A DNA stretch of 64,000 nt from Pyropia yezoensis (Eukaryota; Rhodophyta; Bangiophyceae; Bangiales; Bangiaceae): assembly GCA_009829735.1 (NCBI GenBank), contig CM020619.1, forward strand, positions 30,530,063 through 30,594,062, written 5' to 3'. How positions within the stretch are numbered: the stretch's first letter is position 1; each line of letters starts with the position of its first letter. Below are positions 1-64,000 of the stretch, piece by piece. Made by a program: the position numbers and the translations under genes. Under the pieces are notes generated by a model. The model worked only from the letters and a program-made list of their open reading frames with translations. It was not told the origin of the DNA and ran no database searches.

Positions 1-228
1 CTACCTGCCGGGCCGCGGACCGCAGGCGCCACCTGGGTTTGCAGGGGCAGCGGCGATGCAGCCCGCTTGGAGCTTTCCCCCCTTCTCCCCGGGTGTGGGG
101 CCGACCTCGATTTTGCACAACTACGAAACCCACCCGATGTACTCGGTTGGCGGCGTTGGAGTACCGTTGCAGCCGCGCGACGACTCCCTTCATCACTTCA
201 ACGGGCACTACGTACCGGGAGGGACGCC

Positions 229-1095
229 ATGGAGGTGCAAGAGAAAACCCGATTGGACGCCTTTAAGCTGCTGCACAGCGAGGTGCTGCTGCTGTTCCCT
301 GGCAAAAAGGACTCGACTGGGTCAGGCAGCGCAAGCGGCTCTACCGCCACCGATGTCGCGGGCATCTCGGGCGGTGGGACCACATCCGGCAGCACGGGCG
401 CCAGTGCGGGCGCCACGGGCAGCGGGGCCGCCGGCTGCGCAACTACCAGCCGGCGACCCAGACTGGAGCCTCGTGTCGTGCACAAGTTCTTGAAGGGGAC
501 GGTCGACTATTTTTACAGCGCCATCGCCTCCACTGCCGTCCGGGTCTTTGTGAAGCGACTGCACGAGCTCACAGCCAAGTGCAAGATGATGCCCATCAAG
601 GAGGGCAAACCTGCCCTCCGCCTGGGCGTCCCCCCCGCTGAGGCCCGCCGCCTGTCTGCCGGCCACCACTTCCTCTACGAGGATGAGTCGTTCGAGGCCA
701 CCCGGGACGCAACGGGCGCCGTGTTTGCGCGCTTTGGTAGCCGCGCGCGCTTCGTGAATTCGGTCCCTGGAGGGAAGCCCGTGCTGGTGTGCCTGCTGGC
801 TCATGTCGGCATCGTGGCGACGAAGATTGACGAGTATTTGAAGCGGATGGGAGGCATCCAGACGGCAGACCCTCCTGGGATGAACCCAGGTCACCGCGAC
901 CCATGGCGGACCATGCTCGGGTCCCTGAATACGCGTCTCGCGCAGCAGCGCGGCGAGACGCTGAACGGCTTGAAGCTGTTGGACGGGGACAAGGCCGACC
1001 GTGCTGAGGCTCCCGAGGACTCAAATGGCGAGGGGGAGCTCGCATCTTTTGGCCATTGGGTGGAGGTCCTTGATGACGACAGTGAGGAGGTGTGA
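229..1095 (+). CDS. hypothetical protein, 288 aa
   Basis: I do not recognise this protein. The reading frame is open from position 67, but the first ATG in frame is at 229 (GCCATGG, a good eukaryotic context), giving 288 aa. Residues about 25-75 are a Ser/Gly/Thr/Ala-rich linker. Residues about 80-230 look like a folded region with mixed hydrophobic and charged residues (for example LKGTVDYFYSAIAS and LLAHVGIVATKIDEYLKRMG). The C-terminus is acidic (DDDSEEV). There is no signal peptide, membrane span or metal motif. It lies 0.8 kb upstream of the transposon at 1.9-5.5 kb and outside its terminal repeats, so it is not part of that element as delimited. It could be a host orphan gene or belong to an older mobile element; the lack of any known motif leaves this open. 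Confidence 0.5.
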   Translation: MEVQEKTRLDAFKLLHSEVLLLFPGKKDSTGSGSASGSTATDVAGISGGGTTSGSTGASAGATGSGAAGCATTSRRPRLEPRVVHKFLKGTVDYFYSAIASTAVRVFVKRLHELTAKCKMMPIKEGKPALRLGVPPAEARRLSAGHHFLYEDESFEATRDATGAVFARFGSRARFVNSVPGGKPVLVCLLAHVGIVATKIDEYLKRMGGIQTADPPGMNPGHRDPWRTMLGSLNTRLAQQRGETLNGLKLLDGDKADRAEAPEDSNGEGELASFGHWVEVLDDDSEEV

Positions 1096-1887
1096 GCCGG
1101 AGGCGGAGCTGTACGGTCGCGCTGACATCCGGGGGAGGCATCAGCCGGCACCGGCCGGAGGGTGTCGCGATGCTGGCGGGGAGCGGTGCCGGTCCCGCCG
1201 GCCGGGGATGGTGCGACCATGCAGATTAGGGCGGTGCCGGTGCCGGCGGGGGGCACCAGCGGATCCTGGCAGGGAGGCGGTAGCGGTGGTGGGGGGGCGC
1301 GCCGCGGGGGGCGGTGGCGGGAGCGGGGGGGCGGGCCGCGGGGGGCGGTGGAGGGGGCGCGGGGGCGGGCCGCGGAGGGGGCAGGGGGGCGACGGCGCCG
1401 GCCGGCGGGGGCAGCAGGTGCTGGCGGGGGGGCGGAACGCGCTGCCCGGGGGAGCCCGCAGGCGCCGGCCGGGAGGGGCGGTGGCGGCGGGTGGCGGGGG
1501 GTGCTGCCGGGGTGCTGCCGGGGTGCTGCCGGCTGCCGGGGGCGTCGGATTATTCGATACGTAACGGAAATTAGCTCGATCCCATGTGTCAAGTAGCCCC
1601 TCAACTTAGTACAGACTAAGCCACCTCGTTATGTGGGTGCTGCAAGGTTCACGACTCGTGACCTCGGCTTGTCGCTCTTGGCTAAACTCTGAAGGACATC
1701 GGCGTCATGCCGAGAATGACTCCGGCATGAGATTCCGGCATCATATCCGATCTCATGCCGGGTGCGCACTTTTCTGACGATGGCGGGGTTGCTGGGAAGG
1801 AGAGGGGGGGGGGGGGCGGGTGCTGGGAGGGGGGGGAAAGCCCGTCAGAGAACCGCGACCAGTTCATGGCGTGCTCGCCATGCAGCT
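1096..1887. other. intergenic, G-rich then AT-richer, with one hairpin
   Basis: Positions 1200-1540 are very G-rich with short purine repeats and no convincing ORF. From about 1545 the composition falls to near-average GC. A 12-bp perfect inverted repeat (1722-1733 and 1750-1761, 16-nt spacer) can form a hairpin. No gene is supported here. Confidence 0.5.
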
Positions 1888-1925
1888 CACCCCCAGTTAA
1901 GGGCGGACACTAGGGTTCAGAGCGA
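1888..1925 (+). repeat. left terminal inverted repeat of the transposon
   Basis: Begins CACCCCCAGTTAAG and ends in a 23-bp block that reappears inverted at 5437-5459. Confidence 0.85.
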
Positions 1926-2415
1926 ATATTGCATTACATCCAACACGTGCCACGTTCGGGCCACTTCTCTCCCGACACGGCTTCCTCGTTGGACGAGAGA
2001 AAACATATACGTCTATATACGACAAGAAAAACAGGAGCAAGAACACAAAAGAAGGAACAAGAGAACAAAGAGGTACGGCACTGTCCTTCTCATAGACCCA
2101 AAAAATGCCCCATAATGTGGGCCTTTTTTTCCATGCAAAAAAAAGGCGTTACTTCAGAGTGCTTCGGCAATTACCCCGAGCGCGAATTCAACTTTCAGGG
2201 GCTCTTGCCCTTGCATGTAAATTTCACACTCTTTCGGGAATCGGTCTGATCCGGAGCGCAAATCAAACGGCCCCACCCGCTCCTGCTTGAGCCCACGGTC
2301 AGATCCGGACATCAGAGCGTCACACGCGGCGCCTTCCCTCTCCCCGTCAGATCAGACATCGTGACGTCCGCCGAGCACCGTGGCATCCTACCGGGTGAAC
2401 GTCGGGTCCGCCGCC

Positions 2416-4941
2416 ATGGCCCCACACGATGTCCCCACTCCCCCTGGTGCGTGCTGTTCACTTCTGCACCCGTTGGTTTCGACCGATGGGCCCCCCACCA
2501 TCACCCCCACACCGGGTATCCTCGCACTTCTTTGGGGACCGCAGGTGGCGCTGGAGCAGGCGGCGCGCGCTCTGCGAGACCGGATGATGGTCTGTCGTGC
2601 ATGCCGGTCTCTGGCTACCCGACGGGCTCTTGCTTCCCAGCACGGTGGCCCCGGAGAGGCTCCTCACAGCGGCTGTGGGTTGGCACCTGTGGACGGGCTG
2701 CGTACACGTGCAGCTGCGCTGCCTTGCGCCGCGTGTGAGGCCTCCGCTGCCGCCCCGCGTCTCGTTACGACGGTAGGAGCATGCGCGCTGGACGTGGCGC
2801 CCGCTCCCCCCACCCGCACGGCTGGTGAGGCGATCACAGTCGTACGGTCATCTTTTGCCTGGATGGACGCCGCGCAGCGTGAGGAGGTGCTGGGCATCGT
2901 GCGGATGTACCTTGAGCTGATGAAGCCCCTGGAGGTGCGGGCGCGCTGGGGCAACGGCCGACCGATGCTGTACCGGCGCCTGAGCGTCCCTCTTGGTGCA
3001 GATGTGGGTCATCGCCAGCTGCGGCGTCGCTCCTCGTTCGCTTGGGACACTCTGTCGAGCCTGTGCGAGTCCCGCGTGGACTCGTACCAGACGTTGATTG
3101 GCGACCTCAGCCGGAGGGCTGCACGTGACGGCGTCATTGCGGTGGTGCCACGACGCGCGCTGGCTCCTCTTCCGGTCGATGTGCAGGCCAAGTTCGTTGT
3201 TGCTCGGAACCTGACCCAGGAGACGTGGGCGGCTCTGCGTGGTCTCCAAGGTGGACCCGCCAGCGGCCTGGCCAGCCGAGAGGTGATGCGTGCCGGGTTG
3301 AAGGCTGAGTACACCAAGAGCAGCAACCTCGTGACCTCCACGGAGGTTGGAGCGACGCTCGCTAGCGTTCGGGCAGCGCTAGAGGCGATGGTTGAGCGCC
3401 TGTGGCGGAGTGGGATGTTCATCGAGCGCGAGCTGGCGGGCAAGTCTACGAACGCCGTCATTGTGCTCTTCGGGATGGACAAGGGGGGGACCCAGAGCAC
3501 GTGCAAGGCGGTCTTGGGGTGTGGCAACCAGGAGCATCCCTGCAGCCGGGAGAACACCATCCTCTTTGGGGCCTTCCCATGTCGGAAGGATGACTACGCC
3601 GCTCAAGCAACAATGGCGGACCTCTTCTCGGACGACATTGAGGACCTGCGGAGCAATGGCATGACTGTCGGGGACCAGCTCAGGCCGGTCCACCTCATCA
3701 TGATGGGAGACTATGCCTTCATGACGACGCACCTGGGGCACGCGGGAGCCACGTGTCGGATGCCTTGCCTGTACTGTACTGCGTGGGCGCGGCCAATGAA
3801 GGTGAACGCCGAGCACCTGCATGAGTATGGCAACATGCAAGCTGGAAGCAAGGCGGGGGGTCGGCTCCGTACGATCCAGAACGCTGATGACATGGCGCTT
3901 GCGTACCAAGATGTGCCGCTGGCGGGCATGGACGAGCCCTTGGACATGACCGAGCACCTCTCCATTGAGCGGAAGCCCCTCCTGGTCATTGACGTTGCTG
4001 ACATCGCCCCAATGCCGCTGCACGTGACGCAGGGTGGCACGGGCTACCTTCTTATCCTCGGCGTTGAAGCGGTTGTCTTCGATCAAGGGCCGGAGAAGGC
4101 GGCTGAGTACTCCATGGCAATGGCCGAGGTCCTCCGGTCCGGCGTGGGTGTATGCCCGGCTCCGTACCACGGGGGCGCGTTCGCTGGAAAGCAGTGCCAC
4201 AAGATTGCTGCTAAGCTGGAGCTCTTGTGCGACCTGCTGGACACTTTCGTGCCCGCATCGCGCGCGCGTGCCTATCGCGATGCGTGCACTCTCTGGGGCT
4301 CTATCATCCCCGTCATGAACCGGGCTGAGATCATCCCGCCGGCGGAGCGAGCCACCTTCCGTCGACGAGTAGCTGCCTTTGTTGACGGCCTCATTGCGGA
4401 CTTTGAGTGGTGCAGTGTCATCCCCAAGTTCCACATCCTCTGCTGCCATGCGCCTGACTTCCTGGACCGGCATGGATCCATTGGCCTCTGCAGTGAGCAA
4501 GGCTTAGAGGCATGGCATGGGCATGACGACCAGAACAACAAGGCCCTTGTTGGAGCCACCTTCCTGGAGCGCTGTGTGCGACTGCTGCAGAAAGCGGCCG
4601 TGGGATGCGGCTTAGACGACTCATCGTTCAACCTCGGCAAGCGTCGGGCCGCCGCGGCGGCTGGAGCTCGCAAAGCGACTAAGGAGACCGACATGCGCAC
4701 GACTAGTGCCAAGATAGCAGCCGGGAGCAGCCCTGGGGAGTCGGCAGCGTGTCTTGAGATGCGCGAGGACGACATGAACAAGTGGGCGACCAATACGGCC
4801 GCAGGGGCTGTGACCAAGATAGCTGCTTATCGTCAGAGAATGGATAAGGCAGTAGCAGCGGAGGAGGCCGAAGCGGAGGCCGACGATGCCTTGCTTGCTG
4901 CCGCAGAGGAAATGTGCCTTGCCATCTTGCTTGACGATTAA
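2416..4941 (+). CDS. transposase-like protein, 841 aa
   Basis: This is the sole gene between the transposon ends, so it probably encodes the recombinase. The frame is open from a GTG at 2380; the first ATG is at 2416 (GCCATGG). The N-terminal third includes a Cys-rich patch (CRACRSL) and basic stretches that could bind DNA. The central and C-terminal parts carry three acidic motifs spaced like an RNase-H/DDE core: D355 in FGMDKGGT, D432 in MMGDYAF and E694 or E698 in SEQGLEAWHG. A CRMPCLYC cluster follows the second Asp, and LHILxxHAPDF-like residues precede the Glu. Similar D-GDY-SEQ patterns occur in uncharacterised proteins of other eukaryotes, from my recollection of such families. The tail is Ala/Glu-rich. 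No stop or frameshift interrupts it, so the element may be autonomous. The catalytic assignment is inference. Confidence 0.75.
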   Translation: MAPHDVPTPPGACCSLLHPLVSTDGPPTITPTPGILALLWGPQVALEQAARALRDRMMVCRACRSLATRRALASQHGGPGEAPHSGCGLAPVDGLRTRAAALPCAACEASAAAPRLVTTVGACALDVAPAPPTRTAGEAITVVRSSFAWMDAAQREEVLGIVRMYLELMKPLEVRARWGNGRPMLYRRLSVPLGADVGHRQLRRRSSFAWDTLSSLCESRVDSYQTLIGDLSRRAARDGVIAVVPRRALAPLPVDVQAKFVVARNLTQETWAALRGLQGGPASGLASREVMRAGLKAEYTKSSNLVTSTEVGATLASVRAALEAMVERLWRSGMFIERELAGKSTNAVIVLFGMDKGGTQSTCKAVLGCGNQEHPCSRENTILFGAFPCRKDDYAAQATMADLFSDDIEDLRSNGMTVGDQLRPVHLIMMGDYAFMTTHLGHAGATCRMPCLYCTAWARPMKVNAEHLHEYGNMQAGSKAGGRLRTIQNADDMALAYQDVPLAGMDEPLDMTEHLSIERKPLLVIDVADIAPMPLHVTQGGTGYLLILGVEAVVFDQGPEKAAEYSMAMAEVLRSGVGVCPAPYHGGAFAGKQCHKIAAKLELLCDLLDTFVPASRARAYRDACTLWGSIIPVMNRAEIIPPAERATFRRRVAAFVDGLIADFEWCSVIPKFHILCCHAPDFLDRHGSIGLCSEQGLEAWHGHDDQNNKALVGATFLERCVRLLQKAAVGCGLDDSSFNLGKRRAAAAAGARKATKETDMRTTSAKIAAGSSPGESAACLEMREDDMNKWATNTAAGAVTKIAAYRQRMDKAVAAEEAEAEADDALLAAAEEMCLAILLDD

Positions 4942-5436
4942 AGATACACTGGCTGTTCTTTCACATGACCTGTGCACTCTGGACGACCGCTTGGACGTCT
5001 TCCAGGCTCCTATGTATTCCCTCAGCTTCCCCCGGCTTCCCCGCGTGCGACCTGCGCGCATACAGGGGAGGGGGATCGGACGACCAACCCTTGTAAGAGA
5101 CCTCCTGGGATACGGGGGAATGATCAAGCTGCTCTTGTTTCCGTGCAAGTACCCCCTTCCGCCTCAGACGACCTGCTCTCCCTCTCTTGGGCTCCCTTGT
5201 GTGACTTAGCCATTGCTGTGCTGATGCGCACAAAGCTCTAGGCGCTCTTCCATCGAGAAGAAATATGCCGATTCCATGTCGACTTTCAACCCGAGAGGCC
5301 CACCGCAGGCGCCCCAGGCAGCTGTGCTCCAATTCTCATCAGACACGTCGTTTGAACCTTGGAATAGGGTCACAAGTTTCAATATATGCCATATTTGCTC
5401 CTGACACAGCGCTCTGGGCCAATGGCTGATCCGGAA

Positions 5437-5484
5437 TCGCTCTGAACCCTAGTGTCCGCTCTCCGGGCGTCTTAACTGGGGGTG
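5437..5484 (-). repeat. right terminal inverted repeat of the transposon
   Basis: Inverted copy of the left end, with about 10 additional bases between the outer 14-bp block and the inner 23-bp block. Confidence 0.85.
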
Positions 5485-5488
5485 AGCT

Positions 5489-8400
5489 CCTTTGCAGAGC
5501 TCGTCGGTGCTGTCGGCCCTGTGCGTAGTGCGGGCACAGACCTGGAGTGGGCAAGCGCTCTGGCCGGCAACCCTGGCACACCACCACTGATCGTGGACAC
5601 TACGGAGGAGGAGCGCAAGGTCATGCAGACACTGATGGAGGTGGTGGGAGGGGCCAAGGGGAGTCGCGGCGGCCACCACGCGAGGTGGCTTACTCTTACA
5701 CCACGCCCCACGCTGCTGGGGCAGCCGCTAGCACCCTCCAGGTGGCTAGCCCCCGCCCGCCCCTCCCTCTTCCGCTTGCCAAAGCCGCGCCTCCATCATC
5801 AGTCGCCCCCCGCGGAGGCGGGGGGGGGGGGGGGGGGAAGTGGTGGGGGTGCACGCCCCATGGGGGGGGGTGGGGGGGTGGGGGAAGTGGTGGGGGGTGC
5901 ACGCCCCACGGCACGCAACTGTCATTCGCCACCCCCCCCCACCCCCCCCCCCCCCCTCCCCCCACCCCGCTCCTCCCGTAGCGGCGGCAATGGTGCCACC
6001 AGTGGCGGCGCCTCGGCCTGGCTTCTCCTTCCGTCCGCCACGCTGGCTTTGAGAAGAGCCGTCGACCTGGTGGTGGCCGCGGCGGCTCCCCGAGAGCCAA
6101 TGGAAGTGCGCCCGGTGGGGAAGTGGCCACGCGCCAGGGAGGATGCGGTGGCTCTCTCGGCTCCATCCTCCCCCCTTCCCCACGCGCGCACCGGCTTGGC
6201 AGCCGCCAGGTGCGGCCACTGAGTGCGTCTCAATTGCATGAAGACGAAACAATCGGGGTCAACAATGGACACTCCGGTGCCCCCACCTTGCCTTGGCCGC
6301 GCAATGTGCCTTCCAGTGCCCACCAGCCTCACAGCCGCCGCCCCCCCCCCCTCCCCCCCATCCAGCTCTCCCGTCTGTTTTTACCTATGTATACCTATCG
6401 TGTCGTGGAAGTGGCTTTCCCCCCCTCCTGCCCCCTCCCCATGGCGACAGCGGCAACCTCGGGGTGAGAGGCACCCGCAACCAGATACCGCACCGTCTCG
6501 GCCGGGCGAGCGGAGCCGTCCTCTCTGTCCAAGGCGGCGCACAGCGCGGGGCAGAGTGGTTACATACGGCTGCCGTGGCGGCGGTCGATCGACATTGCCC
6601 CGCGCCCGCCCTTTGGGGTGACCGCTGCCGCCACCGCCGTCGTCACCCGGCCGGGCAAGAAGGCGTAAAGGAGCTCCTGTGTGTACGTTTGCCATTTGGG
6701 GTGGGTGGTGGAAGTGGTGGGGGGGGGTCAGCTGGCGGTCCCACCTCTTGTCTCAGTCTGCTGGCTGTCGGCGGGGGGGGGGGGTGGGCGGGGTGGCATG
6801 GAGGGAGGGAGCGTTTGGTAGTGGGTGCGCCAATCTCAGACAGGGTGCCAGCTGGCGTCGGTGCGGAGGCGCCTCCCCCCGGCTGTTGGTCGTCCACCCT
6901 GGGGCAGTCGGCGGCAGTCTGCGCGGCGGCATCAAAGGTGCGGGTGGAACAAACTGGACACACCCCCCGCCCGCGGCCATACACGGCAGGAGTGGTGCCC
7001 TCTTTCTTCGTCTTGCCGGTAGTGTGCCCCCTTGCAAGGGGCCACGCCAAGCTGGTGCCGCCGCCCGACACACCCGTGGGACCACCACCCCGCCCCTGTA
7101 CGAGCACTGCTGCCGCTGGCATCCGGTCGTCGAGGGAGAGGAGGGTGACACGCGGGCACGCGGCTGCGCGCGCGGCCCTGCGCGCAGCGGCTGGCCCTCT
7201 ACACCGGCCCCTTGTTGTGGAGCCGTCATGCACCCGGCTTTGCTTGTCTCAGGGGGGGGGGGCATCCCGTCGCGGCTGGCTGTGCTCGGTGCAAACGCTC
7301 GCCCTCCCTGGCGCAAGTCGACGTGCCGTGTTCGATTGCCGACGGTCTGACCGCCCCGCGCTGTACCTCTTCTTCCTGTTTCAGTTCCCCGCCCCACTTC
7401 CGCATGAGGCTTGACACCAGAGAAGAGGATTGGAAAGACGTGGGGCGGAAAGGAAGAAGTCCTCTCACTCGTGGGTGACATTCCGCCGCCCGTCTTTCCC
7501 TCCCCCGCCCGCCTTTCCCCCCACATCCCCGCAGTGGCGTGTCGTTTTTTTGCCGCGCGAAAGTGCCGGCCGAGGCTGCGCGCGTCACGCAGGCGACGGC
7601 CCACACACCCATAAAACGGTCGAGGTGCGGGACGGTCCACGCCGCCGCTACGGCGCCAGTGACGACGGCGGTCGTTGCTGACGAACGTAGGTACCGTATG
7701 TAAGTACGTGGCGTCTATGGCAGGGCAGACCGCATTGACGGCGGGGCGCGCGCGCACCACCCCCACGTAGCGGCAACGCGCTCCCCCACCCGCAGCCGTG
7801 TGAAATAATAACGATAATCAGGACGGCTTCTCATCCGTGCACCGAGGTATGCATTTCCTCGTTTGCACTCCATCCATCCTTGGGGGCGGAGCGAGGGGGA
7901 GGATGCGGTTCCTACGGCGTGGGACTACGGGGGTACGACACTGCACCCATTGGTAGAAACGGCGGAAGCTGAACAAAAAACAAACTGGCGTTCCCCGCAG
8001 GGCCGTGCACGCGTGCCGCCAGTGCCCCCTTGCCACACTCCCAACCCCCAACGCACGCTCCACCCACGGGTCCCCCACCCCCGTGAGCCTGTTCCCAGAC
8101 ACCGTGACGGGCCGCCGGGATGGCGGCCCTCGCGCGGGGGGGCGAGGAGGAGGGCGTCGAAAATCCCGCCGCTCCGGGCGAGGCCGCCAGCCAGATGTGC
8201 TGGCGGAAGGGGGGGGGGGAGAAACGGTGGCGGACCCATCTGGGTTGACGTGCCCCGCTGGTTGGTTGGTTGGGCGGGCGGAGGGCGGCGTAGGGGATCA
8301 TCCTGATCCGCGGCGCGCGGTGGCAGCCCCCTCCCTCCCCCCCAACAGCCACCCTGGGGCCGCGGGAGGCAGGGAGAAAAAACGGGCGGTGGCAACCCCG

Positions 8401-9147
8401 CCGGGCTTTTGGTGGGAGCGTGGGAGGTTCGTTATCTTTCTTTGCCCCGCCGCTTTCTCCGACGCCGCTGCGCTGCGCTCCCCCTCGGGGCGCAAGAGGG
8501 GGACCCCCCCCTTGTGCCCCGCAGCTGAGGCCGCCCCCACACTGTCAGACGGGGGTCCCGCGCGGGGGGCCACCCTGCCAAACGCCACGCTGCTCGAGAG
8601 GGTGGGGTTGGTGGTGCGAGGCCCCCCCCCCGCATCCTCCCCCGTGGGGGCCCGGCGGAGAAGCCGAAACACGCTCCTCTTTTCGACCGTCGCGTACGGA
8701 CGCGCACGGGGGGGCGCTTTGTCACTGCTGAGCCCCGTTGTGAGGTGCCTGTGCGCTGTGCGCGCCCAGGAGGGGGGCGTGGGCGTGCGGCGTCGGTTAC
8801 CGGGAACGCTCCGGCGGGGCAGGGGTGGGGGTGGGGGAGGGGGGGGGGGATGTGGCAAGGCAATGCGTTGGCAGGAGGTGGCGGATATGTATATAGGGGG
8901 CGCGGCTGAGGGGAGTGGTGGAGCGGTCGGCGCCAGAGGTGTCCATCACTCCCTCACGTCGCACCCTTCCTCGCCTCCCGCGGAGGCTACCTCGCCGCTG
9001 CCGCCGCCCGACCGCCGTCGGTCGCTGCTGCCGACGACCCCTGACCACCCCTGGCCGCCCCAGGCCGCGCCTGACCGGCAGGTTTGCCCGTGAGCTGCGG
9101 GTGCCCGCCGCACAGACGCATCCCCCGCCCCCCCCCGTCCACTCCCG
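5489..9147. other. 3.7-kb gene-poor, low-complexity region
   Basis: Long runs of G and C (for example 5820-5960, 6770-6783) and purine/pyrimidine strand bias dominate. Several long ORFs exist on both strands but are rich in Pro, Arg, Gly and Ser, overlap each other and show no domain. The first 210 bases after the transposon (5489-5700) are less biased and keep an open frame ending near LIVDTTEEERKVMQTL, possibly the remnant of an interrupted gene. Confidence 0.4.
8890..8895 (+). promoter_or_regulatory. candidate TATA box
   Basis: TATATA in an otherwise G-rich stretch, 258 bp upstream of the ATG of the membrane-protein gene at 9148. Position is plausible for a promoter with a long leader; there is no other support. 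Confidence 0.3.
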
Positions 9148-10215
9148 ATGGACCCGCACGCTAGTGCAGACGAGATGGAGGCCGCGCCCAAGGCCGCCGC
9201 CGCCCCCCCCACCTCTGCCGCGCTGGTGGCGCACACCCGCAAGCGCCAAGAGGCGGCTGCCCTGCTGGCGCTGTGGTCGGCGCTCGTCCTCACTGAGGGC
9301 ACCGTCCGCTTTGTGCTGGCCGTCCCCGCGCAGGACCTGCTGCCGGCAGACCGGCCGGTGTCGCAGATCCCGCCGCTGCTGCCCTTCCTCGCCTCCCTGA
9401 TGGAGTGCATCTTTGGGCTGTCGGGGGTGATTGTCGGGTGTGGCGCCGCCTTTTTCAACGCCCACAGCCGGGTGGTGACGCTCGCCTTCCTCGTCACCCA
9501 AACGGTCCAGAGCTGGTTTGTGTTTATCATCTACGTGTTTGCCATCCCCGCGTACCGGGCGCGGTACCTGGAGGCCCCCATCTTTCCGTTCGAGACCATT
9601 GGCGAGTCCCGCGCGCTCATCACCATGGGCATCCTCACCTCCGTGTCGCTGTGCCTGGCGCTGCAGGGCGGCCAGTTTGCCATGGGCATGACCCTCTTTG
9701 CCTACCAGTCGCCGCCGGGCAAGGCGTCGGAGACGGACTCGTCCAAGGCGACCATCCGGGGGCTGTTTTGGAACGCCAACATGGTCCTGGGGGGGGTCTC
9801 CACTGCCGTCGCGGGGGTGCTGCTGCTGCAGGCCGCCGCCGGTGGGGCGGGGCGGGTGGGCCCCGTGCTGCCGCCGCCGTCGCCCCCCTTCTTTGTGGCC
9901 CCCCCCCACGTGGGCGTCTTCCCCCTGCTCACCCTCCTAACGGGCCTGCTGATGAGCGCCCACGGACTGACGGGCATGGCCGCCTCGTTGCGGTCCTCCC
10001 TCTTCAAGTCCCTCCTCGGCCTGACCGTCGTAACGTACCTGCTCGCGTACCTCAACTTTACGATCGTGCAGGTGGGGGCCATTGACACGCCGACCGGCGG
10101 GCCCCCGCAGGCGGCCGCCCTTCACAGCGGCCTCATCCTCCTCACCGCCCTCATCGGGCCCTACTTTGCTGGCCAGGCGCGGCAAGTGCGGGCTCAACGG
10201 GCGGGGGCCGATTAG
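9148..10215 (+). CDS. multi-pass membrane protein, 355 aa (paralogue A)
   Basis: Family unknown. The start is an ATG at 9148. After a short Ala/Pro-rich cytosolic-type N-terminus the protein shows about eight hydrophobic segments, roughly at residues 35-57, 73-98, 109-135, 152-178, 206-230, 254-280, 290-312 and 325-345. The third segment contains TQTVQSWFVFIIYVF, and the best-conserved stretch is LMECIFGLSGVIVGCG. There is no ATP-binding site or recognisable transporter signature. A close paralogue lies tail to tail at 11683-12753; the two match over nearly their whole length, and I estimate about three quarters identity by eye. The main differences are in the N-terminus and the loop around residues 230-255. 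There is no intron. A membrane carrier or channel role is possible but only inferred from topology. Confidence 0.85.
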   Translation: MDPHASADEMEAAPKAAAAPPTSAALVAHTRKRQEAAALLALWSALVLTEGTVRFVLAVPAQDLLPADRPVSQIPPLLPFLASLMECIFGLSGVIVGCGAAFFNAHSRVVTLAFLVTQTVQSWFVFIIYVFAIPAYRARYLEAPIFPFETIGESRALITMGILTSVSLCLALQGGQFAMGMTLFAYQSPPGKASETDSSKATIRGLFWNANMVLGGVSTAVAGVLLLQAAAGGAGRVGPVLPPPSPPFFVAPPHVGVFPLLTLLTGLLMSAHGLTGMAASLRSSLFKSLLGLTVVTYLLAYLNFTIVQVGAIDTPTGGPPQAAALHSGLILLTALIGPYFAGQARQVRAQRAGAD

Positions 10216-11682
10216 GAGCGTGGGCGGACACGGAGTGCTTGAAAGGGAACAGGGCGGGAGAGAGGGAAGGGGGAGGGGGGGGGCGTGTGGCAGCCAGATG
10301 GGTATGTACGGCTCATGAAGGGGGGGAGGGGGCAGCCGCTGTGCCTGCGGTTCGTGACACACCGATTGTAAACGCTGAACATTTTAGTCACCTATTGTGC
10401 GTCCCGTAAAAAGTGGACGTGCACAGGTCGTGCAGTGTGGGTTTGATTGGTCCAGTGGCCGATATTTGACAAGATCACGACACGTGCACGTCCACTTTTT
10501 ACGGGACGCACTATACCTACCGACCAACTTTTGGTCTCGTGGAACGGGCAGCCTCTCCCCTTCACCCTCTTGCTCTCTGTCCCTTCCCTCCTCCGCCCTC
10601 TTCCCCACCCCTTTGCGACGAGGCGTTGCTCCTCACTGTCCTGCCGTCGCTGCCAAGAAATGGGAGCCCCACCGTCAAACGGCGGGAGGGCCGCTTTCGC
10701 CGTCCCCCCCCCCCCGTCAGTGCCAGATGTACTGGCGCACAAGGGCAGACGACCAAAGAACATCGACCAGAAAATTGAAAGACCCGCACCGATCCGCCAC
10801 CTCCCCATTCCTCCCCGACATCCTCCCACTCCCCCACCCTCTCCCCCGTTGAGGGCGGCCCCCCCTGCAAAGGCCTTGCCAGCGGGGCCACCGCCTACGT
10901 GTGCGCCGCGTGGCCGACACAGGGGTGCGTGGATGGTCCCTTTGATCGGGGAGGGGAGGGCGTCGCGAGAGCGACGCATGTGTTTGCCTCGGGGTTGGGG
11001 GCGGTGCCGCTCCGCCGCGGCAGTCACCCCCCCAACGGACTGGTGAGTCCAGCAGAAGGCACGACGGGTAGGACCCGCCGCCACGCCCACGACGGGTGGA
11101 ACCCGTTGGTGCCGCACAGGCACTGGCGGCAACTGGTAAATAGACTGTAGTTACCGTGCGACGGCCATCACACGGCGGGGCTTGGAGCAGGCTGGGGGCG
11201 ACTCGTTCTGCAGTGAAAGGGCAGCCCACAGCACGCGCGCCCTCATTTGGCTGGCGACCGCCGCCGCACCAAAGCGGCTCGTCAAACTCCTCTCGCGTGT
11301 CCCCCTCGACCGACCGCGTCGCCGCCAGTTTGTCCGCCGCGGCGCCGAAGCGTTCCCACCGACGGCGACAAGCAGCGTTGCCACCGACGGCGACAGTGGT
11401 GCTCGAATGTGAGTGACACGCGGGATGGTCACTGGGATCGAGTAGTACGTGCATCTGTCTCAGAGAGGTCAGGGTCAGGGGGGTATGGGGGGCGGGGGAG
11501 TCTTGTTGTGGGGACCGCTTCACGGTGGGGGCGTGTTTGCTCACTCTCTGTACACGTATTGTTACCCGCGCCCGTGGCAGACGCCCCCTCACCCCCTCCG
11601 CCCCTCCCTCAGCCTCCCCTCTCTCTCACCAACCCTACCACCCACCCGCCCTCCCTCCAAACCCCGCCCGCCATCCATCACC
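10216..11682. other. 1.5-kb spacer between convergent paralogues
   Basis: No supported gene. It holds the inverted repeat at 10397-10511 and pyrimidine-rich stretches at 10560-10620 and 11580-11720. TGTAA at 10367-10371 lies about 150 nt after the stop of the upstream gene and is a possible polyadenylation signal. Confidence 0.5.
10397..10511. repeat. 28-bp perfect inverted repeat with 59-bp spacer
   Basis: Bases 10397-10424 (GTGCGTCCCGTAAAAAGTGG...) are the exact reverse complement of 10484-10511. Pairing extends with a few mismatches on both sides to about 38 bp per arm. The unit is about 115-130 bp and could be a small MITE or a strong RNA hairpin in the 3' UTR of the upstream gene. Confidence 0.85.
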
Positions 11683-12753
11683 CTACGCCCCACCCGCCGC
11701 TTCTGCCCGCCCCACCCGTGCCCTGTACGCAAAATAGGGCCCAATGAGGGCGGTCAGGAGGACGAGCCCCGAGTGGAAGGCCCCCGCCTGTGGCGGCCCC
11801 CCCCCCTCAATGGCCCCCACCTGCACAATCGTAAAGTTGAGGTACGCCAGCAGGTAGTTGACCACCGTCAACGCCAGGAAGGGCTTGAACGCCGATGACA
11901 CTGCCGAGGCGACCATCCCCGCCAGCCCCGTGGCGGTCATGGACAGGCCGGTAAAGAGGGTCATGAGGGGGAAGACACCCACGTGCGGGGGGGCACCAAA
12001 AAAGGCGGGGCCGAGGCGGCCCGAACCCCCATTGGCAGCGCCCAGCAACAGCCCGCCGGCAATGGTCGTCGACAGGCCGCCCAGCACCATGTTGCCATTC
12101 CAAAACACCCCCCGCACCGCCGCCATGGCCGCATCCCGGGCGCTCGCCTTGCCCGGCGGGGACTGGTGCGCGAGCAGCCGCATGCCAAACGCAAACTGGC
12201 CCCCCTGCAGCGCCAGGCACAGCGCGATGGAGGTGAGGATGCCCATGGCGATGAACCAGCGGGACCCGCCGACAGAGTCAAAGGGGAAGATGGGGGCCTC
12301 CAGGTACCGCGCCCGGTACGAGGGGATGAGAAACACGTAAATGACAAACACAAACCAGCTCTGGACCGTTTGGGTGACGAGGAAGGCGAGCGTCACCATC
12401 CGGCTGTGGGCGTTGAAAAAGGCGGCGCCACACCCGACAATCACCCCCGACAGCCCAAAGATGCACTCCATCAGGGAGGCGAGAAAGGGGAGGATGGGCG
12501 GCAGCACCTCGGTGGGCCGGTCCGACGGCAGCAGCTCCTGCGCGGGGTTGGACAGGATGAACCGGACGGTGCCCTCGGTGAGGACGAGCGCCGACCACAG
12601 CGCCAGCAGCGCCGCTGCCTCTTGGCGCTTGGCCGTGTGGGCGGCCACGGCGGTGGCGGCAACGCCGCCGCCGCCGCGGCCGACGCCACCCTCCATCTGT
12701 GGCTCCCGCTCAGCGGGGTAGGCGCCCCCGTCCGATGCGGACCGGTCCGACAT
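11683..12753 (-). CDS. multi-pass membrane protein, 356 aa (paralogue B)
   Basis: This is a close paralogue of the protein at 9148-10215, on the opposite strand and converging with it. The start is an ATG at 12753. It has the same eight-helix layout and near-identical blocks such as ALWSALVLTEGTVRF, SLMECIFGLSGVIVG and TQTVQSWFVF. Divergence is concentrated in the first 35 residues (Gly/Ala-rich here), the loop after the fifth segment (shorter here) and the last 15 residues. The intact frame and domain-level conservation suggest that both copies are functional. The upstream side is unusual: a 57-nt poly(G) tract begins about 60 bp from the ATG. The function is unknown; membrane carrier-like activity is an inference from topology only. 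Confidence 0.85.
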   Translation of the reverse strand: MSDRSASDGGAYPAEREPQMEGGVGRGGGGVAATAVAAHTAKRQEAAALLALWSALVLTEGTVRFILSNPAQELLPSDRPTEVLPPILPFLASLMECIFGLSGVIVGCGAAFFNAHSRMVTLAFLVTQTVQSWFVFVIYVFLIPSYRARYLEAPIFPFDSVGGSRWFIAMGILTSIALCLALQGGQFAFGMRLLAHQSPPGKASARDAAMAAVRGVFWNGNMVLGGLSTTIAGGLLLGAANGGSGRLGPAFFGAPPHVGVFPLMTLFTGLSMTATGLAGMVASAVSSAFKPFLALTVVNYLLAYLNFTIVQVGAIEGGGPPQAGAFHSGLVLLTALIGPYFAYRARVGRAEAAGGA

Positions 12754-12811
12754 GGGGGCGGACTTGTGGGGGGGGGGGGGGAGGGGGCAAAGGGGGGGAG
12801 GCGCCGCCAGG

Positions 12812-12812
<1 letters not shown>

Positions 12813-12869
<57 letters not shown>
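12813..12869 (+). repeat. poly(G) tract, 57 nt
   Basis: An uninterrupted run of G about 60 bp upstream of the ATG of paralogue B. It is able to form G-quadruplexes; its length in the real genome may differ because such runs are hard to sequence. Confidence 0.8.
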
Positions 12870-12870
<1 letters not shown>

Positions 12871-13155
12871 AGCGGGGGGACGGAGGTGTGGAGTGGAGGT
12901 GAGGTCAATGGAGCGGATGCGGGTGGCGGTGGGTTGACGCTGCGGGAGGCGGGGCGGCGCTGCTCGGCGGAGGGTGGGGCCGAGGGGAGGAGCGCCGCGG
13001 CAATTAATAGTGTCCGCCGCAGTCGGCGGCCGCCGCCAACGTCTGGCCGGCAGCCGCCGCCGGTCACCCCCACCACCCCACTGTGCAGCGGCGGCGCATG
13101 GTGCTTGGGAGGACGGTGGGTACCCACCACCCGGGTGGGGGCGAGGGCGGCGGGT

Positions 13156-13199
<44 letters not shown>
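13156..13199 (+). repeat. poly(G) tract, 44 nt
   Basis: A second uninterrupted G run in the same intergenic region; shorter runs follow near 13458-13479 and 13938-13955. Confidence 0.8.
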
Positions 13200-13201
<2 letters not shown>

Positions 13202-14593
13202 GCGGTGGAGAAAAAGGACCGCCTCGGCAGTTCCTCCCGGCCGCCGCGCGCCTTTTAACGGGGGGCAAAGAAGAAAGAGGGCGGACGGGTGGCGCTGCGG
13301 CGGCGGCCGCCGCCGCCACCCCCACCGCGGTGCAGGGGCGGCGGGCGGCAGAGCGGCAGCCCGCCCGCCCCCCTTCCCCTCCCTCTGCCCACCGCCCAGT
13401 GTCACTGGGCCAACAGGGGTGGGTGGGGGTGGTGGGCGGAGCGGAGAAAAAGGCGGGGTGGGGGGGGGGGGGGGGGGGGACGACCGCCGGCCACTTGGGC
13501 ACTTGGAGGAATAGAAAAGGCGTGTACCGGCACGCGCCGGGCGGGCGCAGGGCGCCGCCCGCAACCGTGCGCGACGCCCGCGGCGGCGGCGGGTCCCGCG
13601 GGGGGCCCGACCGGAGGGGGTGGTGGCGTGCCTCGGCACTGAGCCCGGCCCAGTGGGGTGGGCGGGGAAGGGGAGGGGGGGGGGGAGGGTACACGCACAG
13701 CCCCCGCCCCTGCCGTCTGGAGCGTGACACACGCGATGGGGATGGGGCTTCTGCCGCAGGGCTCGCGGGGGGGGGGGCGCGTGCCGCCGCATGGCAGCGG
13801 GAGGGAGGGGGTGGGGGGCGCGGGACGCGCACGATGAACGCCCTCGCCCGCGGGGGGGGGGGGAGCTGTCAGCAGATGACCCCCAGTCTATAGCTGGACA
13901 AGGCGAGCTTGGGAGAGACCCGCGGGAGGGGGGGCGGGAGGGGGGGGGGGGGGGGGCGGGGGTGGGGGGGACGCTTTCGACCCTCGCGTCATTGATGGGC
14001 GGCGCGTGGGAGGGAGGAAGGAGGGGGCCAGCCTCTGGTGTGCACGGTGGTGGTCGGCCTTTTGACCGAGGCGGTGGAGAAAAGGGGTGCGCCTCTGAGG
14101 AGTGTCGGCCTTTGGAGGGGGCGGGCTCAGCCGTCGCCCCCCCGTGATCCAGTTGCCTACGGACCAGGTGCCAACAGTATTCTCCAGGCCAAGTACGAAG
14201 ATAGATCCTATGTACCGAACAGAGCTTGTTCCACACCAAAAAGAAAAGATTATGCTTTCAACTGAAATCACACAATTGTACACAACTATGGTGTGCGCCG
14301 ACGTGGCCCGTTTCGTTCGCTGTGGCCGTCACGCCCGCGCGCTTCGGCCACCGCCACCGGCTTCATCACCCCCTCCCTTTCTCCCTTGCTCTGCCGCTTT
14401 CTTGCGTCTCCTCCCCCCCCACCTTTCACCTTTTCCCCTCCCCCCCCTCCTTTCCCCTCTTCGCCCTATTTCGTTTCCCCCTTTCGGCCTTCCCGTTCTT
14501 TCTCGCGCCACCCCCCCCTTCGTTGTCCCCCCCCATCCCCTCCTGCCTGCCTCCCCTCCCTCGCCGCCCTCCCCCTCTTGCTGGTGCCGCGCC

Positions 14594-15361
14594 ATGAAGG
14601 TGGACGCGGCACGGGCGCTGCTCGCCGTCGGCCAAGCGGATGGCCCAGTTCCCGCCATGATGGCGGCGAGCCACCTCGCCCGTACGGGCCCCTACGCGGT
14701 GCAGCTGACCGCCCCGGAGCGCCTGTCCCGGCAGGCCTACATGCAGCGCAAGGTGGCGGAGCGGGACCCGCGGGTGGCGGGTGACCCATACACCGCGTCG
14801 GCGACCGAGGTGGGCGTCAACCTCCGCCGCGCCGCGGCTGCCGCCGCGTCAGCGCCCGGCGGCGGCGTGGGCGGCGGCAGGAGCAGCAGCGGCGCGGCGG
14901 CGCGGCCGAGTGCCGCGGCGGTCAGCGCTGCCACCGCCGCGGCGGCGCCCGCCGCGGCAGCCGCCGCGGCGACCGCCGACGCGGCGCGGTCGTGGGCGAC
15001 CATCCCCGTTGCGGAGCGGACAGAGGAGACGGAGCGGGAGCTCCGCATCCTCGGCTCCCGCAAGGCGCTGGACCCCAAGCGCTTTTACAAGGCCACCGGC
15101 ACGACGACGGGGAAGCGCGGCAAGTGGGCGCCCGACCGCTTCCACGTTGGCACCGTCGTTGCGCCGGCGGCCGAGTTTTTCTCCGCCCGCCTCGCCCGGC
15201 GGGAGCGCCACGACTCGTTTGCGGGGGAGCTGCTCGCCGACGGTGCGTTTTTGGAGCGCTCGGAGCGCAAGGTGGGGCAGATCTGGTCCAAGCAGCGGAG
15301 CGGCCTCAAGCGGGGGGGGGGGCGGGTCACCAAGGGCGGGGGAAAGGGCGGCAGGCGGTGA
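14594..15361 (+). CDS. FCF2: Fcf2-type pre-rRNA processing protein, 255 aa
   Basis: Fcf2 is an essential nucleolar component of the small-subunit processome in yeast (human relative DNTTIP2), needed for early cleavages that release 18S rRNA. The C-terminal half here carries the family core: TEETERELRILGSRKALDPK, RFYKATG, FHVGTVVAPAAEFFSARL, RRERHDSFAGELLAD and a basic tail (KRGGGRVTKGGGKGGRR). These match the known order of an LDPKRFYK block, a GTV/I-x-PxEF block and an ERxxxxxxELLAD block. Residues about 75-135 are an Ala/Gly/Ser linker. The first ATG of the conserved frame is at 14594 (GCCATGA); the frame is open further upstream but without conserved sequence. There are no introns. It lies in tandem with the La gene 0.5 kb downstream. 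Confidence 0.88.
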   Translation: MKVDAARALLAVGQADGPVPAMMAASHLARTGPYAVQLTAPERLSRQAYMQRKVAERDPRVAGDPYTASATEVGVNLRRAAAAAASAPGGGVGGGRSSSGAAARPSAAAVSAATAAAAPAAAAAAATADAARSWATIPVAERTEETERELRILGSRKALDPKRFYKATGTTTGKRGKWAPDRFHVGTVVAPAAEFFSARLARRERHDSFAGELLADGAFLERSERKVGQIWSKQRSGLKRGGGRVTKGGGKGGRR

Positions 15362-15877
15362 GGCTACACGCAGTGGTGCGGCGCGAGTCTCTTTTCTTTT
15401 TTCTGCCACGCCCATGTCCATGCACTTTTCTTTTTTGCTGTCCAGCTGCTTTCCAGGGTGTGCTCTCCGCCCCCCTTCCCGTCGACCCTCCCACTCTGGC
15501 TTCTCCAGCCTCTTCTCAAGTGTGTTTTGGAGCGCTAGTCGTAAGTGTAGTATTTTCTCTACGCCCTCGGTGTAATTTATAATTGTTCATCAATACAGAT
15601 CCCAATTGATCGTAAGCGATGCGCAAGTGAGGAGTACGCGACAAAGGCTTTGAGGGAGGGAGGCTACTAACGAATGATCAACTTCCGGGACCGCCGGCGA
15701 CCCACGCAGCCTCGACGCCGGCGCACGCCACCGTGCCCAGCGTAGACTCGGTCGGCCACTTCACTTGACGACGGCGGGTAAAGCGGCAGCCCGTGCGGCG
15801 CGTCCATCCCTCGTCTAGCTGCTTCTTGCCGTACCTTGTTGCAACTGCCTCCCGTGGAAAACACCGCGGACAGCACC
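15362..15877. other. intergenic Fcf2-La
   Basis: Moderate GC for this window; contains TGTAA at 15571-15575, 210 nt after the Fcf2 stop, as a possible polyadenylation signal. No ORF is supported. Confidence 0.4.
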
Positions 15878-17701
15878 ATGGATGCCCCGGCGAGTGTCAA
15901 GGAGGAGACCATGGATGCCCCAGCGGGCGTCAAGGAGGAGACGATGGACGTGACGGGACTGGCAACGGCGGCGCCGCCCGTGACAGCGGTGGCGACCCCT
16001 ACGGACACAAAGGCGCCCGCTGTTGCAGCAAAGGAGGAGCCGGCGTCTGCAGCGCCTGTCAAGTCCGAGTCAGGGCCCACGGCGGTGGCCACGCCCGCCA
16101 CAGCGGGTTCGACAGCGCCTGCTGCGGCGGAGGCAGCGGCGCCCGCGCCCGCCGCGGCGCCGGCCCCCATCCCTGCCGACACGCCCCTTCCCGACGGCTT
16201 GGACCTGCCCGCCATGCGTACGCAGGTCGAGTACTACTTTTCCGACGCCAACCTTCCCCGTGACAAGTTTCTGAAGTCTAAGGTGGACGAAACTGTTGAT
16301 GGCTATGTGCCCCTGGCCACGCTAGCCACGTTTAAGAAGCTCATGGCGCTGAATGCCACGCCCGCTGCGCTGGCGGCGGCCCTCACTGCGTCCACGGCAC
16401 TGGTACTGGACGACTCACGCGCGCTGGTGCGTCGGGCAACGCCCCTTCCCCCTCCTGACAAGCTCCCTGACTGGCGCTCTCGTTCCATCTACGCCCGCGG
16501 CTGGAAGCCCAACACCATTGAGCCCACCGTCGAGGCGGTGCGGGAGGTTTTTGCTCCCTATGGTAACGTCACGTCGGTGCGGGTTCGTCGTTGGTTGTCC
16601 GAGCCAGGCAAGACGCGGCACTTCAGGGGGTCGGTCTTTGTCGAGTTTGATGCTGATGAGGCTGCCGACCGGGTGCTGGCCGAGGACACCCACACCATTC
16701 AGGTGGCGGTGGCCGACACGTTGGTGGACACCACGAAGACGGACGGTGGGGCGCCGCCTCCCCCGCCCGCGGCGTCAGCAGCCGCTCCTGATGCTGGCTC
16801 CACTGGCGCTGATGCGCCCGCTGGCCCGGAAATGACCACTGTTGCCCTGACGGTCATGTCTATCGACGCGCACGCCAAGAAGAAGGCAGCCGAGCGTGCG
16901 GAGCGAGCAGAGAAGGTGAAGGCACGCGCGGAGGCTCGCAAGGGTACGGCTGGGGGTGGTGCTGAAGGTGGCACCGCCGCGGCGGTACCCGCGCGGGAGC
17001 TGACGCCGGGGATGGTCGTCCGTCTGACGGGTCTCCCCGCCACGGCGACGCGGGAAGACCTCAAGGAGGCGTTTGAGACATTCGGCAAGGTCGCATGGGT
17101 GGACTACAACAAGGGCGACGTGGCGGGCCATTTGCGGTTTGACACGCCCGGCGCAGCGGCAGCTGCGGCCGCCGCGTCGCCGGCGCCCTTGGTGGTTGGC
17201 GCGGTGCCGGCACTCTCCCTGCTGACGGGAGAGCCCGAGGTTGCCTACTGGACGGAGCTGTGGGCCAAGCAGGACGCCAAGCGGTCGGCGGGGAAGAAGC
17301 GCGACCGTGATGGGGGCGGTGGAGGTGGGCGCTACGGGGGTGGCTCGCACAAGCGGGCGCGTGGGGGGGGTTACGGGGGAGGTGGCGGCCGGGGGGGCGG
17401 CCGGGGGGGTGGCCGGGGGGGGGGGCGGGGAGGCGGCCGCGGCCGTGGGGGGGGGCGTGATGGAGGTCGTGGGGGGGGGGTGAGCAATGGGGCTGCGGCT
17501 GCCGCGACAGCGTCCGGGGCAGCGTCCGCGGCAGCTCCCGCGGCAGCGCCCGCGGCAGCGCCCGCGGCAGCGCCCGCGGCGGCGGGGCCGGCTGCGCCCG
17601 CTGCCGCAGCGGCGCCCGCGGCGCCCGCAGCGGCGCCTGCGGCGGCGCCCGCAGCGACGCCTGCTGCTGCTCCCGCGGCGGCGGTGGCGAAGACCGAGTG
17701 A
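15878..17701 (+). CDS. La protein (La motif plus two RRMs), 607 aa
   Basis: La binds the 3' oligo(U) of new RNA polymerase III transcripts and assists their maturation in the nucleus. The start is the ATG at 15878 (CACCATGG); the frame is open slightly further only from TTG codons. After an Ala/Glu-rich N-terminus with three near-identical VKEETMD-type repeats, the La motif occupies about residues 107-190 (VEYYFSDANLPRDKFL). RRM1 is at about 200-285 (SIYARGWK...GSVFVEF). A second RRM at about 377-450 has KVAWVDYNKGDVAGHLRF, resembling the atypical RRM2 of human La. Then follow an RGG/Gly-rich basic segment (about 485-535) and an unusual Ala/Pro tail (about 535-607), coded by tandem GC-rich repeats. 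That tail is not typical of La and may be a lineage-specific extension. Confidence 0.93.
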   Translation: MDAPASVKEETMDAPAGVKEETMDVTGLATAAPPVTAVATPTDTKAPAVAAKEEPASAAPVKSESGPTAVATPATAGSTAPAAAEAAAPAPAAAPAPIPADTPLPDGLDLPAMRTQVEYYFSDANLPRDKFLKSKVDETVDGYVPLATLATFKKLMALNATPAALAAALTASTALVLDDSRALVRRATPLPPPDKLPDWRSRSIYARGWKPNTIEPTVEAVREVFAPYGNVTSVRVRRWLSEPGKTRHFRGSVFVEFDADEAADRVLAEDTHTIQVAVADTLVDTTKTDGGAPPPPPAASAAAPDAGSTGADAPAGPEMTTVALTVMSIDAHAKKKAAERAERAEKVKARAEARKGTAGGGAEGGTAAAVPARELTPGMVVRLTGLPATATREDLKEAFETFGKVAWVDYNKGDVAGHLRFDTPGAAAAAAAASPAPLVVGAVPALSLLTGEPEVAYWTELWAKQDAKRSAGKKRDRDGGGGGGRYGGGSHKRARGGGYGGGGGRGGGRGGGRGGGRGGGRGRGGGRDGGRGGGVSNGAAAAATASGAASAAAPAAAPAAAPAAAPAAAGPAAPAAAAAPAAPAAAPAAAPAATPAAAPAAAVAKTE

Positions 17702-18273
17702 TTTTGTCGTGGGCGGGGTTTGGCCAGCATAGGGGTGGCCACCTGCCGGGCGGGGTGCGCCCTCGTCGGTGGCGGTGGACATGGCAGGGGGCGCGTCGGC
17801 CGCTGGGCTCCGGCTGCCGTGTGGGAACAAAATCGACCGGGGCCCTCATTTTTTGTGGCACACCCCCTCCCACGGTGGGCGCCCCCCGCCCCGCCGCCGC
17901 ACGTGCGGCGTGAGCGCCCGCGGCAGCCACAGCCAGCTTTGGTACGGATGGATGCTCGGTGTGAGCGGGAGAATCCGGCGCCGCGGGCGCCGCCGCTGGG
18001 GGGAACCCCTACCGCACGCACTTGCACTTCATGCAACGGCGGTGGCGTGGGTGCGACAAGCAGCCGCCGCTGATGCGTCCTTGCCGTGGGGGGGTGGCAA
18101 GGGGCTGTCTGTCTGCCTTGTGGGGGCGCGCAGCCCAACCTGGAGGGAAAAGCCCCCGGCTGCACAACTGCTAAATTGAGGCCGTGCCGAGCTCGGCTCG
18201 CGAAACAAAATACGCGTGCGGGCCACCACGCGAAACAGACGCCCCCGGCTCCGCTTCCCGAGCCCAACCCGAC
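17702..18273. other. intergenic, convergent La / DHQ synthase
   Basis: 570 bp between two stop codons. No ORF or repeat stands out. Confidence 0.4.
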
Positions 18274-19710
18274 CTACGGGTTGACCACCCCTGTTCCCTC
18301 CAAGTGCACCAGCGCGTTTTCATACTCCCCGGGGCGCTCCAGAAACAGCTGCTGGTAGTACATAATCGTGTCGTACAGAACCTCCTTGTCGTAGTCGGCA
18401 GTGACCACCGCGTCGCCAACGCGGCGGAGGAGCACCAGCTTCAACACCCCGCTCTCCACCTTCTTGTCCACCGACATGTAGGTCATAAACGTCTCGAGGG
18501 TCATGGACGGCGGGGGGCGGACGGGGAGGCCCGCCCTCGCCAGCAGTGCCTCCACCCGCCGCACAGCAGCGGTACCCGCCTCGCCCGGCGGGTCAGAGGG
18601 GTGCGCTGGGAGCCAGCCGAGGCGGCGGGACATCTCTACTGCCATCACCATGCCTGCGGCCACAGCTTCGCCGTGGAGCCAGGTGCCGTAGCCCATGGCG
18701 GCCTCAATGGCGTGGCCAAAGGTGTGGCCCAGGTTGAGCGTCGCCCGCACGCCGCCCTCGCGCTCGTCGGCGGCCACCACAGCAGCCTTGTTCGCGCAGC
18801 TGGCGAGCATGGCGTGCTCCAAAGCCGCTGGGTCGCGGGCGATCATGGCCTCCATGTTGGCCTCGAGCCAGTCGAGGAGGGGCAGGTCCCGGATGAGCCC
18901 ATACTTGACCACCTCGGCAATCCCCGCTGCCAGCTGCCGGTCGTCCAGAGTAGCCAACACCGTAGCATCCACGAGCACCGCCCGAGGCTGATAGAACGCG
19001 CCAATCATGTTTTTCCCCAGCGGGTGGTTCACCGCCGTTTTGCCGCCCACTGCAGAGTCCACCACCGCCAGCAGCGTCGTTGGCAGCTGCACAAACGGTA
19101 CGCCCCGCACGTACACGGCGGCGGCAAAGCCTGTAATGTCTCCCACAACGCCCCCACCGAGCGCCAAGAGGGTCGACTTTCGGTCCAACCGCAGCTCCAT
19201 GGCGCGGTCCAGGATGGTGTTGAGTCGCTGCATGTCCTTGTACTCCTCGCCATCGGGGAGCTCCAGGACCGACACGGTCTTGCCGAGGGCGGTCAGGGCG
19301 GCCACCACCTGCTCGGCATAGAGGGGGCCAACAGTCGTGTTGGTGACGACCAGGCACTTGTCGCCGCCCACGTAGGGTGCGTACGACGCGGGGTCTGCCA
19401 GGAGGCCGTCGCCAAAGTGGATGGGGTACGTGCGCGAGTCCGCCGCCACGGTCAGGGTCGTCGCCGCGCGCACGCCGTCCGCGCCCGGCGCGGGGCGCCC
19501 ATCTGTGGGCGAGGAAGGCGAGGGGGGGGAAGAACCGTGCGCCGCCGCGGGCGTCGCGGCCATGCCCACTCGGCAGGGGGACGGCACGCGGCGGCCGGCA
19601 GGCCGCGGCAGGCCGACCGCCGCCGTCGGCTTTGGGAGGCGGCCGCACGTGGCGGGCTCGCCACACCAGCTGCTTGCGCCCAGGGAGGGCGCCACTGGAA
19701 TGAACGCCAT
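18274..19710 (-). CDS. 3-dehydroquinate synthase, plastid-targeted, 478 aa
   Basis: Converts 3-deoxy-D-arabino-heptulosonate 7-phosphate to 3-dehydroquinate, the second step of the shikimate pathway, using NAD+ and a divalent metal. The catalytic part (about residues 85-470) shows the AroB hallmarks: [55 protein letters not shown] and [12 protein letters not shown]. Metal ligands are in [20 protein letters not shown] and [10 protein letters not shown]. The preferred start is the ATG at 19710, because [14 protein letters not shown] resembles the transit-peptide starts of other plastid proteins in this window. An upstream in-frame ATG at 19797 would add 29 residues. The N-terminal 70 residues are Arg/Ser/Pro-rich and poor in acid, as expected of a transit peptide. 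It is divergent from the gene at 20096, with 385 bp between starts. Confidence 0.95.
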
Positions 19711-20095
19711 GTGGGATGACCCTCGGGGTTGGCCGGCTGCAGCGGGGAGGAGCTGACGAGACTGCTGTGGGGCGGGGGTTGGTAAGGTCGTTATCATAGG
19801 ATGCGTCGCGAAGACGGACGCTGGTCGAGATAGATCTCACGAGCCAGAACTATGTGCACGGGAGCATTGTAATCGGTCGAGATTTGTTCCGCAGGCGACG
19901 CATCAGCTCATCTTCCAGCGCCCCGCGGCCACCCCCCCCCAGCAGTCCGTGCTCCTCGATAGATGTACGTCCAGGTGCCCCTCCAGCGTGTGTAGCTCGG
20001 ACAGACCCGTCCGTGCCCTCTGCCTTCCGGCGCTACAACACGCGTACGGCTCTTTTTCGTCGCTCACCGCTCTTCTGCTGCCCCTCCTGTTAGCA
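19711..20095. promoter_or_regulatory. shared divergent promoter region
   Basis: 385 bp separate the start codons of the DHQ synthase (-) and the MBL-fold protein (+). No clear TATA box is seen. Confidence 0.4.
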
Positions 20096-21121
20096 ATGGC
20101 CGCTTTTGTCGCTGCTGTGGCGCTGGCATCGCGGCGTCTCGCGGGCGCATCTCCCCGGCTGGCCCGCGCTCACCCCTGCCGGGGTGGCGTAACGCCCGTG
20201 CCGAGGCGGTCCCGGCCTGCGGTGACCATGGCCACCCCCCCCGCGCCATCCCCCTCGTCCTCGACTCAAGTATCCTCTCCGCCAAGCGTGGCCCCTGCCG
20301 GCGTGACCCCTGCCGTCAGCTACACGTCGCTTGATGGCAACTCGTTTGTCCTGGCGGCGGGCCCCGTCGCGGACCCTGCGGTTCGCCTGTTTGTCGACCC
20401 GTGGCTGGTGGGGGAGCTCAAGTTCCTGCCCGCGGTGCCCAACTTTTATACCGCCTTCAAAGAGCGCATTGACAAGGACACCTCCGTCGCCTCGTACGGT
20501 CGCATTGACGGGATTGTTCTAACCCAGGCGCTGCCCGACCACCTCCACGCGCCGACGCTGGAACGGTTGGACAAGGCCACCCCCGTCCTCGCGCCTGGAT
20601 CCGCGGCGGGCCCTCTGGCTGACCTTGGCTTCACGGACGTCACCATTGTGCGGCCGGGGGAGGCGGTGACTTTTTGTGGGGTTGTCATTGAGGCCACGAC
20701 GGGGAGCCTGGTGGGTCCTCCCTGGCAGGACCCTGAGAATGGGTACGTTTTTGATTTTGGGGGCGGCAGTCCCGCAGTGAGGGTCTACTATGAGCCTCAT
20801 GGCAACCACTCCGACGACGTTCTCCGGCGGGTGGCGGAAATTGGCGTTGGCGTGCTGGTCACCCCTGTCCGGACGGTTTCTTTCAAGGGGATTGGCTACA
20901 AGCTGGTCAATGGGGACGACGCACTGCCGGCAGTGGCGGCGGTGGGGGTGTCCAAGGTGGTAGTGTTGGAGAACACCAAGACCAAGGGCGTGGGAATCCT
21001 CAACGCGGCTATTGGCATCAAGGGTACTATTGACGGCTTCAAAGCGGGCCTGGGGGAAGGAGTACAGGTGATTGTGCCAACGGTTGGGGAGCCAGAGGTG
21101 CTGTGTGCGGGCGACGCTTGA
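20096..21121 (+). CDS. metallo-beta-lactamase-fold protein without the HxHxDH motif, plastid-targeted, 341 aa
   Basis: The ATG at 20096 opens MAAFVAAVALASRRLAG, a transit-like sequence; a frame without ATG continues upstream. The mature part (about residue 75 on) has the pattern of the beta-lactamase superfamily (UlaG-like): FVDPWLVG after the first strand, then GIVLTQALPDHLHAPTLERL where active hydrolases have HxHxDH, later VYYEPHGNHS, and VLVTPVRTVSFKG. The first two metal His are replaced by Gln and Leu (QALPDH), while the DH pair is kept. From memory, plant chloroplast relatives show a similar Q-x-x-x-DH, so this may be a conserved non-canonical subfamily rather than decay. Substrate unknown. 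TGTAA occurs at 21218-21222, about 100 nt after the stop. Confidence 0.8.
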   Translation: MAAFVAAVALASRRLAGASPRLARAHPCRGGVTPVPRRSRPAVTMATPPAPSPSSSTQVSSPPSVAPAGVTPAVSYTSLDGNSFVLAAGPVADPAVRLFVDPWLVGELKFLPAVPNFYTAFKERIDKDTSVASYGRIDGIVLTQALPDHLHAPTLERLDKATPVLAPGSAAGPLADLGFTDVTIVRPGEAVTFCGVVIEATTGSLVGPPWQDPENGYVFDFGGGSPAVRVYYEPHGNHSDDVLRRVAEIGVGVLVTPVRTVSFKGIGYKLVNGDDALPAVAAVGVSKVVVLENTKTKGVGILNAAIGIKGTIDGFKAGLGEGVQVIVPTVGEPEVLCAGDA

Positions 21122-21490
21122 GATTGCACCCGAGGGGGAAGTGCGACATGTCGGATGGAAGAGAGGACCCGAGAGCTTGCGACCGCGCCCGCTCACCGCG
21201 CTCCGTTGTGGCAACATTGTAAAAAGGGTAGGTGGGTCTCGAACTTGTCATAGCGCGCGTGGCAAGAGCCTCACGACGCCAGCTGCGGCAGGCCACGTAA
21301 ACTGCGCACAGTGAATGAGGCGGGTGCCCAGTCAATACTTCAGTCTATCTCTCTCAAGCACATGCACCACAGCGGCAAGCATAAAGGTCCACTATCACAG
21401 CCCAACCCATCCACTCCCCTTCAATTCTTTCCCGTTCGCTCCACAGGGTGCACGCTACCCCGCCGGCCTGGTGCCCCATCGACAGATCGC
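21122..21490. other. intergenic, convergent
   Basis: 370 bp between the MBL-fold gene and the anoctamin stop; nothing else seen apart from the TGTAA at 21218. Confidence 0.4.
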
Positions 21491-24400
21491 CTACGGCACA
21501 GGCTGCGACTGCTGTGCCCCGGGCGTCGCGGCCTCCGAATCCGAGTCAGACAGGTCCACAAAGAGCCGCGTGTACCGCTGACACCTGCGTACCTGTTCGT
21601 CACTGACAGTGAGGAGGCCGTGTCCTCGCATGGGGTCGGTCCAGCCCACGTCAAAGAAACGGGCCACGTCGTAGCGCTGCCGCGCAAGCGTCCGCATCGT
21701 AGCCGCAGGCACGTCCTGAAAGAGAAAGGCAAACAGGGCCTTGACCGCAAAGAGGCTGTGCTCGATAACGAAGAATGCTAGCAGCTCGCGCCAGAAGTCG
21801 AGGTCGCCGAACAGCGGCTCGAGGGAGTTTGAAGTGAACACGATGAGCGCCCCGTTGGTGGCCACCGAAAGGACATTGATAAACTCGAGGATAGAAAGCC
21901 AGGCGCCGATATCCCCTGACTGGTCGCTGTCCACCCGCTGGTGGAGGCGCAAGATCTTGAACGCGTCACTGCGCACTTCAATCAGATTGTTAAGTAGTGC
22001 CACGAACGTGACAAGCGGAAACGCAACACCGAACAGAGACAGGTACCCCACTTGAACAACCTGTGGTCATGCAGCAAAGACAGGAGGGCCAAAGGACCGG
22101 CCAAGCACAACGTCAGACACCACAGTGCGGCAACCACCCGAGCGAAGCGAGAGAGAGAACCCGCACACAATGACGGACACGCTCACAGTTCACGGCTGGA
22201 CCCACACCACTGCAACAAGAGAATGGAACCGCAAACACGCACGGCACACCGTACACGGGGCGTCACCACCGTGAACAAACATTCAACCCACATACCATCT
22301 CAGCATAGTCTTCAATGGTCGTCGAGAAGGGAGGCAGCATGCTCTCCCGCACATATCTGGAAAATCGGGACGTCGGGTTAGCCGACCCCTCCTCCACGTC
22401 CCCTGCCGTGGCGGCCGACGACGATGCGCGGCGGGCACGGTAGGAGCGCCATCGCCCCAGCTGATGCTGCACAAACGTTATGAGCCACGGAAGAAGAATC
22501 TCGAGCGCTTGCTGCACAGTCGTCTTGGTGATGATCATGGACAACAGCTGCGCCTCCAGTTCCACTGTACAGTCGGGAAGGTCGGTCACGGACGACTTGG
22601 CGCACGCCTCATCGTCCTCACCCACCCATGGCCGAACGAACGCAATGTAGAAGAGCGAGACGTAATTAGAAACAAACATGAAGGAGAAGCGCTTGATGAC
22701 CAACGCGTCTTCGTACGCCTGGTTGGTGCGATGATTCTCCATCTGAGTCAGCCACACAGAGATAGTGCGCCAAATGGGGTCGAGGATGGTAATCATAAGA
22801 CCCTGCAGCACGCCGGGCAGGTAGTGGGCAGCCGTAGAATTGCCAAACCTGACAATCCCGTTCGTAACCTCGCGCTTGTACAGAAGAAGCAAGAAGCTGG
22901 CCGTGGCCACCAACGCGGTGAAAAAAACAGTTGTTGATATGGACACGAGCACCGCCTTGCGGAAGCGGTTGGTCCGCACCCACGGCTGGTAGGGCAGGTC
23001 ATCTGCCTCCAGCTCTCCGTCGTCATCGTCGGTGGTAGGTGTGACGGGGGAAGAGGGTGAGTCACCCTCAGCACCACGACCAGCCGGTACGCCGTCCACG
23101 GTGCTGGCGGCTGCAAACGCGGACGACGACGACAGTGCACGCCGCCGGAGCGTCGACGTGCGCGACGGGGTGCCCGACTGCAGGTCCGCCGCCTTCTGTG
23201 CGGCGACGTCGTCCAGCGGCACAAAGCCACCGTTGCAATAAAACCCTGGGCGGATTTCACCCAGGAACTGAGGACGCACGTCATCCGCCGCGTCGTCAGC
23301 AAAGTCGGACAGACCCCACTCCAGTTGTACCCCCGCGTTGCGCCGCTTCCACCGCTCCAAGAAGACTGTTGTCCACAGCACCAACGCAATGGCAAATACC
23401 AAGCGAAGAGCGGCGACCACCACGGCGCTGCCAGTGAGTTTCGAGGCGATGTAGATTGGCAAGCTGACCACCCCGATGTACAACAGCATCTGCGTATAGA
23501 AGGACAGGAAGGTGAAGTACATGCACACCCGCGCGCCAACATAGTCTCGCAGTGCCGACAGCGGAGGCGTCCAACGCACGTCCCAGAGACGATCCCACAC
23601 TACATCCCGCACCAGCTGGTCCCGCGGCCCCCGGTCGTGGATGGCAAATGCCTGGGAGATGTGTCCGTTGAAGACCTCGGCCTCCACGTTGATGTCGCAG
23701 CCCCAGACCGCCTTGGAAGCGAGTGTCAAAAGAATAATGAGGATGCGGTCTGATGGCGCAAAGTAACAGTCGCTCCTCAAAGCGTTAACAAACGCGCTGT
23801 CCCGGTCCGGCTCATAGTCAAGGTAGCCGCCGCCAAAATCGTCCTGAAGACGCAACTTGAGGCCAAGGAGTGCCGCCTTGCGCTTGAGCCCCACCTCACT
23901 GAGGCCAAAGCGGACGAGCACGCGGCCTTCGCTGGGCACCGCCAGCTGCGAAAACACGAACCCCGCCGACCGCAGGCGTGCCAGAATTCGCACCCGGTTC
24001 GCCACCGCCTTGGCCGACTTCTTCGACGCCTTGGACGAACCGCCACTGGCATCCTTCTCGTCCAAAGGTTCGCCAGACGGGCGGGTGTTGGCGGCCCCAG
24101 GCGGTGCGTCAGCAGCAGCGGTGGTGGCCAGAGCGTCTGGGGGCTCCAGCAGTGACTCCTCCAGCGGGAAGCTAAAGACATAGTCCCAGCCCCACGGGGG
24201 CTTGACACCAAAAATCTTAGCCGACGAAGGCACCCCCCCGGATTCGTCCTGCTCGTCGAGGCCGTCGGCAGCCAGGTCGGGTTCCAGAGAAAAATCAGGG
24301 TCCACGCCAGTCTCATCGGCGCCCACCGGTGACCAGGAAGCAGCCACCGGGCCCGTAGTAGCGACATCACCTACCCAGCTGACGCGGGCGCGGCTGCCCC

Positions 24401-24569
24401 CGCGGGAGGGTACGCCAGTGGCATCAGCTGCGGCGGTGGCAGCGGTAAGCACCGGTGCTGCGACGGGCACCGCGGGAAAAGACTGGGCGTCGAGGTAGTT
24501 GGTAGTACCGTCTGAGGAGGAGCTATCTCCATCAGGGAGCGGGGAGGAGGGGACATCACGCGGGACCAT
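21491..24569 (-). CDS. anoctamin (TMEM16) family protein, two exons, 947 aa
   Basis: Anoctamins are dimeric Ca2+-activated chloride channels or lipid scramblases. Exon 1 is 24569-22296 and exon 2 is 22060-21491; the 235-bp intron starts GTATGT and ends CAG, phase 0. The splice creates YAEMVVQVGYLSLFGVAFPL, matching the family pattern at helix 7. The start is the ATG at 24569 (GACATGG); only a TTG lies upstream in frame. Residues 1-200 are Ser/Asp/Pro-rich and probably cytosolic. The conserved cytosolic domain follows (YEPDRDSAFVNALRSDCYFA; ...GARVCMYFTFLSFYTQMLL begins the membrane part), with about ten hydrophobic segments to residue 900. Positions equivalent to the six Ca2+ ligands of TMEM16A are Q686, E690, D754, E757, E786 and D790: five acidic, the Asn replaced by Gln. 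A TATA-like stretch lies at 24842-24852. Confidence 0.9.
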
Positions 24570-24841
24570 GTCGCCTCGGCCCCCTACCCGGCCGGGAGAA
24601 GGCACATGAGCTGCCACAGGCACCACACGAAGCCAGATACACCGCCGCAAACGAGAGCAAGTGCCAAGTACGTCGAGGGAAGAGAGAGGGGAGAGCGGGG
24701 GGGTCACAGAGGCCAAGGGAGTGGGAAGAAAGAAGGTGGCGGTGAGGTATCGCGCGTCTCAGGAGCAGTTGCAGGGATAGGCGGTCCCCGTCGTCGCCCG
24801 GCAGACGCACCTGCCGAAAAGACTGCAGTAGCCAAAAGCAG

Positions 24842-24852
24842 TATATCTATAT
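24842..24852 (-). promoter_or_regulatory. candidate TATA-like element
   Basis: ATATAGATATA on the minus strand, about 275 bp upstream of the anoctamin ATG. Weak evidence. Confidence 0.25.
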
Positions 24853-25906
24853 CACCCCAGATGCAGTCAGCGCGTCTTCCACTGACCCCGGTGTCGCGGG
24901 AGTAGACCTGACCGCCCCACCCCCCCACCCCCAGCCAGACACTGCGGCGAAATAGCAGGCGACGGTGCGCCGCGCCGCTGGGTACACCCTCCAAAAAATG
25001 TCCACGCCATGGCCCCACACACAGCCCCAACAGCCAAGCGGGTTGCACCCCTCACACAGCCAGCATAGACCAGGGGCAGGTGCTCCGAGTGCGTTCAGTC
25101 GGCACCAGAGGGATGACGCTCGGCCATGCCGGTCGCTGTGACGGTCAACAGGTGTTTGACAAGAGGGCCGGCTGGCGGGAGAGGGTCAAGGACTGCGGCA
25201 CTCTCTCTTGGCCGAGCATCTGCTGACAAGACCGCATTTGGCAAAACTGTCGTACTTGGTGATACTAAGTGTCCAAGTCTTGCATGCATATGTGGCGGGT
25301 GACGATAGAATTCTCATTTTTCTTGAGCAGGGCCGAGCCGAGATAGCCTGCATCAAAGATTGTGCCTCCTATGTAAAGGCGCCTTGATCCCGCCGCGTAC
25401 TGGTATCGAGCACGACGATAGCGTGGGCCTAGCAAGTGGGCCGCCGCCTGCTCCCATGGCTGCTGGGATGGCCAACTGGGCCCCCCCCATGTCTTAGTTC
25501 CTACGTAGCCCCCTGCGTAAGTCTGCTGTGTCGTTTAATTATTCTCTTGTTCTAAAGTAAGCAGAAGTGTAAAAAAACTGCTTACACTGGATAATATTTC
25601 TCAGTTTCACTGCACTCAGAAAGAAAGTAAGCTCGTTAGCTTGCTCTTGAGGAGCCCGATCCAGTGGGGGTGCTAACTCAGAAAAAAAAAAGCCAAAAAT
25701 AATGAGAACTCTATCGTCACCCGCCACATATGCTATTGGTACCCATCATGGGTGACGGAACAAATTATTTAGAACGAACATGTGCTGTTGTTTACAACCC
25801 GTTCTGAGGAAACACACCACCAGACACTGTCTCCTTGCCCTACCCTGCTCTAGCGGCGCCATCATGGCACTCGCGGACTGCATACAACGACCAGCACCTT
25901 CTACGT
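24853..25906. other. intergenic region with a MITE
   Basis: Upstream of anoctamin and downstream of the radical-SAM gene. The AT-richer middle is the element at 25286-25733. TTACA at 25792-25796 (TGTAA on the minus strand) lies about 110 nt past the radical-SAM stop. Confidence 0.5.
25286..25733. mobile_element. MITE-like element, about 450 bp
   Basis: Terminal inverted repeats of about 33 bp with one mismatch: 25286-25318 starts GCATATGTGGCGGGTGACGA and 25701-25733 is its inverse. The interior is AT-richer than its surroundings and has no ORF of note. TA flanks a core TGTGGCGG... end on both sides, compatible with a mariner-like TA target duplication, but CATATG is palindromic so the exact border is ambiguous. 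Confidence 0.8.
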
Positions 25907-27289
25907 TCACAGAAGCTCCCCCCCACACGATGACCCCGACCCCGCTGTGCACCCAAAGCAGTGCAACCCAGTGCGGATGCGGTTCCCCACCAGCTCTGAC
26001 ACGCAGTCAATGTCAAAGACCGTCAGGCCGGTTGCGCCTCCAGCGGGGGAGGCGCCTTCAACAGGGGCGGCAGCCTCTTCTGCACCGCCCCCCCCGGGGA
26101 GACCCAGCCCCATCTCCAGAGCATAGTTGAAGTCGCAGTCGTAGACGCGCCCGTCCCATGCAACATGCACCATATCCCGGCACATGACCCGGTTCACTGT
26201 GTCGGCGTTGAAGGCACCCGCGAGCGTGGACAGGTAGTCAGACAGGCGGCCTTCGCGACGGAGGTCATCGGCAAACCGCTTGATGGGCATGTTCGTAATC
26301 GCCACTAGCGAGTTGAACTCAATGCCAAAGGCGCGACGGAGCTCCCTCCGGTAGTCTTCCTCCAGAGAGCCCTGCGGCGGCGGCAGCACAGCGCCGCCTG
26401 GGTTGTACACCAGGTCCAGGCGGCACCCCCCCGGCCGTCCGTATCCAAGCGCGTTGAGCCGCTGCAGCGCCCGGATGGAGGCGTCAAAAACGCCGTCCCC
26501 GCGCTGGGCCTCCACATTGTCGGCGGTGTAGCAGGGGAGGGAAGCGACCACGTCCACCCGATTGGCGGCGAGGAAGTCGGCCAGGTCCGCCTGCCCCTCC
26601 ACCTCCATTACCGTCAGGTTGCAGCGGTCCATGACGCGCACGCCCGCGGCGGTGAGCTCGGTCACCAGGGGCCGGAAGGCAGCGTGCAGCTCGGGTGCCC
26701 CCCCCGTAATGTCCACCGTCCGCACCGGCGAGCCCGGGGCGGTGGCGAGCGCCACCACCCGCGCCGCCACCGTGGAGAGCATGGACTCGGCGCGGCTGGG
26801 TGACGACTCCACGTGGCAGTGGCGGCACGCGAGGTTGCACGTCAGCCCAATGTTGACCTGCAGCGTCGACGCGCCGGCACGGGACAGCGGCGGCAGCCCC
26901 GCTGCCGCGACGGCGGCGCCAAACGTGGGCGTCCCCGTCGCGGCGGCCGCGTCGAGCGACCGCGCGGTGCGGAGGGCGGCCGCGCGGGTGGCCCGCCGCG
27001 CGGCGGCGGCGGGGGAGAGCTCCACGGGGGGGGTCGGCGTCGGCGCCGGCGTCGGCGTGTAGGCCCCCGACGGCGGCGGCGTCGACGCTGCCGACGCGGG
27101 CGCGGGCGGCGCCGCCCCGGCGGCCATCCGCGGGGAGCGGGGGGGGGGCAGCGGGGCGCCGCGGCGCCCGCCACTGCCTGCCACCCACCGCCGGCGGGCT
27201 GTAGTGGCAGCCGCAATGGGGTGGCGGCGGGGGCCGAGCAACGTAGGGGCGGCGGCGGGGGCGGCCGCAAAGGCCCCGGCCAGAGGCAT
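25907..27289 (-). CDS. arsS: radical SAM protein, arsenosugar biosynthesis ArsS-like, 460 aa
   Basis: The ArsS family uses S-adenosylmethionine and an iron-sulfur cluster to transfer a deoxyadenosyl group to dimethylarsenic, on the route to arsenosugars; red algae are known arsenosugar producers. The cluster motif is CNLACRHC at about residues 150-157, preceded by LQVNIGLT. Further hallmarks are TVDITGGAPEL, DRCNLTVME, ASLPCYTADNVEAQRG, RLDLVYNPGG, FNSLVAITNMPIKRF, MCRDMVHVAWDG and the Cys-rich C-terminus CFGCTAGSGSSCGG, which in this family carries extra Cys (or selenocysteine) residues. The ATG at 27289 (ACCATGC) is the first in frame and opens an Ala/Arg/Pro-rich leader of about 120 residues, probably a plastid or mitochondrial presequence. 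Divergent from protoporphyrinogen oxidase. The exact substrate is inferred from the family. Confidence 0.88.
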   Translation of the reverse strand: MPLAGAFAAAPAAAPTLLGPRRHPIAAATTARRRWVAGSGGRRGAPLPPPRSPRMAAGAAPPAPASAASTPPPSGAYTPTPAPTPTPPVELSPAAAARRATRAAALRTARSLDAAAATGTPTFGAAVAAAGLPPLSRAGASTLQVNIGLTCNLACRHCHVESSPSRAESMLSTVAARVVALATAPGSPVRTVDITGGAPELHAAFRPLVTELTAAGVRVMDRCNLTVMEVEGQADLADFLAANRVDVVASLPCYTADNVEAQRGDGVFDASIRALQRLNALGYGRPGGCRLDLVYNPGGAVLPPPQGSLEEDYRRELRRAFGIEFNSLVAITNMPIKRFADDLRREGRLSDYLSTLAGAFNADTVNRVMCRDMVHVAWDGRVYDCDFNYALEMGLGLPGGGGAEEAAAPVEGASPAGGATGLTVFDIDCVSELVGNRIRTGLHCFGCTAGSGSSCGGELL

Positions 27290-27963
27290 GGTGGCAGTGG
27301 CGGCCGTTGGCGGCAGCGGCAAGATAACGTGTAGGCGCGGGCGGGGGGGGGGGGGGGGGGAAGAGTGCGTGAAGATGGGGACCCAACGGGCCGCAGTGAC
27401 GTCGAGGTAGGCGCGCCACACGGTCACCGCGTGCGGCGGAGGGGGGTCTCCACTGGCAGAGGGCGGAAGGAATAAGACGGGTTTTGCCCTCCACACCCAG
27501 GCGCGATCAGGGAAAACCCGAACGGTGGGCGTGGGAGTCGAGAAGAGAAAGACGGCCCGTACGAATTCCTATTTTCACAAACGAAAGGCAAAAGGTGGGC
27601 AGGAGCTCGGTGCAATTCGGCTATGGCCCCCTCCATCAAAAGGTAGCACACCCTGCCTCTTGAGTGGTCTGATCCACACCCCCACTCGCGCCGCGCGGGC
27701 GGCTTCGGAGCTCGAGCAGATCCTTGTTCGAGCGCGGAGCGCCGTCCCGCGGGCCGGCTACATATTGGATATCGGATGCACATGGACACACGCGTCTTAC
27801 GCACCTGTTCGCCGTCCTACACCACTCCCGGGGTTCCCAGTTCCGCGGCCGCCCCCTCCAGCGTTCTGGTCGCCCCCTCCCCTGACCACATCGTCTTTCT
27901 TTTTACTTGCCCCGTACGGTGACGACGCACTCCCCTCCCTCCACAGGTCTTCCTGCTGCTGCC
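27290..27963. promoter_or_regulatory. divergent promoter region, arsS-like / PPOX
   Basis: 674 bp between the two start codons. A G run at 27342-27360 lies near the arsS-like start. No TATA box is certain. Confidence 0.35.
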
Positions 27964-29661
27964 ATGGCGGCCTTCATCCCGGTCACCGCGGTGGCCCCCG
28001 TTGGCGCCCGCCGCACCGCCTGGGCCGGCGGCGCCCCTGCGGGTGGCCGCCCCTCCGCCGGCCTGTGCGCTGGTGGTGCTGCACGCCTCATGCCTCGCCG
28101 CGGCGCTGTCGTGGTGCCCCCTTCCCCCCTGGCCGTCGCAGGTCGACGTGGCGGGGTGCGAATGGCGGCGGCGGGGGCGCCCGACGAGCGCGTCGACGCG
28201 CTGGTGGTGGGGTCGGGCGTGTCGGGCTCCACCCTTGCCTACCGCCTGCACGAGCGTGGCGTGTCGACGCTCCTCACCGAGGCGCGCGACGTGGTGGGCG
28301 GCAATGTCATCTCGCGGATGGCCAATGGGTACACGTGGGAGGAGGGGCCCAACACGTTCCAGCCCGCCCCCCACATCCTGCGCCTGGCCGTGGATGTGGG
28401 CCTCAAGGAGGACCTGGTGTTTGCCGACCACACGCTTCCCCGGTTTGTCTACTGGAAGGGCAACCTGTACGCGCTGCCGATGGGGCCGTCGGACATCCCC
28501 AAATTCCGCCTCCTCTCCCCGTGGGGGGCGGTCCGCGCGGGCCTTGGTGCCGCGGGTTTTGTGCTGCCCAACTGGTCGGGCAAGGAGGAGTCGGTCAAGG
28601 AGTTTATCACTCGCCACCTGGGCGCTGAGGTGTTTGCCAAGATGATTGACCCGTTTGTGTCGGGCGTCTACGCGGGGGACCCGTCCCAGCTGGCCATCCG
28701 CGGTGCGTTTGGCAAGATCTACGCCCTCCAAAACTTGGGCATTACGCAGGGCATTGTCGAAGGCGCCATCATCCGGCTGAGGCAGCGCAAGGCCGAGGCG
28801 GGGGATCCCGACCCGGAGCTGCCAGTCGTCAAGGGAGGGGCGCTTGGCTCCTTCCGTGAGGGCCTGGGGATGCTCCCAAAGGCGGTGGCGGGCAAGCTGG
28901 GCGATGCCGTCCGCCTCGGCTGGACGCTAACCGAGCTGCGCCACGCCCCGGGGGGAAAGCCCGGCTACGAGGCCGTCTACTCGACGCCCGACGGCCCCCG
29001 CACCGTCCACGCCAAGACCGTGTCCCTGACGGCGCCCGCGGGTGCGGCGGCCTCCATTCTGGGGGGCATGCTCCCTGCGGCCCGTGCCCTTGACGAGGTG
29101 TACTACCCGTGTGTCTGGTCTGTGACGCTCTCATACCCGACGACCGCGTTCAAGCGCTCCCTCAAGGGCTTTGGCAACCTCATCCCTCGGGCCATGGGCG
29201 TCCGCACGCTCGGCACCATCTGGTCGTCCTCCCTCTTCCCCGGCCGCGCGCCACCTGGCCGGGAGCTACTCCTTTCCTACATTGGGGGCGCCCAGGACAA
29301 GGGCATTGCCGACCTGTCTGAGGAGGAGGTTGTGGCCGCTGTGGACGCGGACATCAAGGCGCTGCTGCTGTCGGCCGATGCTGCTGACGAGGCGCCGGTG
29401 GTGGTGGGCATCCGCAAGTGGGCCCGCGCCATCCCCCAATACGTTCGGGGACACCTGGAGCTGGTCGCGGGCGTCCGGGAGGCCGCGGCTGAGTCGTGCC
29501 CGGGTCTCTTTTTGGGCGGCAACTACGCGTCGGGGGTGGCGTTTGGGGACTGTGTGGCGTGGGGGGACAAGGCCGCCACCGAGGTTGTGGCCGCCCTGGG
29601 CAACATGCCCGACGATGAGGCAGCCGTATCAGAGGAAGCTGTGTCAACGGCGACGGTGTAA
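27964..29661 (+). CDS. protoporphyrinogen IX oxidase, plastid-targeted, 565 aa
   Basis: Oxidises protoporphyrinogen IX to protoporphyrin IX, the last step shared by haem and chlorophyll synthesis; FAD-dependent, oxygen-requiring HemY/plant type. The ATG at 27964 (GCCATGG) opens MAAFIPVTAVAPVGARRTAW, a transit-like leader of about 75 residues. The FAD-binding fold starts at about residue 79 with DALVVGSGVSGSTLAYRLH, followed by VVGGNVISR and EEGPNTFQP. The substrate region includes YALPMGPSDIPKF and VSGVYAGDPSQLA. The C-terminal FAD contact is LFLGGNYASGVAFGDCVAWG. The length fits the plastid enzymes. There are no introns. Shares the upstream region with the arsS-like gene; no functional link between the two is evident. 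Confidence 0.95.
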   Translation: MAAFIPVTAVAPVGARRTAWAGGAPAGGRPSAGLCAGGAARLMPRRGAVVVPPSPLAVAGRRGGVRMAAAGAPDERVDALVVGSGVSGSTLAYRLHERGVSTLLTEARDVVGGNVISRMANGYTWEEGPNTFQPAPHILRLAVDVGLKEDLVFADHTLPRFVYWKGNLYALPMGPSDIPKFRLLSPWGAVRAGLGAAGFVLPNWSGKEESVKEFITRHLGAEVFAKMIDPFVSGVYAGDPSQLAIRGAFGKIYALQNLGITQGIVEGAIIRLRQRKAEAGDPDPELPVVKGGALGSFREGLGMLPKAVAGKLGDAVRLGWTLTELRHAPGGKPGYEAVYSTPDGPRTVHAKTVSLTAPAGAAASILGGMLPAARALDEVYYPCVWSVTLSYPTTAFKRSLKGFGNLIPRAMGVRTLGTIWSSSLFPGRAPPGRELLLSYIGGAQDKGIADLSEEEVVAAVDADIKALLLSADAADEAPVVVGIRKWARAIPQYVRGHLELVAGVREAAAESCPGLFLGGNYASGVAFGDCVAWGDKAATEVVAALGNMPDDEAAVSEEAVSTATV

Positions 29662-30001
29662 GAAGGTGGGGGATAGCAGCAGCAATGTACGTGGAGGTAA
29701 GGCTCGCTGCTATCAGGAAGGCGCTGGTCATACCGCGAGGGGGGGGGAGGGGGGCCTGCTGTGCCCGTCGCCCGTAGAGCATGTTTTTTCCGTTGGCCTG
29801 TACGACCATCTGTTTTGCTGCATGTGAAAAGACTGTTATCCGCCTCCCAGCCCAGCGGCAAGCAGTGCGCCTCCAGGTACCCACCCTGTCCATCAACCCC
29901 GCGCAATCAATACATTACCCGCCGGTGCGCCATCGGCCGCCCTCCCATTCCACCTGCCCCACCCCCCCCCCCTCGCCCCCCGTCCCCCCGCTCCCTCTTT
30001 C
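29662..30001. other. intergenic, convergent
   Basis: 340 bp between stops of PPOX and the DUF1995 gene; pyrimidine-rich near 29945-29995; no feature seen. Confidence 0.4.
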
Positions 30002-31681
30002 TCAAAAGAAACCAAACCGCTTGGGGCGGTCCTTCGCCCCCTTACCGCGGACGACGCCGCCGCTCCGCCCCCCCCCAGCAGCGGCGTCCCCCCCCTCTCC
30101 ATCCGAGGCGAGTGGCATAGCCAACACGTGCGCCTGGAAGGGCCAAAAGCCCGCCTCACACCCCGGCCCGAGGCTCCCCCAGTAGCCCGAGATGCCCTCC
30201 CGCCGGGCGCCCGCCGCTTCGAGCGCCGCGTGCACCGCCCGCGTCGTCGGCACCCATTCCCGCGGGGCGGTGGCCATCGCCTCGTACTGGAAGACGGCAA
30301 TCTCCCCAAACACCTCCCACCGCGCGTCGGGGCCGTGGCCCTCGAGGAGCGCCGCGCCCTTGTCCAGAGCCCGCACCACATAGACGGGCAGGACGGTGGG
30401 GGGGGAGGGCGTCCATTCCGCCTCGAGGAAGCAGTTGAAGAGGACGACGGCGGTGCCGGCGGCGGTCGCCGATGCCACCAGCGACGCAACCGCAGCCGCG
30501 CGGCACGGCCGCGCGCCGGCAATGACCAGCACGTCCAGCGGGGGGGGGTCGCCGGGCCCCCCGGCAGTGACTGCGCCGGCCGGCCCGCCCGCCGCGGGCG
30601 CAACGGGCGTGGCGGGCGGCACGGCTGCGGCAGGGGCGTCGCCACCTGCCCCCGCCGCCGCCGACGTCGTTGTCGTCGCAGCGGCCGCCGCGCACCCCCC
30701 CCCTCGGGACCGCACCGCCCGGACGCCCTCCCGCCGCGCCGTCTCGCCAACCGTCCCCGTGCGGGCGAGCCAGCCCAGCCCCGCGCGCTCCATGTCGATG
30801 TGGGGGAGCTCCTCATCAAGCAGCAGCCCCGTGGCGGCGCCCTCAAACATGCCCACAAAGTGGGCGGCCAGGATGGCCACCTCCTCCCGCACCACCGCCG
30901 CGGGGGCCATGCGGTACCAAAACCGGCGGGAGCGGCCCATCGGCAGCTCCACCGCCACCGTTGTGGCGCCGTCTACAAACGCGGCCGCAACGGCGGCCTG
31001 GCCCGCCACCAGCGCCGCCTCAATCGTCTGGGGAATGGAGCCGGGGAAGCCGCCGGGCGGGTCGGGGCCGTCCACGTACGCGTGCGGCGCGGTAGAGGGG
31101 GGTGGGGGGGCGGGGGGGGTTGACGCCCGCGGGGGGGGAGACAGGGGCGCCCAAAAGGGGGGGGACGAGGCGGCGGCGGGCGCCGCCGCCGCCGAGGGAG
31201 GGGGGGTCACGGGCAAAGACGACGCCGCCGCAGGCACCGCCGCCGCCGCCGCCGCCGCGCCATCTACTGTGGACGACGAGGATGGAGCGGGCGACGAGGG
31301 GGGCGGCGGCGGCACCCGCCCGGTCGGCGGCTGCCGGCGCAGCGGCGGCGGCGTTGCGCGGGCAGACTGGCGCCCACGGCCGCAGGCGAGCCCACCCCAC
31401 GGCCGCCCCCCGCCGCCGTCGCCGACACGGCCGCCGCAGCCGCCGCTGCCGCGGGGGCGGCTGGCGGCAGGCGCAGCTGCCGCGACCCGCCGCCGGCCCG
31501 TCGCAGGCAGGGCAGCCCCCCACGGGGCCACAAAGCACCCACCGCCACCTCCGCCGCCGTCACCGCCGCCACGGCCGCCGATGCCGCTGCCGCTACCGCT
31601 ACCGCTGCCGCTGCCGCCGTCGCCGCCGCTGCCGCCGCCGCCGCCGCCACCGGCAGGTGTGGCCACCACACCCGCCGCCAT
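30002..31681 (-). CDS. DUF1995 family protein, probably plastid, 559 aa
   Basis: DUF1995 proteins occur in cyanobacteria and plastids; the Arabidopsis member LPA3 assists photosystem II assembly. The C-terminal 340 residues show the family pattern: IPQTIEAALVAGQAAVAAAF with VAVELPMGRSRRFWYR at the start; LLLDEELPHIDMERAGLGWL; DVLVIAGARP; VVLFNCFLE; LPVYVVRALDKGAALLE; and a terminal KDRPKRFGFF. The ATG at 31681 (ACCATGG) is strongly favoured by context, although the frame is open further. Residues 1-200 are extremely Gly/Ala/Pro/Ser-rich with many codon repeats, so the transit peptide is followed by a long disordered segment. Another Ala/Thr-rich insertion splits the domain near residue 340. 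There are no introns. A role in photosystem assembly is inference from plant relatives. Confidence 0.75.
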   Translation of the reverse strand: MAAGVVATPAGGGGGGGSGGDGGSGSGSGSGSGIGGRGGGDGGGGGGGCFVAPWGAALPATGRRRVAAAAPAASRPRGSGGCGGRVGDGGGGRPWGGLACGRGRQSARATPPPLRRQPPTGRVPPPPPSSPAPSSSSTVDGAAAAAAAVPAAASSLPVTPPPSAAAAPAAASSPPFWAPLSPPPRASTPPAPPPPSTAPHAYVDGPDPPGGFPGSIPQTIEAALVAGQAAVAAAFVDGATTVAVELPMGRSRRFWYRMAPAAVVREEVAILAAHFVGMFEGAATGLLLDEELPHIDMERAGLGWLARTGTVGETARREGVRAVRSRGGGCAAAAATTTTSAAAGAGGDAPAAAVPPATPVAPAAGGPAGAVTAGGPGDPPPLDVLVIAGARPCRAAAVASLVASATAAGTAVVLFNCFLEAEWTPSPPTVLPVYVVRALDKGAALLEGHGPDARWEVFGEIAVFQYEAMATAPREWVPTTRAVHAALEAAGARREGISGYWGSLGPGCEAGFWPFQAHVLAMPLASDGEGGDAAAGGGRSGGVVRGKGAKDRPKRFGFF

Positions 31682-32884
31682 GGTCGCCACGGACCCCGCC
31701 CCACCGCAGGGTTGGGGGGAAAGGAACACCCACGTACCCCCCAGGGAGAGAGGCCGGCGGGAGGCGGAGAATAGAGGGGGCGGGACAGACCCGGCGCGTA
31801 CCGCCGGGTCGCCACGAGGCCACACACGAGGCGCACGGAAAGGGGGGGGGGGGGGGGGAAAGAGGCGGCAGCCACCGCGCGGCGCACCGCCACGAGCGCA
31901 AAGGGCAGGAGGCGGCCGGACGCGGGAGTGGCAGCCGACGGCGACCGCCACGTCGGCCACCACACGCCAGACGCGGGAGCGGCAGATGCGGGCGGTCGGG
32001 GCAGGGCGTGTGGCCGCGACAGGGGGAGGAGGGGGGGGGGAGGGGGGGGGGAGGGGGGGGAGGGGCGCACCGCCGGCGGTGGGGCGCGGCGACGACGGGC
32101 GCCGCGGGCGGTGGCGGTGGGGTCTGCCAGCAGTCGTGCTCTCCGCGGGCCCCCCCGCGGCCATATGGCGGGAGGGAGGGGGGGGGGGCTGGGGGCGGCG
32201 GGGCGGGCCGGAGGTGTGCGGGCCGCCGAGAGCCCCCAAATGGGTGGAGTATCTGCCGGTGTTTCAGAACTACTGCTTTTCGCTGAGAAGGACGGTGGTG
32301 GCACGTAAAACGTAAAATACAGGCGCGTCCCGCACGTGGCGTCGTTGCTGCGTCCCTTGGCCGTGGCAAAGGGGGAGGAGGCGCTCGCGCGGGCGACACC
32401 GGCGCCAACGACGGCCGCCGCACGGGCTGCCTCCGCAACGGCTGCAGCTGGGGAGCGTACACGCTAGCAGGACCTGAAAGCGGAAGCGGCGGGATTTGGC
32501 AAAGAAGGGGGTGGCCCCAGCCGAGCCGCCATCCACGTGGCCCGTCGTGCCGCGACAGCCGCCGTCCCCCCTCGGCGACGACGGCGGCCCAACAGCACAA
32601 CGGTGGCGGTCAAGGCAGCGACGGGCAGCCACGCAGCAGCTACCGCCAAGGATACATCGAGCGCGCGCCGCGGCGCCGCCTGTGCGCACGTTGTGGCCTG
32701 GGCTCGCCAGACGCCGCCACTGGTGCTCGCGGGCTGGTCGCCGCCAGTGTCCGGGCAGCCCGCTTGACTACTACTAGCCCTTCTGGTGCTTTTTTTTTTT
32801 TTGGCACCCCCCCACCCCCCCTCATCCTCCTTCACCAGCGGTCGCGCGTCGCTGTCCCCGTGCGCCCCCGTGGCGGGTGGCGCA
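31682..32884. other. 1.2-kb divergent intergenic region
   Basis: Between the starts of the DUF1995 protein and BRF1. G-rich runs at 31840-31860 and 32025-32060; no gene supported. A 12-T stretch at 32791-32802 precedes the BRF1 start by about 85 bp. Confidence 0.4.
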
Positions 32885-35206
32885 ATGGCCACGCTGGCGC
32901 CCACTGGGGGGGGCACCCCCGCCGGGGGGGGTGCGACCGGCAGCATTGGGGCTGGGGTGGGTGGTGGCGGCGGCGGCGGCGGCGGGAGCTCGGCGTCGGC
33001 GCCGACGGGCGGGGCGTCCCTGCCCGGCGGCGGCACGCCGTCGTCTGCGTCTGGCGGCAGCAGCAGCGGCGGCGGGACGGGCGTGTCGGCACCGTCTGCG
33101 TCGTCTGCGCGCGCCAAGACGGTGTGCCCAGAGTGTGGCTCCACCGACATTGACTATGACATCACCCGCGGGGACGCGGCGTGCGTCGACTGCGGGACGG
33201 TCGTCGAGTCCACCTCCATTGTCTCTGAGGTGGGCTTTGTTGAAGACGCCCGCGGCCGCTCGTCGGCGGTCGGCCAGGTGGTCCGCGCCGACGGCACGCC
33301 CGCGTTTGGCGCGCTCCCGGGCTTTTCGCGCCAGAGCAGCGAGATCACCACCGCCAACGCGCGGCGGCGGATGCTCTACCTGGTCGCCGCCCTGCGGCTG
33401 GCGCCGCGCTGCGCAGAGTCGGGGATGCGGCTGTTCCAGCTGGCCGCCGAGCAGCAGTTCCACAAGGGCCGCCGCCTGTCTGTCGTCTGCGCCGCCGCCC
33501 TGTACGTGGTGTGCCGCATGGACCGGTCGCCGCACATGCTGCTCGACTTTTCCGACGTCCTCGAGACCAACGTGTATACGCTGGGGCGGGCGGTGGGCAA
33601 GTTTTGCCGCCTCCTCGCGCTGGAGCTCCCCGCCGTTGACCCCAGCCTGTACATCCATCGCTTTGCTGGGCGCCTCGAGTACGGGACCGCCACCCAGGCG
33701 GTGGCGCTGTCGGCCCTCCGCCTCATCGCGCGTATGCGCCGCGACTGGATGGCGGAAGGCCGCCGCCCTGCTGGGCTTTGTGGGGCGGCGCTGCTGCTGG
33801 CGTCGCGAATGCACAACTTTTACCGGTCCACCGCCGAGGTCGTTCGTGTCGTGCGCGTGGGGAGTGCGGTGCTCCACACCCGGCTGCGGGAGCTGGATGC
33901 AACGCCATCGGCGGCACTGACCGCGCGGGAGATTGACGCTGGGGGGGGTGACGAGGGCGCCTCGGCCAGCCTCCTGAACGTGACGGAGATGGAGGAGTGT
34001 GACCCGCCGGCATGGACGCGGGCACAGGCCGCTGATGGCAAGAAGGGCGCTGGGGAGAAGGACAAGGCTGGGGACAAGAGGGGTGACAAGGACCCGTCTG
34101 ACCCAGCGACCAAGGCTGCCGCGGCGGCCCTCAAGGTGTACGAGATAGGCGCGGACGGCGCGCCGCAACGGACGACGCGGGCGGGTGCGGCGGCGGCAGC
34201 TGCAGCAGCAGCGGCAGGAGCTGGGAGCAAGGAGCCTTCGTCTGCCCTCCTTTCCGCGGCGGGCCCCCCTGCAGCTCCCGCGGGCACTGACGCGGCTCTC
34301 CTGGCGGCGGCCTCGCAAATAACCCCTGCGGGCTCCCAGGCGCCAGCAGCCGCGACCCCCCCCGTCCCCGGCAGCGTTGAGGCGCAATTGGCGGCGGCGA
34401 TGGCGTCGCCAGAGCTGGCTGCCCTCGAGGCCGAGGCAGCCGCGGATGCGGCGACCACCACCGCGGCGACGGCGCTCTTTCACGCCCAAGGGCGGGCAGC
34501 CGACGCGGCGGCGGCCGCGGCGGACGCGGCCGCCCTGGCAGCAGCGGCAGCTGCAAAGGGGGGGGAAGCAGGCGCTGCTGGAGCAGGAGGCGCGGCCGCC
34601 GCGACTGGTGGTACTGCCCCTGCCTCCGCTGAAGATGACGACGGCTCCCTTGGCGAGCTGGATGAAGAGGAGCTGGGTGGCTACCTCAACACCACTGCTG
34701 AGGCGGCTGTCAAGACGTCGGTTTGGTCCGAGCTTAACCGCGAGTACCTCGATGCGCAGGCAGAGCTGGAGACCCTCCGCCGGGAGGACCCAGCGGCGTA
34801 CGCAAAGCGGCGGCCATGGAAGCGCAAGCGTGCCGGCGGGGGGGCAGCAGGGGAGCCCGGCAGCCTGCCGCCACCCCGCACCGCTGCCGAGGCGGCCAGC
34901 CGCGAGTTTGCAAAGCGCAAGTCGTCCAAGAAGATCAACTATGATGTGCTCAAGGACCTCTTTTCCGACGGGACGCCCGGGGGGGCGGCGGCCAGTGCTG
35001 GCGGCGGCGCCGAAGCTGGGGGCGGCGGTCCCGGGGCGGGGACGGCAGCGGCGGGCCCAGCGGGGGCAGGGCCCACCTCTGCGAGCCTCCCACCCCGCTA
35101 CCCGTCTGGGCGCGGTGGGGCTGGGGGGGTTCCGCTGCCGCCACTCGCGGCGCCAGTACCAGTGGCCGAGCCGCCAGAGGCCGACTCGTCAGAGTTTTAC
35201 TTCTGA
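32885..35206 (+). CDS. BRF1: transcription factor IIIB subunit BRF1, 773 aa
   Basis: BRF1 joins TBP and BDP1 in TFIIIB and recruits RNA polymerase III to tRNA and 5S genes. The ATG at 32885 (GCAATGG) is the first in frame. Residues 1-78 are Gly/Ser-rich. A zinc ribbon at about 80-108 has CPECGSTD...CVDCGTVVE. Two cyclin-like repeats span about 150-340 (RRRMLYLVAALRLAPRCAES; GRRLSVVCAAALYVVCRM; LCGAALLLASRMHNF). The long linker (about 380-640) is Ala/Glu/Lys-rich. At about 675-695 lies SSKKINYDVLKDLFSD, the BRF homology block II that contacts TBP, which distinguishes BRF1 from TFIIB. The protein ends in an acidic EADSSEFYF. No introns. It shares a Pol III theme with the La gene at 15.9 kb, without physical linkage. 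Confidence 0.92.
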   Translation: MATLAPTGGGTPAGGGATGSIGAGVGGGGGGGGGSSASAPTGGASLPGGGTPSSASGGSSSGGGTGVSAPSASSARAKTVCPECGSTDIDYDITRGDAACVDCGTVVESTSIVSEVGFVEDARGRSSAVGQVVRADGTPAFGALPGFSRQSSEITTANARRRMLYLVAALRLAPRCAESGMRLFQLAAEQQFHKGRRLSVVCAAALYVVCRMDRSPHMLLDFSDVLETNVYTLGRAVGKFCRLLALELPAVDPSLYIHRFAGRLEYGTATQAVALSALRLIARMRRDWMAEGRRPAGLCGAALLLASRMHNFYRSTAEVVRVVRVGSAVLHTRLRELDATPSAALTAREIDAGGGDEGASASLLNVTEMEECDPPAWTRAQAADGKKGAGEKDKAGDKRGDKDPSDPATKAAAAALKVYEIGADGAPQRTTRAGAAAAAAAAAAGAGSKEPSSALLSAAGPPAAPAGTDAALLAAASQITPAGSQAPAAATPPVPGSVEAQLAAAMASPELAALEAEAAADAATTTAATALFHAQGRAADAAAAAADAAALAAAAAAKGGEAGAAGAGGAAAATGGTAPASAEDDDGSLGELDEEELGGYLNTTAEAAVKTSVWSELNREYLDAQAELETLRREDPAAYAKRRPWKRKRAGGGAAGEPGSLPPPRTAAEAASREFAKRKSSKKINYDVLKDLFSDGTPGGAAASAGGGAEAGGGGPGAGTAAAGPAGAGPTSASLPPRYPSGRGGAGGVPLPPLAAPVPVAEPPEADSSEFYF

Positions 35207-35929
35207 GTTGGCGGGGGGTCGGCGAACGCCGCCTCGGCTGGAGGTGACGATAGCGTGTATTATTGTTTCTTTTCCTGCTGTGGTTCTGCCGCTCTGGTGG
35301 CGGCTTCAACATGACCATTTTTGCTAGTTTTTTTCTAGGTTTGTTTGTATGTTGTCTTCATTGCTGCTGTGCTGCACCAATCGATGTTGACTTTTGTTCG
35401 TCTCCCCCCCTAAAGAGTTGGGCGGAACGATGGCAGCGACCGCCGCCCGCGTGCATCTTGCAGCGGTGCTTGGTGATGGTCGACGGTGGGCCACACGGGC
35501 GGTTGGCGGCGCGTGGTGTGGGCGGCAGTGAGGGGGGGAGGAGAGGAGCCCCAGCATACGCGCCGCCATCCCGCCCGAGCAGGGGGGGACTCTCCTCGAG
35601 CGCCTCCCTTGATAGCGAGACGACCTCCGCGTCGCGAGAGCAGAATACACTCACCAAAATGGAAAGTACTCCCAGTGTCAAAGACAGGACGGCGAGTCGC
35701 GCGGGTACGCGCGAAGTGCTTGCACAGAGGAGGGCGGGGCGGGGAGTTATGACACGGGGGGAACGAAACGAGGTCGCTCCGCGACCGCGGGTACCGGCTA
35801 GGCATCATTCAAGGAAGGGTGGTGCTATCAAGCAACAGTTTTGTGAAGTAGAGGGGATAACGGGGGCCAGGGCTCGAACGCATCAGTCGCACATGCAAAT
35901 GCAGCCAAAATAGAAAACGAATTGATGAC
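35207..35929. other. intergenic, convergent
   Basis: 720 bp between BRF1 and the small plastid protein, T-rich at 35260-35400 (probable 3' UTR of BRF1). No gene supported. Confidence 0.4.
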
Positions 35930-37188
35930 CTAGAGCTGGTCCGCGTTGGTGAACGGCAGGTTCGGCAGGATGAGGAAGAAAGTGATGGCGGCGCCAAACA
36001 CAGCCGACAGGATGAGGGGGATGGGGACAACGTCCTTGGAGTCCTGCTTGTTCTCGGTCGGCTCAACACCCTGCGCGCCGCAAACCACAAGGGCACCACA
36101 CGGCAAAGGGAATCATTCGGTTGGGAGGGGACGGCACAGAAGCACGCGAGGGGGAGCCCAGGATATCACATGAATCGGAACAGTTAACACCTGGCATTGC
36201 AAGGAAAAGCCATCGGGCGCCGCCGCCCCTGTCTGACAGGCGCGTGCGGCATATGCGTATGCCACGCCATCAGACCGTTCCAAAATGGCTCGTCGCACAT
36301 GTGCCCCGGCGCCCCCAGCGCCTGGCAGACAGCCACCACCATCAGAAACACACCAACATCCCCAAGTGCGCCCGTTCCCCGCAGTCCACCCCTCCTCTCC
36401 CCAACCACTTACCCAGATGTTGGCCTTGCCATCCCCATCACGGGTGGTTCCCGACCGAGGCGGCGGGGCAACATCGTTGGAAGCGTCCTCGCGAAGCTGC
36501 TTGAGGATATCCGCGCCCGACACTATCTTCTGCGCCACGAGAAAACGTGACGGGACGAAGATGGGAGCTCGCAGGGGGAAGCAGAGGGGAGCAAGGCCAG
36601 ACCCACAGTGATACAGAGCAAACAGAAAGCAGCACAGAAGGGTCACCCAACAGCGCAGAGAAATATGTCAGCTCAGCCGCTGGTGTCTCGTGAGACGGCA
36701 GCGCGCATGCATGGCCGCCGCCCCACAACCACCAGCAAGCGCCCCATCCCTCCTCACGCAGTGAGCAGGGAGTGTGCGACGGCACCCTGCTTCATCTGCA
36801 CCGATAATGACCAAAGGGCCGACGCGGTACTAGTCGCAAGCAGACCAGCCGCGTAACCCCTCCACCGCGAAACCCCTCCACCGCCCACGGACACAGCCCC
36901 GCAGGTGCAGCAATCCCCACGCCACCCCAGCCCTGCTCCCGCGCAACTACACAACCCAGAGGCAAATGTCGCACCCCCCACACCCTCCGACACCCAGCCA
37001 CACCTCCCAGCCGCCCCTCGCCCCCAAAAAAAGAAACGCACCTCCTCCTCGTCGGCCATGCGCAGCGCCGAGCGGCGGCTGACACGCGCCACAGACCCGG
37101 CCGACGGGCGTGCCGACAGCGCCGACCGGCGCGCCACAAACGCGCTCGACGACACAGCGGCGGCACCCACAAAGGCGGGGGAGCCCAT
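35930..37188 (-). CDS. small plastid membrane protein, three exons, 134 aa
   Basis: The family is not recognised. Exons are 37188-37042, 36529-36413 and 36070-35930; introns are 512 and 342 bp, with donors GTGCGT and GTAAGT and acceptors GCAG and GCAG, both phase 0. The spliced frame is open throughout. The start at 37188 has a good context (GCTATGG with G at -3). Residues 1-44 (MGSPAFVGAAAVSSSAFVAR and a Ser/Arg-rich continuation) look like a transit peptide, with a probable cleavage near SALRMADEE. A polar middle follows (KIVSGADILKQLREDASNDV, a possible short helix). One hydrophobic span (VVPIPLILSAVFGAAITFFL) lies close to the C-terminus, which ends FTNADQL. This layout suggests a single-pass thylakoid protein. 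Exon structure is inferred from splice signals and open frames only. Confidence 0.72.
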
Positions 37189-38013
37189 AGCGACGGTGGG
37201 GGGTGGGAGGTGGGGGGGCGTGGGGGGGGGGAAGTAGCGGAATGGGAGGCTGGGGAGAACGATCAGTCGGCGGGGACAAGAGAAGGGGAGAAACCAAAGA
37301 GAGGGAAAGCGGGGGGGGATGCGGAAGCGATGAGTCGGGGTGGTGGTGGCGGTGACGACGGCGGTGGCGGCTCCGGGGACGGGTGGTGGCGGGTGGGAGG
37401 GTGCGCAATGGCGACGGCACGACAGACGCAGCCGCCGCCAGACCCCCGCCGCCAAATCTCCCTCGCCAAAGGCCCACCGCGCATCGCGACGGGCGGTCGG
37501 GGACCGCCGCGCGGATGGAACATGGGGCGGAGAGCCGCCGGTCCACAGGTGGAGAGGGGGTGCAGCTGCCAGGGCCCAGTCGAGGGCTGGGTTCTCGTGT
37601 TTGTTGGGGTTTGTGGTGGAGACACCACACCTCGGCGCTCTCGGTGGGGGCGATCTGGCCGGTGGGTGGTACACCTTCCAATTGCATCCCTGACAAGTAC
37701 TGTAAGAAATTCAAAAGGATTGATTGTGTTTGCACTGTACCGTACAGTTGATATGATATAGTACTGTACTGTACAGACGATGAAAACTCGTGCTATTTTT
37801 GTTTTTACACGCCACCGGGGACAGCTCGTACTGTAATACGCCACCCCCGCGTGCAGCGCCGTGATGATCACGTCCACGGTATTTAGACGGGAACAGGATA
37901 CACCTTCCCAGGTGAGTACTTGTTCTCCACCGCAGTGCACCATCCCGCCAGAAGGCTGTAGCGGATGCCGCCGCCGTCGAGCCACGCTATGGCATCGCTT
38001 CCGCGGACGCATC

Positions 38014-38051
38014 AGGCGGTGCCCTCACCTTGCAAAGTGAGGGCACCGCCT
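38014..38051. repeat. perfect hairpin, 15-bp stem, 8-nt loop
   Basis: AGGCGGTGCCCTCAC at 38014-38028 and its exact complement at 38037-38051. Confidence 0.8.
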
Positions 38052-38814
38052 TCCGCGCCGAAGCGCTCGACGCTCACCTCATCCTACCTTGCAGAGAGCG
38101 GCCGCCGCTTTTACCGTTCGCCCGCCGCGTCGCTGCTGGCCAGTCGATCTGTTTCACGGCATGGGGACGGACAGCCCTGACCCCCATCTCCGCAGCATGT
38201 TGGATGTTAGGACGACCCGCCACCGAAGCGACCGCCCCTCGCCGCTCCCCTTGCGTGCGCATTGCGGCAGCGCGGCGATGGCTGCCAGCCAATCCCTCCC
38301 CCTTATCTCCTCCCGTTAGCCACCTGCTGCCACCCCTGCCAGACCTAGATGGAAGCAGATATCGCATCCCCGGCACTTGGCAAGGAGGGCCCCCCGTGAA
38401 GACAGGCGGGCTCTCATCTGTCCACCCCCACCTCTCCCTCCCCGGCGCCCTTCCTCCCCCCAACCACGATTCCGCAGCGCATCGTGGGTCCGCAGCCGTC
38501 ACCGCCAGGGGTGCCTCACAGCCGCAGCAGCTCGCCAGGTCGGGACGGCCACCGCCCGGCGCGTCCGCCCGCCACAACCCCCCCCCCCCCATCCACCCCC
38601 ATTCCCACCACATTCACCCCCATTCGACCAGAAGGAGGGGCGCCCTGGCCGTCCGCAAGAACGACAGAATGGCCACAACGGCAGCGGCGGCACTTGTGTG
38701 GCGGCGGCGCGACCGCGCCGACGCCACGCAAGTTGCTGCTGCAGCGGGTGTCACTCGCTGTCATCAGGGATGCGGGAAGAGCTGATCCAGTCATTGCTGG
38801 GCGCCTCCGCCAGT

Positions 38815-38868
38815 CCCGCAACGGTGGCGGCGTGCCCCGCAACGGTGGCGGCGTGCCCCGCTACGGTG
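38815..38868 (+). repeat. minisatellite, 21-bp unit, 2.6 copies
   Basis: Unit CCCGCAACGGTGGCGGCGTG plus C at 38815-38835 and 38836-38856, then a 12-bp partial third copy with one change. Confidence 0.75.
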
Positions 38869-39470
38869 TCGACGGGAGGAGTGGGCTGGCGGCCGTCTTT
38901 GCCACACTCGCGCTCTGGTGGCAGTGCTGTTGACGCATTCCGTGCGTCGACGTCCTGTTGGGCGGCTCACAACCTGACGGTTACAAAATCGGCCAACATT
39001 TCGCCAGCGCACCCCATTGGGCGGCCAGGCCCCTTCGGGATGTGTCGGTCCCAAGAGGGGCCAGGCACCCCACACGGACAGAGGCGACGGTGTCTCCAGC
39101 CGCACTGCAGTGCCACCGCGCTCGCCCCACCTGATTGCGCGTCCGGGTGGCACGGCACGGCGGTGGTGCAATCCCGTCCACCGTCCCTCCGGTTTGGCCG
39201 AGCAGGCGCACCCCCCCCTCCCTCCCCGCCGCCTCTCGTTCGTCCCCCTGCCCCCCCTCGCTTCACGCTATTCTTCTCTATTCTTCCCTCCTTTTTTCCC
39301 GCTGCTCACCGCTCCCCATCCCCCCTTTTTTCTCTTTTTTTTCTTTTTTTTTTCGCCTTTGCCTGTGCATTATTGCCACCGCTACAGTAGGTGCGCCCCG
39401 ACCCCTGCCTCCCTTCCCCCGCCGCTGCGCGCCCCCCCCCCCCCTTGTCGTCACGCTGCATTGGAGGGCC

Positions 39471-41024
39471 ATGGTGGACGATGATGCCGCGACGTTGGCC
39501 GATGGCCGGGCCGTGACGGCGGCAGCGTGGGGACGCCCCGCTGCGCGTGAGGGGTCTGGGGGTGGGGGCGAAGACGTGTCACTGGCGGGGGAGGTCGACC
39601 TCCTCGGCGGGGGCGGCAAGCCCCGGCCCGGCGAGGAGCGCAGCCGCAGCCGTGGCGGCGATGGCAGCAACGGCAGTAGCCACGGTGGTCACGGTCACGA
39701 CCACCACCACAGCCACGACCACCACGGCCACGACCATGGCCACGACCACCATGGCCACGACCATGGCCATGACCACCACGGCCACGACCATGGCCACGAC
39801 CACGCCAACCACGCCGGCCACGATCATGGCAGCAGGCAAGCAGGCGGCGGGGGCGGCGGCGACGGCGGCTGTTGCGACCACTCGCACTCGCCCAGCAGCT
39901 GGCGGGCGTACCTCCCCCACTCCCACTCCCTCTCCAACCGGCTTTCCCACGACGAAAGAACTCTACGGCAGGTGGCACTCGTCCTCCTTGTCTCCATCTC
40001 GGCGCAGGCGACGGGCGCACTCGCCGCCCACTCTGGCCTGCTGGCCGTCGAGGCGGCCCACGGCCTCCTCGACGGCCTCAACGTCCTCCTCGCGCTGCTG
40101 GCGGTCACCATTGTCGCCCGCTACCCATCATCGGCGGCGGCTCCCTATGGCCACGGCCGCGTGGAGGTGCTGTCCGCGGCGGTGGGCATCTCGGCGCTGG
40201 CGGGGATGGTGATCAAGCTGTCCACCTCGGCGGTGGTACGGCTGGTGCAGCTGTCGCGCGGGGGCGCGTCGGAGGTGCCCCCCGCCGAGGGCCGCCTCGT
40301 CATGGCCGCCGAGGCGGTCACGCTCGCCGCGAACGGCGTCATGGCGTGGCTGCTCAGCAGGCGGCAGCGGCTACCCCCGGGGGCGGACGACGACGGCGCG
40401 ACCGCCGCGGAGGTGTCCCTCAACGTGCGTGCCCTCCGCGCGCACGTCATTGCCGACTGTGTGGAGAATGGGTGCGTTCTGGCGGCGGGGGGGGTCATGT
40501 GGGCGGCCGCCGGACGGGGGTGGGTGGACCTCCTGGACCCGCTTGCGACGCTCGCCGTCGCGGCCATTGTGGCGGTCATGAACGTGGGGCTGGTTCATGA
40601 GGTCGTTGGCACGCTCATGCAGTGGGCGCCCCCCGGGGTCGACGTAGGGGGGGTCGGCCGGGAGCTCCGCGGCCTCGACGGCGTCGTCCGCGTCAGTGGG
40701 CTCCGCGTCTGGACGCTCACGTCGGGAAGCGTGGTGGCGACGGTGCAGCTGTGGACGCGGGGGGCGGGGAGGGGGAAGGGAGGGGGGAGGAGGGATGCCG
40801 ACGCCGAGCTCCTCTCTGCCGCCGAGCGGGTGCTGCGGGGGGTGGGCGCCACCGAGACGTGCGTGCAGGTGGACCACCGGGCGCCGCCAATGGCGGCACT
40901 GGTGGGGGACACCGCGGACGTAGAGCTGGGCGACGTGTACTCAGCACCTGTGAATGGTGGTGAGGGGGTAACGGGGGGAAGGCACCAGGGAGAGTACACG
41001 CCGTTTGTTTTGGACATGCCATAG
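39471..41024 (+). CDS. cation diffusion facilitator (zinc transporter-like) with N-terminal His/Asp repeat, 517 aa
   Basis: CDF proteins export Zn2+ or related cations from the cytosol in exchange for protons. The ATG at 39471 (GCCATGG) is the first in frame after a pyrimidine-rich leader. Residues about 66-125 hold a metal-binding stretch with three exact 9-residue repeats HDHHGHDHG (82-108). About six helices follow from residue 155. Transport-site motifs are HGLLD in helix 2 (H197, D201) and HVIAD in helix 5 (H325, D329), the HxxxD pairs of the ZnT group; YGHGRVEVLSA follows helix 3. The cytosolic C-terminal domain has VSGLRVWTLTSGSVVATV. In most ZnTs the His-rich loop lies between helices 4 and 5; here that loop is short and the His repeat sits at the N-terminus. 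No introns. Zinc is the likeliest ion. Confidence 0.92.
   Translation: MVDDDAATLADGRAVTAAAWGRPAAREGSGGGGEDVSLAGEVDLLGGGGKPRPGEERSRSRGGDGSNGSSHGGHGHDHHHSHDHHGHDHGHDHHGHDHGHDHHGHDHGHDHANHAGHDHGSRQAGGGGGGDGGCCDHSHSPSSWRAYLPHSHSLSNRLSHDERTLRQVALVLLVSISAQATGALAAHSGLLAVEAAHGLLDGLNVLLALLAVTIVARYPSSAAAPYGHGRVEVLSAAVGISALAGMVIKLSTSAVVRLVQLSRGGASEVPPAEGRLVMAAEAVTLAANGVMAWLLSRRQRLPPGADDDGATAAEVSLNVRALRAHVIADCVENGCVLAAGGVMWAAAGRGWVDLLDPLATLAVAAIVAVMNVGLVHEVVGTLMQWAPPGVDVGGVGRELRGLDGVVRVSGLRVWTLTSGSVVATVQLWTRGAGRGKGGGRRDADAELLSAAERVLRGVGATETCVQVDHRAPPMAALVGDTADVELGDVYSAPVNGGEGVTGGRHQGEYTPFVLDMP
39714..39794 (+). repeat. 27-bp tandem repeat coding HDHHGHDHG, three copies
   Basis: Units at 39714, 39741 and 39768, in frame with the transporter; differences are mostly synonymous (CAC/CAT). 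Confidence 0.85.
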
Positions 41025-41454
41025 GAGGGGTGCATGGCTCGGCGGGTTGCGGTACCGCCCGTTCTCTCTTCCGTTCTTTCTCTTCTCGATTAGATCACTC
41101 GGGACTTTCTTTTTTTTTTCGTTACTGTTTAACTCTCCGTCTTGTCTGTTGTCTCCCTTTTTCCATCCTGTGCTGTCCTCTATTTCCGTACATGGCTTCG
41201 CAGGTCAGGCGTACCTTAACATTGGCTGTGGGGAGATGCCTCGCGTCGGAACGCGCCTCCCACGCGGCTGTGGCGGGCAGCGCCCGGCGGTTCGCAGATC
41301 CGCTGCCACACAAGGAATCTTGTCGCTGGCAGATGGCGACACGCCCCCGACTGCACAGTTGGGGCCACCTTTTGCATCTCGGACCGTCTGAGTGGCTGGC
41401 GCCCCGGCCAACCCGACGCCCTGTCAACCCCACACGCGGTGCGGAGCGCCACCA
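41025..41454. other. intergenic, tandem
   Basis: 430 bp after the transporter, T/C-rich at first (41060-41180); no gene supported. Confidence 0.4.
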
Positions 41455-42336
41455 ATGATGTCGGTCAATGCGGTGGGCATGGCCACCACCACCGCGGCTT
41501 GGGTTCCGCCCCCAGCAACCACTCCCCGCCGCTGCCGCCGCCCTGACCCCGCCACTGCCAGCAGCCACGCCGCCTACGCCCGCGCCGCTTCGTCCTGGGG
41601 CCCCCGGCTGCCATTCAAGTGCCAGCCGCAGTCTCCCCTCCCCTCCCCGCTTCGCCGCTTCCCCCGCCGCTGTGCTGTTGCGGTGGCGGTCACGTCGTCG
41701 TCAGCGGCGTCCCCAACCCCCCCGCCTACCCCCCCACCGCTGTTCCCCCCCCCCGTCCCCGCCATGAAGAATGTCATCCTCATTGACATGGACAACACGC
41801 TGGCCAACTTTGACGCGGAGTTTGCCAAGCGCTGGGTCGCCGCCCGCCCTGGCGACGAGACGACCATGATCACCGAGCGGGTGCACTTTGAGCTGGAAGA
41901 GAACTTTGACTCTGAGCTGGCGCCGCTGGCCGTCAAAATCATGTCCACCCCAGGCTTCTTCATCGAGTTTGCGCCCGCCCCGGGCGCGGTGACGGCGGTC
42001 AAGGAGATGGTTGACGCGGGCTACACGGTCTTTTTCTGCACCGCCCCCCACCCCTTCCAGTATGAAACGTGCGTGGCGGAAAAGTACGCATGGGTGCGCA
42101 AGCACTTTGGCGACGACTACCTGGCGCGGATTATCATCACGCGTGACAAGACGGTCGTCAAGGGCACCGTCCTCATTGATGACAAACCGGCTGTCAAGGG
42201 CGCAGAAGAGGCGCCCGAGTGGACCCACGTGGTCTTCCAGGCCAGCTACAACAAGGAGGTGACGAGCAAGCCGCGGCTGACCCAGTTTAGCGACTGGCGC
42301 GAGGTCATTGTGCCGCTGCTGGAGGCGGCCCAGTAG
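41455..42336 (+). CDS. 5'(3')-deoxyribonucleotidase (HAD superfamily), 293 aa
   Basis: NT5C-type enzymes dephosphorylate deoxyribonucleotides and so limit dNTP pools. The catalytic domain begins near residue 104 with MKNVILIDMDNTLANFDAEF: D111 is the nucleophile and D113 the acid of the DxDxT motif. Later blocks are FFIEFAPAPGAVTAVKEM, VFFCTAPHP (motif II Thr), ARIIITRDKTVVKG (motif III Lys) and LIDDKP (motif IV). The first ATG is 41455 (CCAATGA), immediately followed by a second; residues 1-103 are Ala/Ser/Pro/Arg-rich with few acids and could be a plastid or mitochondrial presequence. A start at the ATG of 41764 would give a 190-residue cytosolic form close to the usual family length. TGTAA at 42584-42588 is a possible polyadenylation signal. 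Family assignment is secure; location is not. Confidence 0.9.
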   Translation: MMSVNAVGMATTTAAWVPPPATTPRRCRRPDPATASSHAAYARAASSWGPRLPFKCQPQSPLPSPLRRFPRRCAVAVAVTSSSAASPTPPPTPPPLFPPPVPAMKNVILIDMDNTLANFDAEFAKRWVAARPGDETTMITERVHFELEENFDSELAPLAVKIMSTPGFFIEFAPAPGAVTAVKEMVDAGYTVFFCTAPHPFQYETCVAEKYAWVRKHFGDDYLARIIITRDKTVVKGTVLIDDKPAVKGAEEAPEWTHVVFQASYNKEVTSKPRLTQFSDWREVIVPLLEAAQ

Positions 42337-43011
42337 GCTGGCCGGTCTTTTGTGGCGGGGACGGGGGGGGGGGAACTCGGGGACGGGGGGCTGACGGGGA
42401 GCCGCGTGGGTGGGTTTCCGCGCACCGCTGGCGCCTGCACGTGCGGAGTTGCCACCGCCGCGCGAGCGTGTGGCGGTCCGTTCGCGGGCCACCCCTGTTT
42501 ACGTATTCTTCTCTTTGCGGATGACGGCGGCTGCATGGCTTGGCGCCCAGGGCGACACACGTCTTGTTCCTTGACGACTGGCCTGTAAATGGTCACCACG
42601 CAGCTTGCGGCACCGTTTGCCTCGTGGTTCTCGTCGTGCCGTATTTCGTCGCAAACGCTGAAGGCGGGCGCCTGCGGAGCAAGCGGGCCCCACCGACACC
42701 CCACGCGACCCCGCAGCAGATAGATAGGATTCCTGATCATCTTTGCCCGTTGGCCACACACTCCGCACCACACCCGCCTGGCCGCATGCCCTCTACGCTA
42801 CCCGCCTCGCTGCGGGCACCGCGTGCGGCCACGGGTCCACTGCCCGTCTCGCCGTCCCTCCCCCGTCTAAATAAACAACGCCAGCAGCCACACCAGTCGC
42901 GTCGCCATTGAGTGTCGACCCCCCCCCCCCCGGCCCCCCCCGTCAGCTCTGCAGCCAGCCAAGGTGCCCCCTCCAGATGACACCAAAGGATGGTAGAGGG
43001 GCCGAGGCCGC
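42337..43011. other. intergenic, convergent
   Basis: 675 bp between the nucleotidase and kinase stops. Nothing beyond a TGTAA at 42584. Confidence 0.4.
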
Positions 43012-44740
43012 TCAGCCAAAGAACATCTTACTGAGCCGGATCGCCGTGATGGCCGGGATCTTGGGGTTGTCCTCGAGCCACTTGGTCAACTTGTCCGCGT
43101 TGCCCATCGTCTCGGCCACGACCTGCATGTCTGCCACGCAGTCGATGTCAATGTCCTGGAGCTTGGAGACCACGTCGTCAATCTTTTTCTGCGGCTTGCC
43201 AGGGAGCGCGTCCATCACAAACGCGTCCAACTCCTGGCCATCGTACTTGGACGCCAGATTCTTGGTGCCGCCACCGCCACCACCACCACCGCCACCTCCA
43301 CCTCCACCGCCGCCGCTACCGCCGCTGCGGCTGCCGTGACCCGAGCCCGTCGACGGGATGCGGTCGCGGGACTTGCCCGTCACGCTACCTCCGGCGCTGC
43401 TGGACGAGTTCTTGCGGGTGCGCGCCTTGGCGCGGTCCGAGCCCGACCCAAAGGAGCGCCCCGAGTCCACTTCACCGCTGTCGTAGTCAATCAGAAACCA
43501 CGAGTGCTTCTTGACGTCCTCCAGTGCGTACCGCTTCTCTGGGTCCTTCACGAGCAAGTGGGCGATGAGGTCCTTGGCGTCACCTCCCATCCAAGATGGG
43601 TAGGGCACCTTGCAGGCGTTGATGAGCTCGTACAGCCGGGTCATGTCATCGTGCTGGAAGGGCAGCACGCCCGTTAACAGCAAGTACAAGATGATGCCAC
43701 AGGACCAGGCGTCAATCTTGCCGCCCGAGTAACCCTCTTCCGCCCCATTGATGATCTCGGGGGCGCAGTAGTAGGGCGTTCCGCACGCGGTGTAGAGGAG
43801 GTCCGACCCGACGCCCCCCTTCATCGACGAGACGCCAAAGTCCGTAATCTTGAGCACCCCATTCTCGTCCACCAACAGGTTTTCGGGCTTGAGGTCCCGG
43901 TGACACACCCCCCGCCTGTGGCAGTAGTCAATGCCGTCAATGAGCTGCTGGAAGTATTTCCGAGCGAGCGCCTCGTCGAGCTCCCCCTTGCGCTCTATCA
44001 TGTCAAATAGCTCGCCGCCGCGCACTAGGTCCATGACGATGTAGAGCTTGGACTTGGAGGACAGAACCTCCCGCAGGTTGACAATGTTCTTGTGGTTCAG
44101 CGCCTTCATGATGGCAATCTCTCGCCGCACATTGACGGTCAGCTCGTTGGCCTTGATATCGCCCTTGTCCAAAATTTTGATCGCGTACTCCATCCCCGTG
44201 TCCGAGTGCTTGGCGAGCTTCACCTTGCCAAACGTTCCTTGTCCTGTGGGTGCGCGTGTGTACAATCAACAAGGTTTTCTCGGCAAGGACAGGGGGGGAG
44301 CGCGCACCTCCAGTTGGGCCGTCAGCACAACATCTACGCCGCAACGCCCGCGAATAGCAGCCCGGCACCAACTGCCGGCTAGCACCCAGCAACAAGGCAG
44401 TAGGCTCCCAGTCGCCACCGCTACAGTCATCGTGTGAGGACAACTACGAGCACAAGGCCACGTACCCAGCGTATCCGTCACAATGTAGGGCCCTATGTAG
44501 AGATAGCAAGGAAGCGTAAGAGGATGAGGACAAGGCAACAGCGCCACCACGCAACGGCACACACGGCAGCCGCACCCATGCCGAGGACAGCAGACCAAAT
44601 CGCGCAAGTCAGTCGGTCTGTTAGCGGCCGATGCTGGCTAGAGGCCTGCCAACACCACCCGTGCAGCGACCCTCCGTCACTGGCCCACCTGCGACCTCAC
44701 CTGCGCGGTGGCCCTGGCCTTGGACACCCAGTGCCGCCAT
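43012..44740 (-). CDS. SNF1/AMPK-like serine/threonine protein kinase, three exons, 432 aa
   Basis: Exons are 44740-44701 (40 nt), 44492-44466 (27 nt) and 44243-43012. The introns are 208 and 222 bp (donors GTGAGG and GTACGT; acceptors TAG and CAG); both splice within Gly codons and create AGPYIVTDTLGQGTFGKVKL, an AMPK/SNF1-type glycine loop. The start at 44740 is AGGATGG with A at -3. The kinase domain (about 14-270) has YAIKILDK, CHRDLKPENLLVDENG, ITDFGVSS, CGTPYYCAPEII and DAWSCGIILYLLLTG, so it looks active; a Thr in SDLLYTACGTP sits in the activation loop. A Ser/Arg linker and a run of 15 Gly follow. The last 75 residues (DALPGKPQKKIDDVVSKLQD onward) form a small helical domain I cannot name; it is not the UBA or KA1 domain of plant SnRK1. 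Confidence 0.87.
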
Positions 44741-44992
44741 CCTCACACACACATCCCCCGGACAACGCCGTACGCTGCCCCCACCATATAGAATCAGCGG
44801 CGTCGGGTACGCCCTCTCCCAACGCCGAGGCGTCTCTTCCTCCTCCGCCGCAGCAATCCCCCATCTCATCACCAGCGTGGCGCCGTCCAACCCCTGAAAG
44901 CCATGCAACAACGCACCCACGCGCGCCATGATGACGCCACCCGCTCAACTCAACACGCCGCTGCACCGCGCTCCGCGGCCAGGCCCGCCGAC

Positions 44993-45023
<31 letters not shown>

Positions 45024-47294
45024 TCAACTCCCCACCCCCCCCACCCCCCACAGCGTAAGGCGCCGCGCCAAACCCCTCGGACGACGGCGGGAATAGAACA
45101 AAACACGCCGCCAGCCAGCCGCCAGCCCCGCCGCCGTCAACCGCTGTCCGACACCCACTACGCAACAGAGAGCGAACGAGCAGGAGACGGCAAACGGGGA
45201 AAGCGGGCGCCGGGCCACCCTGCACCACCTCCGCCGCAGCCACCGTTGACGTTGCCACCCCGGCCGCCGCCGCCGCCGCGACCACCGTTCCCACCCACCG
45301 CCGCTGTCAAGCACCGTCAGACGGGCGCGGTCAGGAAGCACGCACCACACACCACCACCACCCCCACCGTCCACCCCCCCCGCACCACCGACGCCACCCC
45401 GACCACGCGCGCGCGTGCGCAGCGGGCGGGGCCCACCGATGTGGCGGCACAGACGGCGACCGCAGCAGCAGCGGCGGCGGCGGGCAGCGGTGGCGGGCGG
45501 CGGGTGGCGCGCGACGCAGGCCCCCCGCCCCCCCCTCCTGCCCCCCCCCTTCCACCCCGCCCAGAAGAGCCAAAAGGCATCCGCAAGACGGGCGGCAGCT
45601 ACGCGCAAGCGATGGCAACGGCAATTTTGGAGGGGCCAGACGGGAGGGCTGGCAAGGGAAAGGCGGGCGGCCAGGTGGGGTCAGAAAGCAAACGCAGGCC
45701 GCGAAAGCCCGTGCAACGCGCGAGGAGAGAGAGAGAGCGTGGGGGGGGGGAGGGGGGGAAGGGGACATGGGAGGAGAGAGTGAGCAGCTAGGAGGAGAGA
45801 AGCGCAGGGGCTGGGGAGAGGCTGGGGAGGGGGTGTTGGCGCCACCGGAAAAAAGGCAACCTCTACCCCCCGCCCCCCCCCCCCCCCCCAACCTTCTTTG
45901 AAAGCACGCAGCCTGCCCAGCGGGGAGGGATTTCCCCCACCACTGCCCTTGCACAGCGCATCATGAGGAGTAGCCAACCTGCCCGGGAGGGGGGGCGGGG
46001 CAAGAAGGCGGAGGGGGAGACGCAGGGGCGTCCGCGTACCCACCGGTACCGGCAGCCGCCAACCCCCCCCCCCCCCCCCCAGTACCCTCCCCTCTTCTCC
46101 CTCATCGCCCCTGATCGCCCGCCCGGCGGCAGTCGAGGTGCGAGGAAGAAAAAAAGGAAAAGAGGCAAGGCGTAAGGAACACCCACGTGGCGTGGCACCA
46201 ATGCCGCTGCCCGCCTCCCGTCCATGCCGCTACCGCCGCCGCCGCCGCCGCCGCACCGCCGCCACCGTGGGTGACCCAGGCCACCTTGCCGCCCGCCGCA
46301 GCGCGCCCCGCCATGCCGCCGCACCGCCCGCCCGCGGGGGGGGGTTGGGGGTCAAACGCAGGCCACGCACCCGCATCCGCGGGCGGCGGGCGGCGGCAGC
46401 GGCGGCAGCGACCGCGGCGGCGGGGCGGAATTTTTTCTTCCCCACGCCTCTTTCCTCCCTCCCGTGCGGCCGGTGACGGCGGCAACGGCGCTCATGGGCG
46501 CACGACCGCCGGGACGACGGCGCGCGGGCGCTGCCCGACCAGCGGCAATCACTGGGAACGCTGACCAGGCCCGCCACCTTTCCCTACCCGACAGCGTGTC
46601 CGTGGGACCTCATCGGCGTTGGGACGTGTGTGTAATTATATTCCTGAACTGCGACAAGTGCGACGGTGAAGCACAGAACTTGACCCGGGTTCGTCGCACG
46701 CCGACCTCGTCGGTTTGAATTTTTCAAACGCCGCCACAGCCCCCACACAGCGTGCAAAGGGGGGGGTGGGTGGGTCTCGCGCGCGATACGGGCTGCTGCC
46801 CCACGCAGGACATCCCCGCAGACGTCTGCCCGCCACGGCGCTCGTCCCCCCCCCCTCCATCCGACACCCCCCGCCCCCCCTCTGCGCTCCCACCCCCTTG
46901 GCCACCGCCCTTTTTCTCTATTTTCGAACCTCGGTCCGCGCCCGCCGCCTGCCACCACGCCCCCACCCCCCCCCCCCCTCGCTGCGCGCTCACACCTTAC
47001 GCCACCGCGCGCCGCCACGCACGCGGTGGGGTGGACGCGGCCGCGGTAGCGGGTACGGGCGGTGTGCACCTTGGCCGTGGGGGTGTGCGCCAGTGGGTGT
47101 TGTGGGCACGTACAGTACCTCCCGCTCCGCCAGCAGCACCCCCCCCCCTCCCCCCGCCACTGTGTTTCTCCCTGCCCCGCCCCCCGCGCGCTCATTGCGC
47201 TGCCGACACGTGCGCTTCCCGTCCACACCCCCCTCCCCCCCCCCCCCCCCACACGCCCTCGGCACCCCTCGTCACACACCCCACCTTCCCCGCC
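44741..47294. other. 2.6-kb divergent intergenic region
   Basis: Between the kinase and KNL1-like starts. Strongly C-rich on the + strand, with Pro/Arg/Ala ORFs on both strands that show no domain. TTGGCGCC (45834-45841) resembles an E2F site, and TTTGAA next to TTCAAA at 46713-46727 forms a short palindrome resembling paired CHR elements. Confidence 0.4.
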
Positions 47295-48651
47295 ATGGCG
47301 CCGGCCGCCGCCCCCCCCCCGCCGTCGGCGCTGCCCCCGCGGCGGTCCGCGTCGTCACGCCCGCCGCTCGCGGCGCTGCCCGCCAACGCGGCCCCCCCCG
47401 GTGGCCCCGGTGGCCCCGGTGTCGGCGGCGGCGGCCTCCCCCCCCCCCTCCCCGTCAAGCCCACCACCGCCGCCACCCCCGCCGCGGTCGCCGCCGGTGG
47501 GGCGCCGCCGGTGCCGCCGCCGTCGGTCGCCCCCGCGGTCGCCCGCTTCATGCCCCCGCGCCGCCGCTCCTCCCTGTCCGCCGTCGCCCGCGTGCAAGAG
47601 GCGGAGGAGGAGGCCGCCGCCGCCGCTGCCGCCGCCGCCGCCGCCGGCACTGCCGGCACCGTCGCGGCCGGTGCTGCCGGCACCGTGGCGCTGGGCGGCG
47701 CCCCGCCGGGGGCGGCTGGGGCGGCGGGCGGGGACGCCCCCGTCTCTGCCGCCACCGTCGCTGCCGCCGCTGCTGCCGCGGACGCCGCTGCTGGTGCCGA
47801 CGGCGGCGGGCTGTCGCTGCCGCTGCCGCTGCCGTTTCCCGAAGAGGAGGTGTGGGGGGGCGGGGGGGGGGTGCCCCTCAGCCGCCGTGCCAGCCTGTCG
47901 GGCAAGCGCGTGTCGTTTGGGGGGGAGCAGGTGAAGGTACGTTGGCTGTGTGGTCCACGCGCTCGTTGAGGAGGAGGACGGTGACGGCGGACGATGCCAA
48001 GCAAAGTGGGAGGGGGGAGGTGCCAAAGGAGCAGCAGCTGCGAGCGGACGCTACTGCCCGGCGGGTGCCGCGTGGCAATGTGCTGCGACTGACAGACCCC
48101 ATCCACGGGCGTCCCGCCGCGTGCGTCCTGGAGATGTGTTGTGTTTCTTCTTTTTCTCGTCTGCGGCGGTCCTTCCCCCTTCCCGCACACTCACTCTGCC
48201 CCCCCCTCCCCCCCCCTCCCCCCCCCCCCCCCCCCCCCCCACAGCTCTTCAAGACCAACCCCGACGAGTGGCGGGACGAGTGGGCCACCCCCGAAAAGGA
48301 CGGCTCCCCCGGCGGCGGCAGCGGCAGCGGCGGCTCATCGGGCGCGTCCACTCCCGCCACCGCCGAGCCGGTACCGACGCCGCTGGGGGGCACGGCCGTG
48401 GCGGCCACCCCCGTCGCCCCACCGGCACTCGCCACTAGCGCCGGCGCCGGCGCGGGCGCCTACCCCGCTGGCGCGGGTGGCCCCACCGCCGGCCCGTCCG
48501 CGTCGCCCTCCCCGTCGCTCTCCCCGTCGGCATCCGAAACGCCATCCGTGTCGTCCGCCTCCGAGTCCCTGTCCCCGTCGTCCCTGTCGCCGTCGCCGGG
48601 CCGGCCGGCGGCCGTCCCACGCGGGGCAACGGGCACGCCCCGCCCGCCGTC

Positions 48652-48719
<68 letters not shown>

Positions 48720-49408
48720 CCGCCGCCGCCGCTGCGGCCGACACAGACGCTGACCGCGCCACGTCCCCGTCGTCCGTGTCCCCGACTGCCAATGCCGCCG
48801 GTGCAGGCGGCGGCCGCGGCGGCGGCGACGACGACCCGATGGACGAGGACGACCTGTCGCCGCTCCCCGCGTGGGTGCCCCCCCCGCTGCCACCCGCGGC
48901 CGATGCCGCCGGGGACGGGGCGCCGCTGACGCCCGCCCGCGTCGGAGGTGGCGGCGGTGGCGCCATGGACGAAGACAGCAGCAGCGCCGACGACACCGTG
49001 TCGCGGCTGCCCCCGGTGTCCACCGAGTTTGCCGCCGCCGCCGCCGCCGGCGCGCCCCCCGCCCCCCCACCGCGCCCCGCCCCGTCGGCGGCAACCGCCG
49101 CGGCAGCGGCAGCGGCGACGGCGGCGGCAGCGGCGGCAGCGGCGGCAGCAGCAGCAGCAGCGCCACCGTCGGCGGCGACGACCGCCACTGCTGGGGCGCT
49201 CCCCCCCCTCCCCCCCACCGCCTATGGGGCCCCCGCCGACACCTCCCCGTCGGCCACCTCTGACGCGGACAGCAGCATGACGCTCGGCTGGGCGGCGGGC
49301 CTCGCCGCCCGCTTTGGCGCCGCCCCCGCCAGCACGGTGGGGGGTTCCTCCCCCACGCCCTCCTCCCCGGGCGGGGGGGGTAGCGTCGCGACCAGCGTGT
49401 ACGGCGGC

Positions 49409-49439
<31 letters not shown>

Positions 49440-50966
49440 GCTGGGGCGGCGGCGGTGGGCCCGCCACGCCTTCGGCGGGGGCTCTCGCCCGCCGCCCCCC
49501 CCACCCCACCAGCGGCAGCGGCGGCGGTGCCTACCCGTCGGTCCTCCCGCGGCTCCCACCGGGGGCGACCCCCCCCGCGGCGGCGGCGGGCGCCTGGGTC
49601 AACGCGGCGGTGCCGCGGCCAAAGCGGTTCCGCGTCAGCGCGTTTGCGGGCGCCGCGCTGGGTGGCGACGGCGACGGCGGCGTCGCAACGCCGGGCGGCA
49701 CCGCCCTGTCGCTCGGAGGCAGCGTCAGCCCGTCCCCGTCCCCGTCCCCGTCGCCGCCGCTGCCAGGCGGCGGTGGCGGCGGCGGCGACAACACCGACGG
49801 CAGGGTGGCGGTTGGGGGGGGGGCGGGGGGGGGGGGGGGGGGCGAGGAGGAGGAAGAGGAGGAGGACGACGACGACGCACCGCTGCCACCGTGGGCACCC
49901 CCCCCGCCGGGGGGAGGGAGCGCCGCCACCACCCCGTCGGTCGCGTCGGCGTCGCCGCCGTCGCCAACGCCGCCGCCGCTGCGGCCGGCGGTGTCCCCGG
50001 CGGGGGGGCCCGCCGTTGATACGGCGCCGCCCTCCAAGCGCCGCCGCCGCTCATCGGCCGCGTCTGCGGGTGGCGCGTTGGCCGCTGAGGCGGGGGCAGC
50101 GGCGGCCGCCGCTGCGGCGGCGGCGGCGGCGGCGGCGTCGCCCACTCCCTGGGGGGCCTCCCCTGGCGCCTTTGGCGGGACGGGCACCCCCGAGGGCGGC
50201 TTTGGCGGCGGCTGCGGCAGCAGCGTCGGCGGCGGCGGTGGTGGTGGTGGTGGCCCCGGCGGTGCCGCCGAGGCGGTCGCCTTCCTCCGCCGCATGGCCG
50301 CCGGCGGCAGCGGCGGCGCGGCCGCCCGCGAGGCGCGCCGCCTGTCGGGGGTGGCTTTTCTCCGCGACGATGCGCCCGCGAGTGACGGGGGGAGCCTGGG
50401 CGGGGGGGAGGGGGGGCTCCCGCCCTTTCCCGGCGAGACGCCCCCGCCGCCCCCGCCCGCCGCCTCCCTCCGTGCCATCCTCGATGACGACGACACTAGC
50501 GGCGGTGGGGGTGGGGGTGGTGGCGGTGCTGGGGGGTGGGAGCAGAGTGGCGGCGGCGGTGGCAGCGGGCGCTCCCACTGGGCCGACGACGCCGACGGGT
50601 CCGGGTCGGGGGCGGACGGGGTGACGCTGGGCGGCGGCGGCGGCGGCGGTGGGAGCTGGGCGTCGGCGCCGGGCGGGGCGGACATGGAGGACGACAGCCT
50701 GCTGGGCGTGCCCGACCGCACCGCCCCGCCGGAGGCGGCGCCCGTGGCGCTCGCGTGGACGGCCGGCGCGGGCGACGGCGCGGGGTGGGGGTCCTCCCCC
50801 GCCGCCGCCGCGGGCCGTCACCACCCCGACGGCGGTCACGGCGGCGACGACGCTGCGGCGGGGCTGCCCTGCCTCCCCCCGCCGGTGCGTGGGGCGGAGA
50901 GCGCCGACGCCATCCCGCCGCTGGCGTCGCTCCTTGCGGGCGACGACGACGACGATGACGACGACG

Positions 50967-51001
<35 letters not shown>

Positions 51002-52153
51002 CATGGCGACGTGATGCACGTGGACACTGCCGGCATGGCGCCACCGTCTGCCGCCCCTGCCGCCGGGCCCGCCGGGCCACCTGCGGCGGCGGCGACGGCG
51101 GCCGACACGGATGTGCTGCCACCGTGGAGCCCCCACTCGGCGGCGGGCACGGGCAGCAGCAGCGACAGCGGCGGCGGCGGTGGCGGCGGTGGCGGTGGCG
51201 GCGGTGGCGGTGGCGGCGGCAGCGGCCGCGGCGCGGTGGCCGACGCGGACGCCGCGTCGTGGGGGGACGACACGCGGGCGGGGGTGGCGGCGCTGCTGGC
51301 CGACGCGGGGGACCCGGCGGGGGGGGCCCTCTACCCGCCGGTGCGTCACGAGGGGTACGGGGACTACCTGTACCCCCCCGTGGGCGGTACTGGCGGGGGG
51401 GGGGGCACGCCACCGGCAGCCGTCCCGGCCGCCTCCGGTGCCGGGGTGCCGGCGCCCGCGGCCCCGCCGGCGCCAGCGCCCGCGTCAGCACCCCGTGTGG
51501 CGCCTGTTCCACCGCCGCCGCCGGCGGCGTCGCCCCTCCCGCTAGTGGCGGGCGCCCCCCGCGGGGCGACGCCCCGCGCCACCGCCGCCGCCGCCGCCGC
51601 CGCCGTCGCCGCTGCCGCGCCGCCGCCGCCGGCCGCGCCGCCAGCACCGGCACCCACGCCGGCGGCGGCGCCGGTGGGGGTGGGCGCGCCCGTGCGCTTC
51701 CCCCCCCCACCCCCCCCCCCCGAGCGCAAGCTCTTTGGCGCAGGCGCCGCCGCCGGCACCGACGCCGACGAGGACGACACGACGCTCCACTATTACGACG
51801 GCCGCCAGCCGGCGGCGGCGGCGCCCTACAGCCTCGCGCCGGCCGGCGGCGGCGGCGGCGGCGGCGGCGGTGGCAGCAGCGGGGTGCCGCCGCCGGCGGT
51901 GGGCGGGCGCCCGCCGCGGCCGCCGGGCACCGGGGCGGGCACAACCCCCCGGCGGGGCGGCGGCGGCGGCGGCGGTGGCGGCTGTACCCCATCGCCGGCG
52001 CGGGCCCCCGTCGCCGGCGGCACCGCCCCGTCGCCGCTGCCGCCGATTGTCGAGTCCCCGACGGGTGCCGCCGCCGAGTCGCCGCTCCCCGCGTTTGTCT
52101 TTCCCGGCATGCCATCCCTGGACGGCGCCGCCGATGGGGCGGCCGCCGCCGCA

Positions 52154-52186
<33 letters not shown>

Positions 52187-53926
52187 ACGGCGTCGGCGGG
52201 CGGGTCGGCGGCGTGGGGCGCGCCGACCGCGGCGGGCAGCGCCACCACCGCCGGCGCCGCTGCCGCGGGAGCCTCTAGCAGCAGCAGCGCCGCCTCCCTG
52301 CGGGCAGACGACGCGGCGCCGGCCTTTTCCATTGCCGACTTTCTCGCTGCTGCCAACATTGACTTTCTCGACGACGTGCCCGTCTACTCGCGCCCCCCCT
52401 CCCCCGCGGCGGGCCTCCTCGCAGCGGCCGGGTCGGCCGGCGGTGCTGGGCCGCCCACCCCCCCCACTGGGGGCGGCGGCGGCGGCGGCGGCGTCCCCCC
52501 CCCCGCGGTCGGTGCCGCCGCGCTCGCCGCCACCCTCACCGCCCGCCTCGTCACCGCCCCCGCCACCGGCCGTGTGGCGGCCGCCGCGGCCGACGCGGCG
52601 GCCACCGCCGCCGCGGCGGCGGCCACCGCCCGCCGGCGGGGCGCCGCGCTCGTTGCCGCGCGGCCGCCCGTCTACGCGGAGCTCGCCGCCGCCCGCCCCT
52701 CCCAGTGGGCGGTCGCGCCGCCCGCTGCGCTGCGGGCGCGCAAGGAGGTGGCGTCGCTCGCCGCCGCCACCGCCTGGTACGACTGGCGGGCGGGCGTCGA
52801 GGCGGCGGCCGCCGCCGCCGCCGCCGCCGATCGGCCGGCCGTGGAGGGGGGGGTGGCCGCCGCCGCCGCCGCCCGACGGCGGGTGGAGGAGGCGGCCGCC
52901 GACTTTGCCGCCGCCCTGCCCCCGTGGGCCGCAGCCGCCGCCGCAGAGGCGGCTGCGGGGGGGCTTTCCTCCGCCCCTGCCGCCGCTGCCGCCGTCGCCG
53001 CCACTGCCGACCTTGACGACCCTGCCGTCGCTGCTGCTGCCACCGCGGCCGGCGACGGCGGCCACCCCCTGGACGCAGAGGTGGCGGCGGCGCTCGACGA
53101 GTACGCCCGCCTGGCCACCGCCGCCGCCGCCGCCGCCGCCCGCACCGCCGCGGCGACCGCCGCGGCCGCCGCCACCCGCCGGACCCCCGCCGACCTGGCC
53201 GCCGCCGCCGCCGCGGCGGCGGGGGTGGCCCACCGCCTCCCCGCGGCGGCCACCGCCGCCGCCGCGCCGGCGGTGGCGGCGGCCGCCGCTGGCGCGTCGA
53301 CGGCGGCGCTGGCCGCCGCCGCGGGCGCACGGCGGCTTGACAGCCGCCTCGAGGCTGCCCTCTGCCGCGCCCGCCCCGTCACCACTGCCGGTGGGCACGG
53401 CGTCGTCGACGGGTCGGCGGCGGCGTCTGCGGGGGGGGTGGTGCCCCCGCCAGCTACCGCCCGCGTGGTCGTCGCAGACGGGTGGGCGGTGGCGACGGTG
53501 AGGACAGTTACGGCGGCGGCGGCGGCGGCGGCGGCGGGCGCCCCGGCGACGGCGGCGGTGACGCTGACGCCGCGTGCCGACGGGGCCACCTGGGGCGGCG
53601 CCCTGCTGGCCGCCGCCACCCGCCTCGCGGCGCGGACCCACCTGGCGGGCGGCGCCCCCGTGGCCGCCGCGACCGTGCCCGCCCGCCTCGCCGCCGTTGC
53701 CCGCTCCCTCACCGCCGTTGCGTCGACGGTGCGGGCGGTGCGGGCGGGCGTGCCGGGGGCGGGGCGGAGCGGCGGCAGGGCGGGGGGGGGCAACGTGGAC
53801 ATGGGCGGCCTCCCCCTGTGGGACGCGGCCGTCCACGAGTATGGGGGGGACGGCCCCGCGGCTGGCACGCACCCCACCGGCGGCGGCGGCGGTGGTGGTG
53901 GCGACGCTGCCGCCGCTACCGCCGCT

Positions 53927-53967
<41 letters not shown>

Positions 53968-54334
53968 TGCCGCGGGGCTCGCCCCCCCGCCGCCGGTGCG
54001 CCCCCGGGCCGACCAGCTGGTGGTGACCACCACCCAGCTGGTGACCCCGCGCAGGGGCGGCGGCGGCGGCGGCGGCGGCATTGGCGGGCGGCCGACGCCG
54101 CGCGGTGCGGCCTTTCGCGTGTCCGTCGCGTGGACCGCCACCGCCGCCGCTGATGGGGAGGTGCAATGGGACGCTGCTGTGACGGGCGTGGCGCCACTGA
54201 CGTGGGGGGGGGTGCCGCTGGGCGGCCGCCCGCCGCCGGCGGCCGCGGCGGTGGCGGCGGCGGTTGGGGGGGGGACTGCGGGGGGGAGCGGTCTGGGGGC
54301 GGGCGTCTTTGCGTTGCAGCGGCTTGCCGACTGA
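47295..54334 (+). CDS. KNL1/Spc105/Spc7-like kinetochore scaffold candidate, two exons, 2243 aa
   Basis: KNL1 links microtubules, protein phosphatase 1 and Bub checkpoint proteins at the kinetochore. Exon 1 is 47295-47936, exon 2 is 48245-54334; the 308-bp intron has donor GTACGT and acceptor CACAG, phase 0. The ATG at 47295 is GCCATGG. Splicing joins GKRVSFGGEQVK to LFKTNPDEW, giving an RVSF phosphatase-docking motif (205-208) in the context seen in KNL1 (RVSFAxxxxVF); RRRSSLS at 89-95 resembles the upstream SILK-type motif. About 1,350 residues of Ala/Gly/Pro/Ser low complexity follow, with short acidic MDEDD-type islands. FSIADFLAAANIDFLDD near 1575 matches the family FLxxxxIxFxD box. A predicted coiled coil includes RKEVASLAAATAWYDWR (about 1715), like the WYxWR of KNL1. 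The end (about 1880-2243) could be RWD domains. The assignment rests on motif order. Confidence 0.7.
48653..48690 (+). repeat. GCA microsatellite, about 12 copies
   Basis: In-frame GCA repeat coding poly-Ala in the KNL1-like protein, continuing into GCC codons; likely length-variable. Confidence 0.85.
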
Positions 54335-55408
54335 GGGGGGGGGGGGAGGTGGGTGGGGGGAAGGGTTGAGCGGACACAGCCGCCGACTGCAGTTGGTCGC
54401 ACAGCTTGTGCTGTGGCTGCGGGCAACCGCGAGGGGTCTATTGCTTGTGTTTTTCTTCCTGTTGCCGGTGGCAGGTGCCGTTTCTCTGGCTCGCGCGGCC
54501 ACCCGTCGCCCTCTGTGCCGTGGGGGGCACCGCCTCATGGGGCAAGCACGCGCCCCCTCCCACGCGGCTGGCAGTCCCGCCGCGCGTCCGCCGCCGCGCA
54601 GACGCCCCCCATCCCCCGCAGCCGTCGCAACCTCCGCGCGCTGCCGCCGCGGCAGGCACCTTGCGCCACCAACCACCGCCGCAACCAGGCGCCAGCAACC
54701 CGTTCTTCCTTGCGCATGGTGAAGGAGGTCTTTCTGCACATCACAGCCCTGATGTGACGTGACGGTGGGCGCCGCGAATGTGATGGGCGCCGCCACGACG
54801 ACAACGGCCGACTTCACGGCCAGTTGACGACACGACGAGCGCGCCTGCTTACAGATAGTGGCCCCCCAACCCGCCCTCCGTGGCGGACGACCCGATTAAC
54901 ATACGGACAAAAGAAGAAATCTGAACTGTAAACTGTATTCTGTACTGTATTTGAACTAATTGAACTACGGTAGTCTCCTTGGGGGCGCGCCTGTCGCCAC
55001 TCTCGCGACGGCTGCCCCGCCAGACGGGCACAGGGGCGGGGCAGCTGTCGCGTCGCGCGCGTGCCCGTGGCTACGCCTGCGGTGGACGTCGTCGGTGGTT
55101 GGCCCCCCTCCCGACCGGGCGGGACGCACGCCCGGCTCGTTTGGCGGGCACGAGGGCGTTACGGGGGGGGGAGGGGGGGGTGGGAGGTTGTGGGGGGCCT
55201 CCCCGCGGCCTGTCAAGAGGGGGGGGGGGTGGGGCGGTGGGCGGGACCCCGCCCACGTGCCCACGCCATACACACCCGTCGCCGTCCTCCCCTGGCATCC
55301 CGCCTGCCACACCCGGCCGTCCACTCCCCGCCGCGACCTCCCACGCCCCCCCCAGCCACCCCCCCCCCCCCCCCCCCCACCACCTCCCACCCGGTGGCCG
55401 CGGCGAGG
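54335..55408. other. 1.1-kb intergenic region
   Basis: After the KNL1-like stop. An AT-rich island at 54900-54965 has ACTGTA-type repeats like those at 37.7 kb. G and C runs at 55160-55230 and 55359-55378 precede the peptidase start. Confidence 0.4.
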
Positions 55409-55760
55409 ATGACCATCACCGCCGCCGCCACCGCCGCTCCCCCTACCTCTGCCGCCGCCTCCGCCGCCGCCGCCGCCGCCGCTGTCGCGTTTGCCGCCCC
55501 CCCCGCCGCCGCCACCGCCACTGTCGCGGCGGCGGCCGCCACCCGCACCACGTCGGGGGTGCGGATCCGTGTCGCCGCCGTCGCCGCCGCCGCCGCCGCC
55601 GCCGCCGCGCCGGCTCCCCCGCCGTCGGTTGCCGTCTGGTGCGGTCCCCGCCTGACGACGGGCGGGGGGGGGCCGTCGCGGTTCGCCGCGCCCGCGGGCG
55701 CCGCGGGCCACCGCTGGCCGCCGCCCCTGCCTGGCACCCCCCGTCACCGCCGCCATTGGC

Positions 55761-55797
<37 letters not shown>

Positions 55798-57754
55798 CAA
55801 TAGCAGCAACAACAACAGCAATAGCAGCAACAACAACGGCAATAGCAGCGCCAGCGACAGCACCATTGCCTGTGGTAGCGTGGTCCTAGGCAGGCGAGGC
55901 GGCAGCCCGTCCCGCCCCCCCCCCTACGCGGCTGCTGCTGGCGCGTCAATGGCAACGATGGGCGCCAGGGAGAGCCCCCCCCCGCTGCCCTCCGCGCCCA
56001 CACTACAGCGCGGCGAGTCGGTCCGCCTGCCCGGCCTGGTCGCCACGGACATCCGCTTCACCGCGCCGCTCGACTACTTTGGCACCCCGGGGCTGCCTCG
56101 GGCGCTCGCCGGCTCGGGGCTCACCATCTTTGCGCGGGAGGTGGTGCTGAGCCACAAGGCCCCGTCGCGCGCGTCGCTGCCGGCGGTCCTGTACCTGCAG
56201 GGCGGGCCAGGCTATGAGGGGCCCCGCCCTGCGGATGCGAGCGGCTTTGTCAAGCGGCTGGCGGAGGAGTTTCGGGTCATTCTGCTGGATCAGTACGTTG
56301 AGGGCGGCGCGGAGGGGTGGCGGGGGGGTGCGGTGGGGGTGGTGTCGGGTGCGAGAGCGGTGCGGAGCGGCGCGTCTCGGACTCTCAGCGCTCTTGGGGT
56401 TGGCGAGGCCGAATGGTCGGGTGTGAGGGTGCTCTGCAAGCGCGTGCTTGGGCGATGGTGGGGGCGAATCTCGCTGGCCCGTCTGACCGACACGGCTGCT
56501 GCTGACACTCGCGCATTTCTTTTGCTTCTGAGTGTTCTGCTTCTTTCGTCTCCACTACGTAACCCACCCTGTCCTCTGTGCTCGTTGCCGTTATTCGTTG
56601 ACAGGCGTGGCACTGGTCTCTCCTCGGCCGTCACGGTCGAGTCGCTTGCTGACATCAGTGACGACCCCGAAGAGCAGGCTGCTTATCTCCGCTGCCTTCG
56701 CGCCGACTCGATCATCCGCGACGCGGAGCTGCTGCGCGCTTCCCTGCTAGGCACCACCACTCAGTGGACCATCCTTGGTCAGTCGTTCGGGGGCTTTTGC
56801 TGCCTCTCGTACCTCTCTTTTTTTCCGAATTCCCTGTCCGCGGTGCTCATCACGGGCGGGCTGTCGCCGGCGCACCTTCCGGGCTGCTCAGCCGACCAGG
56901 TGTACCAGCGGTTGTTGCCGCGGGTGATCCGCCAGATGGATGCCTACTATGAGGCCTTCCCTGCTGACGAGGCTGTGGTGCGGGATGTGGTGCTCCATCT
57001 GGATAGCCTGCCAGAGAGGTACGCGCCACTGCCTTCGGGTTCCCACCTGACGGTTGCGGCCTTCCAGTCGGCTGGGCTGTCGTGCCTCGGCTTTGCGGGT
57101 GGCTTTGCGCGGCTGCACTACCTGCTGGAGCGTGTGTTTGAGCCGTCCAAGCGACCCGAACGTGGGGCGCTTGCCGGCGGCGGTGGTGACCCCAACGGGT
57201 CTGCCGATGACGCCTCTTCCGTGCGGTTGAGTTCCTACTTTTTGTCCTCCATTGACGGACTTCTGCTGCCGTCCATCAACCCCCTCTACGCCCTCCTGCA
57301 CGAGTCCATCTACTGCGATGGCGGTGATCAGGCGCCCAGCTGGTCGGCCGAGCGCGTGCGGTCGTCAATGCCTAAGTTCAACGCCGTTACCCGCGCCCGC
57401 TCCGGCCAGCGCGTCTACCTGACGGGCGAGCAGGTCTACCCGTCGTCGTTTCAAGATGTGGCTGGCTTGCAGGCCGCTGCGGGCGCCGCGGACGCGCTCG
57501 CCCGGTGGCGCGACTGGACTCCCCTGTATGACCTGCCAACGCTGCGGACCAACACCGTGCCGGTGGCGGCAGCGGTGTACCTCAACGACATGTTTGTCGA
57601 CTTTGAACTGAGCCGCGAGGTGGCCGACGTGGTGGCTGGCGTCAAGATCTGGGTGACGAGTGAGTACGCGCACAGCGGATTGAGAGAGCACCCAACACGG
57701 GTGCTGGACCGGCTGTTTGGGCTGCTCAGGGGGAAGGTCACCCTCGAATCGTAG
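55409..57754 (+). CDS. proline iminopeptidase (S33 alpha/beta hydrolase), two exons, up to 677 aa
   Basis: S33 prolyl aminopeptidases release N-terminal proline from peptides. Exon 1 is 55409-56292 and exon 2 56605-57754; the 312-bp intron (GTACGT...GACAG) splits a Gln codon and restores DQRGTGLS, a family signature. Other motifs are LYLQGGPGYEGPRP (oxyanion HGGPG equivalent), GQSFGGFCCLSYLSFFP with the nucleophile Ser near residue 353, NDMFVDFELS with the likely catalytic Asp, and EYAHSGLREH with the His near 649. The N-terminus is uncertain: ATG 55409 (A at -3) gives 677 aa with an Ala-rich leader and a Ser/Asn homopolymer tract, while ATG 55949 gives 497 aa, closer to the family length. 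The intron is stop-free and a multiple of three, so an unspliced transcript would still encode one continuous protein. Confidence 0.88.
55761..55857 (+). repeat. GCA/ACA-type trinucleotide repeat coding poly-Ser/Asn
   Basis: Imperfect AGC/AAC triplet repeat giving a run of Ser then mixed Ser/Asn near residues 118-150 of the longer peptidase form. Confidence 0.85.
56293..56604 (+). other. intron of the iminopeptidase gene, 312 bp, stop-free
   Basis: Starts GTACGT, ends TTGACAG after a T/C-rich stretch. Excluding it gives the DQRGTGLS signature. Length 3 x 104 with no in-frame stop. Confidence 0.85.
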
Positions 57755-58073
57755 AGCACTCGGTGCATGTGCGAGACCAGCAGAGGGGTGTATTGGGCAG
57801 GGTGAGTGTAGGGGGCTGGTTGGTTTTTTTTGAGGGCGTCTGCGCTTCCATTATTCTCTTTCTGCCCTTTTGTATTCTTCCCCAAGATGGGTTGCACCAA
57901 TGTCGTCGCGTGCCCACACATACCACCAATCTTCGAGAGCCGTGCGATGCTCTTGAAGTAAAAGCCGCCCCGCGGCAGGCCCTGACTCCACCGTACCTGT
58001 TCGCCTCCTGACCCCAGATACATCGAGCGTACGCGGCGGGAATGGTCACGTGCCAGCACACCCAGAGCGGCGT
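57755..58073. other. intergenic, convergent
   Basis: 320 bp between the iminopeptidase and MTR4 stops; nothing seen. Confidence 0.4.
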
Positions 58074-61000
58074 TTAGATGTACAAGCTCGCCGCAAACGC
58101 CACGCCCGACCGCTTGAGCAACGCCGCTCCCTCAGTGAATAGGGCCTCGAGCTCCTCGTTGCCAATGCTCTTGGTCGCCGCCACCAGCTGCCGCAGCAGT
58201 TCCTCAAGCCGCCGGAAGCACCGGATGATGCTGCCCTCAAAGAGCGTTGTGTTGGCGCAAATGTCGTCAAAGCTGGCGCCCCCGCACCAGTCGTAGACGA
58301 CCTGCACCGCAAGCGAGGAAAACCCTTCCACGTACTTGTCCACGTCCTTAGGGATCTTGCACTCGACAGACACCTCACCAACCCGCCGAGCAGCTGCGTG
58401 AACGGCCTTCACGCCCGCCTCGACGGCCCCTTCGAGCGTCGGCTGGTCATCAACCTTGCCTTCGTCCACCACAAAGCAGGAGAGCACCGCGACAGCAACC
58501 CGCGGTGACAGGCCATTAAGGTCTCCGCCAAGAAGCACCTCAGTGAGCACCAGCTCATCAACAGTGTTGACTTCGCAAGCCGTGCGGCCCTTGATCTGCA
58601 CAACGTTCTCGTCGTCTGTAAAGCCCAGTCGCCTGAGCACCCGCTTCATCTTCTTCAGCTCGTCCTTCAGGATAATCCCTTCAGACGCCTTCACCGCCCT
58701 ACGCGCAGCGCGCACCTGCTCCTCAATCGCAGCGCGCTCCCTATAGGCAGCGAGGGCAGACATGAGGACGTCCGAGCCTTCTGCGGCCGTCTCGAGCACT
58801 GCGCACCTAGCGAGCGCCGCATCCACTGTCTCAATCTTTCGAATGGTCTCCGGCAGCTTCGGTCCGGGCACTCTTAGGTCGTCCAAAGGGTCGAGCAACG
58901 GCGGGCCCCCGTCCTTTGCGAAGCGTTTCATCACCTCGCCCACCGACTTGCCAACAGCCGCCCGCTTGTCCATCCCACGCACGTCCGTCGCCGCGTGCAC
59001 ACGAATGGCAGACAAGCCGTCGATGTAACGGAGAGAGAGGCCCTTGACCAGGGTCCACTCCGAGGGACCATTCCCGTCCAGAGGGGCGGGCCGCGGCAGC
59101 GACTCTAAGTCGTCATCAGTCGTCGTCGGCTGACGAGTAAAGCCAGCAGACGACCCGCCGCCGCCGCCCTCACCCGGGACGCAGCGTAAAAGGGCGTCCA
59201 TAGAGTAGGGCTCCTCGGCCGGCGATGAGCGTTTCCCAGTGGCTGGCCGCCGGCGATAGGACGCAATCACCCCCCACCCGTAGTCTGCGGCGGGCGTCCG
59301 GACGCGCACGAGGCGCCCAAGCTGTAGAAACGGCACCACCGCCGTTGGCTGGTAGACCAGATCTCGCAGCTCGGCGCGAAGCATGTCCGCCGCGTCCCGG
59401 AGCTTCACATAGTCCCGCAGTTGCACAGCATCAACAGGCCCCAGGTCGATCGCATCGCGGGCCTCCTCAAGTGCTGCAAGCGCCGCCGCCCTTGCCGGCA
59501 GCACGCGGTCGGCCTGGAATTGGGCAAGCGACCGTCGAATGACAAATTCTGGGTCCGCCTCTTCTGCGCGAAGCAGGTTCAGCAGCATGTTGTACCCAAG
59601 GTGGAATGTGCTGTTGAGTGGATCGGCCGCGCCGCATAGGAGGTCCTTGGCGGCTGCAGGTTCCAGCTTCTCGTCACAAAGAAGAATTGATAGACCGCGG
59701 TCGTCCAGGCCACGTCGCCCCGCGCGGCCTGACATCTGCACATACTCGCCCGCGCGAAGCAACCGGACAGTCTCACCATCAAACTTGCGGATGGCAGTGA
59801 AGAGTACGGTCTTCGCGGGCACGTTGAGGCCCATGGCGAACGTCTCGGTTGCAAACAGAACCTTAACAAGGCCCTCGGAAAAGAGAATCTCCACCACCTC
59901 CTTGACCAAAGGCAAGAGCCCAGAGTGGTGAATGCCAATACCCCGCCGCAGTAGCGGAAGGGCAGCGGTAATTTGAGGCAGCGCCCTGTCCTTGACCGTC
60001 AGGGAATCCATCGCATTATTGAAAACCGTTTCGACAAGCGCGCTCTCGTCGGGGGTGTTGAGGTGGAGCTTAGCCAGCTGCAGGGCGAGAGACTCGCACT
60101 CACGTCGGGAAAAAGAGAAGACAATGGCGGGCTGAAAGCCGCGATCCACAATCATCTTGACCACCTTGAAGCAATCACCAGGACCCTTTTCAGCGCCCGC
60201 TCCGCCGCGCTTGCGCTTCTTGGTGGCCGAACCGGGCGTCTTATCTCCATCGCCGCCTCCTTTAGCGCCGCCACCACCGCCTACGTCGTCGCCGCCGCCC
60301 AGTTCAGCGAGGGCGCGGTCAAATGAGTCGGGCCGGAACTCCCCCTTCTCGTCGACAATCAGGTGAAGTCCCACCCCCCCGCTGGGGAAAAGGAAATGCT
60401 GCAGCGGCACTGGTCGGGTGGGAGTGTAAATGGTGTGGCAAGGCGCCGCCTTGAGGTGCGCAATCCACTCGGCAAATTCTCGCGCGTTGGGGATGGTCGC
60501 CGACAGGAAGACAAATTTGACAGCCCGCGGCACCATGATGATGGTCTCCTCCCACACCACCCCACGCGCCTTATCCCGCATGTAGTGCACCTCGTCAAAC
60601 ACCACCCACGCCACCTCACGGACCACCTCCGAGCCACGGTAGAGCATGGAGCGGAGGATTTCGGTGGTCATGACCAGACACGACGCCGACGGGTTAATGG
60701 TCACGTCTCCCGTCATGAGGCCCACGTCGGAAAACTCGGCCGACAGTTCCCGATACTTTTGGTTGCTCAGCGCCTTGATCGGCGACGTGTAGATAACGCG
60801 CTGGTTGTCCCGTAGGGCCATGGCAATAGCGTACTCGGCGACGGCGGTCTTTCCGGCAGAGGTGTGAGCGGAAACAAGCACCGACTCGCGGGCTTCGAGA
60901 CACTTGACTGACTCGAGCTGGAACGCGTCCAGCACAAAGTCGTACGATTTGGCCGCCGCGGGGGGGGCTGGCGGCGAGGCCATCCCCTCCAGCGAATACT

Positions 61001-61444
61001 CCCCGACATAGTCGCCGGGCAGAGACACGTCGTGCGTGCAATACGTCTCGACCGTGGTTGACTCCGCCACGGGAAGGGCGGGGGGGGGGGGGCGTCGCTA
61101 CCCGTGGACGCCCGGTCGGGTGCAGGGGCGGCGGAAGCAGCGTCGGACGCCGGGCCAGCGCTCGTGGTCCCCACCGTGGCGGGCGCCGCCGCGCTCCCAG
61201 AAGCGGGCTTTTTCGCCGTCACCCGAATGCCAAAGGAGCGGGGCAGCTTGCGCGGCTTCCTGGGAGCCGTCCCGCCCCCGAGGGAGCCGCTGTCGCCGCC
61301 GTCACGACCGCGGCCACCGCCACCGCCGGCCTCGTCCTTTGGCGCGGATTGTGCCCCTGGTGGCGAGGGGGCTCTGTCTGCATCCTGAGAGGTGTGAGAC
61401 GCCGTGGTAGTCTCAACTGCAGCTGGTGTCGCGGGCGTGGCCAT
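58074..61444 (-). CDS. MTR4: exosome RNA helicase MTR4 (Ski2-like DExH), about 1120 aa, with a frame break in a G run
   Basis: MTR4 unwinds RNA for the nuclear exosome in rRNA maturation and RNA surveillance. The conserved part (58074-61070) has TYCTHDVSLPGDYVGEY, Walker A SAHTSAGKT, DEVHYM (DExH box), SATIPNARE, YTSPIKALSNQKYRE, LMTGDVTINPSASCLVMTTE and QMSGRAGRRGLDDRG. The insertion typical of MTR4 (arch) and a C-terminal DSHCT region ending VAFAASLYI follow, so it is MTR4 rather than SKI2. The conserved frame has no ATG at its 5' end. The likely start is the ATG at 61444 (ACCATGG), whose Ala/Pro/Gly-rich frame runs into a 13-nt G run at 61080-61092; one base more (or two fewer) there would join the two frames. 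A sequencing or assembly error is the simplest reading. It is divergent from the Tim17-like gene. Confidence 0.93.
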
Positions 61445-61853
61445 GGTGGTGACAAAAGGTGGCGCTGCGAACGGGCAACGCCGTCGTTGCGTGGGCTTCG
61501 TCCAGCGTCGCGGGCTGGAGAAGAAGCACGCACGCGAGCCAAGAGAGAAGCGGCAATCATTCAATTCTTTCATTTTCAACTGAATTTAATTTGTAGTAAC
61601 TTGTGAGCATGCAATTAAGGTGTTCCAGAAAGTAAGCTATCTCGCGGTTGCGACGTCACCAAGACCGTGGATCCCACACGCTCCGCGATTTCACCCACGT
61701 CCCGACTACCGTCACCGCCTGACCGGTGCAGCCGTTCCAGCTTGACCCTCTTGGCGCACGCCCGCAGCTCATCCGTAACCTTGCCGCTTTACTGACGCAG
61801 TCTTCCCACGTCCACTATCTACTCTTCCCCCACCCTCCCCCTTTTGCGTCATC
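61445..61853. promoter_or_regulatory. shared divergent promoter region
   Basis: 410 bp between MTR4 (-) and the Tim17-like gene (+). An AT-richer stretch (61550-61640) may hold core promoter elements; none is certain. Confidence 0.35.
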
Positions 61854-62768
61854 ATGACTGGCGCGGCCACCCCCCGCCGCGCTGCGGTGTGTGCTTTGCG
61901 GCAGGCGCCGCGGCGGCGGCAAGCCGGCAGCACAGGCCTGGCCTTTTCCTTTGGCCGTGGGGGCCGGCGCAAGGACGACGCGGCGGTTCTTCTGGCCCAG
62001 CCTTCAGCAGCACCTGTTGTACTAGAGCCCGTTGTGGACGCTGAGACGGCGGCATTGCGTGCTGCGTACGTTGGTGAGGGGGGGGGACATGGTTTTGTCC
62101 CACTGCGTTGCTTCTGTGCGGGGATCCGTACGGAGTGCAGGCTATGGAATTTGTCGAGGTGTGGAGGGGGTGTGTGTGTGTCCTGGAATGGTCGTGTTGG
62201 CGGTGGGCACTGTGCCGTGGCTGCGTTGGATGTACGCGGGATGCATGCTGACTTCTTACCTTTGGCGTGTGCTTGTCGAACTGGTTTTCGTTGCCTTCGC
62301 GGCGGCCTGACTTTCTTTTGGTGCCGCACCCTGCTTCCCCTGTTTCTGGTCGTCAGTCCCATCGCCGCCCGGGTCAAGGAGGTGTTTACTACCTCCACCT
62401 CTTCCGCCCTGTCGGGCTCCATTTTTGGCCTCCTGTTCGGCATCGTCTCGGGCACCGTTGGCCGCAAGGGTGTTGGTCCCACACTCGCCGCAGCACAGGC
62501 CCAAGCCCGCTCGTGGGGCGGCGTCTCTGCCGTTTACTCAGGGCTGCAGACGGCTGCCAAGGTAGCGCGCGCCAAAAACGACCGGTGGAACAACGTGATT
62601 GGGGCGTGCGGCAGCGGTGCGGCGTTCTCGTGTGCTAGCGGAGGTGGGCCCCGCGCGGCGGTGCAGGGGTGTGTGTCGTTTGCGCTGTTCAGCTATGTCA
62701 TTGACGGGCTGGTGCCATCGACGGGGGGAGACCCCGCTACCAAGACCGACGCCGAGTTGTTGAAGTGA
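61854..62768 (+). CDS. Tim17/Tim22/Tim23 (PRAT) family membrane protein, two exons, 207 aa
   Basis: PRAT proteins form protein or amino-acid channels in mitochondrial and plastid membranes. The ATG at 61854 is ATCATGA. Exon 1 is 61854-62065 and exon 2 62357-62768. The 291-bp intron has donor GTACGT and acceptor GTCAG after a T/C-rich tract, splits an Ala codon and yields ALRAAPIAARVKEVF. Residues 1-60 are Arg/Ala-rich (presequence-like). The membrane part has glycine-zipper helices: SGSIFGLLFGIVSGTVG, WGGVSAVYSGLQTA and then KNDRWNNVIGACGSGAAFS, the family R-x3-D-x6-G-x-G-x3-style signature, and FALFSYVIDGL. The subfamily (Tim17, Tim22, Tim23 or plastid PRAT) cannot be decided by eye. The intron is stop-free and a multiple of three, so the unspliced frame would code for 304 aa. 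Confidence 0.8.
   Translation: MTGAATPRRAAVCALRQAPRRRQAGSTGLAFSFGRGGRRKDDAAVLLAQPSAAPVVLEPVVDAETAALRAAYVGEGGGHGFVPLRCFCAGIRTECRLWNLSRCGGGVCVSWNGRVGGGHCAVAALDVRGMHADFLPLACACRTGFRCLRGGLTFFWCRTLLPLFLVVSPIAARVKEVFTTSTSSALSGSIFGLLFGIVSGTVGRKGVGPTLAAAQAQARSWGGVSAVYSGLQTAAKVARAKNDRWNNVIGACGSGAAFSCASGGGPRAAVQGCVSFALFSYVIDGLVPSTGGDPATKTDAELLK
62066..62356 (+). other. intron of the Tim17-like gene, 291 bp, stop-free
   Basis: GTACGT donor and CAG acceptor, length 3 x 97, open in frame. Its translation would be Cys/Trp/Gly-rich with no family similarity, which supports it being an intron. Confidence 0.75.
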
Positions 62769-63214
62769 AACGATGAAGTGCGGAAGAGTGGGCGGGGTAC
62801 GCGGGGGGGGGTCGAGCGGCTAGCAGAGGAGGGCTGAGCCTTGAGGCAAGGTGTGCATCAGGACGAGCAGCGTTGGCAGGCCTCGTTTGTCGCGCCTCCA
62901 GTGGGAGCGAATGCCGCACAGGAATGTGTGCGGTGTTACGGGGCCGGTTCGGGCGCTGTGGTCAAAGCACTGTGCTGCGGGGGGGTTTTCGACGGGGTGC
63001 GTGCTGCCTGGTGGTAGAGGACACCCTGCGGCCCACGGACGGGGTCCAAGAAGGCCGTAGAGAGGACCGAGGGCCGTGCTCGGGCTTGTCGTCCATCGCA
63101 AGATCATGATGAACACGAAATGTGGGGCGCTGACGGGTGTGGGATGTGGACGGGATGTAGGTGGGATGGACAAGGGGTGGTGAGGTGAACAACGTGGGGT
63201 GCTTGTACGCCAAG
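62769..63214. other. intergenic, convergent
   Basis: 445 bp between the Tim17-like and SmG stops; nothing seen. Confidence 0.4.
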
Positions 63215-63770
63215 CTATTTACTTGCTCGTTCCAGCGCCTCAATGACGATGATGCTGTTGCCGCGCACCATCTGCTCACGGTTAGCAGGTTCGTCCGGTT
63301 CACCAAGAAAAGTAATGCCGCATGCCAGGAAGTCGCGTAACGCAGAAGAGACACAGCAACGGTTCCACACACCAGGTCCCGAGAGTAGCGCAAAAAGGAA
63401 GAGGTAACACGCAGTGTGACGCGCCACAGAAATGCACAAACGCAAGACAGGAAAAACAAAGGCGTTAGAAAAGCAGCACGGGAAAGTCATGGCCAAGGAG
63501 GAAAGAATGCGGCGGGGGAGTGATAGCGCAAAACAGGTAAAGTGAGGAAAACGACATCGGCGTGATTTACGAGGGCACACACGCGACACCACAGACCACG
63601 GGTCCAGTCCTGGGTCGGAAACAAAGAGCGTACCACCATGCCCAAGTCACGGTTTGACGCTGCCGACGTTCCCGTCACTGTCTTGTCCACAACGTCAGCT
63701 AGTGTGAGGTTGATGAACTGGTCGTACCCACGGAGGGTGCCCTCTATGCAGCGGTGGCCATTCAGTTGCA
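63215..63770 (-). CDS. small nuclear ribonucleoprotein G (SmG), 3' exons only
   Basis: SmG is one of seven Sm proteins that ring the U-rich site of spliceosomal snRNAs. Two exons are visible: 63770-63634 (phase-1 entry, QLNGHRCIEGTLRGYDQFIN then LTLADVVDK and NRDLGMV) and 63271-63215 (MVRGNSIIVIEALERASK, stop TAG). The junction GMVMVRGNSI aligns residue for residue with the GMVVIRGNSI of known SmG proteins, and EALER at the end is diagnostic against LSm8 or LSm3. The donor is GTACGC and the intron 362 bp. The 5' exon with the Sm1 start (PELKK.. region) is not recognisable in the remaining 230 bp, so it probably lies beyond the right edge. The family is about 76-80 aa, so about 15-20 residues are missing. 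Confidence 0.85.
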
Positions 63771-64000
63771 CTGCACAAGTATTTCGGCGCCAAGATGTGT
63801 TGCCCAAGGAGGAAACAACAGAGGATAATACACAGCAAAGGAAAACAAAAGTCATGGTCAGAGTCGGTTGCAACAGAATGACAAAACAAGAACTGAGCTC
63901 GGACAAGCAGTAGGGTGCAAAGGAGGGACATTCTCTCTTCTAAAGCTACGAGCCTGCAGACCGCTCAACGACAAAACCGAAAACGGGGCAGCGAGACAAA
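63771..64000 (-). other. probable intron and upstream part of the SmG gene
   Basis: T/C-rich on the minus strand just upstream of the exon at 63770, as expected for an acceptor tract; no first exon found before the window ends. Confidence 0.45.

Follow-up and report, generated by a model that had tools for sequence, protein, structure and literature searches.

In the window, i.e. the whole stretch of 64,000 nucleotides of Pyropia yezoensis DNA that was analyzed, a two-exon gene was identified which, as judged from its sequence, very probably encodes this organism's version of the KNL1/Spc105/Spc7 kinetochore scaffold, so enlarged by Ala/Gly/Pro repeats that ordinary searches hardly pick it up. 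This identity had been proposed by a sequence-only reading and is supported by co-linear matches to the Spc7 family, by the order of the motifs and by the lack of a better KNL1 among the results of the genome searches; the best family score lies below the curated cut-off.

Gene structure and composition

The features of the gene are compiled in Table 1. Splicing results in a product of 2243 amino acids with a single terminal stop, in which KRVSF (residues 204-208), FLAAANIDFLD (1580-1590) and WYDWR (1725-1729) follow one another. Thus, the two-exon model and the motif order of the sequence-only reading were borne out by coordinates and translation. For a protein of this length and composition, the expected counts are 2.05e-4 for [KR]RVSF, 2.18e-6 for FL....I.F.[DE] and 8.38e-6 for WY[DE]W[RK], values which are rough guides only because the patterns were picked after the sequence had been seen.

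The protein contains 28.6% Ala, 18.0% Gly and 13.0% Pro (together approximately 60%). The GC contents at the first, second and third codon positions are 0.824, 0.783 and 0.882, respectively, and the local GC content amounts to 80-84% in the three 2-kb steps between positions 48001 and 54000. The dilution by Ala/Gly/Pro repeats is indeed present, but it is not confined to KNL1, as both MadBub frames of the genome are padded in the same way over the extent of the fetched loci. The frame 55409-57754 (+ strand), which neighbors the gene on its downstream side, is that of an alpha/beta hydrolase, with an Abhydrolase_1 match above the cut-off (E 2.7e-06) and a Ser/Asn-repeat stretch ahead of the domain.

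Table 1. Features of the KNL1 candidate gene (positions refer to the window)
Feature	Position	Strand	Residues	Basis or remark
Exon 1	47295..47936	+	1-214	214 codons; ATG start, in-frame open, donor GTACGT, phase 0
Intron	47937..48244	+		308 nt, GT...poly-C tract...ACAG
Exon 2	48245..54334	+	215-2243	2029 codons plus stop, no internal stops
RRAS, basic site adjoining the PP1 motif	47883..47894	+	197-200	sequence
KRVSFGGEQVK, RVSF motif (putative PP1 docking)	47904..47936	+	204-214	continued by LFKT at 48245-48256
MDEDDLSPLPAWVP, candidate acidic LPxW unit	48839..48880	+	413-426	post hoc pattern
MDEDSSSADDTVSRLPPV, candidate degenerate unit	48965..49018	+	455-472	post hoc pattern
DDDDAPLPPWAP, candidate acidic LPPW unit	49865..49900	+	755-766	post hoc pattern
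KRRRR, likely nuclear localization signal (predicted function)	50036..50050	+	812-816	sequence
MEDDSLLGVP, candidate degenerate unit	50684..50713	+	1028-1037	post hoc pattern
DTDVLPPWSP, candidate acidic LPPW unit	51104..51133	+	1168-1177	post hoc pattern
Putative Spc7 entry box FSIADFLAAANIDFLDD with flanks	52316..52384	+	1572-1594	Spc7 profile 3-25, E 0.27, 11 bits
Putative Spc7 coiled-coil segment, RPPVYAEL...ATAWYDWR	52658..52792	+	1686-1730	Spc7 profile 92-135; ungapped to SPC105 9s4q_Kl
Candidate RWD-N	53459..53752	+	1953-2050	position and by-eye comparison with the KNL1 RWD region; low-confidence model
Candidate RWD-C	53978..54331	+	2126-2243	both models show a helix preceded by three strands

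The RVSF motif and its continuation across the intron

An N-terminal RVSF motif with the conserved continuation expected of KNL1/Spc105/Spc7 is present in the predicted protein. Reading past the donor without splicing gives RVSFGGEQVKVRWLCGPRAR (also written VKVRWLCGPRAR) and then a stop. The spliced reading is RVSFGGEQVKLFKT, and its counterpart in KNL1 is RVSFADTIKVFQT. Splicing recreates RVSF...VKLFKT, comparable to RVSF...IKVFQT of KNL1, and this restoration of the continuation supports the motif and the intron alike. The layout of KRVSFGGEQVK + LFKT is the same as that of KNSRRVSFADTIKVFQT in the KNL1 chains 8ppr_K and 6czo_B; compared to RRVSFADTIKVFQT of these chains, the candidate has one extra residue separating RVSF from [IV]K. 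By composition, [IV]K[LV]F.T, a post hoc pattern, would be encountered at any of three offsets with a probability of 4e-8. The motif had been placed exactly where the two exons meet. It does lie near the end of exon 1, but six further residues, up to residue 214, precede the junction. Hence, the conserved continuation and not RVSF itself straddles the two exons. Neither exon 1 nor the RVSF piece scanned apart matched any Pfam family.

The RRAS site close to the motif is presumably an Aurora-type phosphosite. By eye, residues 87-100 (PPRRRSSLSAVARV, 47553-47594) look like residues 196-206 (SRRASLSGKRV, 47880-47912), as if the basic phosphosite beside RVSF were duplicated.

Matches to the Spc7 family

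For the whole of exon 2, the only Pfam match was Spc7 (PF08317, the KNL1 family), with an E-value of 0.019. The last 777 amino acids again matched solely Spc7, in two stretches (E 0.0024, 17.7 bits). This best score does not reach the curated Pfam cut-off of 34.5 bits, which is a search threshold and not a biological trait. Scanned alone, a piece of 89 amino acids with the FL box matched only PF08317 (profile positions 3-25, E 0.27) and a piece of 120 amino acids with the coil only Spc7 (positions 92-135, E 0.053). The distance between box and coil is 91 residues in the candidate, compared to 66 positions in the profile. From these sub-threshold matches, a predicted Spc7 domain consisting of the FL box and, in profile order, the WYxWR coiled coil is present. 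The profile search suggested beforehand thus turned out favorable, since Spc7 was the sole family for exon 2 and was met by two separate pieces in order, albeit below the cut-off.

Spc7 was absent from the Pfam matches of both shuffled sequences that were scanned (eight had been made) and of all six open reading frames in other frames over or running past the locus, the latter being a rough control because their composition differs from that of the candidate. It was also listed for none of three proteins of the same genome scanned at E 0.01. Stray sub-threshold matches do occur in GC-rich sequence, as exemplified by a slice of 66 amino acids from a MadBub locus (L003) matching YedD with E 0.00045, and by one shuffle matching DUF4191 with E 0.048. 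For this reason, weight is placed on the two separate co-linear Spc7 matches and not on single E-values.

The SPC105 chain 9s4q_Kl, assigned to budding yeast by its chain name, was reached at its WYEWR coil with an Spc7-like query sequence. Residues 1687-1737 of the candidate align with this chain ungapped over 51 residues with a score of 33, a value reached by none of 5000 shuffles (maximum 17). Most of the score is supplied by the WYxWR core; with the core removed, the score of this register was -3 and its rank 2 of 2193. Fungal Spc7/Spc105 (PF08317; 9s4q_Kl) and the candidate have in common the FL box followed by the WYxWR coiled coil and a spacing of 35 residues between PP and WY. What separates the candidate from them is its sub-cut-off score, approximately 25 additional residues between box and coil and an Ala-rich coil. 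PDB sequence searches with the last 777 or the last 134 amino acids, or with either the RVSF or the FL peptide, revealed no KNL1. A segment of 86 amino acids of SPC105 used as genome query gave no match anywhere, and since even the candidate locus was missed, this search was without power. As a DNA pattern, WY[DE]WR occurs at 11 places in the genome, compared to seven for the reversed control; the candidate's place was the one examined.

The C-terminal region

The C-terminus of the protein probably comprises diverged RWD domains, as suggested by its position. Two single-sequence AlphaFold2 models, the first spanning residues 1920-2243, revealed strands at approximately 2138-2147, 2170-2181 and 2187-2200 followed by a helix, at low mean pLDDT values of 43 and 58. 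In the second model, the strands of the candidate RWD-C had block pLDDT values of 67-82, and its helix had values under 50. Among the matches listed by fold searches with these low-confidence models, no recognized RWD protein was found, the C-terminal 324 amino acids matched no Pfam family, and PF18210 (Knl1_RWD_C) had no match in the genome.

The middle arm

MELT motifs are the checkpoint-docking part of KNL1. Some accepted KNL1 members have degenerate MELT motifs or none at all, so that these are not defining, and the SILK motif is not universal among KNL1 proteins either. In the candidate, neither canonical MELT (M[DE][ILVMFYA][ST]) nor SILK ([SG]ILK) was detected, M[DE].[ST] does not occur in residues 215-1560, and a genome search with PF19221 (MELT) did not reach the locus. 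Since canonical MELT is absent, the checkpoint half of the KNL1 role is presumptive.

The arm contains three LP[PA]W.P sites (421, 761, 1172) and three M[DE][DE]D sites (413, 455, 1028). For both patterns, which were defined post hoc, a count of three was reached by none of 20000 shuffles of residues 215-1560, a procedure that disregards the clustering of acids; in an earlier run, the maximum for LP[PA]W.P was two. From their sequence, the acidic units may be a lineage-specific docking repeat. A further proposal, tentative and of low probability, is that in this lineage KNL1 retained its Spc7 anchor and the motif for phosphatase docking but lost the phosphorylatable MELT, whose place is taken, between residues 413 and 1177, by sparse acidic units of the types M-acid-acid-D and/or acidic-LP[PA]W-x-P. 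As the M-acid-acid-D units have an aspartate at the place of the threonine of MELT, docking of Bub3-MadBub could be constitutive or make use of a new motif.

Kinetochore partners and competing loci in the genome

The genome searched comprises 107,475,971 bases in 11 contigs, three of which measure 43.6, 34.3 and 29.4 Mb. Profile searches detected Ndc80 (E 1.8e-30), Nuf2 (E 6.8e-28) and Spc25, the last with an E-value of 0.0064 barely above its cut-off. Two MadBub loci were found, L003 (C2:3024789) and L004 (C1:2073121). The L003 frame has a KEN box near its start, which suggests a Mad3/BubR1-type copy, possibly alongside a separate Bub1-type copy. Mis12 was not found by the Pfam profile search of the genome. 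Such blanks for Mis12 and Knl1_RWD_C may be expected, because fast-evolving families are read exon by exon.

Profile searches with Spc7, PF18210 and PF19221 revealed no better KNL1 elsewhere in the 107.5 Mb. That the gene has no better competitor was upheld in this respect, but the Spc7 search ranks the candidate locus only second (E 6.57) behind a match with E 3.02 (L001, C3:22082448-22082630). The latter was rejected as a generic coiled-coil protein: 642 amino acids of its 818-aa frame show by eye neither RVSF nor an FL box or WYxWR, and this stretch has sub-cut-off matches to ATG16, TBCA_PH and CENP-F_leu_zip. A MELT match (L010, C1:40257736; 15.7 bits, E 2.9) was likewise discarded since it lies in an open frame of 131 amino acids without any KNL1 feature visible by eye.

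Discussion

The candidate resembles human KNL1/CASC5 (8ppr_K, 6czo_B and 4nf9_A, which we assume to be of human origin) in the [KR]RVSF motif followed by [IV]K[LV]F.T and in length. With 2342 residues in the solved chain 8ppr_K and 2243 in the candidate, the term 'giant' used in the sequence-only reading holds only in relative terms. Unlike the human protein, the candidate lacks canonical MELT and SILK motifs, and its RWD pair consists of candidate regions only.

KNL1 is the ordinary scaffold coupling chromosomes to the spindle and the checkpoint. By analogy with studied KNL1 proteins, we infer PP1 binding, kinase control, kinetochore anchoring, nuclear import and checkpoint scaffolding for the candidate. 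The N-terminal RVSF segment would dock protein phosphatase 1, and an Aurora-type kinase might block or release the phosphatase via the serine of RVSF and adjoining basic RRxS sites (RRAS). A presumably disordered, long, acidic and Ala/Gly/Pro-rich arm would come after this segment. The Spc7 domain would be built from the FL box together with the coiled coil that carries WYDWR. This coil and the C-terminus may tether the protein within the KMN network, the C-terminus at the Mis12 complex, next to Ndc80.

It is conceivable that the gene encodes a low-complexity nuclear PP1-binding protein other than KNL1, in which RVSF, FL and WYxWR arose by chance. All family scores are below threshold, neither a recognized RWD protein among the listed fold matches nor canonical MELT was found and stray Pfam matches arise in GC-rich sequence, as mentioned above. 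However, the expectations by composition range from 2e-4 to 2e-6 per motif and the motifs occur in the right order. Moreover, two separate segments match Spc7 co-linearly, and the KNL1 hypothesis was put forward before any search, which makes a chance origin clearly unlikely. Still less probable, indeed very improbable, is a KNL1-derived pseudogene or relic without a kinetochore role, the working KNL1 being another, unrecognized gene. MELT, SILK and a recognizable RWD are missing, and the compositional drift is very strong at all three codon positions, but 2243 codons are open, the splice is clean and the informative islands, including RVSF with its continuation, are intact; in addition, the genome revealed no better candidate. 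Identification as the KNL1 scaffold is thus preferred.

No description of a red algal KNL1 was recognized in the titles and abstract openings among the matches listed for KNL1 or kinetochore and red algae. A study covering 90 eukaryotes (PMC5579357) may already include one in its data set.

As KNL1 is difficult to detect from sequence, one that was missed can pass for a lost one. Short motif islands that stay legible in a protein consisting of approximately 60% Ala/Gly/Pro offer a way to seek KNL1 in other GC-rich algae. If the absence of MELT is real, a lineage with two MadBub loci would be a test of checkpoint docking without MELT.
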